In this document: positions 1 to 45,338 of the stretch, one piece after another
How the letters are laid out: each line of letters starts with the position of its first letter
Numbering within the stretch: the stretch's first letter is position 1
Assembly: GCA_903918045.1 (NCBI GenBank)
Contig: CAIXCY010000221.1
Span: 1 to 45,338 of the forward strand
From: an uncultured Bacteroidia bacterium
Lineage (GTDB): Bacteria; Bacteroidota; Bacteroidia; Bacteroidales; Prolixibacteraceae
DNA length: 45,338 nt
Direction of reading: 5' to 3'
Position numbers and translations under genes: made by a program
The notes under the pieces: model-generated
What the model was told of the DNA's origin: nothing
What the model saw: the letters and a program-made list of their open reading frames with translations, nothing else
Databases searched by the model: none

Positions 1-1895
1 CCTTTGGCAAAACCTTTAGCTACCTGTTCGGGGAGGTATTGGATGTTTAAATTGTTTGTCTGATAGGGAATTAAGTGGTTAAGCGACTTATACCAGAGCT
101 CAGCTGTGAAACGGATCGGACGTTCATAAGCATTTATTATTTTATCGTATGAAATAAGGTAATGAACAGCTTTCTGGGCTTTAACACCCTGGATCATATG
201 GGCTTCCTGATTTATCAGCTCCTTGAAAAATGGCATTTGATCATAAACCCCCCATGCAGCCCTAAAAGTCTGGCTCCTGTCGTTTCCTGTTTTCCAGCTT
301 GCTGAAATTCTTGGGCTGAAAATAGTTTGATGGTTGTAGTCCCAGTTTTGAAATCTCACACCGGCGGTAATTCCAATTGTCCCGTTTCCAAGCTCCTCTG
401 ACCAACTCTGCTTGAAAAAACCTGAAAAACGGCTTGAGGTAATTTGGCTATCCCCCGCCCTCGAACGATAGAGCGATATACCATTGTTGTTATATGGAAT
501 TGAATAACCGGCGGAATCCCGCATTTGCCATTCATTGATATGATCAGCGACCCGCTCATACTGATATTTTACCCCCCATTGAAATTGATAATGCCCTGTC
601 GTGTAGGTAGCGCGATGCTCAAACGCATTCACAGTTGCTATTAGTCGGTTTCGGGTGTGAACAAGGTCTGATCCGGTTCCACTTATGGTGGTGCTGTCAG
701 AACTGGATCCAGATCCGGTTTGCTGGGAGACATCACTTAAATAGTATTCTCCCAGTATGTCATTTGAGACATTTTCATAGGCGTGAAAAGAACTGGCCTG
801 AAGCCGGAGCATTAATTTATCGTTTGGTGCAAAGTCGGCAGCCAATGCCCCCATATAATTTTCAAACAAATCCTTCTCCCTGCCATCAAAATAAACCATG
901 AATTGGTAGGGATTGGTTACAGTTCCAAATCTGGTTAACTGTGTTTTGGGGATAAACTGAAATGTATTTTTGGCATAATTCCCAATAAATCCAAGTTTAA
1001 AACGGGAGCTGAACCTATAATTGAGGGAAGTTTGGAAGTCGGTAAAGGAGGGGTTATACTCCCCTTTTTTATCGAGTGTGCCCAATAAATAGGAGGTGTT
1101 TTTATATCGGATACCTGTCATGTGGGAGAATTTCTCCCCGGCTCCGGTCCCTTCAACCAAAACAGAACCACCCAGGGCGCCAACTTCGGCAAAAGCACTG
1201 TTTCGTAAAGGTTTACGGTAAGTAATATCCAGTACAGAAGACATTTTATCACCATACGAGGCATCAAATCCCCCTGCCGAGAATCCAATTGTCGAAACCA
1301 TCTCACTGTTAATGAAACTTAACCCCTCCTGTTCTCCCGATTTTATGAGAAATGGACGTATTATTTCAATTCCGTTTACATAGACAAGGTTTTCGTCAAA
1401 ATTGCCCCCTCTGACCGAATACTGGGAACTCAGTTCGTTGTTACTGCTTACCCCTGGCAGGGTCTTTATGATCGTTTCAACACTTCCACCTATAGATGGC
1501 AATCGTTCCGTAAGCTTTGGCTCAATAGTCTGTAGGTTATTATTCTCCCGCTTCTTCTCTACAACGATCTCTCCGATGCGGTTCACATTGGTTTTTAAAA
1601 CCTGAAATAGAGGTTGACTGCCGGGAAGTTCAACTGTGCGCTCCGTTTTTTCAAATCCTACCGCTGAAAAGATAACGACGATCAGCTTTTTCGGAATCAA
1701 GGGAAGGGTGAATTCTCCCTTACTGTTTGTAACTGTGCCAATCGTGGTTCCTTTTATCAATATATTGACCATTTCAACAGGATGGTTCTGCTCGTCAACA
1801 ACATGCCCCTTAATGCCGGTATCTGGATTTTGCGCCATAGCAACAAGCAGTGAATACCAGACCAGGCAAATGTATGAAACGATAAATTTTGACAT
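1..1895 (-). CDS. TonB-dependent outer-membrane receptor, 3' end beyond window
   Basis: The frame is open from the ATG at 1895 to the window edge, about 631 codons, so the C-terminal part of the barrel is missing. The start follows an in-frame stop a few codons upstream and gives a signal peptide (MSKFIVSYICLVWYSLLVAM, cleaved before AQNP). Residues about 24-110 form a carboxypeptidase-regulatory-like domain (GIKGHVVDEQNHPVEMVNI). A TonB plug follows, with the motifs GSVETIIKTLPGVSS, QYSVRGGNFDENLVYVNGIE and SAGGFDASYGDKMSSVLDI. The rest is a beta-barrel rich in aromatic residues. It should import a bulky ligand across the outer membrane using TonB energy. There is no SusD-like partner in view, so the substrate is unknown. 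The class is certain; the ligand cannot be inferred. Confidence 0.93.
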   Translation of the reverse strand, partial: MSKFIVSYICLVWYSLLVAMAQNPDTGIKGHVVDEQNHPVEMVNILIKGTTIGTVTNSKGEFTLPLIPKKLIVVIFSAVGFEKTERTVELPGSQPLFQVLKTNVNRIGEIVVEKKRENNNLQTIEPKLTERLPSIGGSVETIIKTLPGVSSNNELSSQYSVRGGNFDENLVYVNGIEIIRPFLIKSGEQEGLSFINSEMVSTIGFSAGGFDASYGDKMSSVLDITYRKPLRNSAFAEVGALGGSVLVEGTGAGEKFSHMTGIRYKNTSYLLGTLDKKGEYNPSFTDFQTSLNYRFSSRFKLGFIGNYAKNTFQFIPKTQLTRFGTVTNPYQFMVYFDGREKDLFENYMGALAADFAPNDKLMLRLQASSFHAYENVSNDILGEYYLSDVSQQTGSGSSSDSTTISGTGSDLVHTRNRLIATVNAFEHRATYTTGHYQFQWGVKYQYERVADHINEWQMRDSAGYSIPYNNNGISLYRSRAGDSQITSSRFSGFFKQSWSEELGNGTIGITAGVRFQNWDYNHQTIFSPRISASWKTGNDRSQTFRAAWGVYDQMPFFKELINQEAHMIQGVKAQKAVHYLISYDKIINAYERPIRFTAELWYKSLNHLIPYQTNNLNIQYLPEQVAKGFAK

Positions 1896-2437
1896 GGATG
1901 CTCGGCTATCTGATTCAATTTACAGGAAGTAAAAGTACCTATTTTTATTATTGTCGCCGATCCTTCCTGTCAGATATAATTTATAGAATAACAAATATTA
2001 GCAGATTGCCATTTGTCCTCTTCTTATAAGTTATTATAGGAGTATTTTCTTAGCTAAGATTCTAATAGACCCTTGTTTTTATCATTTCTTCTTATCGTTT
2101 TTGTTTCGATTTCTCACCCGGCTTGCAAACTGATCATCCGAATAGTAAAAAAAATATACATTGATCTTTGGAATATAAATGAAAGTTAAATATAAAATCA
2201 CTAAAATTTAAAAAAGTAAAAATAATATACTATACATAGATAATGCATAAACACTATAAAACACAACATATCAAATATATATAAAATATTTATCTATTAA
2301 ATATTTAGATAAGTAAAATAAATAAACAAAGTAAAATAAAAAGATACACTTTTGTTGTTTCTGTAAAAAAATTGTATTATTTTTGAATCACTCAAAGATT
2401 ATTCATAGGGCAATTTTTTTAATTAGTAACAGATTGT
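1896..2437. other. AT-rich intergenic region between divergent genes
   Basis: This 542-bp stretch has no credible reading frame. The part from about 2135 to 2400 is extremely AT-rich, with many A and T runs and few G or C. It separates a minus-strand receptor from a plus-strand lipoprotein, so it must hold both promoters. Only the plus-strand promoter is clear (see 2378-2385). Confidence 0.7.
2378..2385 (+). promoter_or_regulatory. -7 promoter element (TATTTTTG) of the CAP lipoprotein gene
   Basis: TATTTTTG matches the Bacteroidetes -7 consensus TAnnTTTG exactly. A TTG-containing -33 candidate lies at 2351-2357 (TTTGTTG). The predicted transcript start near 2391 leaves a leader of about 45 nt before the ATG at 2438. 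Confidence 0.6.
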
Positions 2438-3058
2438 ATGAAAGCAATTTTTTCAGTGATTCTATTGATGCTGCTTATGTCATTAATTGGCTGCAAACCA
2501 AGTTTAGATAAAGAAAGTGATGTTGATATTCTACAGGTTATCACACCCTTTCAACAAAGCATGCTAGTTGAGATTAATTTTGCAAGGACTAATCCAGTTG
2601 GTTATGCGGAGTTAAGATTAAAAGCGGCCAGTGGTGATTCTGCAGACAATGGAAGTTATTTGTATATGAAAAATCTGGCTCCCCTTGCTCCAATCAGTTT
2701 TAATAATTCGCTGAATATATCCGCCTCCAATTATGCCCTCTTTTTAGCTGATAAGAATCTTATGGGGCATGATCTTAACGGAACCCCTTTAAAGCGGGCA
2801 ATTACAGTCGGGTTTGAGGGATCCTCCATTGGCGAAAACATTGCTGCTTCATCAGGTGATAGTTTTAATACTTTAGTTGATTCGGAGATAGCCTCGATTA
2901 ATTTTGTGCGCATTATGATTATCGACACGGGAGTGGCTGATCTTGGCCATCGTCGAACGATTTTAAACCCCGCCTATAGAACTGTAGGAATCGGTTATAG
3001 CCGAAATCCGTCCAGCACTTTTATTAATTATAATGTTCAGGATTTTGGTAATTTATAG
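2438..3058 (+). CDS. CAP-domain (SCP/PR-1 family) lipoprotein
   Basis: A 206-residue protein. Residues 1-19 are a lipoprotein signal ending in the lipobox LIGC (Cys19), so it should be lipid-anchored in the cell envelope. Residues about 40-200 are a CAP domain: LVEINFARTNPVGYAEL at the start, paired His in LMGHDLNG, GENIAAS, and LGHRRTILNPAYRTVGIGY near the end. Bacterial CAP proteins are secreted or surface proteins, mostly without a known reaction. The histidines and GEN motif that line the CAP cavity are present. The gene stands alone between an AT-rich region and a hairpin, so the context gives no role. The family is clear; the function is unknown. Confidence 0.85.
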   Translation: MKAIFSVILLMLLMSLIGCKPSLDKESDVDILQVITPFQQSMLVEINFARTNPVGYAELRLKAASGDSADNGSYLYMKNLAPLAPISFNNSLNISASNYALFLADKNLMGHDLNGTPLKRAITVGFEGSSIGENIAASSGDSFNTLVDSEIASINFVRIMIIDTGVADLGHRRTILNPAYRTVGIGYSRNPSSTFINYNVQDFGNL

Positions 3059-3138
3059 GTTGTGAACCTATTTCTTAAACCTTATTTTTCCTCCTTTTTC
3101 CCATTCTTGAATATCCGGTTAGGCGCAATTTTCGAATC

Positions 3139-3173
3139 TCTACGGGATAACTATAAATTCATTATCCCGTAGA
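3139..3173. terminator. 12-bp perfect inverted repeat after the CAP gene
   Basis: TCTACGGGATAA at 3139-3150 is exactly complementary to 3162-3173, with an 11-nt loop. It begins about 80 bp after the CAP stop codon and 109 bp before iorA. The sequence after the stem is AT-rich but has no uninterrupted T run, so it may be a terminator or a 3'-end stabilising hairpin. Confidence 0.5.
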
Positions 3174-3281
3174 TTATATTATTTATAAATTGCCAGGAGT
3201 GATATTTTCCCATATTTGATCTGATAAAAATCTACTATTTTCACCAATTATTTATCATATCGAAAACAGCGTATTTCTCCT

Positions 3282-4913
3282 ATGACTAAAAAACTTTTGC
3301 TTGGTGTTGAGGCGATCGGACAAGGTGCTATTGATGGCGGAATATCGGGTGTTTATGCCTACCCAGGGACTCCTTCAACAGAAATTACCGAATATATTCA
3401 GGGAAATGAGGTGGCTATTGAACGTAATATCCACAAGGAATGGTCTGCCAATGAGAAGACTGCCTATGAATCGGCGCTAGGGATGTCTTATGCAGGAAAA
3501 CGGGCCCTTGTATGTATGAAGCATGTGGGATTAAATGTGGCTGCCGATCCATTTATGAATTCTGCAATGACCGGTATAAACGGAGGGCTGATCATTGCTG
3601 TTGCAGATGATCCTTCGATGCACTCCTCTCAAAATGAGCAGGATTCGCGATTTTATGGGAAATTTGCAATGATCCCAATTCTTGAACCTTCAAATCAGCA
3701 GGAGGCCTATGAGATGACCCGGAATGGTTTTGAGCTTTCCGAGCAGCTGGGTACACCCGTTTTGTTGCGGATTACGACGCGACTTGCACATTCGCGCGCC
3801 GGTGTTATCCCTGCGGAAAACGCATCACCTGAAAATAAACTAAAACTTCCTGCAGATCCTTTACAGTTTATTCTTCTGCCGGCTTTCGCACGAAAAAGAT
3901 ATCAGACGCTGCTTGATAAACAGGTGAAGTTTGAATATGCATCCGAGATTTCTCCCTTCAATTCTTATATTCCAGGGAATGATCATTCACTGGGGATTAT
4001 TTGTTGCGGGATCGCCCTGAATTACCTTCAGGAAAATTTTCCCGAAGGGTGCCCTTATCCCATCCTTAAAATTGTCCAATATCCGCTATCTTCAAAGATG
4101 GTTCGGATGATTGAGCAGCAGACAGATAAATTACTTGTTATCGAGGAGGGCTATCCAATAGTAGAAGAGCAACTTAAAGGATTTTTTAATTACGGAAAAC
4201 CTGTTTCAGGAAAGTTGGACGGGACGCTTCCGCGCACAGGTGAACTTAATCCCGATATTGTTGCCAATGCGTTGCAGCTTCATTTTCAACCGGGCGAAGC
4301 GATTCCAGAATTGGTTGCAAACCGCCCGCCGGCACTTTGCAAAGGATGCGGGCATCATGATATGTTCAGGGCCCTTGATGAGGTCACCGCTGACTATGGT
4401 GATGGCCATGTTTTCTCAGATATCGGATGTTATACACTGGGCGTTCTGCCTCCTTACCATTCAGGTAATACCTGTGTGGATATGGGATCTTCAGTAACGA
4501 TGGCAAAAGGTGCAGCGGATGCTGGTCTTTTTCCTGCTGTAGCGGTTATTGGTGACTCGACGTTTACACACTCCGGAATAACAGGTCTCCTGGATGCGGT
4601 TTATGAAAAATCAAATATTGTGATTATGATCGGGGATAACGAATCGACCTCCATGACAGGGGGGCAGAATTCCTCCGCACTGGGTCGGATTGAATCAATT
4701 TGTATCGGGGCAGGGGTAAGCCCGCAACATATCCATGTCATTGAAGCGTTGCCGAAAAACCATGGTGATTTAGTGGATTTGATCAGGCAGGAAATTCAAT
4801 ATAAGGGTGTATCGGTCATTATCCCCCGCAGGGAGTGTATCCAGAAAAGTGCACGAAGAGTGAGTGAAAGCAAAAGGCAAAAGGGGGGTGAGTGCTCCCT
4901 CTTAAAACTTTAG
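3282..4913 (+). CDS. iorA: Indolepyruvate:ferredoxin oxidoreductase, alpha subunit
   Basis: A 543-residue thiamine-diphosphate enzyme subunit that, with IorB, oxidatively decarboxylates aryl pyruvates to aryl-acetyl-CoA and reduces ferredoxin. This is a step in anaerobic breakdown of aromatic amino acids (reversible as reductive synthesis). The N-terminal pyrimidine-binding domain has AYPGTPSTEITEYIQ. The C-terminal ThDP domain has the CKGCGHHDMF motif near residue 353, then VIGDSTFTHSGI and IGDNESTSMTGGQ. Archaeal and many bacterial IorA proteins end in a ferredoxin domain with two CxxCxxC clusters. This one stops soon after RRECIQ and carries no such cluster. iorB follows after 33 bp, so the two form an operon. 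Confidence 0.93.
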   Translation: MTKKLLLGVEAIGQGAIDGGISGVYAYPGTPSTEITEYIQGNEVAIERNIHKEWSANEKTAYESALGMSYAGKRALVCMKHVGLNVAADPFMNSAMTGINGGLIIAVADDPSMHSSQNEQDSRFYGKFAMIPILEPSNQQEAYEMTRNGFELSEQLGTPVLLRITTRLAHSRAGVIPAENASPENKLKLPADPLQFILLPAFARKRYQTLLDKQVKFEYASEISPFNSYIPGNDHSLGIICCGIALNYLQENFPEGCPYPILKIVQYPLSSKMVRMIEQQTDKLLVIEEGYPIVEEQLKGFFNYGKPVSGKLDGTLPRTGELNPDIVANALQLHFQPGEAIPELVANRPPALCKGCGHHDMFRALDEVTADYGDGHVFSDIGCYTLGVLPPYHSGNTCVDMGSSVTMAKGAADAGLFPAVAVIGDSTFTHSGITGLLDAVYEKSNIVIMIGDNESTSMTGGQNSSALGRIESICIGAGVSPQHIHVIEALPKNHGDLVDLIRQEIQYKGVSVIIPRRECIQKSARRVSESKRQKGGECSLLKL

Positions 4914-4946
4914 CAGGAAATTTCAGTTTCAATAAAAGCCTTACAG

Positions 4947-5528
4947 ATGAAGTGTGACATCGTTTTAGCAGGAGTGGGGGGGCAGGGAATTTTGTCCATT
5001 GCCACTGTTTTGGGTTTTGCAGCCCTTGAAAATAATCTTTACCTGAAACAGGCTGAAACCCACGGAATGTCTCAGAGGGGTGGCGCTGTTCAGTCTTACC
5101 TCCGATTGTCGGATCGCCCTATCCATTCAGACCTGATTCCCTATGGAAAAGCCGATCTGATACTTTCTGTCGAACCAATGGAATCGTTGAGATATCTTCC
5201 CTTTCTGGCACCACACGGATACGTTGTGACGAATCTGACGCCTTTTCGGAATATTGTAAATTATCCTGAATTTGAGTTGATCACAGAACAGATCAGGTCA
5301 CTCAGTCATGCGGTAGCCATTGATGCAGATGCGATTGCAAAGGAGATTGGAAGCTTAAAGGTGTCAAACATGGTTATGCTCGGTGCTGCAACTCCGTTTA
5401 TAGACCTTGCATTTGGAAGTATAGAACAGGGTATTCGCGAAATTTTTGGTCGAAAAGGAGATGATATGGTTATTCTGAATCTTAGGGCCCTGCACGCCGG
5501 CAGAGAATTTTCAATGGCAAATAAATAA
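4947..5528 (+). CDS. iorB: Indolepyruvate:ferredoxin oxidoreductase, beta subunit
   Basis: A 193-residue protein of the pyruvate/ketoisovalerate oxidoreductase gamma-type family. The start MKCDIVLAGVGGQGILSIAT holds the typical GVGGQG loop, followed by ETHGMSQRGGAVQSYLR, both hallmarks of IorB. It is the catalytic partner of IorA. Its ATG lies 33 bp after the iorA stop codon on the same strand, which supports co-transcription. Length is normal for the family. No signal peptide: it acts in the cytoplasm. Confidence 0.93.
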   Translation: MKCDIVLAGVGGQGILSIATVLGFAALENNLYLKQAETHGMSQRGGAVQSYLRLSDRPIHSDLIPYGKADLILSVEPMESLRYLPFLAPHGYVVTNLTPFRNIVNYPEFELITEQIRSLSHAVAIDADAIAKEIGSLKVSNMVMLGAATPFIDLAFGSIEQGIREIFGRKGDDMVILNLRALHAGREFSMANK

Positions 5529-5645
5529 CCCGTTTGGCGACATTACATTATTGACGTATTATTGCATTGTTGTTAGTTTCGTTCAGCATTGGAACACAGT
5601 GCGATAGGAAGTATAAAATGTCAATGTTTAAAATACATTAAGTTG

Positions 5646-6311
5646 ATGATAATTAAATATATAACTTGTTTTGTTTCGTTTTTCCTCTTGTCCGTTTATG
5701 TGGGAAAGGGCATCGAGCGAACAGCTTCATGCAATATTTCTCTTCGAACAGGCGACCTGTTGTTCTTGGGCACTACTTCTGGTGAACTTTCAAAAGCCAT
5801 TGACAAAGCGACACAAACGGCAAACAAGACCCATTTTGATCATGTTGGATTGGTTGAGCTATCCAATGATACAATTTGGGTACTTCATGCGGCCCCTAAA
5901 AAAGGGATTCGCCGCGAACCGATTAGTATTTTTCTGTCACCAGGGAAAGAACCGGTTTCCACAACTGTTTACCGGTTAAAAGACAACCTTCTCAATGCAA
6001 TTCCGGAGGCGATTCAGAAAGCCCGTTCTTTAATAGGATCGAACTATAATTATACTTACAGGATCAAAGATCCAGGTTACTATTGTTCAGAATATATTTA
6101 TGATATTTTTGCGGCTGATTCTATATTCACACTCAATCCGATGACCTTTAAAGATCCCGGAACCGGAGTGTTCTTGCCGGGTTGGGTAGAATACTACCAA
6201 AAACTTGGAATAAGTGTACCGGAAGGTGAGCCGGGTTGCAATCCAAATGGTCTTGCAGCGTCGCCAAAATTGCAGTTGATCGGAGAATTGAAATTTAAAA
6301 GTGATCACTAA
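5646..6311 (+). CDS. Secreted YiiX-like permuted NlpC/P60 amidase
   Basis: From the ATG at 5646 the product has 221 residues and starts with a signal peptide (MIIKYITCFVSFFLLSVYVG). A longer frame begins with TTG at 5589 but would bury the signal peptide, so 5646 is preferred. The mature part has LRTGDLLFLG, then HFDHVGLVE with the likely catalytic His, VLHAAPKKGIRREP, and GYYCSEYIYDIF with the likely catalytic Cys. This order (His before Cys) is that of the circularly permuted papain-like YaeF/YiiX group. Members are thought to cleave amide bonds in peptidoglycan peptides or lipids. It probably acts in the periplasm. The exact substrate is unknown. Confidence 0.8.
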   Translation: MIIKYITCFVSFFLLSVYVGKGIERTASCNISLRTGDLLFLGTTSGELSKAIDKATQTANKTHFDHVGLVELSNDTIWVLHAAPKKGIRREPISIFLSPGKEPVSTTVYRLKDNLLNAIPEAIQKARSLIGSNYNYTYRIKDPGYYCSEYIYDIFAADSIFTLNPMTFKDPGTGVFLPGWVEYYQKLGISVPEGEPGCNPNGLAASPKLQLIGELKFKSDH

Positions 6312-6481
6312 GGAATTGTAAAGCGGCGAGGTCCGTTTTGCAGGTGTTTTTTTTACTTCAGCAACCTTTTGACACCTTTCTGAATCAAACCAATAACTAA
6401 GGGAAAATCAATAAGCTGAAAGGGGTGTTACCAGCTTGTTTTTTCCATTAAAAAATGATGTTCCTATTTGTTGAAAAAATG

Positions 6482-6489
6482 TATCTTTG
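6482..6489 (+). promoter_or_regulatory. -7 promoter element (TATCTTTG) just before bamD
   Basis: TATCTTTG is an exact TAnnTTTG match. It ends only 4 nt before the bamD ATG at 6494, so a start site 5-7 nt downstream would give a leaderless or nearly leaderless mRNA. No good -33 TTTG is placed at the usual distance. Confidence 0.5.
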
Positions 6490-6493
6490 CAAA

Positions 6494-7318
6494 ATGATTC
6501 GAAAAGTGAAAAATATTCTTTGGGTAGCCGTTTTTTTTATGATCCTCTCTTGTGGCGATTATCAGAAAATAGTCAAAAGTACTGACTATGAGTTTAAACT
6601 GAAGAAAGCTAAGGAGTATTATGAACATAAGGAATACGCTCGTTCCTCACAGCTTTACCAGGAACTCGTCAATATTTATCGTGGCACAAGTCGCGCTGAT
6701 CAGATTTATTATTACCTTGCAAAGAGCTTTTACGGGCAGAAGGATTACGTACTGTCGAGTCATTATTTCAGGCAGATGTTAAAGGAATTTCCGCGTAGTC
6801 CCTTTAATGAAGAGGCACAATTCCTTATTGGATATTGCTATTTTCTGGATTCGCCAACTGCAAGACTAGATCAGAAAACAACTCAGGACGCTATTGATGC
6901 CCTTCAATTATTCATAAATATTTTTCCGGGAAGTACACGAGTTGCAGAAGCGAATAAGCTAATTGATGAATTGAGGGAGAAATTGGTATATAAGTCTTAT
7001 TTGTCCGGAAGATTGTATTACGACCTGATGGATTACCGTGCTGCAGTAATTTCGCTCAATAATTGTATAAAAGAATTTCCCGACTCAAAATACCGCGAAG
7101 AGTTAATGTATTACCTGCTTAAGGCAAAATATCTTTTAGGTGAAAACAGTATCGATGAGAAGAAACGGGAACGACTGAATAATGCATTGGATGAGTATTT
7201 TACATTTACGGACGAGTTTCCTGAGAGTAAATATCGTAAAGAGGCTGATCGGTTTTTTGCAAATACAAAGAAGTTGATGAACCTGAGTGATGAAGAGATA
7301 AATAAAATACAAAAATAA
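6494..7318 (+). CDS. bamD: Outer-membrane assembly lipoprotein BamD
   Basis: From the ATG at 6494 the product has 274 residues and starts with a lipoprotein signal ending in ILSC (Cys20). A longer frame from 6455 would place extra residues before the signal and run through a promoter element, so the shorter start is chosen. The mature part is a chain of TPR-like repeats, with AKEYYEHKEYARSSQLYQEL, FYGQKDYVLSSHYFRQML and KEFPRSPFNEEAQFLIGYCY, as in YfiO/BamD. BamD is the essential periplasmic lipoprotein of the BAM complex that folds beta-barrel proteins such as the receptors in this window. It is followed directly by rpoZ, a conserved Bacteroidetes order. Confidence 0.92.
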   Translation: MIRKVKNILWVAVFFMILSCGDYQKIVKSTDYEFKLKKAKEYYEHKEYARSSQLYQELVNIYRGTSRADQIYYYLAKSFYGQKDYVLSSHYFRQMLKEFPRSPFNEEAQFLIGYCYFLDSPTARLDQKTTQDAIDALQLFINIFPGSTRVAEANKLIDELREKLVYKSYLSGRLYYDLMDYRAAVISLNNCIKEFPDSKYREELMYYLLKAKYLLGENSIDEKKRERLNNALDEYFTFTDEFPESKYRKEADRFFANTKKLMNLSDEEINKIQK

Positions 7319-7320
7319 AA

Positions 7321-7647
7321 ATGGATTATAAAAAAACAAAAGCACCGGTAAGCACAGTGCCAAGAGATTTAAATGAATTGGAAGCATTTACTGGCAATAT
7401 CTATGAATCATTAATGGTAATTGCAAAACGTGCAAATCAGATTAATGCCGAATTAAAAGAGGAGTTAAACACTAAACTTCAGGAGTTTGCCTCTTTTACC
7501 GATAATCTTGAAGAGGTTTTTGAAAATCGTGAACAGATTGAGATTTCACGGTACTATGAAAAACTGCCAAAGCCAACGCTTATTGCTTACGAAGAATTCA
7601 AGGAGGGACAGATCTACTACCGCAACCCTACTAAGGATAAAAAATAG
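7321..7647 (+). CDS. rpoZ: RNA polymerase omega subunit (Bacteroidetes type)
   Basis: A 108-residue protein starting MDYKKTKAPVSTVPRDLNEL, with TGNIYESLMVIAKRANQINAE as the omega core. The sequence strongly resembles the Bacteroidetes RpoZ form, which is longer at the C-terminus than the E. coli protein. It helps assemble and stabilise core RNA polymerase. The ATG follows the bamD stop codon (7316-7318) after only 2 nt, so it is translated from the same transcript. coaBC starts 73 bp downstream. Confidence 0.88.
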   Translation: MDYKKTKAPVSTVPRDLNELEAFTGNIYESLMVIAKRANQINAELKEELNTKLQEFASFTDNLEEVFENREQIEISRYYEKLPKPTLIAYEEFKEGQIYYRNPTKDKK

Positions 7648-7720
7648 CAGGTCACGTGTCATTCTTGGATATTATTGAAATGATCATCCGGAATATTGTC
7701 ATTAAAAATTCTTAGAACGG

Positions 7721-8281
7721 ATGGAATTCCAGGGGAAGAAAATAATTCTGTGTGTTTGCGGATCTATTGCGGCCTATAAGGCTGCATATTTATTAAGGGG
7801 ATTAGTTAAGCTGGGCGCAGAAGTTCAGGTTATTATGACCCCTTATGCCAAAGAATTCATAACTCCTTTAACCCTTTCAACCCTCTCGGGGCGCCCCGTT
7901 TTGAGCGAATTTTTCACCCGGGATAATGGTCAGTGGAATAGTCATGTCGATTTAGGTCTTTGGGCAGATCTGATTCTGGTTGCCCCTGCAACAGCATCAA
8001 CGTTAGGAAAAATGGCAAATGGCATTGCTGATAATCTATTAATAACTACTTATTTATCAGCAAAATGCCCGGTTATTATTGCCCCTGCGATGGATCTGGA
8101 TATGTTTCAACACCCATCAACACAACGCAATATCGAATTATTAAGGTCGTACGGAAATTTGATTATAGATCCTGCCTCTGGAGAACTTGCCAGCGGCCTT
8201 GTTGGAAAGGGTCGAATGGAGGAGCCTGAACTAATTCTTGAAAAGATAAAAACTATCTTTTCTGAAAAAAAAAACTGCTGA
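7721..8281 (+). CDS. coaBC: CoaC half of CoaBC: phosphopantothenoylcysteine decarboxylase
   Basis: A 186-residue flavoprotein that decarboxylates 4'-phospho-N-pantothenoylcysteine in coenzyme A synthesis. Visible motifs: ILCVCGSIAAYKAAYLLRGL at the start, HVDLGLWADLILVAPATAS with the active-site His, and VIIAPAMDLDM. In most bacteria CoaC is fused to CoaB in a protein of about 400 residues. Here the frame ends at TGA 8279-8281 immediately after a run of ten A (8265-8274), and CoaB continues in the -1 frame. One extra A would restore a 406-codon fusion. It may be a real split, a slippage-dependent fusion or a sequencing error. Confidence 0.9.
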   Translation: MEFQGKKIILCVCGSIAAYKAAYLLRGLVKLGAEVQVIMTPYAKEFITPLTLSTLSGRPVLSEFFTRDNGQWNSHVDLGLWADLILVAPATASTLGKMANGIADNLLITTYLSAKCPVIIAPAMDLDMFQHPSTQRNIELLRSYGNLIIDPASGELASGLVGKGRMEEPELILEKIKTIFSEKKNC

Positions 8282-8940
8282 ATAAAACCTATCTCGTCAC
8301 AGCTGGTCCGACTCATGAAAAAATAGATCCTGTACGCTATATCGGGAATTATTCTTCGGGCAAAATGGGATTTGCAATTGCCGAAAGATTGGCAAACCTG
8401 GGAGCAAAGGTTATTTTAATCACCGGGCCCGTATCTCTTCATTGTGATAATCCAGCTATTTTAAGGATCGACATAACTTCAGCCCTTGAGATGTATTCCC
8501 AATGTCATCACTATTTTTCACAATGCAACGGAGCTATCATGGTGGCCGCAGTCGCTGATTTTGCTCCTGTTATCATTGACAATCAGAAAATTAAAAGAAC
8601 TTCTGAGAATCTTATTCTGGAGCTTCATCCTAATCCGGATATCGCTGCTTCCCTTGGACAGATAAAAAGAAAAGATCAGATTCTTGTAGGTTTTGCGCTT
8701 GAAACCAGCAATGATGAGTTAAAGGCAATGGGAAAACTTCATAGCAAAAATCTCGATCTTATTGTTCTTAATTCATTGAATGATAAAGGTTCAGGATTCC
8801 AGCACGATACTAACCAGATCCGAATACTGAATAAATCGGGGGTGATTTTCACTTCTGGTTTGAAACAAAAAATGGCAATTGCTGTTGATATTGTAGATAA
8901 AATGATCGAAACCGAAGATTTCATCTCGGGATTGTCCTGA
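8278..8940 (+). CDS. coaBC: CoaB half of CoaBC: phosphopantothenate-cysteine ligase, shifted frame
   Basis: This frame encodes a complete CoaB domain: TYLVTAGPTHEKIDPVRYIG, NYSSGKMGFAIAERLANLGA, MVAAVADFAPV, KIKRTSENLILEL, ILVGFALETSN and DLIVLNSLNDKGSGFQ. CoaB joins cysteine to 4'-phosphopantothenate using CTP. The conserved nucleotide-binding start lies right behind the CoaC stop. The first ATG in this frame is at 8365 and would remove the TAGPTHE and SSGK region, so independent translation from it should give a dead enzyme. Translation most likely depends on a -1 shift or mRNA slippage on the A run at 8265-8274. Together with the upstream frame it has normal CoaBC length. Confidence 0.85.
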   Translation: MNKTYLVTAGPTHEKIDPVRYIGNYSSGKMGFAIAERLANLGAKVILITGPVSLHCDNPAILRIDITSALEMYSQCHHYFSQCNGAIMVAAVADFAPVIIDNQKIKRTSENLILELHPNPDIAASLGQIKRKDQILVGFALETSNDELKAMGKLHSKNLDLIVLNSLNDKGSGFQHDTNQIRILNKSGVIFTSGLKQKMAIAVDIVDKMIETEDFISGLS

Positions 8941-8974
8941 TTTTTGTATTTTTATAGGAATTATAACCCATTTT

Positions 8975-9880
8975 ATGACAAGAATCTTCCTCCTTTTCGC
9001 ATTGATCTTTTCTGCCGGAATACTGAACGGGCAAGAATTCAGGTGCAATGTCAGTGTTTCGAGTTCGAGGGTCGAAGGGACAAATAAACAGGTCTTTGAA
9101 TCAATGCGTACTGATATTTACGAGTTTATGAATAACCGTAAATGGTCTGATAATGTGTTTAATACGGACGAACGAATTGAATGTACAATATTTATCCAGA
9201 TAAACCAGCAGATTTCCTCTGATGAATTTAGTGGAACTTTACAGGTACAGTTAAATCGCCCGGTCTTTAATTCTTCTTATAACTCACCATTGTTAAATCT
9301 GAAGGATAATGATCTGCAGTTTAAATATGTTGAATTTCAGCCAATGGAATTTGATGAGAATTCCAATTCGAATCCGTTGACAAATATTTTGGCATTTTAC
9401 GCCTATACAATTCTTGGCTTTGACTATGACACTTTTTCACCCCTTGGTGGAAGCGCGTATTTTCAAAAGGCACGGGCAATCGTAAACCGGTCGCAGAACG
9501 CACGCGAAAAAGGGTGGCGTGCCTTTGAAGGAAATTTCAACCGGTTTTGGCTGATTGAAAATGTAACCAATCAATCTTATGGACCTTTCCGTGAATTACT
9601 ATACCGGTATCATCGCCTTGGTTTGGACCTGCTGGCTGAGAAGCCTGATCTTGGCCGTTCAGAAATTGCTGATGCGCTAAAAAATATGCAGCGGGTTTAT
9701 CGGTCCAAACCCGATACTTACATCAATCGTATCTTTTTTGATGCCAAATCCGAAGAGCTTGTCAATATCTTTTCTAAGGGAAGCATGGACGAAAAGGGTA
9801 GGGTAATGTCAATTCTTACCGAATGTGATCCATCCAATTCGGGTAAGTATGAGAAGATATTGGATCAAAAGATATTTTAA
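8975..9880 (+). CDS. DUF4835 family exported protein (sometimes called PorD)
   Basis: A 301-residue protein with a signal peptide (MTRIFLLFALIFSAGILNGQ, mature start near EFRCNVSV). The features NGQEFRCNVSVSSSRVEGTN, FMNNRKWSDNVF and LAFYAYTILGFDYDTFSPLGG identify the DUF4835 family. It lies between coaBC and recN in many Bacteroidetes, as here. I recall that databases link this family to type IX secretion under the name PorD, but the sequence itself shows only an exported soluble protein. It starts 34 bp after coaBC and ends 16 bp before recN, so it is probably in the same operon. Confidence 0.8.
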   Translation: MTRIFLLFALIFSAGILNGQEFRCNVSVSSSRVEGTNKQVFESMRTDIYEFMNNRKWSDNVFNTDERIECTIFIQINQQISSDEFSGTLQVQLNRPVFNSSYNSPLLNLKDNDLQFKYVEFQPMEFDENSNSNPLTNILAFYAYTILGFDYDTFSPLGGSAYFQKARAIVNRSQNAREKGWRAFEGNFNRFWLIENVTNQSYGPFRELLYRYHRLGLDLLAEKPDLGRSEIADALKNMQRVYRSKPDTYINRIFFDAKSEELVNIFSKGSMDEKGRVMSILTECDPSNSGKYEKILDQKIF

Positions 9881-9896
9881 TCTTTATATTTACTGA

Positions 9897-11549
9897 ATGC
9901 TGACACGTTTAAGAATTCAGAATTATGCTTTAATCCGGGAGCTTGATGTTGATCTTAATCCCGGATTCTCAATTATAACGGGTGAAACCGGAGCCGGGAA
10001 ATCGATTCTGCTCGGAGCGCTCTCTTTGATATTGGGTCAAAGGGCCGATTCTGCTGTGCTTAATGACAAATCGGTCAAGTGCGTTGTAGAGGCTAGTTTT
10101 CGTGTCGATGGTTTGGGTCTTGAGGAACTGTTTGCAGTGAATGACCTTGACTTTGACGATTTTGCGATCTTCAGACGTGAGATCAACCCTGCTGGTAAGT
10201 CGCGGGCTTTTATTAATGATTCTCCTGTGATGCTTAAAGTAATGCAGGATATCGGATTTAGGCTTATTGACATCCATTCTCAAAACCAGAATCTGGAGAT
10301 TAATGATCAGACCTTTCAGATGATGGTGGTGGATATTTGTGCCGGAAACCAGACAGATCTCCTCTCTTATAAAAGTCGGTTCAATGAATACCGGCTTCTT
10401 TCATCCCAGCTTAGAGAAGCTGAACTGGAGATTGAAAAATCGAAGGCAGATCTTGATTATTTTCAGTTTCAATTCGATCAGCTGCATAAAGCGTTGTTAG
10501 TTGAAAATGAACAGGAAGAACTGGAAAAGGAACTGGAGTTGCTTACGCATGCGGAGGAGATTAAATCCGGCCTTTCGAATGTTACCGAATTACTTAACGG
10601 AGAGGAGGCCTCAGCGCTTAACCAGACCAAAACAGCTATTGGATTGGTTACAAAAATGGTCAATTTTCTTCCGGATGCCAAAGGTTTTGCTCACCGTCTT
10701 GAGAGTTTATACGTTGATCTCAAAGACATTGCTCAGGAAGTTGCCTGGATCGGAGAAAAAGTAGAGTTTGACCCTGATCGGATCAGAGGGATCAACGATC
10801 GTCTTGATTTGATTTATTCACTACAGCAAAAGCACCACGTTCAATCTGTAAAAGAACTTATTGAATTGCGTGATGCCTTCGAACAAAAAATTGTTGCAGT
10901 TACTTCCGGAGAAGAAGAATTATTTCGGCTCAGCAAGTTGAAGGGAGAAAAATATGGGGAGGTAGAACTACTGGCACAGGCATTATCTGCAAGGCGGAAT
11001 CTGATTTCTGCAGAGATTGAAACCAGGGTAATCAGCCAGCTTTATTTGTTAGGAATGCCAAATTCCAGATTTAAAGTTGAAATATCACCAGTTCCAACGC
11101 CGGGAAATAACGGGATGGATTTGGTAAACTTTCTTTTTACCGCAAATAAGAATGGAGTGCTTTGTGAAATCTCAAGGGTAGCTTCGGGCGGCGAAATGTC
11201 TCGTTTAATGCTGGCTATTAAGGCATTGATATCCAGGTCGAAAGCATTGCCTACGATTATCTTTGACGAGATCGATTCGGGCGTATCTGGGGATATTGCC
11301 GAACGGATGGGAATTATTCTGAAAGAGATTTCATCCGATATGCAGGTTATTAATATTACGCATCTTCCCCAGATTGCAGCCAAGGGTGATCACCATTTTC
11401 TGGTGTATAAGCAGGATTCAGCAAATGATACAACCACACGATTAAAGCGTTTAACGAAAGCTGAAAGGATTGAAGAGCTTGCCAAAATGCTCAGTGGTGA
11501 AAATATTACTGCCGCGGCAATTCTTAATGCTGAAGAACTATTAAAGTAG
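9897..11549 (+). CDS. recN: DNA repair protein RecN
   Basis: A 550-residue SMC-like ATPase of double-strand break repair. The Walker A motif GETGAGKS is at residues 29-36. A long coiled-coil region occupies roughly residues 150-380, with KELELLTHAEEI and similar heptads. The C-terminal lobe has the ABC signature VASGGEMSRLMLAIKAL and Walker B PTIIFDEIDSGVSGDIA, followed by the H-loop ITHLPQIAAKGDHHF. Length is normal. It starts 16 bp after the DUF4835 gene and acts in the cytoplasm with RecA. Confidence 0.97.
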   Translation: MLTRLRIQNYALIRELDVDLNPGFSIITGETGAGKSILLGALSLILGQRADSAVLNDKSVKCVVEASFRVDGLGLEELFAVNDLDFDDFAIFRREINPAGKSRAFINDSPVMLKVMQDIGFRLIDIHSQNQNLEINDQTFQMMVVDICAGNQTDLLSYKSRFNEYRLLSSQLREAELEIEKSKADLDYFQFQFDQLHKALLVENEQEELEKELELLTHAEEIKSGLSNVTELLNGEEASALNQTKTAIGLVTKMVNFLPDAKGFAHRLESLYVDLKDIAQEVAWIGEKVEFDPDRIRGINDRLDLIYSLQQKHHVQSVKELIELRDAFEQKIVAVTSGEEELFRLSKLKGEKYGEVELLAQALSARRNLISAEIETRVISQLYLLGMPNSRFKVEISPVPTPGNNGMDLVNFLFTANKNGVLCEISRVASGGEMSRLMLAIKALISRSKALPTIIFDEIDSGVSGDIAERMGIILKEISSDMQVINITHLPQIAAKGDHHFLVYKQDSANDTTTRLKRLTKAERIEELAKMLSGENITAAAILNAEELLK

Positions 11550-11696
11550 ATTTAACGATAATTCTGAACATTTTTACTAGTTAATGGTTATTAGTATGAG
11601 ATGTTTTGCATAAATATTCATTTTGTTTTTTGAAGGTTATATTTATGCATTAATTTATTAATTGAGAACCTTATGGTTTTCAGAAATTATTATTAG

Positions 11697-12539
11697 ATGG
11701 CTTATAATTTATTGAAGGGGAAAAGGGGTATTATATTCGGGGCGTTGAATGAAAGTTCGATTGCCTGGAAAGTTGCAGAACGGGCGCATGAAGAAGGGGC
11801 TATTTTTACCCTGTCAAATGCACCTATTGCACTTCGAATGGGTGAGATACAGGTTTTGGCTGACAAATGCAATTCGATTGTTATTCCGGCTGATGCTGCA
11901 AATGTTGAGGATCTTGAGGCATTGATTATTAAATCAGTGGAAGTGCTTGGGGGGAAATTGGATTTCATCTTGCATTCAATCGGGATGTCTCCTAACGTAA
12001 GAAAAGGAAGACATTATAGCGACCTGGATTATGATCTGCTTAACAGAACACTTGATGTATCTGCGGTATCCTTCCATAAAGTATTGCAAACATGCAGAAA
12101 ACTCGATGCAATCAATGAATGGGGTTCTGTCCTGGCATTATCCTATGTTGCGGCTCAGCGGACCTTTTACGGCTATAACGATATGGCCGATGCTAAATCA
12201 TTGCTCGAATCAATTGCCAGAAGTTTTGGCTATATCTACGGAAATGAACGTAAAGTACGTATCAATACGGTCTCACAATCACCAACACCTACCACTGCCG
12301 GAAATGGTCTTAAGATGTTTGGTAATTTGCTTGATTTTTCTGAACGGATGTCACCACTTGGAAATGCAACGGCAGATGAATGTGCCGATTATTGCGTCGT
12401 CATGTTTTCTGATCTGACCAAGAAGGTGACGATGCAAAACCTTTTCCACGACGGAGGATTCTCTTCGATGGGGATGAGCGTTAGTGCAATGGAACAATAC
12501 AATAAAGGCTTTGAGGAGCCAGGACATAAATTCGACTAA
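11697..12539 (+). CDS. fabI: Enoyl-[acyl-carrier-protein] reductase (NADH), FabI type
   Basis: A 280-residue short-chain dehydrogenase family enzyme that reduces enoyl-ACP in the last step of each fatty-acid elongation round. It starts MAYNLLKGKRGIIFGALNES with the modified GxxxxxSxA cofactor loop of FabI. DFILHSIGMSP follows, and the catalytic pair is the Tyr and Lys of YNDMADAK (Tyr-x6-Lys). RINTVSQSPTPTTAGNGL is the substrate-loop region. Length is typical. A 147-bp gap separates it from recN, so it probably has its own promoter. A strong bidirectional terminator lies just after its stop codon. Confidence 0.95.
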   Translation: MAYNLLKGKRGIIFGALNESSIAWKVAERAHEEGAIFTLSNAPIALRMGEIQVLADKCNSIVIPADAANVEDLEALIIKSVEVLGGKLDFILHSIGMSPNVRKGRHYSDLDYDLLNRTLDVSAVSFHKVLQTCRKLDAINEWGSVLALSYVAAQRTFYGYNDMADAKSLLESIARSFGYIYGNERKVRINTVSQSPTPTTAGNGLKMFGNLLDFSERMSPLGNATADECADYCVVMFSDLTKKVTMQNLFHDGGFSSMGMSVSAMEQYNKGFEEPGHKFD

Positions 12540-12549
12540 TAATTCTCTT

Positions 12550-12596
12550 AACGATAATAAAAAAAGCGCTTTTGAGGCGCTTTTTTTATTATCGTT
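12550..12596. terminator. Bidirectional terminator between fabI and cysH
   Basis: A perfect 20-bp stem (12550-12569 with 12577-12596) closes a 7-nt TTTTGAG loop. The GC core is GCGC, flanked by seven A on the left and seven T on the right, so it works as an intrinsic terminator in both directions. It ends fabI transcription and, on the minus strand, overlaps the last codons and TAA of cysH. Confidence 0.93.
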
Positions 12597-13296
12597 TGTG
12601 CAGACCACACTCTTTTGTGTCGGGATTTTCCCAGTACCATCTCCCTGCCCGGATATCTTCACCCGGGAAAATGGCACGCGTACACGGCTGACACCCAATA
12701 CTTGGAAAGCCTTTATCGTGCAGTGGGTTATACGGTATCCCGTTAGATTTAATAAATTCTGTTACTTCCGCTTCACTCCAGTCAATCAGCGGATTCAATT
12801 TAATCAATCCGTTATTTTCATCCCATTCGATCCGTTGCATATCATGACGTGTTACCGATTGCTCGCGACGCAGGCCGCATATCCACACCTCCAAACCTGA
12901 AAATGCGCGCTTTAAAGGTTCTATTTTACGGATATTACAACACAGCTTTCGGTTTTCGATACTTTCAAAGAAGAGATTAATTCCTTTTGTATTTACCATG
13001 TTTTCGACATGAGCGGCTTCGGGAAAATAAACCTGCATACGAATCCCGTATTTGTGGTTTGTCCTGTGAATCAGATCATAAGTCTCAGGGAATAGCCTTC
13101 CGGTATCAAGTGTAAATATTTTGACACTTTTGTCGAGCTTACATACAATTTGGGTGAGCACCTGATCCTCCAGGCCTAAACTACTCGACAGCGCTATCTT
13201 GCCTTTATAATCGGTCAGGAAACCTTCTAAAAGTTCCTCTGCAGTAGCCTTGCCATATTTTAGATTTAACGCTTCAATTTGTTCTTTCATTATCAT
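12589..13296 (-). CDS. cysH: APS/PAPS reductase, iron-sulfur type
   Basis: A 235-residue enzyme of assimilatory sulfate reduction, making sulfite from adenylylsulfate or its 3'-phospho form. It has IALSSSLGLEDQVLTQI (PP-loop nucleotide site), FTLDTGRLFPETYDLI, RKLCCNIRK, GLRREQSVTR, IGCQPCTRAI and the C-terminal ECGLH active site. The CC...CxxC set that binds a 4Fe-4S cluster is present, which suggests the APS-using type. The start could be ATG 13296 or 13290. No cysDN or sulfite reductase is in view, so it stands alone here. Its 3' end lies inside the terminator shared with fabI. Confidence 0.93.
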   Translation of the reverse strand: MIMKEQIEALNLKYGKATAEELLEGFLTDYKGKIALSSSLGLEDQVLTQIVCKLDKSVKIFTLDTGRLFPETYDLIHRTNHKYGIRMQVYFPEAAHVENMVNTKGINLFFESIENRKLCCNIRKIEPLKRAFSGLEVWICGLRREQSVTRHDMQRIEWDENNGLIKLNPLIDWSEAEVTEFIKSNGIPYNPLHDKGFPSIGCQPCTRAIFPGEDIRAGRWYWENPDTKECGLHKR

Positions 13297-13314
13297 TCAA
13301 TTTTATCACTCTGA

Positions 13315-13322
13315 CAAAAATA
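13315..13322 (-). promoter_or_regulatory. -7 promoter element (TATTTTTG) of cysH
   Basis: On the minus strand TATTTTTG matches TAnnTTTG exactly, 18 nt upstream of the cysH ATG at 13296, which implies a leader of about 10-15 nt. Confidence 0.55.
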
Positions 13323-13404
13323 GTTTAAATAGTAATCATTGTCGAATTGTCATATTGTAAAATTAACAAATTACCGAACCTCTCATCTTTAAGTTTCTCC
13401 TTCA

Positions 13405-15180
13405 TTACCTCGGCAGCGAAAACAAGAACTCCAGTCCTCCATCTTTCCGTTTCCGTGCTGAAATCTCCCCTTTAAAGCTTATAATCGCGTTCTTTACAAT
13501 AGCCAGCCCTAAACCGGTCCCTCCCTGTTTCCGGGAGCGTCCGGAATCAACTCTGTAAAATCGTTCAAAGAGTCTTGAGAGGTGCTCCTCCTTCACTCCG
13601 GGACCATTATCAGAAAATGAAAAATAGTGAAACGAATTGTCTTCGTGATATTTGGTGATTGAAATGGTGATGTTGTCTCCTGCATAATTGACCGAGTTCT
13701 CCATGAGATTGCGGAAGACCGAAAAAATCAGCGAGTAGTTTGCGTTGATGATAAGATCATCCTGAATCGTGCATTCAACCTGGATGCTCTTTTGCCTGAT
13801 TTGGTCACTAAAACTCTCAATGACTTCAGTAATCGCCTTTTTTACCTGGACTTTTTCCCGGACATAAAGTTCTGAATACTCCTCGATCTTATTTAAAAGT
13901 GAGATGTCATTGACCAACTGAGTAAGCCGTTCCGATTGATTGTAAGCCTTTTCAATAAAATAGTGCTGTTTACTAAGGGCAAGGTCCGGATTGTTTAATA
14001 CGGTTTCAAGGTATCCTTTAACAGAAGAAATAGGAGTCTTAAGTTCATGTGAGATATTCGAGGTAATTTGTTGCTTCATTATGCTTCTGCGCATCAATTG
14101 CGTCTGGTCAGCAATTAAAATTTCGAAACTTTTATCCGGGAATATAATACACTGGATATGGAAATGAAACTTATCTTTTTGTATCGAATATTCAATACGT
14201 GGCAATTCATTCAACTGATAGGTCGTGTTTTCTGCAATTGTCTGGTCGATAAAGCGGTTCATCTCGCCTAACTCATCGGCAAGGAAAAGATTCTCAATTG
14301 CAGTGGTGGTCTCTTCTGAAATGATATTTATGTAAAAGATAAAATGACTATTATTCAGTATTGCCTTTTTGTCGGCAGAAAAGAAACCCACTCCTTCGTT
14401 CAGTACGAACAGGTGGCTGATTAACTTCTCTTTTTCGAGCATCAGCTCTGTTTTCGTTTTGCGTAGTTGCTTGTATAACAGAATGATTTCACGACTTATT
14501 AATCCCAGTTCATCATTTGGGAACTGGGTGTCCTCGTTTATATTAATATCCCCCTTACGTCTGACCTGCACTGCAAAATCCTTTAGTTTTGTGATCGAAT
14601 CAGCGATATGGTTTGCGATATATCGAAGGAGGAATCCAAAGGCAATAAAGAGAAATATTAAAAACAGGATAAAAGCGGTATCAACTTTTAAAAAGGCCTT
14701 GATCTGGGTATTGTAAATGAATGCAGCCCTGATGATATAATTAGGATACGATTTGGCAAAATAGATATATTTTTCGTTTGTAGTTGCGGATAGACGGATA
14801 TTCTCACCAGACCCCTCCTTAAGCGCCTGTACGATTTCTGGTCGCTGTTTATGATTTTCCATGTGCCTGTAATCGGTCATTGTATTATCATACAGCACAA
14901 TGCCCTCCGGGCTAATTACACTTATCCTAACTTTGGAGGCAGGAACCAGAACTTTGAGGCTGTCAAGTCTAGAAAATGCGTTATCCCTTAAGATGGAGTG
15001 GTGTTCAATATAGCGATTGGTCAGGTCGGTATATTCGTTTAAATTGGTTTCAATTTCGCCTATTCGGTAGTGGTGCTCCCGCTGATTCTGATAAAGGATA
15101 ATTGAGAAAGTAAAAATGCCAAAAAGAAGTAAATAGTAGAAAAATAATTTCCACTTAATCGTTTTTTTATCGAAAAACAT
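13405..15180 (-). CDS. phoR: Phosphate-sensing histidine kinase PhoR
   Basis: A 591-residue membrane kinase. TM1 lies at about residues 11-27. A periplasmic sensor domain follows (VRISVISPEGIVLYDNT), then TM2 near residues 168-188 and a HAMP-like linker. The kinase core has the H-box SNISHELKTPISSVKGYLE with phospho-acceptor His378, N-box NLMENSVNYA, G1 DNGPGV, F-box LFERFYRVD and G2 GTGLGLAIV. The gene is last in the operon, 15 bp after phoB. Its place with pst and phoU supports the PhoR call. In the family, PstSCAB and PhoU hold PhoR in its phosphatase state when phosphate is plentiful. Confidence 0.93.
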   Translation of the reverse strand: MFFDKKTIKWKLFFYYLLLFGIFTFSIILYQNQREHHYRIGEIETNLNEYTDLTNRYIEHHSILRDNAFSRLDSLKVLVPASKVRISVISPEGIVLYDNTMTDYRHMENHKQRPEIVQALKEGSGENIRLSATTNEKYIYFAKSYPNYIIRAAFIYNTQIKAFLKVDTAFILFLIFLFIAFGFLLRYIANHIADSITKLKDFAVQVRRKGDININEDTQFPNDELGLISREIILLYKQLRKTKTELMLEKEKLISHLFVLNEGVGFFSADKKAILNNSHFIFYINIISEETTTAIENLFLADELGEMNRFIDQTIAENTTYQLNELPRIEYSIQKDKFHFHIQCIIFPDKSFEILIADQTQLMRRSIMKQQITSNISHELKTPISSVKGYLETVLNNPDLALSKQHYFIEKAYNQSERLTQLVNDISLLNKIEEYSELYVREKVQVKKAITEVIESFSDQIRQKSIQVECTIQDDLIINANYSLIFSVFRNLMENSVNYAGDNITISITKYHEDNSFHYFSFSDNGPGVKEEHLSRLFERFYRVDSGRSRKQGGTGLGLAIVKNAIISFKGEISARKRKDGGLEFLFSLPR

Positions 15181-15195
15181 AATTACACATTAATC

Positions 15196-15882
15196 TCACA
15201 TTTCAAAATAATAGCCGAACCCCGGTTTATTGCGGATGTAACTGCCGTATTCTTCCATTTTGCGTCTCAGCCTCGTCATATTTACATCGACGGTACGATC
15301 TGTGACGATAACATCACTTTCCCAGATTCGGCGCAGGATCTCTTCTCTGGAAAAAATCCGTCCCGGTGTCTTGGCTAAAAGGGAAATAATCTCGTACTCC
15401 TTTCGGGTAAGTTCAATCTTTTTATCGCCCAGAATAAGCCGTTTTGTTTCCAGGTCAATCGCTAATTTCCCCATACTCAGTAAAGTGGAGGCCACTTCGG
15501 CAGGCGAGACTTTGGCTCTTTTTAAAACTGCCTTTACACGAGCCTGTAACTCCTTGATTGAGAATGGCTTTATGATATAGTCGTCGGCACCCAGGTTGAA
15601 TCCGGTGAGCATATCATTTTCAGCATCCCTAGCAGTCAGAAAAATGATAGGAACATCAAGATTGAGCTCTTTTCTGATCCTTTGAGCGAGGCTGAACCCG
15701 GATATTTTTCCCATCATCACATCCAATATCATCAGGTGAAATCCGGTAAGATCCCTCTTTAATGCCTCCTCAGCCGAAAATGAGGTTTCTACCAGATAAC
15801 CTTCACTTTCGAGATTAAATTGTAAAATTTCATTGAGATCCTCTTCATCTTCAACGACGAGGATCCGAAATTTTTCATTCAT
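15196..15882 (-). CDS. phoB: Response regulator PhoB
   Basis: A 228-residue OmpR/PhoB-family regulator. The receiver domain has the phospho-acceptor Asp54 in LMILDVMMG, Thr83 in FLTARD and Lys105 in YIIKPF. The winged-helix DNA-binding domain has ELTRKEYEIISLLAKTPGRI and RTVDVNMTRLRRKM near the C-terminus. It is followed after 15 bp by phoR and preceded by phoU. Its expected targets are direct repeats with an 11-bp period, and such repeats are seen upstream of the operon at 21896-21934. Confidence 0.94.
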   Translation of the reverse strand: MNEKFRILVVEDEEDLNEILQFNLESEGYLVETSFSAEEALKRDLTGFHLMILDVMMGKISGFSLAQRIRKELNLDVPIIFLTARDAENDMLTGFNLGADDYIIKPFSIKELQARVKAVLKRAKVSPAEVASTLLSMGKLAIDLETKRLILGDKKIELTRKEYEIISLLAKTPGRIFSREEILRRIWESDVIVTDRTVDVNMTRLRRKMEEYGSYIRNKPGFGYYFEM

Positions 15883-15899
15883 AACTATTTATCTTTGTT

Positions 15900-16559
15900 C
15901 TACTTCTTATGTTTTACAATTTCACCATTTACAACAAATGATATTGATTCAGCGATATTAGTCGAGTATCCTGAAATTCTTTCAAATAGATTGATAATGA
16001 TTAGGATATTTGCTGCAACAACTACGATTTCAGACTGATGCATCATCTCTGTTAGCATTTTTGAGGCTATTTCCCTGCACTCTTCCTTTATCTCTTCTGC
16101 TTTAGTTGTAACCCGTTCAGCAAATTCCAGGTTGTGTTCTTTTACCAATTCCAAAACGTCTGAAAACAAAGCCTTAGTTTTTTCTCCAATCATTTCAAGT
16201 TTAAGTTCCTGAACAAGCTTTTGGTAATCCTGAAGCGGTTCGATCCGTTTGGCAATGCTGACCGCATGATCGCCAATTCGTTCAAGATCGTTGTTTATCT
16301 TTAATGCTGAGATAATGTATCTTAGATCTGAAGCAACTGGCTGCTGGAGGGCAAAGATTTTCTGACACAACTTATCAATCTTTACATCAAGATTGTTTAT
16401 GTATTCATCGTTCGCAATCACCTTCTTTGCCAATGCCAAGTCTGACGTATTCAATGCCTGGATGACATCAATAACCTGATGATTTACCTGTGAACACATT
16501 AGCTTTACTTTGTGAGCAAGTTTATCGAGTTCTGAGTCGAATATTCTGTAATTTTCCAT
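15900..16559 (-). CDS. phoU: Phosphate signalling protein PhoU
   Basis: A 219-residue, all-helical protein made of two repeated three-helix PhoU bundles. Each bundle has the metal-binding pattern: ALNTSDLALAKKVIANDEYIN and KINNDLERIGDHAVSIAKRI. The second half has NLFERISGYSTNIAESISF. It links the Pst transporter to PhoR and keeps the Pho response off when phosphate is sufficient. It lies 27 bp after pstB and 17 bp before phoB, which makes it part of the same operon. Confidence 0.95.
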   Translation of the reverse strand: MENYRIFDSELDKLAHKVKLMCSQVNHQVIDVIQALNTSDLALAKKVIANDEYINNLDVKIDKLCQKIFALQQPVASDLRYIISALKINNDLERIGDHAVSIAKRIEPLQDYQKLVQELKLEMIGEKTKALFSDVLELVKEHNLEFAERVTTKAEEIKEECREIASKMLTEMMHQSEIVVVAANILIIINLFERISGYSTNIAESISFVVNGEIVKHKK

Positions 16560-16586
16560 TTTATAAATGTATTAAATTAATAATTA

Positions 16587-17345
16587 TCAACCAAAACGGC
16601 CAGTAATATAATCTTCAGTTTGTTTTTTGCTAGGGTTTGTAAAAATAGTTTTGGTTTTATCATACTCAATAAGTTCGCCTAAGTAGAAGAATGCGGTGTT
16701 ATCACTGATACGGGCTGCTTGTTGCATGTTATGAGTAACAATTACAATCGTGTAATGTTCTTTAAGTTGAACGATGAGTTCTTCAATTTTTGAGGTTGAT
16801 AATGGATCAAGAGCGCTGGCCGGCTCGTCCATTAATACAATTTCGGGATTGACTGCCAGCGTCCGTGCTATACAAAGTCGTTGTTGCTGTCCCCCTGAGA
16901 GTCCCAAGGCTGAATCTCCGAGCCTGTCTTTTACCTCATCCCATATTGCTGCATTCTTAAGGGCGGTTTCAACGATTTCTTCGAGCTGTTTTTTATCATT
17001 TATCCCGTTTATTTTCGGCCCGTAAGCAATATTTTCGTAGATCGATTTTGCAAAAGGGTTGGATTTCTGGAATACCATCCCCACTTTTTTCCTCAAATTA
17101 ACGACATCAATATTTTTATCATAAATGTTGATGTTGTCAATCATAACTTTCCCTTCGATTTTTACTCCGTCGATCAGATCGTTCATCCTGTTCAGACTCC
17201 GAAGAAAGGTCGATTTTCCACAACCGGAGGGCCCAATAAAGGCTGTTACCCTTTTTTCTGGTATTTTTATGGATATATCTTTCAGCGCAACTTTCTCGCT
17301 GTAATAAAGGAACATTTTCTCAGTATGGATTTTATCAAGTATCAT
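16587..17345 (-). CDS. pstB: Phosphate ABC transporter ATP-binding protein
   Basis: From the ATG at 17345 the product has 252 residues. A TTG two codons earlier overlaps the pstA stop codon and is a less likely start. It has Walker [11 protein letters not shown]-loop [10 protein letters not shown], signature [12 protein letters not shown], Walker [16 protein letters not shown] and H-loop [27 protein letters not shown] is characteristic of PstB. It drives phosphate import through PstCA using ATP at the inner face of the membrane. Only 2 bp separate it from pstA. Confidence 0.96.
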
Positions 17346-17347
17346 AA

Positions 17348-18253
17348 TCAACGATTTTTCTTTTTTCTGATTCTATATCTTAAAATGACTGCCGACATAT
17401 TTAGCGTAAATGTAAGCAGAAGGAGGACACATGTTGTACCGAACTGGATGGGTAAAGTCTGATCAACATTAGCCGATTGTGTTGTTAATACATAAATATG
17501 ATAACCTAAAACCATAAACTGATCGCTAAGTCCTGGCAAGGTAGCCAGATAATATGCTGCCCCAGTAAATAATATAGGTGCCACCTCGCCGGCTCCGCGA
17601 CTTACAGCAAGAATGGTTCCTGTCATGATTCCGGAAATCGAACCTGGGAGGACGACCTTACGTATTGTCTGCCATTTGGTTGCTCCCAGTGCAAGACTTG
17701 CTGCACGCAGATCCTGTGGTACTGTTTTCAGAGCCTCTTCAACAGACACAATAACAACCGGAAGTGTCAGAAGTGACATTGTAAGGCTAGCCCAAAGCAG
17801 GTTTGGCTGCCCCCATCTCAATTCACCACCAAAAAATGCACCGTCGATATGGGCGCCAACAAATTTTATAAAAAATCCTAAACCAAAGAGTCCATAGATA
17901 ATGGAAGGAATTACAGCAAGTGTTCTTACTGCAAATCGGATAGTTTTTGCTATAATCGAATTTTCTTTGGCATATTCGGTGAGATATATAGCTGTGATCG
18001 TGCCGAATGGCACTGCGGCTATTGACATGATAATTACCAATAGTGCTGTTCCATATAATGCCGGAAAGATTCCACCCTTTGTCATCCCTTCGGTCGGGAA
18101 ACTTGTCAAAAACTCCCAGGTAAGATGATCCTTACCACCGATAAAAATTACCAGTAACATCACAATTACAATAACAATGATGATTATGGCTGAGATTAAC
18201 GTAATTCCTTCAATGGCAATGCCTTTTATATTTTTTCTGATGCTGTTTATCAT
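17348..18253 (-). CDS. pstA: Phosphate ABC transporter permease PstA
   Basis: A 301-residue inner-membrane permease with about six membrane segments. The first ([20 protein letters not shown]) follows a short cytoplasmic N-terminus. The EAA-type cytoplasmic loop that contacts PstB reads [40 protein letters not shown] is typical of PstA. It forms the phosphate channel with PstC. Its ATG overlaps the pstC stop codon by 4 bp (ATGA), indicating translational coupling. Confidence 0.95.
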
Positions 18254-19416
18254 TTTCCCTGTATTCTTTTCATGAGTTTTCCTTTGACATAAAATTCAGC
18301 TATCGCATTGAGGATGAATGTAAAAACAAACAGCAACGATCCGATAAGAAAGAGTACGTTATAATGGGTATCCCCAAAGACAACCTCTGCCATCTCAGCT
18401 CCAATTGTGGCTGCAAGCGTTCTCACAGATTCGAACGGATTAAGGTCCATTAAAGCGGCATTTCCAGTCGCCATCAGTGCAATCATAGTTTCGCCAAATA
18501 CTCTTCCAATACCTAAAAGTATGGCAGCGAAAATTCCAGGTGTTGCAGCTGGTAGGATGACAAAAAAAGCTGTCTGCCATTTGGAAGCTCCCAGAGCCAG
18601 ACTTGCCTCATTAAATGATCTGGGAACTGCTGTCAGTGCATCTTCGGTTATTGTGAAAATTATCGGGATGGCGGCAATTCCCATTGCGATTCCTCCAACA
18701 AACGAATTTAACCTGGTGCTGTAATGAAAAATATTTTGTAGAAAGGTAGCTAATACCATAAGGGCAAAAAATCCGATCACAACAGATGGAAAACCAGCCA
18801 ATAACTCGATGGTTGGCTTAATTATCTCCTTCATTTTTTTATTGGCAAATTCAGCTGTATACAATGCTGCCAATATTGCGAGTGGGGCAGCAAAAAGCAT
18901 TGAAATTAAGGTTATTTTAAACGTTCCAATTATTAAAGAGAGGATGCCGTATCGAGGCTTATCTGAAACGGGCACCCAATCTTTTGTAAGCATTGTATTT
19001 AAAGCACTTTTATTGTCATCTGTTCCGCTGCCGGCGTTTACTGTATAGGTGCCTTTTGCCGGTGTTTTGTCCTTTTTCACCAATGTATCTGCAACAGCTC
19101 CATAGGTTTCCTGGCCGGTACCTTTGGAATCAACATCTGTAACAGCGCCATACGTTTCCTGTGTATCTTGCTTTGCCAATTCAGTGGGTGACTTTTTAAC
19201 TTCTTTTGAAGTATTAAAAATTGGGAAAGCTTCGCGGAAAACAAAAAAGAAAATTAGCACAATAATTGTGATAGAGAGTAAAGCGACACCTTTGATTATT
19301 TTTTCCGCCAGAAAATCCCCTACTCTGAACCGTTTCCGGGTAATGTCAATCAAGTCGGAAGGCTGACTGTCTGAACCTTGCGCTTTTGAACTCTTTACTT
19401 TATTTTTTTTTGTCAT
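18250..19416 (-). CDS. pstC: Phosphate ABC transporter permease PstC with long periplasmic insert
   Basis: A 388-residue permease. TM1 is at about residues 37-61 (GVALLSITIIVLIFFFVF). An unusual hydrophilic stretch of about 90 residues follows, before the core that starts at YGILSLIIGTFKITL. The insert contains a short repeated motif, QETYGAVTDVD and QETYGAVADTL, about 20 residues apart. The core has the coupling loop EASLALGASKWQTAFFVILP and GRVFGETMIALMATGNA. It is otherwise a normal PstC. The insert should face the periplasm, where PstS docks. It is 121 bp downstream of pstS and overlaps pstA by 4 bp. Confidence 0.93.
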   Translation of the reverse strand: MTKKNKVKSSKAQGSDSQPSDLIDITRKRFRVGDFLAEKIIKGVALLSITIIVLIFFFVFREAFPIFNTSKEVKKSPTELAKQDTQETYGAVTDVDSKGTGQETYGAVADTLVKKDKTPAKGTYTVNAGSGTDDNKSALNTMLTKDWVPVSDKPRYGILSLIIGTFKITLISMLFAAPLAILAALYTAEFANKKMKEIIKPTIELLAGFPSVVIGFFALMVLATFLQNIFHYSTRLNSFVGGIAMGIAAIPIIFTITEDALTAVPRSFNEASLALGASKWQTAFFVILPAATPGIFAAILLGIGRVFGETMIALMATGNAALMDLNPFESVRTLAATIGAEMAEVVFGDTHYNVLFLIGSLLFVFTFILNAIAEFYVKGKLMKRIQGK

Positions 19417-19461
19417 AAAGATTGGATCTTTGGGCAGATTGAATCAATTGTAAAACGAAGG

Positions 19462-19495
19462 AAGCGAATAACTTCTGTGAGAAAGTTATTCGCTT
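19462..19495. terminator. 13-bp perfect hairpin between pstS and pstC
   Basis: AAGCGAATAACTT (19462-19474) pairs exactly with 19483-19495 around an 8-nt loop. On the minus strand it follows the pstS stop (19538) by about 40 bp and precedes pstC. There is no strong T run, so partial termination or 3'-end protection of the pstS message is more likely than full termination. That would raise PstS over the permeases. Confidence 0.6.
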
Positions 19496-19537
19496 TTGAA
19501 TCGTTTCTAATGTGTTAAATTTCAAGTCATAGATTTA

Positions 19538-20377
19538 TTACTTGACAGGGAAGTAGCCCATATCAACAACCAGTTTTTGTCCTTCCGGACTTAGAATCCA
19601 GTCAATGTATTTTTTCATCTCTCCTGTTGGCCTGTTACGCAGGTACATGTAAAGATAGCGGGTAATAGGATATTCGCCAGTTTTGATAGTTTCTGCAGTT
19701 GCTGCGAAGGCAGGGCTGTTATCATCTTTCTTTACTTTACAGATTGAAATACCTTCAGCATAGGCTGCACCACCATATCCAATTCCGTAGGTGTCTTTTT
19801 TAACAGCATTTACAACTGCAGCTGTTCCTGGAAGGGTCTGACAGCTAGAAGCATAGTCCCCCATTACAACATTCTCCTGGAAGAATACATATGTTCCTGA
19901 ACTGTTCTCTCTTCCGTAAAGTTTAATAGATTGATCATCACCACCTACTTCTTTCCAGTTAGTGATTTCACCCCTGAATATTTTGCCTAGCTGAGCGACA
20001 GATAATTCTTTAACTTTACTCGCAGCATTGAGGTAAATTGTAATACCGTCTTTAGCACAGGCAACTTCAACACCCAGGGTATTGTACCTGGCCTTGAGTT
20101 TTTCCTTTTCGGTATTTTTCATTTTGCGGCTTGCATTAGCGATGTCGGTTGCGCCATTGATCAATGCAGAAATACCAACACCTGAACCACCACCGGTAAC
20201 CTGAATAGATACACCGCTATTGGTTTTCATATATACCTCAGCCCATTTCTGTGCCAAAATAACCAGGGTGTCCGAACCTTTTACAGTAATCCGCTCAGGA
20301 GCTGCGGTGAAGGCAAAGCAAACAACACCTAGCAAAACCGCTATGATTGCTGTCCTTAATACGTTTAATTTTTTCAT
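19538..20377 (-). CDS. pstS: Phosphate-binding periplasmic protein PstS
   Basis: From the ATG at 20377 the product has 279 residues and starts MKKLNVLRTAIIAVLLGVVC, a signal peptide ending near AFTAAPERI. A frame starting at 20467 would add 30 residues before it and is rejected. Mature motifs: TVKGSDTLVILAQKWAEVYM, QVTGGGSGVGISALINGATD, and GRENSSGTYVFFQENVV. The SDTL, GSG and SSGT segments are the phosphate-binding loops of the family. It captures phosphate that has passed the porin and delivers it to PstCA. The gene lies between two hairpins, after the porin and before pstC. Confidence 0.94.
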   Translation of the reverse strand: MKKLNVLRTAIIAVLLGVVCFAFTAAPERITVKGSDTLVILAQKWAEVYMKTNSGVSIQVTGGGSGVGISALINGATDIANASRKMKNTEKEKLKARYNTLGVEVACAKDGITIYLNAASKVKELSVAQLGKIFRGEITNWKEVGGDDQSIKLYGRENSSGTYVFFQENVVMGDYASSCQTLPGTAAVVNAVKKDTYGIGYGGAAYAEGISICKVKKDDNSPAFAATAETIKTGEYPITRYLYMYLRNRPTGEMKKYIDWILSPEGQKLVVDMGYFPVK

Positions 20378-20436
20378 TTTTTTGTTTTTGAATATTTTAT
20401 AATATAAGCTTTCATTTTTGGCTTCAAATATACTTT

Positions 20437-20476
20437 TAACAGAAGGTAATAAAACTGTTTTTATCACCTTCTGTTA
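20437..20476. terminator. 18-bp hairpin between porin and pstS genes
   Basis: Arms 20437-20454 and 20459-20476 pair with one mismatch around a 4-nt CTGT loop. On the minus strand it begins about 10 bp after the porin stop codon (20486) and about 60 bp before pstS. It has no long T tail. It may attenuate read-through or protect the porin message end. Confidence 0.65.
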
Positions 20477-20485
20477 GTCAGTTTA

Positions 20486-21850
20486 CTAGAACTTAGCCTG
20501 AATTCTTAATGTGAATACATTCTGAGGAACAACTTTGCTGTAATCCAATCCTTTTAACACAACCTGTCCGTCATTCTGAGTGTAATTTTCAGTATAATTG
20601 CTAACTCCTGCAGTAGTTCCAACTTTTTCATTCTGAACTATTTCGTAACAAGCTGTAATTCTGATGTTGTCATCAAAATAGTGGTGAAAGGCAAAACCAA
20701 AAGTTGATGTTGCAAGATCACTCTTGGAACTCATTTTCTTTGCAAGATTTGCAGTCGCAGCATATCCTTTAATGGTAACGTCTTTTCCGTTGATGTCAGT
20801 ATTTGGATCGTAGTAATCGTAACGGAATGCAAACTGATTCTTTTTACCAAGGTTCTTGATCAAATAGAGGTAGTAACCTGCAAAATTATTCTGAAAGTTT
20901 GCTACTCCAAGTGGTATTGCTGTAGTCGAAGCATAACCAATTGATGCATTCTTACCTGCAATATACTCACCTTTTACCGATAGGCCACCTAATACGTCAG
21001 CAAACAATTGAAATTCTCCACCGATCCAGTTTTTCCCGATTTTATCTCCGATTTTTGCAGTTGTAACTGTGGAGTAGTCACTTGAATAGGTTGTCGTAGC
21101 CATTGATTTCAAAGAACCAAAATAACCATGGGCTCCAAAATCAAGACCGCCAAAGCTGCCAAGTGGGAGGTTATAGGTTACGCGAGCCATAATATCTTTT
21201 GAATTGTCGTAGTCGATATTATCTGCGGCATTAAGGTTTGTACCTGCATTGTTGTTAATTGTAATCCCATCAGCTCCATTCAAAACGGCTAACTGGAAGT
21301 GAATAGGGACAGAAAGAGGATTATATTCCAGTTTTGCGCCAATTGCACGTTCGCCAGGATATAATGTTCTGATAACTAATGATCTTTCTGTTAGTTCGCG
21401 CTGGCTTGATGAATACTCAACTTCATAGTTAGGACGGTTGAATTTACCTGCCCATAAACTGAAAGTCTTTTTCCAATGTTCGTTTACAACAACATAGGCA
21501 TCTTTTAAGGAAAGGTTTCCCGGTGCGAAGTCAGGTTGTAATACGAATTTTACGCCATCTGTTGCTTCATAGGTGAATTTAACCCTTACTCTGCGTAATG
21601 AAAAATAGTTTTGCGATTTAGATAACAACGAAGGTGTTTCAAAATTCTGATACTGGGACTGAATATAACCAGATACTTTGATTTTTGTCAGTTTTGCGAG
21701 ATCTGACTCACTTGTGGCAGCCCTTTCGAGTAAACCGTTAACTTTTTCATTCAGTTCCGATATTTTTTCGGCTTGACTTTGTTCCTGAGCACTAAGGTTA
21801 AGTGCAATAATGGATACCAGTAAGAATAAAAATACTTTTAGCTTTTTCAT
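20486..21850 (-). CDS. Phosphate-selective porin O/P family protein
   Basis: A 454-residue outer-membrane protein. The signal peptide MKKLKVFLFLLVSIIALNLS is followed by a short coiled coil (AEKISELNEKVNGLLERA). The barrel has KVSGYIQSQYQNFE, FSLRRVRVKFTYEATDGVKF, PDFAPGNLSLKDAYVVVNEH and LWAGKFNRPNYEVEYSSSQR, and it ends in an aromatic C-terminus (FTLRIQAKF). This is the OprO/OprP family, whose trimers pass phosphate or polyphosphate. It is the first gene of the pst/pho operon, which agrees strongly with a phosphate role. The Pho-box-like repeats at 21896-21934 lie directly upstream. Confidence 0.9.
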   Translation of the reverse strand: MKKLKVFLFLLVSIIALNLSAQEQSQAEKISELNEKVNGLLERAATSESDLAKLTKIKVSGYIQSQYQNFETPSLLSKSQNYFSLRRVRVKFTYEATDGVKFVLQPDFAPGNLSLKDAYVVVNEHWKKTFSLWAGKFNRPNYEVEYSSSQRELTERSLVIRTLYPGERAIGAKLEYNPLSVPIHFQLAVLNGADGITINNNAGTNLNAADNIDYDNSKDIMARVTYNLPLGSFGGLDFGAHGYFGSLKSMATTTYSSDYSTVTTAKIGDKIGKNWIGGEFQLFADVLGGLSVKGEYIAGKNASIGYASTTAIPLGVANFQNNFAGYYLYLIKNLGKKNQFAFRYDYYDPNTDINGKDVTIKGYAATANLAKKMSSKSDLATSTFGFAFHHYFDDNIRITACYEIVQNEKVGTTAGVSNYTENYTQNDGQVVLKGLDYSKVVPQNVFTLRIQAKF

Positions 21851-21870
21851 ATTATAAATTAATTGATTTC

Positions 21871-21878
21871 CAATGGTA
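21871..21878 (-). promoter_or_regulatory. Near-consensus -7 element (TACCATTG) of the porin/pst/pho operon
   Basis: On the minus strand TACCATTG differs by one base from TAnnTTTG. It lies 17 bp downstream of the nearest TGTAACA box, so the box array occupies the place of the -33 element. That is the layout of an activator-dependent promoter. Confidence 0.45.
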
Positions 21879-21895
21879 CAAAATTTCCACTATCG

Positions 21896-21934
21896 TGTTA
21901 CAGTTCTGTTACAGCGCTGTTAAAAATTGTTACA
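21896..21934 (-). promoter_or_regulatory. Pho-box-like direct repeats upstream of the porin/pst/pho operon
   Basis: Read on the minus strand, four boxes follow each other: TGTAACA, TTTAACA, TGTAACA and TGTAACA (plus-strand starts 21928, 21918, 21907, 21896). Spacing is 10, 11 and 11 bp. PhoB-family regulators bind tandem half-sites with an 11-bp period, and phoB lies in this operon. Binding by this PhoB is inferred. Confidence 0.7.
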
Positions 21935-22048
21935 TTTTCGTAAAGTATCTTTTTTACGTTTAAGGTTTAATATCTTTATCCTAACCTTTAGAACAGAGTT
22001 AAGTTAGAACCATGCTCAATTGAAAGTGTCAACTGAACTTAAAAATTA

Positions 22049-22056
22049 TACTTTTG
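22049..22056 (+). promoter_or_regulatory. -7 promoter element (TACTTTTG) of the GH1 gene
   Basis: TACTTTTG matches TAnnTTTG exactly, 29 bp before the ATG at 22086. No TTTG is placed well for a -33 element. The Pho-like boxes at 21896-21934 are over 110 bp upstream, so joint control with the phosphate operon is uncertain. Confidence 0.55.
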
Positions 22057-22085
22057 GAGTCTAAAATATAGAAAGAATTTATCAA

Positions 22086-23510
22086 ATGATCTCACTAAGA
22101 TTCTTCAAATTTATAGCATCCTCTGCATCTTCAATTGGTGCGGGTCGTACGAATACGAATTTTAAGTCTGAAATAAAGCAATTTAATATTGAGAAGAGGG
22201 ACTTTGGTCCAGACTTTCATTGGGGTGTTGCCACTGCTTCCTATCAGATTGAAGGAGCCTGGGATAAGGATGGAAAAGGTGAATCGATATGGGACAGGTT
22301 TACCGCGAATCCTAAAAATGTAAAGGATCGAACAAATGGCCGGGATGCCACAGACTTTTATAATCGTTACGAAAGCGATTTGTTGTTGTTAAAAGAACTT
22401 AATTTCGAAAATTTCAGATTTTCATTTTCTTGGCCCAGGATCCTTCCTGAAGGGAAAGGTCAGGTAAATGAAAAGGGTATTGATTTTTATAACCGGATGA
22501 TCGATAAATGTCTTGAGCTTGGAATTGAGCCCTGGGCGATGCTTTATCATTGGGATTTGCCTCAAAAACTTGAGGATTTGGGTGGCTGGACCAACAGGGA
22601 TATCGTTGGCTGGTTTTCGGAATATGCTGATTTGTGCACACGCAGGTTTGGAGACAGAATTCATCATTGGATGGTGCTCAATGAACCTGCAAGTTTTACA
22701 ACACTGGGCTATCTCTCAGGTATGCATGCACCTCAGAAGAGCGGTATTGCAAAATTTCTGGCTGCTGTTCATCATGCTTCCCTATGCCAGGCGGCAGGTG
22801 GTAGGATTATCAGGGAAAATGTTAAGGATAGTCATATCGGGACTACTTTTTCGTGTGCTTATACTGAGCCTCAAAGACGATCTGGCAGACATCTGCGCGC
22901 TTCAGACCGGCTTGATGTAATGCTAAACCGATTATTTATAGAACCGGCGCTGGGAATGGGTTATCCTTACAAGGAACTTCCGTTTCTGCGCAAGATTGAT
23001 CAGTTTATTCTGCCGGAAGACCATGAAAATTTAAAGTTCGACTTTGATTTTATAGGTATTCAGAACTATTTTAGGGTAACATCAAAGCCTTCCTGGATTC
23101 CACTTATCTGGGCAAACCGTGTTAAACCTTCGCCAAAAGCAGAGGTCACTGCCATGGGATGGGAAGTGTCACCAGAAGGGATCTACGATATCATTATGCA
23201 ATTCGCCAAATATGGGATAAAGGAACTTATTGTCACCGAGAATGGAGCAGCTTTCCACGACCATCTAAAGAAAAGCGGTAAAATCAAGGATCGCCAAAGA
23301 ATCCACTTTTATCAGCGATACCTTCAGAATGTACTCCGGGCTAAAAATGATGGTGCCCCGGTCACTGGTTATTTTGCCTGGACTTTTATAGACAATTTTG
23401 AATGGGACGAGGGGAATCGTCCGCGTTTTGGCATCGTGTATAATGACTTTCAAACCCAGAAACGGACTGTAAAAGACTCTGGTTTTTGGTTTCGCGATTT
23501 GCTTAAGTAA
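22086..23510 (+). CDS. Glycoside hydrolase family 1 (beta-glucosidase type)
   Basis: A 474-residue retaining beta-glycosidase. The GH1 signature HWGVATASYQIEGAWDKDGK starts near residue 45. The acid/base Glu200 is in HWMVLNEPASF and the nucleophile Glu385 is in LIVTENGAAF. The C-terminus has GYFAWTFIDNFEWDEG. It cleaves terminal beta-glucosyl or similar residues; the exact sugar cannot be read from the sequence. The first 40 or so residues are an unusual extension for GH1 and only weakly resemble a signal peptide, so location is unsure. No other internal Met gives a complete domain. It stands divergent to the phosphate operon and just upstream of the PlcP-like gene. Confidence 0.92.
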   Translation: MISLRFFKFIASSASSIGAGRTNTNFKSEIKQFNIEKRDFGPDFHWGVATASYQIEGAWDKDGKGESIWDRFTANPKNVKDRTNGRDATDFYNRYESDLLLLKELNFENFRFSFSWPRILPEGKGQVNEKGIDFYNRMIDKCLELGIEPWAMLYHWDLPQKLEDLGGWTNRDIVGWFSEYADLCTRRFGDRIHHWMVLNEPASFTTLGYLSGMHAPQKSGIAKFLAAVHHASLCQAAGGRIIRENVKDSHIGTTFSCAYTEPQRRSGRHLRASDRLDVMLNRLFIEPALGMGYPYKELPFLRKIDQFILPEDHENLKFDFDFIGIQNYFRVTSKPSWIPLIWANRVKPSPKAEVTAMGWEVSPEGIYDIIMQFAKYGIKELIVTENGAAFHDHLKKSGKIKDRQRIHFYQRYLQNVLRAKNDGAPVTGYFAWTFIDNFEWDEGNRPRFGIVYNDFQTQKRTVKDSGFWFRDLLK

Positions 23511-23541
23511 GTTGGTTTTCATTCCTTCATTTCTTCATTAA

Positions 23542-23581
23542 TGTAATCGCTTATTAACCTGTTTGTAACCGTTTCGTAATC
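23542..23581 (+). promoter_or_regulatory. Pho-box-like direct repeats upstream of the PlcP-like gene
   Basis: Four boxes at an exact 11-bp period: TGTAATC (23542), ATTAACC (23553), TGTAACC (23564) and CGTAATC (23575). Each has TAA at the same place, as in the boxes of the porin promoter read in gene direction. A weak -7 candidate, TATGTTTT, is at 23587-23594. The array ends 37 bp before the ATG. Confidence 0.6.
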
Positions 23582-23618
23582 ATTTATATGTTTTTTCGTG
23601 GTGTTAAAATGTATATGA

Positions 23619-24464
23619 ATGGATAACAAGCGGGTAGTAGAATTGGTGGTGATTTCTGATGTTCATCTTGGAACCTCAGGTTGCCAGGCTGGAGAGTTGT
23701 TGAAGTATTTGAAGAGCATAAGACCAAAAACCTTGATTTTAAACGGTGATATTATTGACATCTGGCAATTTAAAAAACGATATTTCCCTAAATCACATCT
23801 AAAGGTCATCAAACATCTTATTGGACTTGCTTCTGATCGGTGCCCGGTCTATTACATTACCGGTAATCACGATGAGATGTTCCGCCGGTTCAGCGGGATG
23901 AAAATCGGTAAACTTCGCATCCTGAATGACCTTAAACTAGAACTTGGGGGTAAAACAGTGTGGTTTTTTCACGGCGATGTTTTCGATGTAGTGATGCAGT
24001 ATTCAAAATGGTTATCTAAATTGGGTGCCATTGGTTACGATACACTGATTTGGCTTAATACGCAGGTAAATTCGTTGCGTCGGTTTTTCGATCTTGAACC
24101 CGTATCATTCTCTAAAAAAGTTAAAGAATCGGTCAAAGGGGCTGTGAAATTTATCAATGCCTTTGAAGATACAGTCGCTACTGTGGCAGCACATAAAGAG
24201 ATCGAAACAGTTGTTTGCGGACATATTCATAAACCGGAAATAAGAGCAATAAGTATTGGAAATCAGAATGTAACATATCTTAATTCGGGAGACTGGATCG
24301 AGAATCTTACCTCACTGGAGTACAACGAGGGGCAATGGAGGATTTTCAATTTCCGCAAAGATTTTGTTGATCTTTCCGATGATACAGAATCAGAACACGA
24401 AAATATGGTAGATGTTAAAGTGAAAGATTTATTTAACAACATGCTGGTTGACTTCCGGAATTAA
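23619..24464 (+). CDS. Calcineurin-like phosphoesterase, resembles phospholipase PlcP
   Basis: A 281-residue cytoplasmic metallophosphoesterase without signal peptide or membrane segment. Metal-binding motifs are complete: SDVHLGTSGCQA (Asp14, His16), NGDIIDIW (Asp44), GNHDE (Asn83-His84), FHGDVFD (His118) and CGHIHKPEIR (His202, His204). NSGDWIENLTSL follows. Automatic pipelines tend to call such proteins UDP-2,3-diacylglucosamine hydrolase (LpxH). However, DVHLGTSGCQA, WLSKLGAIGYDTLIWLN, VKFINAFE and GDWIEN recall PlcP, which cuts phospholipids to diacylglycerol during phosphate starvation in Proteobacteria. A Pho-box-like array upstream and a glycosyltransferase 89 bp downstream fit PlcP better than LpxH. 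Family certain; PlcP role inferred. Confidence 0.82.
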   Translation: MDNKRVVELVVISDVHLGTSGCQAGELLKYLKSIRPKTLILNGDIIDIWQFKKRYFPKSHLKVIKHLIGLASDRCPVYYITGNHDEMFRRFSGMKIGKLRILNDLKLELGGKTVWFFHGDVFDVVMQYSKWLSKLGAIGYDTLIWLNTQVNSLRRFFDLEPVSFSKKVKESVKGAVKFINAFEDTVATVAAHKEIETVVCGHIHKPEIRAISIGNQNVTYLNSGDWIENLTSLEYNEGQWRIFNFRKDFVDLSDDTESEHENMVDVKVKDLFNNMLVDFRN

Positions 24465-24553
24465 GTAATTTTAATACGCACAAAGCCTAAAAGCTTTATT
24501 TTTTTGTTATCATCTGAAAAATAAAGTGTTAACTTAAATATTTAAAACTACCT

Positions 24554-25621
24554 ATGAAGATCTTATACGCGATACAAGGAACCGGAAACGGGCATATTAG
24601 TCGTGCACGTGAAATAATTCCATACCTTCAGGAGTATTGTCAGTGTGATATTCTTGTTAGTGGTACCCAATGTGATGTTGAACTCGGAGTACCGGTAAAA
24701 TACCGTTTCAAAGGGTTAAGTTTTTGGTTTGGCAAGAATGGCGGAATTGATATGTGGAACACCTCAGTCAATGCAAATCTTCCTAATTTGAGAAAGGAGA
24801 TTGCTCAGCTTCCCGTTGAGGAATACGACTTTGTGATCAATGATTTTGAACCGGTTTCGGCATGGGCATGCTACAAGAAAAAAATCCCTTGCATTGGGTT
24901 AAGCCATCAGGGATCACTTTTAAGTAAAAAAGTTCCGTTCCCGGTTAAATTGGATTATTTTGGACAATTTATTCTTCGGAATTATGCCCCGGCAATGATG
25001 CATTTTGGGTTTCATTTTGAGTCATACGACAAGAATATTTTTACACCGGTAATAAGAAGTCAGGTCCGAGAAAGTTTGATTGAAGAGCTCGATTATTATA
25101 CCGTTTATTTGCCCGCGTTTGATGATAAGCGGTTAATTAAAAAACTTTCCCATTTCGAAAATGCGAACTGGCATGTATTTTCGAAACGGGCAAAGGAGCA
25201 GTATCAGGTTGGGAATGTAATGATTAAGCCCATAACAAACGATGAATTTGTTACTGATATGGCGCAATCAAAGGGAGTTTTCTGCGGAGCAGGATTCGAA
25301 ACTCCTGCAGAGGCACTCTTTTTGGGAAAAAAGGTTATGGTTATTCCTATGAAAGGACAATACGAACAGCAGTGCAATGCCGCTTCGCTTGCCCAAATGG
25401 GGGTTCCGGTGATTAAAAGCCTTAAAAAAAGGCATTTCGAAAAGATTGAAAAATGGATTAATTCGGATGAGAAGATCGCTGTTTTTTATCCCGATATTAC
25501 AAGGATAGTAATCCGCAAGATTTTTGAAGTGAATGTTCAACGGGTTTTGCAAAATAATAACTGGGATCAGGGTTATCAGCTAACGCTGAAATCACCCGAT
25601 TATCCGCAGGTAAGCGTGTAA
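24554..25621 (+). CDS. MurG/GT28-like glycosyltransferase, possible glycolipid synthase
   Basis: A 355-residue GT-B fold enzyme. The N-terminal acceptor domain starts MKILYAIQGTGNGHISRARE with a glycine-rich loop like that of MurG and MGDG synthases. The C-terminal donor domain has GVFCGAGFETPAEALFLGKK and IPMKGQYEQQCNAA, where the Glu of ETPAEAL and the Gln pair should contact the nucleotide sugar. There is no signal peptide; it would act at the inner membrane face. It follows the PlcP-like gene by 89 bp on the same strand. A glycosyltransferase next to plcP makes glycolipid from diacylglycerol in known phosphate-starvation systems. The sugar and acceptor here are not known. Confidence 0.8.
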   Translation: MKILYAIQGTGNGHISRAREIIPYLQEYCQCDILVSGTQCDVELGVPVKYRFKGLSFWFGKNGGIDMWNTSVNANLPNLRKEIAQLPVEEYDFVINDFEPVSAWACYKKKIPCIGLSHQGSLLSKKVPFPVKLDYFGQFILRNYAPAMMHFGFHFESYDKNIFTPVIRSQVRESLIEELDYYTVYLPAFDDKRLIKKLSHFENANWHVFSKRAKEQYQVGNVMIKPITNDEFVTDMAQSKGVFCGAGFETPAEALFLGKKVMVIPMKGQYEQQCNAASLAQMGVPVIKSLKKRHFEKIEKWINSDEKIAVFYPDITRIVIRKIFEVNVQRVLQNNNWDQGYQLTLKSPDYPQVSV

Positions 25622-25762
25622 ATTTCGGTTCAGAAACCAATTGAGACAATCAGCCAGAAATATAAGGTGATCGCCTATATTGGTTTACGAACCTGACCAG
25701 AAGTGCTTTTAAAATAATCTTTGAATCTGAGTTTTAGTAGCCTTAATTTTCAAAAAATATTC

Positions 25763-25770
25763 TACTTTTG
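25763..25770 (+). promoter_or_regulatory. -7 promoter element (TACTTTTG) of the tRNA gene
   Basis: TACTTTTG is an exact TAnnTTTG match ending 17 bp before the mature 5' end of tRNA-Gly, a suitable place for a short processed leader. Confidence 0.65.
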
Positions 25771-25787
25771 CGTCACCAATAAAAAAT

Positions 25788-25863
25788 GCGGAAGTAGCTC
25801 AGTTGGTAGAGCATCAGCTTCCCAAGCTGAGGGTCGCGAGTTCGAGTCTCGTTTTCCGCTCCA
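25788..25863 (+). tRNA. tRNA-Gly (anticodon CCC)
   Basis: A 76-nt cloverleaf with the 3' CCA encoded (25861-25863). The acceptor stem GCGGAAG pairs with TTTCCGC with one G-U pair. The D-arm has AGCTCAGTTGGTAGAGC. The anticodon stem TCAGC/GCTGA holds the loop TTCCCAA with anticodon CCC, which reads GGG. The T-arm has the GTTCGAGTC consensus. It has its own promoter and terminator. Confidence 0.97.
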
Positions 25864-25872
25864 CATAATCAG

Positions 25873-25907
25873 CCACTTACAGAGATTAGCTCTGTAGGTG
25901 GTTTTTT
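25873..25907 (+). terminator. Intrinsic terminator after tRNA-Gly
   Basis: A 12-bp stem (25873-25884 with 25890-25901, one G-U pair) with loop ATTAG is followed by six T. It starts 10 nt after the tRNA 3' end. Confidence 0.93.
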
Positions 25908-26140
25908 ATTTGCACCGAAATGTACACACAATAACCGCGATAGCTTAATAACTGCGATTTAAATAACGCTATCATGCAACAATCACCCATTATTTTATTC
26001 GCATGGTTTTAACGTATCGTAAAGGATTACTATTCGGATGAGGGAGCATCGTAAAATCTTGATAATAAAATATCAACGAGAATTCTATGCCGATTAAACA
26101 TCTGTAGGGTAATCAGACATTCTTATTTTATGCAGGAAAG

Positions 26141-26169
26141 TTTAACGGAATCGTATTGGAAATGTAACA
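26141..26169 (+). promoter_or_regulatory. Pho-box-like direct repeats upstream of the Oar-like receptor
   Basis: TTTAACG (26141), CGTATTG (26152) and TGTAACA (26163) sit 11 bp apart, in the same orientation relative to the gene as the boxes before the porin and PlcP-like genes. The array ends 20 bp before a perfect -7 element, so it replaces the -33 element. The middle box is weak. Confidence 0.5.
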
Positions 26170-26189
26170 GCTCACGGTTCGGAATGCTA

Positions 26190-26197
26190 TATTTTTG
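26190..26197 (+). promoter_or_regulatory. -7 promoter element (TATTTTTG) of the Oar-like receptor
   Basis: TATTTTTG is an exact TAnnTTTG match. The implied transcript has a leader of about 58 nt containing two TGTTAAA repeats 10 bp apart. Confidence 0.6.
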
Positions 26198-26261
26198 TCC
26201 GTTGTTAAAAATTGTTAAAACTATTTTTTTTATTGAAACGTTTCATTAAAAAACAAAAAGT

Positions 26262-29200
26262 ATGAAAAAATTAAAAAGAATGATGTTGCTGATAATGTTA
26301 GTCCTATTATCAGTTGTCGCTAAATCACAGGAAACCACCGCTGAAATTTCAGGGTCAATTTCGGATGTAACGGGTACTTTACCAAATGTAAATGTAACCG
26401 CAGTTCACATCCCAACAGGTACTCAGTATACGACCACAACTCGTAATGATGGCCGATATAACTTACCTAACTTGAAAATTGGTGGTCCTTATACTATAAC
26501 CACCTCATTTGTTGGATTCAAGTCTGAGACAGCCACTGAGGTTTATTTAAATTTAGGTCAAACGTTTAAACAAAACTTTAAATTAGTTGATCAGGCAACA
26601 CAATTAGGTGAAATTGTTGTTAAGTATTCGAATGATAAGACTTTCAGTAGTTCAAGAACGGGTTCTCAGGAGTTAATTACAAGAACTCAAATAGATCGTT
26701 TACCAACAATTAACCGTTCAATTCAGGATTTTGTCAGGTTAGAACCTACTGCCAATGGATTGAATATTGGTGGCAGAAGTAATCAATACAATAATATGAC
26801 AGTTGATGGTGCCAATTTTAACAATTCATTTGGGCTATCATCAATTTTGGGAGGACAAACAGCCGCACAACCCATTTCATTGGAAGCGATTGAGCAAATT
26901 CAGGTTAATGTCTCGCCATATGATGTTAAACAGGGTGGTTTTGCAGGAACGGGCATAAACACTGTAACTAAAAGTGGTACTAATACTTTTAAGGGAAGTA
27001 TTTATCAATATTCCAGAAATGAAAATTATTTAGGTTATAATGCCGGGCCAACTACTGTCCCCAAAACACCTTTTACCTATTCGATTAAAGGATTTAGCTT
27101 AGGTGGGGCAATTATTAAGGATAAATTGTTTTTCTATGTCAGTGGTGAACAGGTAAGACAAGATGCTCCTGCAACTTCAATGTTGCCTTCGGACGCTTCT
27201 CACGCTGCAGGTGGAAATTATTCTCAGGCAAATGCTGATACTTTAACTGCTTTGTCTGGGTTTTTAAAAACCAAATATGGATATGACCCTGGTTCTTTCC
27301 AGAGTTACACCTTCAAAACCTATTCAGATAAGATTACAGCAAAATTAGATTGGAACATTAATCTTAAGAATACTTTCACGTTAAAGTATAACTATTTAAA
27401 ATCCTCGGCTGATCAATTTGCATCTACCTCAAGGCCTGGGAGTGGTCAGGTAACCGGCGGACAACCAGGGACCTACTCAATGCCGTTTTTTGGCAGTGGT
27501 TATGTGATTAATAACAACTTTAATATCTTAATTGCCGAATTGAATACCCATTTCAATAATAAGTTGTCAAATAAATTACAGATTGGGTATACCGCATTAA
27601 GAGATTTTCGTTCTCCTCACTCCAATAGTTCAACAATGCCATTGGTTGATATTTTAAACAATGGTAATATTTATACAACTTTTGGATATGAAATGTATAC
27701 TTACAACAATAAATTGTCTACTGATGTTTACCAATTGAATGACATTTTAACTTATTATAAAGGTGCCCATGAATTTACTATTGGCACTCAAAATTCATTC
27801 AAAAAATATCAAAACGCATTTGCTCCTGGATATCAGGGTGTTTATCAATTCAATAGTTTGACAGACTTCTATAATTCAGCAAAAAACGGACTTGCAAATG
27901 CTAAATCATACTATCTGCAATATTCAGCGCTACCTGGAGGGGCTTTCCCCTGGGCTTACGCAGGATCAACTGAATTATCTCAGTTTGTACAGGATAAATG
28001 GAAAATATCAAATGATTTTACATTAACTTATGGTTTGCGGATTGATGAAACAATATACAAACAATCAATGACAGATAACCCTAGTTTTGATGCCTTAACG
28101 TTTAAAGATGGATTATCGTATAACATTGGTAAGGCACCAATGAATAATGTTATTATTTCACCAAGATTAGGTTTCAACTGGAATCCTAATGGTGATAAGA
28201 CATTACAAGTAAGAGGTGGGACTGGTATTTTTGCAGGGCCTCCACCGTTCGTTTGGATTTCAAATCAGGCTTCGAACAATGGTATCCAATTTGGTTCATT
28301 CACAAATAATACTCCACCCAAATCACCAAATCCTGGCAATTTGGTAGCATTTAATCCGGATCCTAACGCTTACAGGCCAACTGCAGGAGCTGCCAATACT
28401 TCTTATAGTACTGCCTTGGTTGCCAACAACTTTAAATATCCTACAGCCTGGAAGTCAACTTTGGCTGTTGACAAGAAGTTAGATGGTGGTTGGTTAGTAG
28501 GTGCTGAGTACAACTATACAAAAGACATCAATGCCGTTTATTACTCCAACATAAATTTAAATGAATCCAATTGGTTTGCCTTGGGTGGTGTTGATAACAG
28601 GCACCGTTATTTAACTTCCGTTTCAAATACCAACAAATATTATGCTGGAACTACACTTGCAAATCCGAATATTGGTAACGCGATTTTAATGAGTAATACC
28701 AGTCAGGGATATGTGTACACGTTAACTGCAAAAATTCAAAGAACTCTTGAGAATTTATCCTATGGTGTAGCTTACACACATTCTGTTGCCAGGAACACTG
28801 CCGAGGGAGGATCGACTGCTTCTTCATTGTGGAGTGCAGCGCCTGTTGCCAATCAGGATCCTAACGCCGCGAATATGGGATATGCATCCTATTACCAACC
28901 AAACAGGGTTATTGCCAATTTTACCTACAGACTAAATGAAGGCCAATATCTTTCTACAACCTTTGGAGCAATTTATGAGTTGACAAACAACGGAGTAACA
29001 TCCTATGTTTATAATGGTGATTTAAATGGTGACGGTAATGCGGGTAATGACCTGATGTATATTCCAAAAACAGCTGCTGATATTAATTTGGTCAAAGTTG
29101 GCTCAGGTGGTTCAGGTACCGGTACTACAGGTGTTACTGATTCAAGAACATCAAAACAAATATGGGATCAGTTAGATGCTTTTATTTCCAATTCAACCTA

Positions 29201-29552
29201 CCTGAATACTCATAGAGGTGAATACGCTAAAAGAAACGCTGTTGTAATGCCTTATTTTAGTAAATTGGATTTGAACATAACACAAGATTTAAAACTCAAA
29301 TCTCATACGATCAGGTTTTCATTGGATATGATTAATGCCGGAAATTTTATCAACAGAGACTGGGGTATGGTTAAAATTCCTACCGCTACAAACATCTTAA
29401 AGTATGAAGGTATTTCTGCTGACGGAAAAACTCCTTCATTCTCGCTTCCATTCCAAACCGGAACCACTCCTTTTACTCAGCCGTTCCAAAACTCAACAGC
29501 TATAGGTTCAAGATGGCAATTGATGTTTGGTATAAAATACCTGTTTAATTGA
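26262..29552 (+). CDS. Oar-like TonB-dependent receptor with carboxypeptidase-regulatory domain
   Basis: A 1096-residue outer-membrane protein. Residues 1-23 are a signal peptide (MKKLKRMMLLIMLVLLSVVA). Residues about 25-115 are a carboxypeptidase-regulatory-like domain (AEISGSISDVTGTLPNVNVT). The plug at about 120-240 has RTQIDRLPTINRSIQDFVRL, NIGGRSNQYNNMTVDGANFN and FAGTGINTVTKSGTNTFKGS. This is the Oar-like pattern. The barrel ends in WQLMFGIKYLFN with a terminal aromatic region. No SusD partner is present. It has its own terminator (29573-29619) and precedes a split 5'-nucleotidase. A Pho-like promoter suggests uptake of a phosphorus-containing ligand, which is inference. Confidence 0.92.
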   Translation: MKKLKRMMLLIMLVLLSVVAKSQETTAEISGSISDVTGTLPNVNVTAVHIPTGTQYTTTTRNDGRYNLPNLKIGGPYTITTSFVGFKSETATEVYLNLGQTFKQNFKLVDQATQLGEIVVKYSNDKTFSSSRTGSQELITRTQIDRLPTINRSIQDFVRLEPTANGLNIGGRSNQYNNMTVDGANFNNSFGLSSILGGQTAAQPISLEAIEQIQVNVSPYDVKQGGFAGTGINTVTKSGTNTFKGSIYQYSRNENYLGYNAGPTTVPKTPFTYSIKGFSLGGAIIKDKLFFYVSGEQVRQDAPATSMLPSDASHAAGGNYSQANADTLTALSGFLKTKYGYDPGSFQSYTFKTYSDKITAKLDWNINLKNTFTLKYNYLKSSADQFASTSRPGSGQVTGGQPGTYSMPFFGSGYVINNNFNILIAELNTHFNNKLSNKLQIGYTALRDFRSPHSNSSTMPLVDILNNGNIYTTFGYEMYTYNNKLSTDVYQLNDILTYYKGAHEFTIGTQNSFKKYQNAFAPGYQGVYQFNSLTDFYNSAKNGLANAKSYYLQYSALPGGAFPWAYAGSTELSQFVQDKWKISNDFTLTYGLRIDETIYKQSMTDNPSFDALTFKDGLSYNIGKAPMNNVIISPRLGFNWNPNGDKTLQVRGGTGIFAGPPPFVWISNQASNNGIQFGSFTNNTPPKSPNPGNLVAFNPDPNAYRPTAGAANTSYSTALVANNFKYPTAWKSTLAVDKKLDGGWLVGAEYNYTKDINAVYYSNINLNESNWFALGGVDNRHRYLTSVSNTNKYYAGTTLANPNIGNAILMSNTSQGYVYTLTAKIQRTLENLSYGVAYTHSVARNTAEGGSTASSLWSAAPVANQDPNAANMGYASYYQPNRVIANFTYRLNEGQYLSTTFGAIYELTNNGVTSYVYNGDLNGDGNAGNDLMYIPKTAADINLVKVGSGGSGTGTTGVTDSRTSKQIWDQLDAFISNSTYLNTHRGEYAKRNAVVMPYFSKLDLNITQDLKLKSHTIRFSLDMINAGNFINRDWGMVKIPTATNILKYEGISADGKTPSFSLPFQTGTTPFTQPFQNSTAIGSRWQLMFGIKYLFN

Positions 29553-29572
29553 TGGCTTGAAATATTAAATTT

Positions 29573-29619
29573 AAAGCAGTAAAATACAGGTTAAAACCTT
29601 GTACTTTACTGCTTTTTTT
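29573..29619 (+). terminator. Intrinsic terminator after the Oar-like receptor gene
   Basis: AAAGCAGTAAA (29573-29583) pairs with 29605-29615. A second short helix forms inside, and the T run extends to 29619. It lies 20 bp after the receptor stop codon, so the nucleotidase genes depend on read-through or a separate promoter. Confidence 0.9.
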
Positions 29620-29657
29620 GTACGCTAAAACCAGTAATTGAACAAATAATCCGCCGC

Positions 29658-30455
29658 ATGCACTTCTTAAATACTTTTAATGAAAATCTGTTCCGTTCAA
29701 GGTTTGCAGTGATAATTGCAGTCGTGATTATCTTAAACACTGCATGCCATTCATTAACGGTTATAAAGGTGGAATCGCGTAATATCCGACTCGATTCTAC
29801 ATTGACGATAGCTCCTGATGCAAAGATAGAATCTGTTATCGTTCCCTACAGAAACATTATAATGCATGAAATAAATGAGGTCCTTTGTTACGCTAAGGTT
29901 CCACTTTATGGAGGGCATCCTGAGAGTCCACTGACCAATTTTTGTGCTGACCTTCTCCGAATCGAATCTGATTCGGTCTGTTTAAAGCAATTTCCGTCGA
30001 TTCATATAGATGTTTCCATGGTCAATCGGGGCGGTTTACGTGTCCCTATTCCCAAAGGGGAAGTCAAAGTTAAGGATATGTTTGAATTGATGCCTTTTGA
30101 AAATAAAGTGGTATTCCTGAAGATGTCAGGCACCGATCTACGCAGTTTTATAGACCACATGGCCGCCCGTGGCGGGGAAGGAGTATCAGGGATGAATTTT
30201 GGAATAAAGGAAAATAGAGGGATTAACATGCTGATTGAGGGAAAACCTCTCGATGATTCAAAAATTTACTGGCTCGCAACCAGCGATTATCTTGCCAATG
30301 GTGGTGACGGTAATGATGTCTTAAAAGGAATCAATGAAAGAGTCTCCTCAGGGGTAAAATTAAGAGATATGTTTATTGACCATTTACGCAAATTAGGAAA
30401 TCAGGGAATTGTTATTGAAGCTAATACAGATGGGAGGATTTACGATGCAAAATAG
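29658..30455 (+). CDS. 5'-nucleotidase C-terminal domain as a separate lipoprotein
   Basis: A 265-residue protein starting with a lipoprotein signal ending in LNTAC (Cys30). The mature part is the substrate-binding domain of UshA-type 5'-nucleotidases: PLTNFCADLLRIES, VNRGGLRVPIPKGEVKVKDM, FELMPFENKVVFLKMSGTDL and LATSDYLANGGDG. In UshA this domain lies after the metallophosphatase domain in one chain. Here it is a separate, lipid-anchored protein encoded before its catalytic partner and overlapping it by 11 bp. It probably binds the nucleoside moiety in the periplasm or at the surface. The same two-gene order is seen in other Bacteroidetes. Confidence 0.88.
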   Translation: MHFLNTFNENLFRSRFAVIIAVVIILNTACHSLTVIKVESRNIRLDSTLTIAPDAKIESVIVPYRNIIMHEINEVLCYAKVPLYGGHPESPLTNFCADLLRIESDSVCLKQFPSIHIDVSMVNRGGLRVPIPKGEVKVKDMFELMPFENKVVFLKMSGTDLRSFIDHMAARGGEGVSGMNFGIKENRGINMLIEGKPLDDSKIYWLATSDYLANGGDGNDVLKGINERVSSGVKLRDMFIDHLRKLGNQGIVIEANTDGRIYDAK

Positions 30456-31320
30456 GAGAGAATTTTTGCGCTTACTTGGTGCCGGAACCCTTGGTACGGC
30501 TGCACTTGGTACTCCGATTTCTTTACTGGCCGGACAAAAACCTGTTCATATTACCATTCTTCATACGAACGATTTTCATTCACATATTGACTCGTTTTCC
30601 AAAGATGCGCCACTTAATCCGGGGGAAGGTGGAATGGCAAGACGGGCAGCACTTATTTCCAAAATAAGGTCTGAAACTGAACATGTGCTTCTCTTTGACG
30701 CAGGAGACATCTTCCAGGGTACACCCTACTTTAACTACTTTAAGGCTAAACTCGATTTTGAGCTGATGACCCTGATGGGTTATGATGCTGCTACACTTGG
30801 CAATCATGAATTCGATAATGGACTCGAAGGTTTGGAAAGTCAGCTGAAGTTTGCCGGGTTTCCCATTATCAACTCAAACTACGATTTTTCAGATACTATT
30901 CTGGCTGGAAAGACAATGCCCTATAAAATTTTCAGGCGTGGTGGTGCAAAAATTGGTGTTTATGGTCTTGGAATAGAGCTACACGGTCTTGTGGATTCAA
31001 AAAATTACGGCAATACGCGCTATAACGATCCGCTCGAGACAGCTCTTAAAATGGAAAAACAACTCAAAGAAGAACATCATACCGATCTCATTATATGCTT
31101 GTCGCACCTGGGATATGATTACAAAGAGAATAAAATCAGCGATAAGGTAATCGCATCACAAACCCATCATACCGATCTGATCATCGGTGGACATACCCAT
31201 ACCTTTCTGAAAAAACCGGATTTAATCAGGAATAAATCTGGCAAAGAGGTTGTGGTTAATCAGGTAGGATTCGGTGGACTCCTCGTTGGAAAGGTCGACT
31301 TTTATTTGTCAAAACAATGA
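30445..31320 (+). CDS. 5'-nucleotidase metallophosphatase subunit, Tat-exported
   Basis: From the ATG at 30445 the product has 291 residues and starts MQNRREFLRLLGAGTLGTAA, a twin-arginine signal. A frame from 30409 would add 12 residues in front of it and is rejected. Dinuclear metal motifs: ILHTNDFHSHID, LLFDAGDIFQGTPYF, LGNHEFDNGLEG, CLSHLGYD and IGGHTHTFL. This is the catalytic domain of 5'-nucleotidase/UshA without the C-terminal domain. It releases phosphate from nucleotides or related esters in the periplasm, presumably after folding with metal in the cytoplasm. It overlaps the upstream gene by 11 bp, so the two are translationally coupled. Confidence 0.9.
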   Translation: MQNRREFLRLLGAGTLGTAALGTPISLLAGQKPVHITILHTNDFHSHIDSFSKDAPLNPGEGGMARRAALISKIRSETEHVLLFDAGDIFQGTPYFNYFKAKLDFELMTLMGYDAATLGNHEFDNGLEGLESQLKFAGFPIINSNYDFSDTILAGKTMPYKIFRRGGAKIGVYGLGIELHGLVDSKNYGNTRYNDPLETALKMEKQLKEEHHTDLIICLSHLGYDYKENKISDKVIASQTHHTDLIIGGHTHTFLKKPDLIRNKSGKEVVVNQVGFGGLLVGKVDFYLSKQ

Positions 31321-31336
31321 AAAATAAATTCTGAAG

Positions 31337-31393
31337 CATGAAGGTCGTGCCGCTGGAAGAATGAAAAGATCAGCGGGCGACGGCCATTTCATG
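31337..31393. other. 57-nt interrupted inverted repeat (structured RNA or terminator)
   Basis: Nested complementary segments: CATGAA (31337-31342) with 31388-31393, GTCG (31344-31347) with 31378-31381, and CCGCTG (31350-31355) with 31371-31376, around a 15-nt A-rich loop. It is much richer in GC than its surroundings and begins 17 bp after the nucleotidase stop codon. There is no T run, so it is not a standard terminator. Confidence 0.5.
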
Positions 31394-31434
31394 TCTAAGA
31401 TACAGAATAATATATCCACTAATTAAATAGAATA

Positions 31435-31644
31435 ATGTTAAAAGAGATTTTGCTTAATTCAACAGGGAATAATCAAATTGATCATCTTCTGATGGAGGAA
31501 TTAAAAGGGTTCATTTTTAATTCGATGGATAGGAGGGATGAAAGGACAGAAATGGAAGATGATGATGAAGTTGACCCTGGTGATCAAAGAAAGGAACTCG
31601 CAGATGAGGAGGATTTGGACGATGATGAATTAGCAGATTATTGA
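31435..31644 (+). CDS. Small, very acidic protein of unknown function
   Basis: A 69-residue frame from ATG 31435. I recognise no family. The first half has a possible amphipathic helix (NQIDHLLMEELKGFIFNSMD); the second half is strongly acidic (EMEDDDEVDPGD, DEEDLDDDELADY). There is no signal peptide, cysteine or membrane segment. It lies alone between the nucleotidase genes and a minus-strand receptor gene whose 3' end faces it. Such acidic tails occur in nucleic-acid-mimic or chaperone-binding proteins, but nothing here shows which. It may be a chance frame, although the codon use looks like its neighbours. Confidence 0.5.
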   Translation: MLKEILLNSTGNNQIDHLLMEELKGFIFNSMDRRDERTEMEDDDEVDPGDQRKELADEEDLDDDELADY

Positions 31645-31682
31645 CATAAATTAGAATGTGAAAAGTAATTCTCTTATGCCCG

Positions 31683-34157
31683 TTATTTTTCATTCCCTGG
31701 AGGTTCTGTCAGATTAATATCTTCAAATTCTTTATCTTTTTTAAATTTCAGCTTTCCAAATTTATAGGTGAAATTAATTCCGAAAGAGCGATAGGGCAAT
31801 TGGCGTATATTTAATAAAGTGAAATCATCTCCATGAAGATTAGTTTTCTGAGTTACATATTTATTAAAAAAATTGGTGGCAGTTGCAGCAATACTTGCGT
31901 TTTTAGTCAATTGTTTCCTGAAAGCTAAATTATAGGTAGTAAAGGATGGCATTGTACCCTGAGCGTTGATCCTCTTTGAATTAAAGTTTCCGAATAATTC
32001 TAAGATAAGTGTGCTGTTTAGCTGATAGGAAGCATTAATTGTTGTACGGTAACTAAATCCGTGAACATTTGCAACGGAAGAAATACCCGTGAAAATGTAT
32101 CTTTCAAAACCCATAATATTGGTGCGGATATTTAAATTCCTCATAGCAGGAATCGCAGCAAATAAATTTAAACCATAATTATCCTCCCTCCCAATATTCT
32201 GGCGTGTACTTATTGCCACATTATTATAAGTTGAATCTCCTACTGCATAGGAAGGATAATATCTTGTATATGATTGTATATCATCGGTGTTCCCCCGATA
32301 AAAGAGCGCTGAATTTATATTGGCGCCGTTTTCGAAATTTTTATTATAACTGAATTCAATCTTATTTCCAACCTCAGGCCTAAGGTTCGGATTCCCTGCA
32401 GTAATATTTTTGGGGTCGCTGGCATTGATAAATGGATTCAGGTCACGATATTCCGGCCGCTGAATACGGTGAGAGTAGCTGATCTTTATTGTTTGGTTAT
32501 TCTTTAATGCTTTTGATACGACTAAGGATGGAATCAGTGTGTTATAGGGTGCAACAGTTACTACTGCTGAATTTGAGAAATTTGCTTTACCCCTGGTATA
32601 TTCATCCCGGATGCCCGCTTTAACATCAAACAATTTTAATACTTTAAAAGAAGCGGAAAGATAACCAGCGTAGATATATCTTTTGTAATTAAGTACTGAA
32701 GACTGGCTCGAATTAAAATGGTAAAGACCGGAGTTGGTATTGAGCAAATAGACATCAGAAGTTCCGCTTATATTATCCGATTGGGTCTTCGCACCAGCTT
32801 CAAGAAAAACTTCATTCGTAAACGGATGGCTATAATTTGCAACAAAGTTCATCTCCTTTTGAAATCCCGGGTTGTTTCCATAAGTACTATTTTCTAACGT
32901 ACCTGATGATAATTCCTGTTGTGATTGTTGGTAATATGAATAATTATTTGCGTTGGAAGAGATCCACGAGAACTCTAATTCCTGATTTTTCTTTTTAAAT
33001 TTCTTTTTGTAATTCAAGCTAAAATCAAGGATTTGTGAATTGGCATAATTTATGGCATTAAGTGCATCATAAATATTTGATAACTGATTGCCAATGGCAT
33101 CCTCAATTGTGGTTAGCCGATTTGCTGTTCCTCCATTATGGGTCCCGAAATAATTATAACCGGCTGTTCCTGTGATATTATTCTGAGGATTAATATCCCA
33201 ATCAAACCCAATTCCTGACTGATCTCCGTTACGGCGGAACTCCCCTGTTCCATTTTGGAACAAATGCGAGGAACCTGAAGGGTTATTGGCTGAACGGTTC
33301 ATGCTGTTTATTGTGGTTGAAAGCAATTGTGCATTCCCGCCAAAAAAAGCATTAATTCCGAATTTGCCTTTCCTTATATTAAGGTTGAATGATCCGTTTT
33401 CCAGACGCGTGCCTGCGGATATGGCGATATTTCCGTTCACTCCCTGAGCAGTGTTTTTTTTCATGATGATATTTATGATGCCACCAGTCCCTTCTGCATC
33501 ATATTTTGCACCCGGACTTGTAATGATTTCGATATTTTGAATCTGATTTGATGGAATAGTTTGTAAAACATCCGCTATATTACTGCCAAAGAGAGCAGAA
33601 GGTTTTCCATTAATTAAAAAACGGATGTTTGAGTTGCCTTGCAATTCAACATTTCCGTCAACATCGACGGAAACCTGTGGTACTTTCTTTAATACATCCG
33701 TGGCTACACCACTCTGTGACGTAATATCCCTGTCAACATTATAAATAGTTTTGTCGATTTTATTTTCAATTATAGCTTTTTCAGAAGTGATGATTACTTC
33801 TTTCAATAGCGTATTTTGGCTGGAGATTTTAATATCTCCGAAAATAATATTCAAATTGTCCCTGCCTACAATGATATTGTTTCGTTCATTGGTGGTGTAC
33901 CCCATGAAATTGACAGATAACCTGTAAGTACCATTCGGGATTTTAGTCAGTCTGAAACTACCTTTACCATCGGATGTAGTTCCATTCACGACTTTATTGT
34001 CATCTTGGTGATACAGGCCTATTGTGGCATATTCGATGGGCTGATTGGATACGGAATCGATAATTCTTCCGGAAATTTTTCCGTCAATACTATATTCACC
34101 TTTTGTCTGGATTGAAATGAAGAAAATCAGAAGTAAAAATGGGACAAATAATTTCAT
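31683..34157 (-). CDS. TonB-dependent receptor, outer-membrane beta-barrel family
   Basis: An 824-residue protein. Signal peptide MKLFVPFLLLIFFISIQTKG; residues about 22-110 are a carboxypeptidase-regulatory-like domain (KISGRIIDSVSNQPIEYATI). A plug-like domain follows, with DVLKKVPQVSVDVDGNVELQ, GNSNIRFLINGKPSALFGSN and IEIITSPGAKYDAEGTGGII. The barrel has SYSHRIQRPEYRDLNPFINA and NPNLRPEVGNKIEFSYNKNF, typical of the Bacteroidetes OMP_b-brl_3 family. The C-terminus continues with a charged tail (DKEFEDINLTEPPGNEK) after the last barrel strand, which is uncommon for outer-membrane barrels. The ligand is unknown; there is no SusD-like partner. Confidence 0.9.
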   Translation of the reverse strand: MKLFVPFLLLIFFISIQTKGEYSIDGKISGRIIDSVSNQPIEYATIGLYHQDDNKVVNGTTSDGKGSFRLTKIPNGTYRLSVNFMGYTTNERNNIIVGRDNLNIIFGDIKISSQNTLLKEVIITSEKAIIENKIDKTIYNVDRDITSQSGVATDVLKKVPQVSVDVDGNVELQGNSNIRFLINGKPSALFGSNIADVLQTIPSNQIQNIEIITSPGAKYDAEGTGGIINIIMKKNTAQGVNGNIAISAGTRLENGSFNLNIRKGKFGINAFFGGNAQLLSTTINSMNRSANNPSGSSHLFQNGTGEFRRNGDQSGIGFDWDINPQNNITGTAGYNYFGTHNGGTANRLTTIEDAIGNQLSNIYDALNAINYANSQILDFSLNYKKKFKKKNQELEFSWISSNANNYSYYQQSQQELSSGTLENSTYGNNPGFQKEMNFVANYSHPFTNEVFLEAGAKTQSDNISGTSDVYLLNTNSGLYHFNSSQSSVLNYKRYIYAGYLSASFKVLKLFDVKAGIRDEYTRGKANFSNSAVVTVAPYNTLIPSLVVSKALKNNQTIKISYSHRIQRPEYRDLNPFINASDPKNITAGNPNLRPEVGNKIEFSYNKNFENGANINSALFYRGNTDDIQSYTRYYPSYAVGDSTYNNVAISTRQNIGREDNYGLNLFAAIPAMRNLNIRTNIMGFERYIFTGISSVANVHGFSYRTTINASYQLNSTLILELFGNFNSKRINAQGTMPSFTTYNLAFRKQLTKNASIAATATNFFNKYVTQKTNLHGDDFTLLNIRQLPYRSFGINFTYKFGKLKFKKDKEFEDINLTEPPGNEK

Positions 34158-34494
34158 AAAAAGCGGTTCAAAATATGCCGCAAATGTATTGATTTTGCCC
34201 CTTTAAATAGGGTTCTGCGACAATAAGTTGTTAAACCACGCAACTGTTACTTTAAACATTTTTATGGTTTATGGGTTTCCTGCCAAAGATATCTTGATAT
34301 GTTCTTTACACGAATCAAGGTTAGAGCAATTCTATTTTCTCGATTTTGTTTGGCGATCCTTTTGTTTGTAGTTTTTGGTCAGATATCTGGCATATCTATT
34401 TAAATTGTTCTTTTCAATAAAAAAGATTGCATTTTTCATTAATTCAGAAAATATGGAACTATATTTGATTTTTAATGTTTAAAATTTGTATATT
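34158..34494. other. Intergenic region between divergent genes
   Basis: This 337-bp AT-rich region has no credible gene. On the minus strand TACATTTG (34181-34188) matches the -7 consensus for the receptor gene, 23 bp before its ATG. On the plus strand the sequence before 34495 has TAAAATTTG, one base longer than the consensus. Nothing else is recognisable. Confidence 0.55.
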
Positions 34495-35340
34495 ATGGAG
34501 AAAATTAAAGATTTTAATTCAAAATTGGAGGGAAATGCAGTGATAATCGGCATTTTGTCCAAAAATCATGAAATTTTGAATAAAGTTTCCAGATTTCATG
34601 ATCATTATGAAGTACTCACTTCCAATCATGAAAGACTAAAAGGTCTTAATATTTTGTATAGTAATGATATAACCCCAATGGGAAATGCCAGAAATGAACG
34701 AAGGAATGTATTAATAAACAAAACTACGACCGTTTTACGGGTTTTGCAGGCCTTTGCTACAGATAAAAAGAAGAAGAATTTACAAGATCGTTTGGATCAT
34801 CTAACTCCGGAATTTTTTCATGATTGCTCAGACATGGAATTAATCAAGATGTCAAAAAAAATATGGCTTATTGCAAATGAATATGGAGGATATGCTACGA
34901 CCTTTGTGAATAAAATTAAAGCAGCCCTAAATCCTGAATATTCGAAAGCCAATTTCAAATTTGAAAAGAAATATGGATTACTTCCTGAAATGATTGTGGA
35001 GGTTGAAGAGGCGACGATCAGTTTTATCGATTCAATGATGCAATTTCAGAAAACTTTGAAAGAAAAGGAACTGCTAGCCGAGGAAATGAAGATGATTTTC
35101 AAACAATCAAAAAAACTTCTTACCAACAAGATTGATAAGTTTGCCCTTCTTTTTGAAAATAAGAACCCTAAATTCTATAAAGAATATTCTCTGGCCAGAG
35201 AAAAACAGAGTAAAAAACAAATTCCTGAAATTATTGAACAGGAAACCGAATTTCAGAACCTAAACACGATCGAACCTGAAGTGAAGACTCCGGTAATCAA
35301 ATCAAAACGTAAAGTCCTTCCGATAGTCGAGGAAGAATAA
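34495..35340 (+). CDS. Uncharacterised helical protein, related to the gene at 35885
   Basis: From the ATG at 34495 the product has 281 residues; the frame could begin with TTG at 34486, which is less likely. No named domain. It is almost all helical: RNVLINKTTTVLRVLQAFAT, LIKMSKKIWLIANEYGGYAT, and a long helix FIDSMMQFQKTLKEKELLAE running into KKLLTNKIDKFALLFENKNP. KFYKEYSLAREKQ closes the core, and about 40 charged residues follow (KKQIPEIIEQETEFQNLN). I recognise it as a Bacteroidetes-specific family of hypothetical proteins that often occur in several copies. The protein encoded at 35885 has the same order of blocks. No signal peptide; function unknown. Confidence 0.8.
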   Translation: MEKIKDFNSKLEGNAVIIGILSKNHEILNKVSRFHDHYEVLTSNHERLKGLNILYSNDITPMGNARNERRNVLINKTTTVLRVLQAFATDKKKKNLQDRLDHLTPEFFHDCSDMELIKMSKKIWLIANEYGGYATTFVNKIKAALNPEYSKANFKFEKKYGLLPEMIVEVEEATISFIDSMMQFQKTLKEKELLAEEMKMIFKQSKKLLTNKIDKFALLFENKNPKFYKEYSLAREKQSKKQIPEIIEQETEFQNLNTIEPEVKTPVIKSKRKVLPIVEEE

Positions 35341-35884
35341 GGAAAATATTCATGTTTCCCTCTTTTATCAATTTCTGCTAATTCTTACATGCGGATGACA
35401 ATGAGTTTTAAACTGTTGTCGGATCGCTATGGCCTAATGTCTGGTCATATTTGAATCCTGTTGGTTCGTAGCAGCTATTTTGTAATTCGTATTACCATGT
35501 TGTAAGTCTGTAATAGCATATAGTTTCTGTGTTTTTGACTCCTGTCAGTTCGTGTCAGTCAATCTGTAACCATTGAAAGCATAGTGTCAATCCGTTGTGG
35601 CATGATGTATATCTGTAGTGGCAGTTATTCAACATGTTTTTGCTTTCCTTTGCCTTTTAAATTGTTTTTTTTCCTGTTTAGTATGATAATATAACATTGT
35701 TTTTGAGCTTCGATTCAGCGTAGCAGACCATCTTCTGTGTGTTTTTGGGTCTGTTATACGGTTCATGCAGTTTTTAACTGCCGAGCCAGCTCTACGCAGG
35801 AGGTTTAAAATCGGCATATAAAAAAATATCATATTTTTTTTGTATATTCAGGGAATCATTGTTTAACTATTTAATACTTAGTGT
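35341..35884. other. Non-coding region between two paralogous genes
   Basis: This 544-bp region has no convincing gene. It contains loosely repeated short words such as CTGTAATAGCA, CCGTTGTGGCA and CTGTAGTGGCA (35508, 35592, 35613) and TGTCAGT twice, 10 bp apart (35543, 35553). A self-complementary AT stretch lies at 35821-35840, about 45 bp before the next ATG. A minus-strand frame at 35629-35832 looks accidental. Confidence 0.5.
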
Positions 35885-36571
35885 ATGGAACAGAAAGCAA
35901 AGACTTTTTGGGAAATGGAGAAAGAATCGATTTCCTATATTCGGAAGAATGAGAATATTTGGGTACAAAAGGCGGTTATTGCCGCGGTAGTAAATGAGCT
36001 CGAAAAAAATGAGTTCAACCTGCAAAATGCTTTTAAGTTGCAGGATTCGAGTGATCCTGGTGGAGCGGTGGCTCAAAAAAAACTGTTTCGGAGTAAATTT
36101 CTGCATCATGTTTATCGTCTGGGACGGAAACTCTCCCTTTATGCGAAGGATTCCGGAAATCAGAACCTGTTAAATGATGTTGACATTGCGGAGACCTCTT
36201 TTCTAAAGTCTGGCGAAAAGGTAGCGTTAATTAAGTCCAGCACTATATTAAAGCGGGGATATGAATATCTGGAGCAGGTGTCCGGATATGATGTGACAGC
36301 CGATGAACTTAAAAGACTTTCCGAAGAGTTGTTGCTTCTTGAGAATTTGCAACCCCAAATCGGACTGGTTACAAATGATCGCAAGAGTGCAGTTCGCTCA
36401 ATTAAACAACTAACTGCTGAAGCTCGTACCCTTCTTGATAAACTTGATGACGGATTCGAAGGGATGATTGACGATGTTAGTTATCTGGATGGCTGGTTTG
36501 CAATCCGCAAGATCAAAGGGAGGCATATCCAGAAAAAACCGGCAGATCAAGGCATTGGTCAAGTAAATTAA
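35885..36571 (+). CDS. Uncharacterised helical protein, paralogue of the 34495 gene
   Basis: A 228-residue protein of unknown function, nearly all helical. Its blocks run parallel to those of the 34495 product: KLFRSKFLHHVYRLGRKLSL with YAKDSGNQNLLNDVDIAE, then LIKSSTILKRGYEYLEQVSG, YDVTADELKRLSEELLLLEN, and RSIKQLTAEARTLLDKLDDG near the end. The segment SGYDVTADELKRL is a pattern I associate with this Bacteroidetes-specific family. No signal peptide or membrane segment. It has its own terminator at 36676-36710. Pairing with the upstream paralogue suggests duplication, with strong divergence. Confidence 0.8.
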   Translation: MEQKAKTFWEMEKESISYIRKNENIWVQKAVIAAVVNELEKNEFNLQNAFKLQDSSDPGGAVAQKKLFRSKFLHHVYRLGRKLSLYAKDSGNQNLLNDVDIAETSFLKSGEKVALIKSSTILKRGYEYLEQVSGYDVTADELKRLSEELLLLENLQPQIGLVTNDRKSAVRSIKQLTAEARTLLDKLDDGFEGMIDDVSYLDGWFAIRKIKGRHIQKKPADQGIGQVN

Positions 36572-36675
36572 ATGGCATTTTAACGTACAATATTTCAATA
36601 AAATTGAGATTTGAAATTTATTTGGATATATTTATTATTCTAAACTGCTTTCACAAAAGGAGATGAAATATTTTT

Positions 36676-36710
36676 AAAATGGGTAGTCATTCGGCTACTC
36701 ATTTTTATTT
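36676..36710 (+). terminator. Intrinsic terminator after the 35885 gene
   Basis: An 11-bp stem (36676-36686 with 36695-36705, one G-U pair) around loop TCATTCGG is followed by ATTTT. It lies about 105 bp after the stop codon and 46 bp before the next gene. Confidence 0.75.
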
Positions 36711-36756
36711 TGAATTCAGATAAATATTGAGGATCTTTCCACTCTGAATTTGATCC

Positions 36757-37365
36757 ATGGTAAGAGAATCCTTATTTCACACTCTTCTAAGCAAGGAGAT
36801 TTATGCCTCTGGTCAGGTAAAATCGTATGGCGCCGGTACAACAATCTTAAACATCAATGATTATATCAAGTCAATTCCAATTGTTCTCTCCGGCAGCATT
36901 AAGGTAATCCGTACGGATGAGGAGGGGAGGGAAATTTTGCTCTATTATATCAAGCCTTCTGAGAGTTGTATCATCTCTTCTCTTGCCGGTTTTAATGACA
37001 ATACGAGTAAAATCAGGGCTGTCGTAGAAGAGGATGCTGAAGTGCTTTTAATTCCAGTTGCAAAGGCGAGCCAATGGATCAGGGAGTTTCCGGAGTGGAC
37101 AGATTTTATTTTTGCCCTTTACCAGAAACGTTTTGAGGAGTTGCTAGATGTATTAAGTGCTGTTGCATTTCAAAAAGTGGATGCCCGGTTATTGCATTTA
37201 CTCAAACAAAAATCTTCCCTTTTCCAGTCCAAGGAAATTAGCGTTACCCATCAGCAGCTTGCTAATGAACTTGGGATTACCCGTGAAGCAGTAAGCCGGG
37301 TTTTGAAGAAAATGGAGAAGGATAATCTAATTGCACTTTCCCGAAATAAAATTGTCCTTCTGTAA
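36757..37365 (+). CDS. Crp/Fnr family transcription regulator
   Basis: A 202-residue regulator. Residues about 20-125 are a cyclic-nucleotide-binding-like beta-roll (VLSGSIKVIRTDEEGREILL, YYIKPSESCIISSLAGF). A long dimer helix follows, then a winged helix with recognition helix NELGITREAVSRVLKKMEKD. There is one cysteine only (in SESCIISS), so it cannot carry an FNR-type 4Fe-4S cluster. The ligand is unknown. The rhodanese gene starts 71 bp downstream with its own -7 element and may be its target. Such gene pairs are common in Bacteroidetes and fit a role in sulfur or redox stress. Confidence 0.9.
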   Translation: MVRESLFHTLLSKEIYASGQVKSYGAGTTILNINDYIKSIPIVLSGSIKVIRTDEEGREILLYYIKPSESCIISSLAGFNDNTSKIRAVVEEDAEVLLIPVAKASQWIREFPEWTDFIFALYQKRFEELLDVLSAVAFQKVDARLLHLLKQKSSLFQSKEISVTHQQLANELGITREAVSRVLKKMEKDNLIALSRNKIVLL

Positions 37366-37397
37366 CCATTATCACAGAACATCATTTTACTTAATTG

Positions 37398-37405
37398 TAT
37401 TTTTG
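37398..37405 (+). promoter_or_regulatory. -7 promoter element (TATTTTTG) of the rhodanese gene
   Basis: TATTTTTG is an exact TAnnTTTG match, 31 bp before the ATG at 37437. Its presence argues against the longer rhodanese frame that begins with TTG at 37395. Confidence 0.6.
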
Positions 37406-37436
37406 GAACTTTATTAAACGAAATTTTACAACGACA

Positions 37437-37748
37437 ATGCTTGACTTTCTCAAAAAATTATTCACCTCTGAAAAACCTGACTTTGCACAATTAGTCAAAG
37501 AGGGTGCGATTATCGTGGATGTGCGCAGTAAAGGTGAATATGCCGGTGGTCATATCCGGGGCTCAGTAAATATTCCACTTGAAAAACTTGGAAGCAACCT
37601 TCCTCAGCTGAAAAAAAGGAATAAGCCCGTTATTACCTGCTGTGCCTCCGGTATGCGAAGTTCCTCGGCAAAAAGTATTCTGAAAGGGAATGGACTTTCG
37701 GAAGTTTACAATGGCGGTGGATGGCGCAGTTTGCAGAATAAGATCTAA
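37437..37748 (+). CDS. Single-domain rhodanese (sulfurtransferase-like)
   Basis: From the ATG at 37437 the product has 103 residues: MLDFLKKLFTSEKPDFAQLV, then IIVDVRSKGEYAGGHIRGSV and the active-site loop CCASGMRSS with catalytic Cys69. NGGGWRSLQNKI closes the fold. The length is that of single-domain rhodaneses, which move sulfane sulfur from donors such as thiosulfate or persulfides. There is no signal peptide. It stands beside a Crp/Fnr regulator and ends just before a perfect palindromic repeat. Confidence 0.9.
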   Translation: MLDFLKKLFTSEKPDFAQLVKEGAIIVDVRSKGEYAGGHIRGSVNIPLEKLGSNLPQLKKRNKPVITCCASGMRSSSAKSILKGNGLSEVYNGGGWRSLQNKI

Positions 37749-37754
37749 ATTGGA

Positions 37755-37798
37755 TTGATTTTGTAGAGACGCAAGAATTTGCGTCTCTACAAAATCAA
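37755..37798. repeat. Perfect 20-bp palindrome (REP-like) between convergent genes
   Basis: TTGATTTTGTAGAGACGCAA (37755-37774) is fully complementary to 37779-37798 around a 4-nt GAAT loop. Its core GTAGAGACGCAA with the complement is a repeat I know from many Bacteroidetes and cyanobacterial genomes, usually in many intergenic copies. It lies between the rhodanese stop (37748) and the vWA stop (37810), so its hairpin can end both transcripts, although neither side has a long T run. Confidence 0.85.
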
Positions 37799-37809
37799 CA
37801 ACAATGTAT

Positions 37810-38439
37810 TTATTCCTTATAAAAGTCATCCCCCGTATCTTTTTTCTCCCTGATTTTTTCACTGTAGTTGCGTCTTGAAGATTGCTCCTTAACAAACATC
37901 GCCTTCATGTCAGCTTCATTTTTATTGAAGACCATGGTGTTGGTTATTGATATTGACGCTGCAAACTTCTCAACATCATGATCGGTTCCGATATAGGTGA
38001 AGGTCCAGCGGTTTAATTTAAGCTCCTCAATCAATTTTTTAATCGCCTTCCCGGTATATTCGGTTGAGGCATTCTCTTCTCCGTCGGTAAGGATTGTCAC
38101 AAGGACATTGTAGTCAGTGAGGTTATCTACAACCTGACGCAATTTGGCGAAACTAAATCCCATTGCGTCATACAACGGGGTTGAAGCATCGGGCTGGTAA
38201 CGCTTGTCGTCAATTTGCTCAAGCCTGCTTACCGGATCAATAAAGTGAAGCAGTTTTTGTCCCAGTCCGTTGAATGTCACCAGTGAGATGAAGTGTTCCT
38301 GCTCGGGAAATTCCTTTTCAATTCCCTTTACGGTCTGGACGATTTCGTTAAATCCTTCGATAATCGTTTTCTTGATCGATCCCATCGATCCGCTTTCGTC
38401 GAGGATAATTAGATTGTGAACCTGATGTTTTGTTTCCAT
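37810..38439 (-). CDS. von Willebrand factor A domain protein
   Basis: From the ATG at 38439 the product has 209 residues; the longer frame from 38481 runs through a promoter element. It begins METKHQVHNLIILDESGSMG, with the MIDAS metal site DESGSMGS. The other MIDAS positions lie in PDASTPLYDAMGFSF and TILTDGEENAST. The C-terminus is basic and charged (EKIREKKDTGDDFYKE). No signal peptide, so it is cytoplasmic. vWA proteins of this type mediate metal-dependent protein contacts. No MoxR-type ATPase is nearby, and the role is unknown. Confidence 0.88.
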   Translation of the reverse strand: METKHQVHNLIILDESGSMGSIKKTIIEGFNEIVQTVKGIEKEFPEQEHFISLVTFNGLGQKLLHFIDPVSRLEQIDDKRYQPDASTPLYDAMGFSFAKLRQVVDNLTDYNVLVTILTDGEENASTEYTGKAIKKLIEELKLNRWTFTYIGTDHDVEKFAASISITNTMVFNKNEADMKAMFVKEQSSRRNYSEKIREKKDTGDDFYKE

Positions 38440-38456
38440 GGTAGTTGAATTTTGAG

Positions 38457-38464
38457 CAAAGGTA
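38457..38464 (-). promoter_or_regulatory. -7 promoter element (TACCTTTG) of the vWA gene
   Basis: On the minus strand TACCTTTG matches TAnnTTTG exactly, 17 bp upstream of the ATG at 38439. Confidence 0.6.
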
Positions 38465-38492
38465 AGCCCCTGGTATGCCAAAACAGGTCATA

Positions 38493-38519
38493 CCAGTTTG
38501 AGTTTTAAATTCAAACTGG
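38493..38519. repeat. 9-bp inverted repeat upstream of the vWA gene
   Basis: CCAGTTTGA (38493-38501) is complementary to 38511-38519 with a 9-nt loop. It lies between the WYL regulator stop (38591) and the vWA promoter. It may be a terminator without T tail or an operator. Confidence 0.45.
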
Positions 38520-38590
38520 AATATTTAACAGGGAGAATTCAATGAACCCAAAAGTTTTTATCTGCCTAATTGGTTTTTTCTTTTCTGGTG

Positions 38591-39499
38591 TTAGTTTTCA
38601 CCATAAAACGCCCTTCCCTCAATAAGCATCTCCTCCATCTCTCGTTTCAGGCTTTCCGGTTTCACCACTTTTGCCTGGGTTGAGATCATCAGCAACCGTT
38701 GTTTTAACTCAAAATTTACGACCATTTTATAGCCGATTCTGATCTGATCCGGAGTTTCAAGAAGAATTTTCTGTGACCGGTGAAGTGGAAGGGTTTTCAA
38801 TAAGTTTCCCTGATAAGGTTTACAATGGAGTTCGATTTCGACAGGGATATCGGGTTCAGGGGCGGTAATTCCAATAATATTCCGGAATATCGCTGCAATT
38901 TTATTGGTTCCTCCTTTTTTGAATTTCTTCCCAGTATCGCATAACCGGATAATCCGGTCAAGGCCGAAGGTTCGGATCTCATTTCCCCCGGAAAGGATAC
39001 CAATTACGTACCAGCGTTTCATATATTCACGCAGGAGAAATGGGTGAAAGGTGTACTCTTTTTCCAGATCCGAATTAAATCGTTTATAATTCAATGTTAT
39101 AACAGATCCGTTTTTAATGTAAAAAGCGAGGTCATGAATATATTCCAATCCTTTAAAAGAGTGGTATTCCTCGAAATCAATAATCTCAGAGATATCAGAA
39201 CCCTCTTTTAAATAGCTGGTCAGCAGTTCAATATTTTGGGAATACTCAAGAAGTTTCAGAAAATAGGGAAACGTATCGTCATCATTTCCCAGAAAGTACC
39301 CTTTTTTGTTGGGAGAATACTGAAGGTCGAGGCCAAACTCGCCGCGCAGACTTTCAATATCCCGTTTTAACTGGCGATCAGAGACTTTTAGTCCCGATTC
39401 CGCCATTTTAGTGATCATTTCGGTGCTGGTTGGGAACCGCGATTTTTCGACGAACTGAAGAATCTGCAGATATCGTTTTATTTTGGCCTGATAAGACAT
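38591..39499 (-). CDS. WYL-domain transcription regulator
   Basis: A 302-residue regulator of the YafY/WYL type. An N-terminal helix-turn-helix (residues about 10-60, ISDRQ-like VSDRQLKRDIESLRGEFG) binds DNA. The WYL domain follows, with GSVITLNYKRFNSDLEKEYT, HPFLLREYMKRWYVIGILSG and FGLDRIIRL. A C-terminal WCX region ends the protein. WYL domains sense small ligands or nucleic acid and often control stress or defence genes. The vWA gene downstream is the nearest candidate target. No defence genes are in view. Confidence 0.88.
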   Translation of the reverse strand: MSYQAKIKRYLQILQFVEKSRFPTSTEMITKMAESGLKVSDRQLKRDIESLRGEFGLDLQYSPNKKGYFLGNDDDTFPYFLKLLEYSQNIELLTSYLKEGSDISEIIDFEEYHSFKGLEYIHDLAFYIKNGSVITLNYKRFNSDLEKEYTFHPFLLREYMKRWYVIGILSGGNEIRTFGLDRIIRLCDTGKKFKKGGTNKIAAIFRNIIGITAPEPDIPVEIELHCKPYQGNLLKTLPLHRSQKILLETPDQIRIGYKMVVNFELKQRLLMISTQAKVVKPESLKREMEEMLIEGRAFYGEN

Positions 39500-39546
39500 T
39501 TGGTGGAGTCGGTTAGGGCAGGTGAGGGACTATTTTCCGGTAGATT

Positions 39547-40128
39547 TCAATAATTCTCAACCATCTCTTCAAAATATCCAATAGGGTGGTTGCAAGCGGG
39601 ACAGATCTGAGGTGGATTTTCCCCTTCGTGCACATGGCCACATTTAAGGCACTCCCAGCGTGTAGGTTGCTCTCGCCGGAAGGTTGTCCCCTCTTCGAGT
39701 CTTTTGAGCAATTTTTTAAACCTTCGGGCATGTTCTGCCTCTACTTTGGCAATCAGATGAAAGATCGCCGCGATGGCAGGAAATCCCTCCTCCCGTGCAA
39801 CTTTCGAAAATTGAGGGTAGATGGATATTTCTTCCCTGCTCTCTTCCTCAATGGCAATTTTAAGATTTTCTGTTGTCAGATCCGATAGGCCGGTTGAATA
39901 TTGGGAAGTTATTTCGATGGCCCCCCCTTCCATAAATTTAATAAACTGTTTGGCATGCGATTGTTCCTGGCTTGCTGTTTTGATAAATATTGCAGCAATC
40001 TGTTCAAAGCCCTCTTTCCTCGCTTTTTCGGCAAACAGTTCATAGCGATTCTTTGCCTGACATTCACCAGCAAATGCCTTTAAAAGATTCTGTTCTGTTA
40101 TAGTACCTTTAATACTTTTCTTCATCAT
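39547..40128 (-). CDS. Rubrerythrin
   Basis: A 193-residue non-haem iron protein that reduces hydrogen peroxide in anaerobes. The ferritin-like four-helix domain has the di-iron ligands in AFAGECQAKNRYELFAEKA, TASQEQSHAKQFIKF, AIEEESREE and IAKVEAEHARRFKKLL. The C-terminal rubredoxin-like domain has CLKCGHVHEG and CPACNHPIGYF, the four cysteines of the FeCys4 site. Length is typical. Its ATG overlaps the stop of the upstream nicotinate phosphoribosyltransferase gene by 1 nt, so both are probably translated from one message. Confidence 0.95.
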   Translation of the reverse strand: MMKKSIKGTITEQNLLKAFAGECQAKNRYELFAEKARKEGFEQIAAIFIKTASQEQSHAKQFIKFMEGGAIEITSQYSTGLSDLTTENLKIAIEEESREEISIYPQFSKVAREEGFPAIAAIFHLIAKVEAEHARRFKKLLKRLEEGTTFRREQPTRWECLKCGHVHEGENPPQICPACNHPIGYFEEMVENY

Positions 40129-41555
40129 CAGTATTGGTTATTAATATTTTTTCGCAGTTCATCTCTTAAATCCAGCAATTTCTGGGAAGTTCCAACCTTA
40201 TAGATATGAGGCATGATGAACCGTTTATGTTCAGCTGGCAACAACCGCTCACGCGTAGATAAATATTCCTGACACTCTTTCGGAGCAGGGAGTGGCTGGA
40301 CAATTTTATTGTGCTCAAATACCTTTTGGTGTAGCTTTTCCCGTGATAACCCGGTTACTCGGGTCCATTTATCCGCATGGACCGAGTTGTAAATAAGATC
40401 ACATGTTTCAGGATCTTCATTTTCGAGCAAAATAGCGTCACGATAAAAATTCCCCTCCCCATCATAATATCTGTAGAGCGATTTTCTACCAGGGAAGGTC
40501 ATCTTTTCGATGTTTTCCGATATTTTCATTCGGGGAAGATCATCACAAATGGCAAGTTTGTACACTCCGTCAAGTGCCGCATCCGGTTTTCCAGTAACAA
40601 GTTCTGTCCCTATTCCATACCCGTCAATGGGAGCCTGCTGTTCATTCAGACTGCTGATCACATATTCATTTAGCTGATTGGAGGCTATTATTCGAACATA
40701 AGATAATCCTGCACTGTCAAGCATTTTCCGACCTTTTTTGCTAAGATAGGCAAGATCACCGCTGTCGAGCCGGATTCCGGCTAACCGGTTGCCAGATTCC
40801 TCGAGCTCCTTTGCCACGGTAATGGCGTTCGGAATGCCACTTTTTAACGTGTCGTAGGTGTCTACAAGAAGTGTTGTGTGTTTCGGATAAAACACGGCAT
40901 ATTTCCTGAAAGCGGTCAATTCATTTTCGAAACTCTGTACCCAGCTGTGGGCCATTGTGCCTGTTACAGTGATGTCGTATAGATATCCTGCCAAAACGTT
41001 TGAGGTGGAAGATGCCCCTCCGATGATTGCAGCCCTGCTTGCCATGATACCGCCCGTTCCGTGTGCGCGTCTGAGACCAAAATCGGCAAATGGCTTTTCT
41101 CCACAAACCAATTTTATTCGGAAGGCTTTGGTTGCAATCAGTGACTGATAATTTAAGAAATTGAGCAGTAAAGTTTCAATAAGCTGGGCTTCAATGATGT
41201 TTCCTTCGACACGAACTAACGGCTCATTCGGAAATACCAGTTCCCCCTCTCTTACAGAATAAATTGTCCCGTTAAAGCGGAAATGTTTGAGGTAATTTAA
41301 AAAACCCGGATCAAACCCTAGCTTCCTGAGGTAGTTCAAATCTTGTTCCGAATATTTAAAAGCAGAGAGTGCCTGAAGGAGGTCTGCTAATCCGGCAAAG
41401 ACCAGAAACCCACCTGCGAATGGGTTAGTACGGTAGAAGTAGTCAAATACCGTAATCTCATCCTTTTTACCGGCAAGGAAATATCCCTGAGCCATTGATA
41501 ACTCATAGTAGTCGGTATAAAGGCCCAGTGTTTCGGAGGTCGAATTCGTTATCAA
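40128..41555 (-). CDS. pncB: Nicotinate phosphoribosyltransferase
   Basis: A 475-residue enzyme that makes nicotinate mononucleotide from nicotinate and PRPP in NAD salvage. It has GLYTDYYELSMAQGYFLAG at the start, FADFGLRRAHGTGGIMASRA, GTMAHSWVQSFENE, LLVDTYDTLKSGIPNAI, GIRLDSGDLAYLSKKGR and GYGIGTELVTGKPDAALDGV. The only plausible start that keeps the conserved N-terminus is TTG at 41555; the first ATG in frame lies inside YELSMAQG. A stop codon is 7 codons upstream. A -7 element is at 41594-41601. Confidence 0.93.
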   Translation of the reverse strand: MITNSTSETLGLYTDYYELSMAQGYFLAGKKDEITVFDYFYRTNPFAGGFLVFAGLADLLQALSAFKYSEQDLNYLRKLGFDPGFLNYLKHFRFNGTIYSVREGELVFPNEPLVRVEGNIIEAQLIETLLLNFLNYQSLIATKAFRIKLVCGEKPFADFGLRRAHGTGGIMASRAAIIGGASSTSNVLAGYLYDITVTGTMAHSWVQSFENELTAFRKYAVFYPKHTTLLVDTYDTLKSGIPNAITVAKELEESGNRLAGIRLDSGDLAYLSKKGRKMLDSAGLSYVRIIASNQLNEYVISSLNEQQAPIDGYGIGTELVTGKPDAALDGVYKLAICDDLPRMKISENIEKMTFPGRKSLYRYYDGEGNFYRDAILLENEDPETCDLIYNSVHADKWTRVTGLSREKLHQKVFEHNKIVQPLPAPKECQEYLSTRERLLPAEHKRFIMPHIYKVGTSQKLLDLRDELRKNINNQY

Positions 41556-41593
41556 TTTTCTGATGTTTGAAATTTAATCAGCTATCAATGACC

Positions 41594-41601
41594 CAAATTT
41601 A
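41594..41601 (-). promoter_or_regulatory. -7 promoter element (TAAATTTG) of pncB
   Basis: On the minus strand TAAATTTG matches TAnnTTTG, 38 bp upstream of the TTG start of pncB. Confidence 0.5.
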
Positions 41602-41675
41602 ACGGGTGAGAAAAATAATAAATTCAATATTCAGAATCTTCTAAAGGCAATATATTTTCAGGTAGTTGTCATTAA

Positions 41676-42944
41676 CTATCTGATTATGGTCTGCGACCGG
41701 TCTGGCCCAACAGAAACGATAGAGACAGGAACCTTTAGTTCGGTCTCAAGATAAGAGATATAATTACTTAGCTCTTCCGGGAAATTTTTCTCGCTGGTTA
41801 CACCTGTGAGGGGTTTCTTCCACCCAGGGAGTGATACATAGATTGGTTCAACACTATCATCAAGCTCATAAGGGAAGTCTTCGGTAAGCTGATTGCCGAT
41901 TTTATATTTTGTACAAACAGAAATCGTATCGAAATCATCGAGTACATCGGCTTTCATCATAATCAATTCCGTAACGCCGTTAATCATAATGGCATATTTC
42001 AGTGCAACCAGATCAAGCCATCCACAACGGCGCGGACGTCCGGTTGTAGATCCGTATTCGTGACCAACATCTCTGAGTTTTTGACCAGTTTCATCGTTTA
42101 ATTCTGTAGGGAAAGGGCCGCTTCCAACACGGGTGCAATAGGCTTTGAAAATTCCGTATACCTTACCTATTTTGTTCGGAGCAATACCAAGGCCTGTGCA
42201 GGCGCCGGCAGTGATTGTATTTGAAGAGGTTACAAAAGGGTATGAGCCAAAATCAATATCGAGCATCGTTCCCTGGGCTCCCTCTGCAATAACAGATTTT
42301 CCCTCTTCAATTTGATTATTTATAAATGTTTCGCTATCAATTAGTTGAAATTGACGAATGGTCTCGATTCCTTCAAACCATGCCTTTTCATAATCATTGA
42401 GGGCAGTTTCGTAGTCAAAGTGGTAATAATTTGTAAGCAGATCGGTATGCTGCTTAACGCGAATTTTATATTTTTCTTCAAAATTATGGAGGATGTCACC
42501 GACTCTGAGCCCGTCGCGCCCGATCTTATCCCTGTAGGCTGGACCAATTCCCTTGAGTGTTGATCCGATTTTAGCATCCCCTTTAGCTGCCTCAGAAGCG
42601 GCGTCAAGCAACCTGTGTGTTGGCAGAATCAGATGTGCTTTTTTGGAGATATAGAGTGTTTTATTCAGATCAAATCCCAGTTTCAGTAATGAATCTATCT
42701 CTTTCTTGAAAATAGAGGGGTCAATTACAACACCATTTCCAATTACGTTTATTTTATCATCCCGAAAGATTCCTGAGGGGATCGTATGTAATACGTGTTT
42801 TATATTATTGAATTCCAGGGTATGACCCGCATTGGGACCACCCTGGAAACGGGTAATAACATCGTAGTGTGGAGTTAATACATCCACAACTTTCCCTTTT
42901 CCTTCGTCTCCCCATTGAAGACCAAGCAATACATCTACCTTCAT
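41676..42944 (-). CDS. purA: Adenylosuccinate synthetase
   Basis: A 422-residue enzyme that makes adenylosuccinate from IMP, aspartate and GTP on the way to AMP. It starts MKVDVLLGLQWGDEGKGKVV with the GDEGKGK loop. Further motifs: FQGGPNAGHTLEF, KIGSTLKGIGPAYRDKIGRD, EGAQGTMLDIDFGSYPFVTS, CTRVGSGPFPTEL and GSTTGRPRRCGWLDLVALKY. Length is normal. It has its own promoter and is flanked by fur upstream. Confidence 0.97.
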   Translation of the reverse strand: MKVDVLLGLQWGDEGKGKVVDVLTPHYDVITRFQGGPNAGHTLEFNNIKHVLHTIPSGIFRDDKINVIGNGVVIDPSIFKKEIDSLLKLGFDLNKTLYISKKAHLILPTHRLLDAASEAAKGDAKIGSTLKGIGPAYRDKIGRDGLRVGDILHNFEEKYKIRVKQHTDLLTNYYHFDYETALNDYEKAWFEGIETIRQFQLIDSETFINNQIEEGKSVIAEGAQGTMLDIDFGSYPFVTSSNTITAGACTGLGIAPNKIGKVYGIFKAYCTRVGSGPFPTELNDETGQKLRDVGHEYGSTTGRPRRCGWLDLVALKYAIMINGVTELIMMKADVLDDFDTISVCTKYKIGNQLTEDFPYELDDSVEPIYVSLPGWKKPLTGVTSEKNFPEELSNYISYLETELKVPVSIVSVGPDRSQTIIR

Positions 42945-42990
42945 GCGCTTTTATTTTGTTTATTTTGTAAATCCTCGGGCAAAAATCGAA

Positions 42991-42998
42991 CAAAGGTA
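42991..42998 (-). promoter_or_regulatory. -7 promoter element (TACCTTTG) of purA
   Basis: On the minus strand TACCTTTG matches TAnnTTTG, 46 bp upstream of the purA ATG. Confidence 0.6.
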
Positions 42999-43021
42999 CA
43001 GATTATTTTCTGAAAAGGGGA

Positions 43022-43047
43022 TAAAAAAACCTCCCGGGAAGGAGGTT
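43022..43047 (-). terminator. Intrinsic terminator of the fur-family gene
   Basis: On the minus strand AACCTCC, loop TTCCCG and GGAGGTT are followed by a T run. It lies about 105 bp after the fur stop codon and upstream of the purA promoter, so the two are separate transcription units. Confidence 0.85.
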
Positions 43048-43153
43048 GATTTTATGTTTTTCAGGAATCGTTCTGTTTTCGGCGTCATTTCAAAAAAAGA
43101 ATTTTAAAGCCTTGAATTTTAAAGCTTTTCAAATCATTAGATTAATTTGAATA

Positions 43154-43600
43154 CTATATAGCATCCTCAATCTCACCGTAAAGATATAGAGAGTGATGCG
43201 ATAGTTTAAAATTATGAAGTGCACAGGCATCCTTAATGATCTCCAGAATTCTGGGATCATGAAACTCTTTTACCTTTCCGTTACGTATATCGATCAGGTG
43301 GTCATGCTGTCTGGAGGCAAGCGTCTTCTCAAATTGGGCAATATTTTTCCCAAACTGATGTTTGATCACCAATTTACAATCGAGCAACAACTCGATCGTA
43401 TTATATAAAGTTGCACGACTGACACGATAGTTTTTATTCTTCATTGAAATATATAAAGTTTCAATGTCGAAGTGACCATCCCTGGAGTATATCTCATCAA
43501 GGATTGCAAACCGTTCAGGTGTCTTACGGTGCCCCTTTCGTTCGAGGTATTCCGTAAAAAGTGATTTTACTGTTTCTCTACTGTTAAGCATACTATTCAT
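43154..43600 (-). CDS. Fur-family metal or peroxide regulator lacking the CxxC pair
   Basis: A 148-residue regulator. The winged helix has GHRKTPERFAILDEIYSRDG and YRVSRATLYNTIELLLDCKL (recognition helix). The dimerisation domain keeps HDHLIDIRNGKVKEFHDPRI and HNFKLSHHSLYLYGEIE with several regulatory-site histidines. In Fur the first motif normally reads HDHLxCxxCG; here both cysteines are replaced (DIRN), so the structural zinc site with CxxC is missing. It may be a Fur or PerR variant. The start could be ATG 43600 or 43591. It is upstream of purA but separated by a terminator, and downstream of relA/spoT by 85 bp. Confidence 0.85.
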   Translation of the reverse strand: MNSMLNSRETVKSLFTEYLERKGHRKTPERFAILDEIYSRDGHFDIETLYISMKNKNYRVSRATLYNTIELLLDCKLVIKHQFGKNIAQFEKTLASRQHDHLIDIRNGKVKEFHDPRILEIIKDACALHNFKLSHHSLYLYGEIEDAI

Positions 43601-43685
43601 ACTTAATCTAAGTTAAAATAGAATGTAAAAGTAGAAAATATTTTAAGAATACAGCATTTGGAGATGAAAATTTGATCAACAAGGG

Positions 43686-45338
43686 TTAAATTTCCTTTCG
43701 CTGAACCGTATCGACCCCTTTTATATTAAGAAGCTTAGTAATTAACGTTTCGAGAAGGTCGGTATTTTGAATATAAAGGTAAAGGTTCCCTTCAAAAATG
43801 CCATCATGTGCATCAAGATTGATGGATCGCATGTTGATTCCATATTCATTGGAAATCACATTGGTTATTTTATTTGCAATTCCCTGATGATCGAACCCTC
43901 TGATATATAAATGAGTGAGATAATAGAGCATTTTAGATTTTGTCCAGGTTGCCTCGATAATATCGTCACCATGGCTGGACATTAGTTTTACTGCTTCGGG
44001 GCATGATTTATTATGAATCATTATTTGTCCGTCATCGGAGGCAAACCCGACGACATCATCTCCGGGTATCGGATTGCAGCATGTGGCAAGCTGAAAGTTT
44101 GCTTTCCGCTCCTCATTTAGCAAAAACGGCTTTTTTTTGTCAATGATAAGGTTCTCATTTTTCTTCTCTCCGCCAAAAACAAAGGAGAGCTTCCAGAATT
44201 TCACGAATTTGTTTACCGATTTTTCGAGAAGTGTAACCTCCAGATTGTCGAGGGAAACAAGTCCCATTCCGATTTCAGCATATAATTGTTCTTTGGAGTG
44301 AAGCCCGTAGTGATTAATCAGTTTTTTGAGGGTATTTGAGGCCGGCTTAACATTTAGTTTCTCAAGTTGCGTGTTTAGTTGATTTCTCCCATCCTCGATA
44401 TGTTTTTTCTGTTCCTGTTTAAAGGAGTCTCTGATTTTTGATTTAGCCCTTGCGGTGATGGCGCTTTCGATCCAGGAAGGTTTGGGTGTTTGCTTGTCTG
44501 AAGTTAATATCTCAACCTGATCTCCGCTTTTCAGTACGTGGCTCATTGGAACCAGGATATGGTTTACCTTGGCACCGATACAATGGTTTCCAAGTTCAGA
44601 GTGGATGTCATAGGCGCAATCCAGAACGGTGGCGCCTTTGGGAAGCATCTTCATTTCCCCCTTCGGGGTGAAAATCACGATCTCCTGAGAGTAGAGGTTT
44701 AATTTAAACTCATCCAGAAAGTCAAGGGCATCTGATTCAGGGTTACGAAGCAACTCCCTGATTTTCATTAGCCATTTGTCGAGTTCACTTTCTGATGCAC
44801 CCTCTTCCTTGTAACGATAATGGGCAGCGAATCCACGTTCTGCGATTTCATCCATTCGTTCGGTACGAATCTGTACTTCAACCCATTGACCCTGCGGACC
44901 CATAACAGTGACATGAAGGGCCTCATAGCCATTGGCCTTTGGGATCGTAATCCAGTCGCGAATCCGGTCTGGCTTAGGAGTATAGATATCGGTGATCAGG
45001 GAGAGGATGTCAAAGCTTTGTCGTTTTTCAGAAATTCCCTCTTTGGGTTTAAAAACAATGCGGATTGCCAGCAGATCGTAGATCTCATCGAATGTGACGT
45101 TTTTAGTCTGCATCTTATTCCAGATTGAATAGATCGACTTGGGACGTCCACTAATGGTGAAATCAAAATTTTCTTCGTAAAGTTTTTCCTGTATTGGTTT
45201 TGAAAAATCAAATACGAGATAATTGATGCGTTCTTCTTCGCTTTGGAGTTTTATTTTTATTTGCTGATAAACATCCGGATTTTTGTATTTCAGGCTGAGG
45301 TCTTCAAGTTCTGATTTGATGGCGTAAAGTCCCAGGCG
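43686..45338 (-). CDS. RelA/SpoT (p)ppGpp synthetase/hydrolase, 5' end beyond window
   Basis: The frame is open to the right window edge, so 551 C-terminal codons are seen. The visible part starts in the linker RLGLYAIKSELEDLSLKYKN. The synthetase domain follows (FTISGRPKSIYSIWNKMQTK, DLLAIRIVF, ANGYEALHVTVMGPQGQWVE, QIRTERMDEIAERGFAAHYR). Then come a TGS domain (IVIFTPKGEMKMLPKGATVL), a conserved-Cys region (LATCCNPIPGDDVVGF) and a C-terminal ACT domain. It makes the alarmone (p)ppGpp during starvation. The HD hydrolase domain, if present, lies outside the window, so RelA cannot be told from a bifunctional Rel. Confidence 0.95.
   Translation of the reverse strand, partial: RLGLYAIKSELEDLSLKYKNPDVYQQIKIKLQSEEERINYLVFDFSKPIQEKLYEENFDFTISGRPKSIYSIWNKMQTKNVTFDEIYDLLAIRIVFKPKEGISEKRQSFDILSLITDIYTPKPDRIRDWITIPKANGYEALHVTVMGPQGQWVEVQIRTERMDEIAERGFAAHYRYKEEGASESELDKWLMKIRELLRNPESDALDFLDEFKLNLYSQEIVIFTPKGEMKMLPKGATVLDCAYDIHSELGNHCIGAKVNHILVPMSHVLKSGDQVEILTSDKQTPKPSWIESAITARAKSKIRDSFKQEQKKHIEDGRNQLNTQLEKLNVKPASNTLKKLINHYGLHSKEQLYAEIGMGLVSLDNLEVTLLEKSVNKFVKFWKLSFVFGGEKKNENLIIDKKKPFLLNEERKANFQLATCCNPIPGDDVVGFASDDGQIMIHNKSCPEAVKLMSSHGDDIIEATWTKSKMLYYLTHLYIRGFDHQGIANKITNVISNEYGINMRSINLDAHDGIFEGNLYLYIQNTDLLETLITKLLNIKGVDTVQRKEI

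Follow-up and report, generated by a model that had tools for sequence, protein, structure and literature searches.

A putative phosphate-responsive operon pairing a PlcP-type phosphoesterase with a GT28/MurG-like glycosyltransferase in an uncultured Bacteroidia bacterium

The exchange of phospholipids for glycolipids has been worked out in Proteobacteria, as described in passages of two reports (PMC8528852, PMC4796936), and two neighbouring genes in the stretch of DNA analysed here (hereafter the window: 45,338 nucleotides, contig C221 of a 5.36-Mb genome) raise the question whether a member of the Bacteroidota might carry out such an exchange with a glycosyltransferase of another kind. Both genes lie on the plus strand and, in agreement with an earlier sequence-only reading of the window, encode a protein of 281 aa (P0001, 23619..24464) and one of 355 aa (P0002, 24554..25621).

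P0001 is a calcineurin-like metallophosphoesterase of the PlcP (phospholipase C) type, an assignment based on its clade, its metal ligands and its identity to reference proteins. It is 38% identical to the product of the Pseudomonas aeruginosa gene taken as PA3219, 35% identical to that of the Sinorhizobium meliloti gene taken as SMc00171 and 24% identical to Escherichia coli LpxH. The neighbours of the P. aeruginosa gene are a glycosyltransferase gene and a gene with an adenylate/guanylate cyclase domain, which we take to be cyaB (PA3217); those of the S. meliloti gene encode an AHL synthase and a LuxR-type regulator, presumably sinI and sinR. The S. meliloti gene was equated with SMc00171, named phospholipase C in a passage of PMC3596328, because of these neighbours and because it shares 47% identity with its P. 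aeruginosa counterpart, a value that a passage of PMC8528852 gives as 46%. All seven metal ligands that the sequence-only reading had found to be kept (D14, H16, D44, N83, H118, H202 and H204) are indeed present, and together they represent a calcineurin-type metal site. The segments which that reading had likened to PlcP rather than LpxH include residues found in 92-100% of 66 aligned PlcP-type rows and in 0/22 LpxH rows, among others D123 (in HGDxFD), G136 and Y140 (in the LGxxGYD insert), I203 (in CGHIH) and E234. In a tree of these 88 rows, which were selected by hand from the available sequences and analysed by a quick search with no bootstrap, the PlcP-type rows, including the S. meliloti and P. 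aeruginosa proteins, split from the LpxH rows, including E. coli LpxH and an LpxH-type protein of the same genome as the window, with an SH-aLRT support of 99; the program warned of long branches meeting where three gammaproteobacterial LpxH rows join. P0001 lies on the PlcP side, together with the experimentally studied PlcP proteins and outside the LpxH clade, inside a 38-row Bacteroidota clade with a support of 100. The gene of a same-order genome (G238) is sister to that of Parabacteroides distasonis, which makes it probable that the organism of the window belongs to the Bacteroidales. P0001 is thus of the PlcP type and, as a member of this clade, would be expected to hydrolyse phospholipids to diacylglycerol.

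A competing identity for the enzyme is that of a second LpxH (UDP-2,3-diacylglucosamine hydrolase), with the transferase then acting in the synthesis of lipid A or of another envelope glycan. LpxH has its fold and metal site in common with P0001; it is the best fold match among solved structures to an AlphaFold model of P0001 of middling quality (pLDDT 68.8), and the nearest NCBIfam model is likewise LpxH. Public records also annotate genes of the PlcP clade as LpxH: among 29 records of plasmid-borne relatives in a plasmid collection, 22 bear the name UDP-2,3-diacylglucosamine diphosphatase, and the other seven are nameless under the match. P0001 is not, however, the sole LpxH candidate of its genome, in which contig C129 encodes a separate, 257-aa LpxH-type protein that groups with LpxH in the tree. 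The C129 protein scores 92.7 bits against the LpxH model NF003743 and P0001 58.2 bits; because both stay below the cut-off of 134, these scores cannot settle the question by themselves. Of 296 genomes sampled from the phylum, 273 contain an LpxH-type match at E 1e-15, where the weaker matches may include the PlcP-type gene itself; a recheck of 19 genomes found two distinct genes in 14 and only the PlcP-type gene in five, all belonging to genus g103 (family f38). Since these five, which are all the g103 genomes checked, have no second LpxH-family match, the PlcP-type protein might take over the LpxH function in them. For P0001, LpxH identity was rejected on account of its position in a different clade, its PlcP-only residues and the separate LpxH-type gene; with both gene types present in 14 of the 19 rechecked genomes and a Pho-type array ahead of P0001, we consider the LpxH reading as a whole, envelope role of the transferase included, very improbable.

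The partner gene encodes a GT28/MurG-like glycosyltransferase of family PF13528 (107.7 bits; cut-off 25), which falls below the cut-off of the NCBIfam subfamily TIGR00661 ('MJ1255'; 154.2 of 195.9 bits) and stands at the threshold of PF04101 (GT28), with 21.3 of 22 bits, or 22.8 in a whole-genome search. The PRK13609 and MurG models match P0002 at E 0.01-0.04, far below their cut-offs. P0002 thus shows a distant C-terminal GT28-type match to the group of MurG, MGDG synthase and UgtP, but not membership in any of these families. Across 30 transferase sequences, the segments GTGNGH and GFETPAEA..QYEQxCNA, which we liken to those of MurG, are kept. Solved-structure searches with the transferase gave no firm match, and an AlphaFold model of P0002 from its single sequence was useless (pLDDT 41.6). 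The sequence-only reading had suggested that this protein might be of another type than Agt, the GT4 glycolipid synthase, and this holds: P. aeruginosa Agt1 is of the GT4 type (PF13692/PF13439) and has no match to the P0002 profile (hhalign probability 0.6%), and P0002 has no GT4-type domains, so that identity with Agt can be discarded. In P. distasonis, the transferase that follows the PlcP-type gene also belongs to PF13528 and, together with 16 transferases located behind farther homologues of P0001, matches the P0002 profile with an hhalign probability of 100% (E 8e-41). Transferase relatives are found as well in about 64 genomes of family f18 with no PlcP-type match, which suggests that the transferase also has a role independent of PlcP; f18 presumably corresponds to the Chlorobiaceae, and one idea is that its lone transferase might be the Chlorobaculum MGDG synthase MgdA.

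The association of the two genes extends well beyond the window. Matches to P0001 at E 1e-20 or better are present in 118 of the 296 phylum genomes, its own included; apart from the window itself, these comprise 88 nearer and 31 farther places. The next gene downstream encodes a transferase on the same strand at 64 of the nearer places, with gaps of 15-172 bp suggestive of a single transcript, and at 23 of the farther ones (L106 and L180, being one gene, count as a single place; hence 23/31 and not 24/32), making the PF13528 transferase, adjacent at 87 of the 119 homologous places in the sample, a concrete and widely linked candidate partner of Bacteroidota PlcP. The arrangement is found in P. 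distasonis and, in the genus of the window, in all 14 of the genomes that carry P0001 among 17 others. An adjacent same-strand transferase is absent from 24 nearer and eight farther places; of the 24, 18 belong to genomes in which no transferase match reaches E 1e-15, four to genomes with a transferase elsewhere, and two are second copies. The adjacency count drew on 147 genomes with a transferase match, from which the 73 strongest places outside the window's own genome and nine weak ones were used; G018, G050, G073 and, by subtraction, about 64 f18 genomes were left out, and none of these belongs to the genomes with a PlcP-type match.

Regulation by phosphate is suggested by the surroundings of the pair. 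On the minus strand, an operon runs from 21850 down to 13405, starting with the gene of an OprO/OprP-type phosphate-selective porin (PF07396; 20486..21850), followed by pstS, pstC, pstA, pstB, phoU, phoB and phoR (13405..20467). Against the Bacteroides-type NCBIfam equivalogs, PhoB scores 320.6 bits (cut-off 270) and PhoR 648.4 bits (cut-off 500). The operon, which the sequence-only reading had placed 2 kb from the pair, begins 1.8 kb upstream of it and is divergent from a gene for a glycoside hydrolase of family GH1, P0001, P0002 and a tRNA-Gly gene (25788). Ahead of P0001, on the plus strand, lies a four-box array of the Pho type (TGTAATC, ATTAACC, TGTAACC, CGTAATC; 23542..23581), the cores of which (TGTAAT, ATTAAC, TGTAAC and CGTAAT, from 23542) are spaced by exactly 11 bp. 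A chance origin was rejected: among 20,000 versions of the intergenic sequence obtained by dinucleotide shuffling, four cores never arose and three arose in 17. At least three cores occur at only one other site on either strand of the window, the promoter of the porin-pst-pho operon, which carries a matching four-box array (TGTAACA, TTAACA, TGTAACA, TGTAACA; 21896..21934, minus strand); in seven aligned loci (the window and six others of the genus) this promoter reads TGTAA-TTTAA-TGTAACA-TGTAACA at 10-11-11 bp. Genome-wide, the four-box pattern is found once without mismatch and at two further places with two mismatches, and a reversed control gave 0.

The array is conserved in the genus. In 16 aligned upstream regions (the window, 14 loci of the genus and one of another genus), mean identity is 0.92 in the box cores, 0.63 in the spacers and 0.52 in the flanks; four cores are kept in 12 of the 14 genus loci, three in the remaining two and two in the locus of the other genus. 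The array noted in the earlier reading is real. A scan of the relatives with a fixed TGTAAC consensus was weakly positive (three-box score of at least 12 of 18 in 27/123 regions, versus 153/2460 shuffles) and was replaced by a lag test for pairs of TAAY, which were found at a lag of 22 bp in 46 of 89 nearer and 9 of 34 farther upstream regions, versus 4.5% of 484 control ORFs, and at a lag of 11 bp in 33/89 and 10/34, versus 6.6% of the controls, the 34 farther regions including three loci from plasmid records. Lags of 8 (21/89) and 19 (16/89) were likewise raised in the nearer set. The promoter layout lends itself to searches across the phylum. Because its architecture is common to the pst promoter, the four-box array is a putative binding site for PhoB.

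Between the two promoter arrays lies the GH1 gene (22086..23510, plus strand), a predicted beta-glucosidase that exceeds the cut-off of TIGR03356 and contains the LNEP and TENG motifs. With a threshold of E 1e-60, 28 of the 296 genomes, that of the window among them, have a homologue. By a hand count, 11 of the 14 loci of the genus have GH1 close to the pair (in L356 it is located behind the transferase and shows just 50% identity); the divergent porin gene is visible next to it in six of these and the pst genes too in five. Among 20 other genomes of the same class with a strong GH1 match, GH1 directly follows the transferase in five (families f3, f4, f6 and f11), with gaps of about 50-340 bp; one of the five (G033) has the transferase and GH1 near a porin gene and PhoR/PhoB-like genes with no PlcP-type match at E 1e-20. 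By our estimate this closeness exceeds what would be expected if a single gene were placed at random in 4-5 Mb, with an effective count that is small because of shared descent. The plant GH1 enzyme SFR2 acts on galactolipid by passing its sugar on, which yields di- or oligoglycosyl-diacylglycerol. A three-gene cassette may accordingly be imagined, in which PlcP would provide diacylglycerol, the PF13528 synthase would add the first sugar and GH1 would act on the glycolipid, but we consider it distinctly unlikely. If it were true, the PF13528 transferase would be a new kind of glycolipid synthase, and GH1 might strip the sugar when phosphate returns or build di-/oligoglycosyl-diacylglycerol in the manner of SFR2.

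Taken together, we regard it as probable that the pair is a PhoB-controlled operon that converts phospholipid to diacylglycerol and then to glycolipid under phosphate starvation. Low phosphate would activate PhoR-PhoB, and PhoB, judging from the architecture shared with the pst promoter, would bind the four-box array and switch on the pair. The phosphoesterase, as predicted from its clade, would release diacylglycerol and a phosphorylated head group from membrane glycerophospholipid, and the PF13528/GT28-like transferase would then move a sugar from a nucleotide-sugar onto the diacylglycerol, the expected outcome being a phosphorus-free glycolipid and freed phosphate. The analysis establishes the homology of the two proteins, the linkage of their genes, the array and its conservation, and the separate LpxH-type gene; PhoB binding, both reactions, the sugar and the acceptor are inferred. 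Points against this reading are the 24 nearer and eight farther places that have no transferase next to them on the same strand, the f18 transferases unaccompanied by PlcP, the g103 genomes in which the PlcP-type gene stands alone and the amino lipids described for Dokdonia MED134.

Two other readings retain the phosphate-regulated release of diacylglycerol by P0001 and differ in what would happen next. The transferase may glycosylate a different acceptor, such as ceramide, an isoprenoid phosphate or some other lipid, or the pair may make a non-glycerol glycolipid. Bacteroidota make many non-glycerol lipids, a gene annotated as ceramide glucosyltransferase stands behind the PlcP-type gene in Fuscovulum blasticum, and a literature search on the family names found neither characterised members nor activity or lipid data for the PF13528 transferase; the tight pairing with a diacylglycerol-making enzyme, at 87/119 places and in the position where Agt1 sits in P. 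aeruginosa, nevertheless argues against another acceptor, which we hold to be unlikely. Alternatively, the pair may supply diacylglycerol or head-group phosphate elsewhere, with the sugar lipid a minor product and amino lipids replacing phospholipids. Against this stand the fact that, to our knowledge, amino lipids need no diacylglycerol, and the gap of 15-172 bp between the two genes at 64 of the 88 nearer places, suggestive of one transcript. In its favour are the 18 genomes with a nearer PlcP-type gene and no transferase match at E 1e-15, as well as the PlcP-bearing flavobacterium Dokdonia MED134, described with amino lipids in a passage of PMC4796936; on balance, we consider this scheme quite improbable. 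The preferred reading thus remains a phosphate-controlled route from phospholipid to glycolipid.

Parts of this route have precedents in print. A Bacteroidota PlcP and a transferase, both induced by Pi depletion, appear in passages of PMC8115612, where Flavobacterium johnsoniae Fjoh_4577 ('PlcP'; FC 8.59, FDR 2e-77) and Fjoh_0541 ('Glycosyl transferase', PhoBR operon, pf04101; FC 5.42, FDR 3e-49) are filed under 'Lipid remodelling', the text speaking of log2FC. Two genes of F. johnsoniae CI04 appear to match these, the link to Fjoh_4577 resting on this strain rather than on the locus tag itself. One, in a non-Pho setting, encodes a PlcP-type protein 51% identical to P0001, and the other belongs to a cluster (transferase-OprP-PhoR-PhoB-TonB receptor-lipoprotein) that fits Fjoh_0541-0546, with names assigned partly by eye; its transferase has PF13528 and PF04101 and is a distant relative of P0002 (hhalign 96.5%). 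Given these matches, phosphate regulation of homologues of the pair is already published. Our literature searches found no report of the lipid products of the F. johnsoniae homologues, as far as listings and some passages show, and no test of which glycosyltransferase partners Bacteroidota PlcP. One observation against the route comes from the Bacteroidota isolate Labilibaculum euxinus, for which a passage of PMC12927429 describes lipids that were stable at two phosphate levels which the authors did not expect to be limiting. The occurrence of transferases other than Agt behind PlcP is likewise already reported in part of PMC4796936. To the extent of our searches, an operon that includes a PF13528 transferase is new, as are its distribution across the phylum, its promoter layout and its GH1 neighbour.

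The closest known parallels are the PlcP-Agt pathway of P. aeruginosa (PA3219, PA3218 and PA0842, according to passages of PMC8528852) and that of marine Alphaproteobacteria (according to passages of PMC4796936), in which, as in the window, an enzyme of the PlcP clade is encoded with a glycosyltransferase right behind it and a Pho-type box ahead; the two differ in the transferase, which is of the GT4 type in P. aeruginosa Agt1 and PF13528/GT28-like in the window. Types 3 and 5 of the marine plcP neighbourhoods, as described in PMC4796936, resemble the window further in having a non-Agt glycosyltransferase behind PlcP, a likeness of description rather than of transferase sequence. F. johnsoniae shares with the window a PlcP-type protein and a transferase of the same Pfam family beside OprP-PhoR-PhoB; there, however, the genes occupy separate sites and the transferase is related to P0002 only distantly, whereas in the window the two genes stand side by side and next to pst.

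The transferase of the pair (P0002) is repeatedly adjoined, across several families, by a gene for a GH1 beta-glucosidase, the window copy of which lies at 22086-23510; at the same-genus loci, the GH1 gene is found close to the pair in 11 of 14 cases. A second GH1 gene, sharing 52% identity with that of the window, maps outside it in the same genome (contig C225, positions 6651-7982). The window further carries a gene encoding a 5'-nucleotidase C-terminal domain (29658-30455) and, behind it, a metallophosphoesterase-domain gene (30409-31320), which together are apparently one 5'-nucleotidase divided over two genes. This couple (29658-31320) is a further candidate for phosphate scavenging; a box scan of the window revealed no 11-bp array at these genes.

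Approximately 64 genomes of family f18, perhaps the Chlorobiaceae, retain a solitary P0002 relative (e.g. loci L369-L372), and a PlcP-type match was found in none of them. The four relatives examined are 32-34% identical to P0002; their neighbors, judged by eye, resemble uvrD, aat, arsA and fabI. The solitary transferase of this family could represent an independent glycolipid synthase.

A PlcP-type gene is present in all five genomes checked of genus g103, family f38 (L215-L219), none of which yielded a second LpxH-family match at E 0.001, suggestive of either the absence of lipid A or the presence of a different LpxH in these genomes. Other settings of PlcP-type genes (loci L312 and L317) include Mitsuaria sp. 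7, where ppk1 adjoins the gene, and Fuscovulum blasticum, where it is followed by a gene annotated as a ceramide glucosyltransferase.
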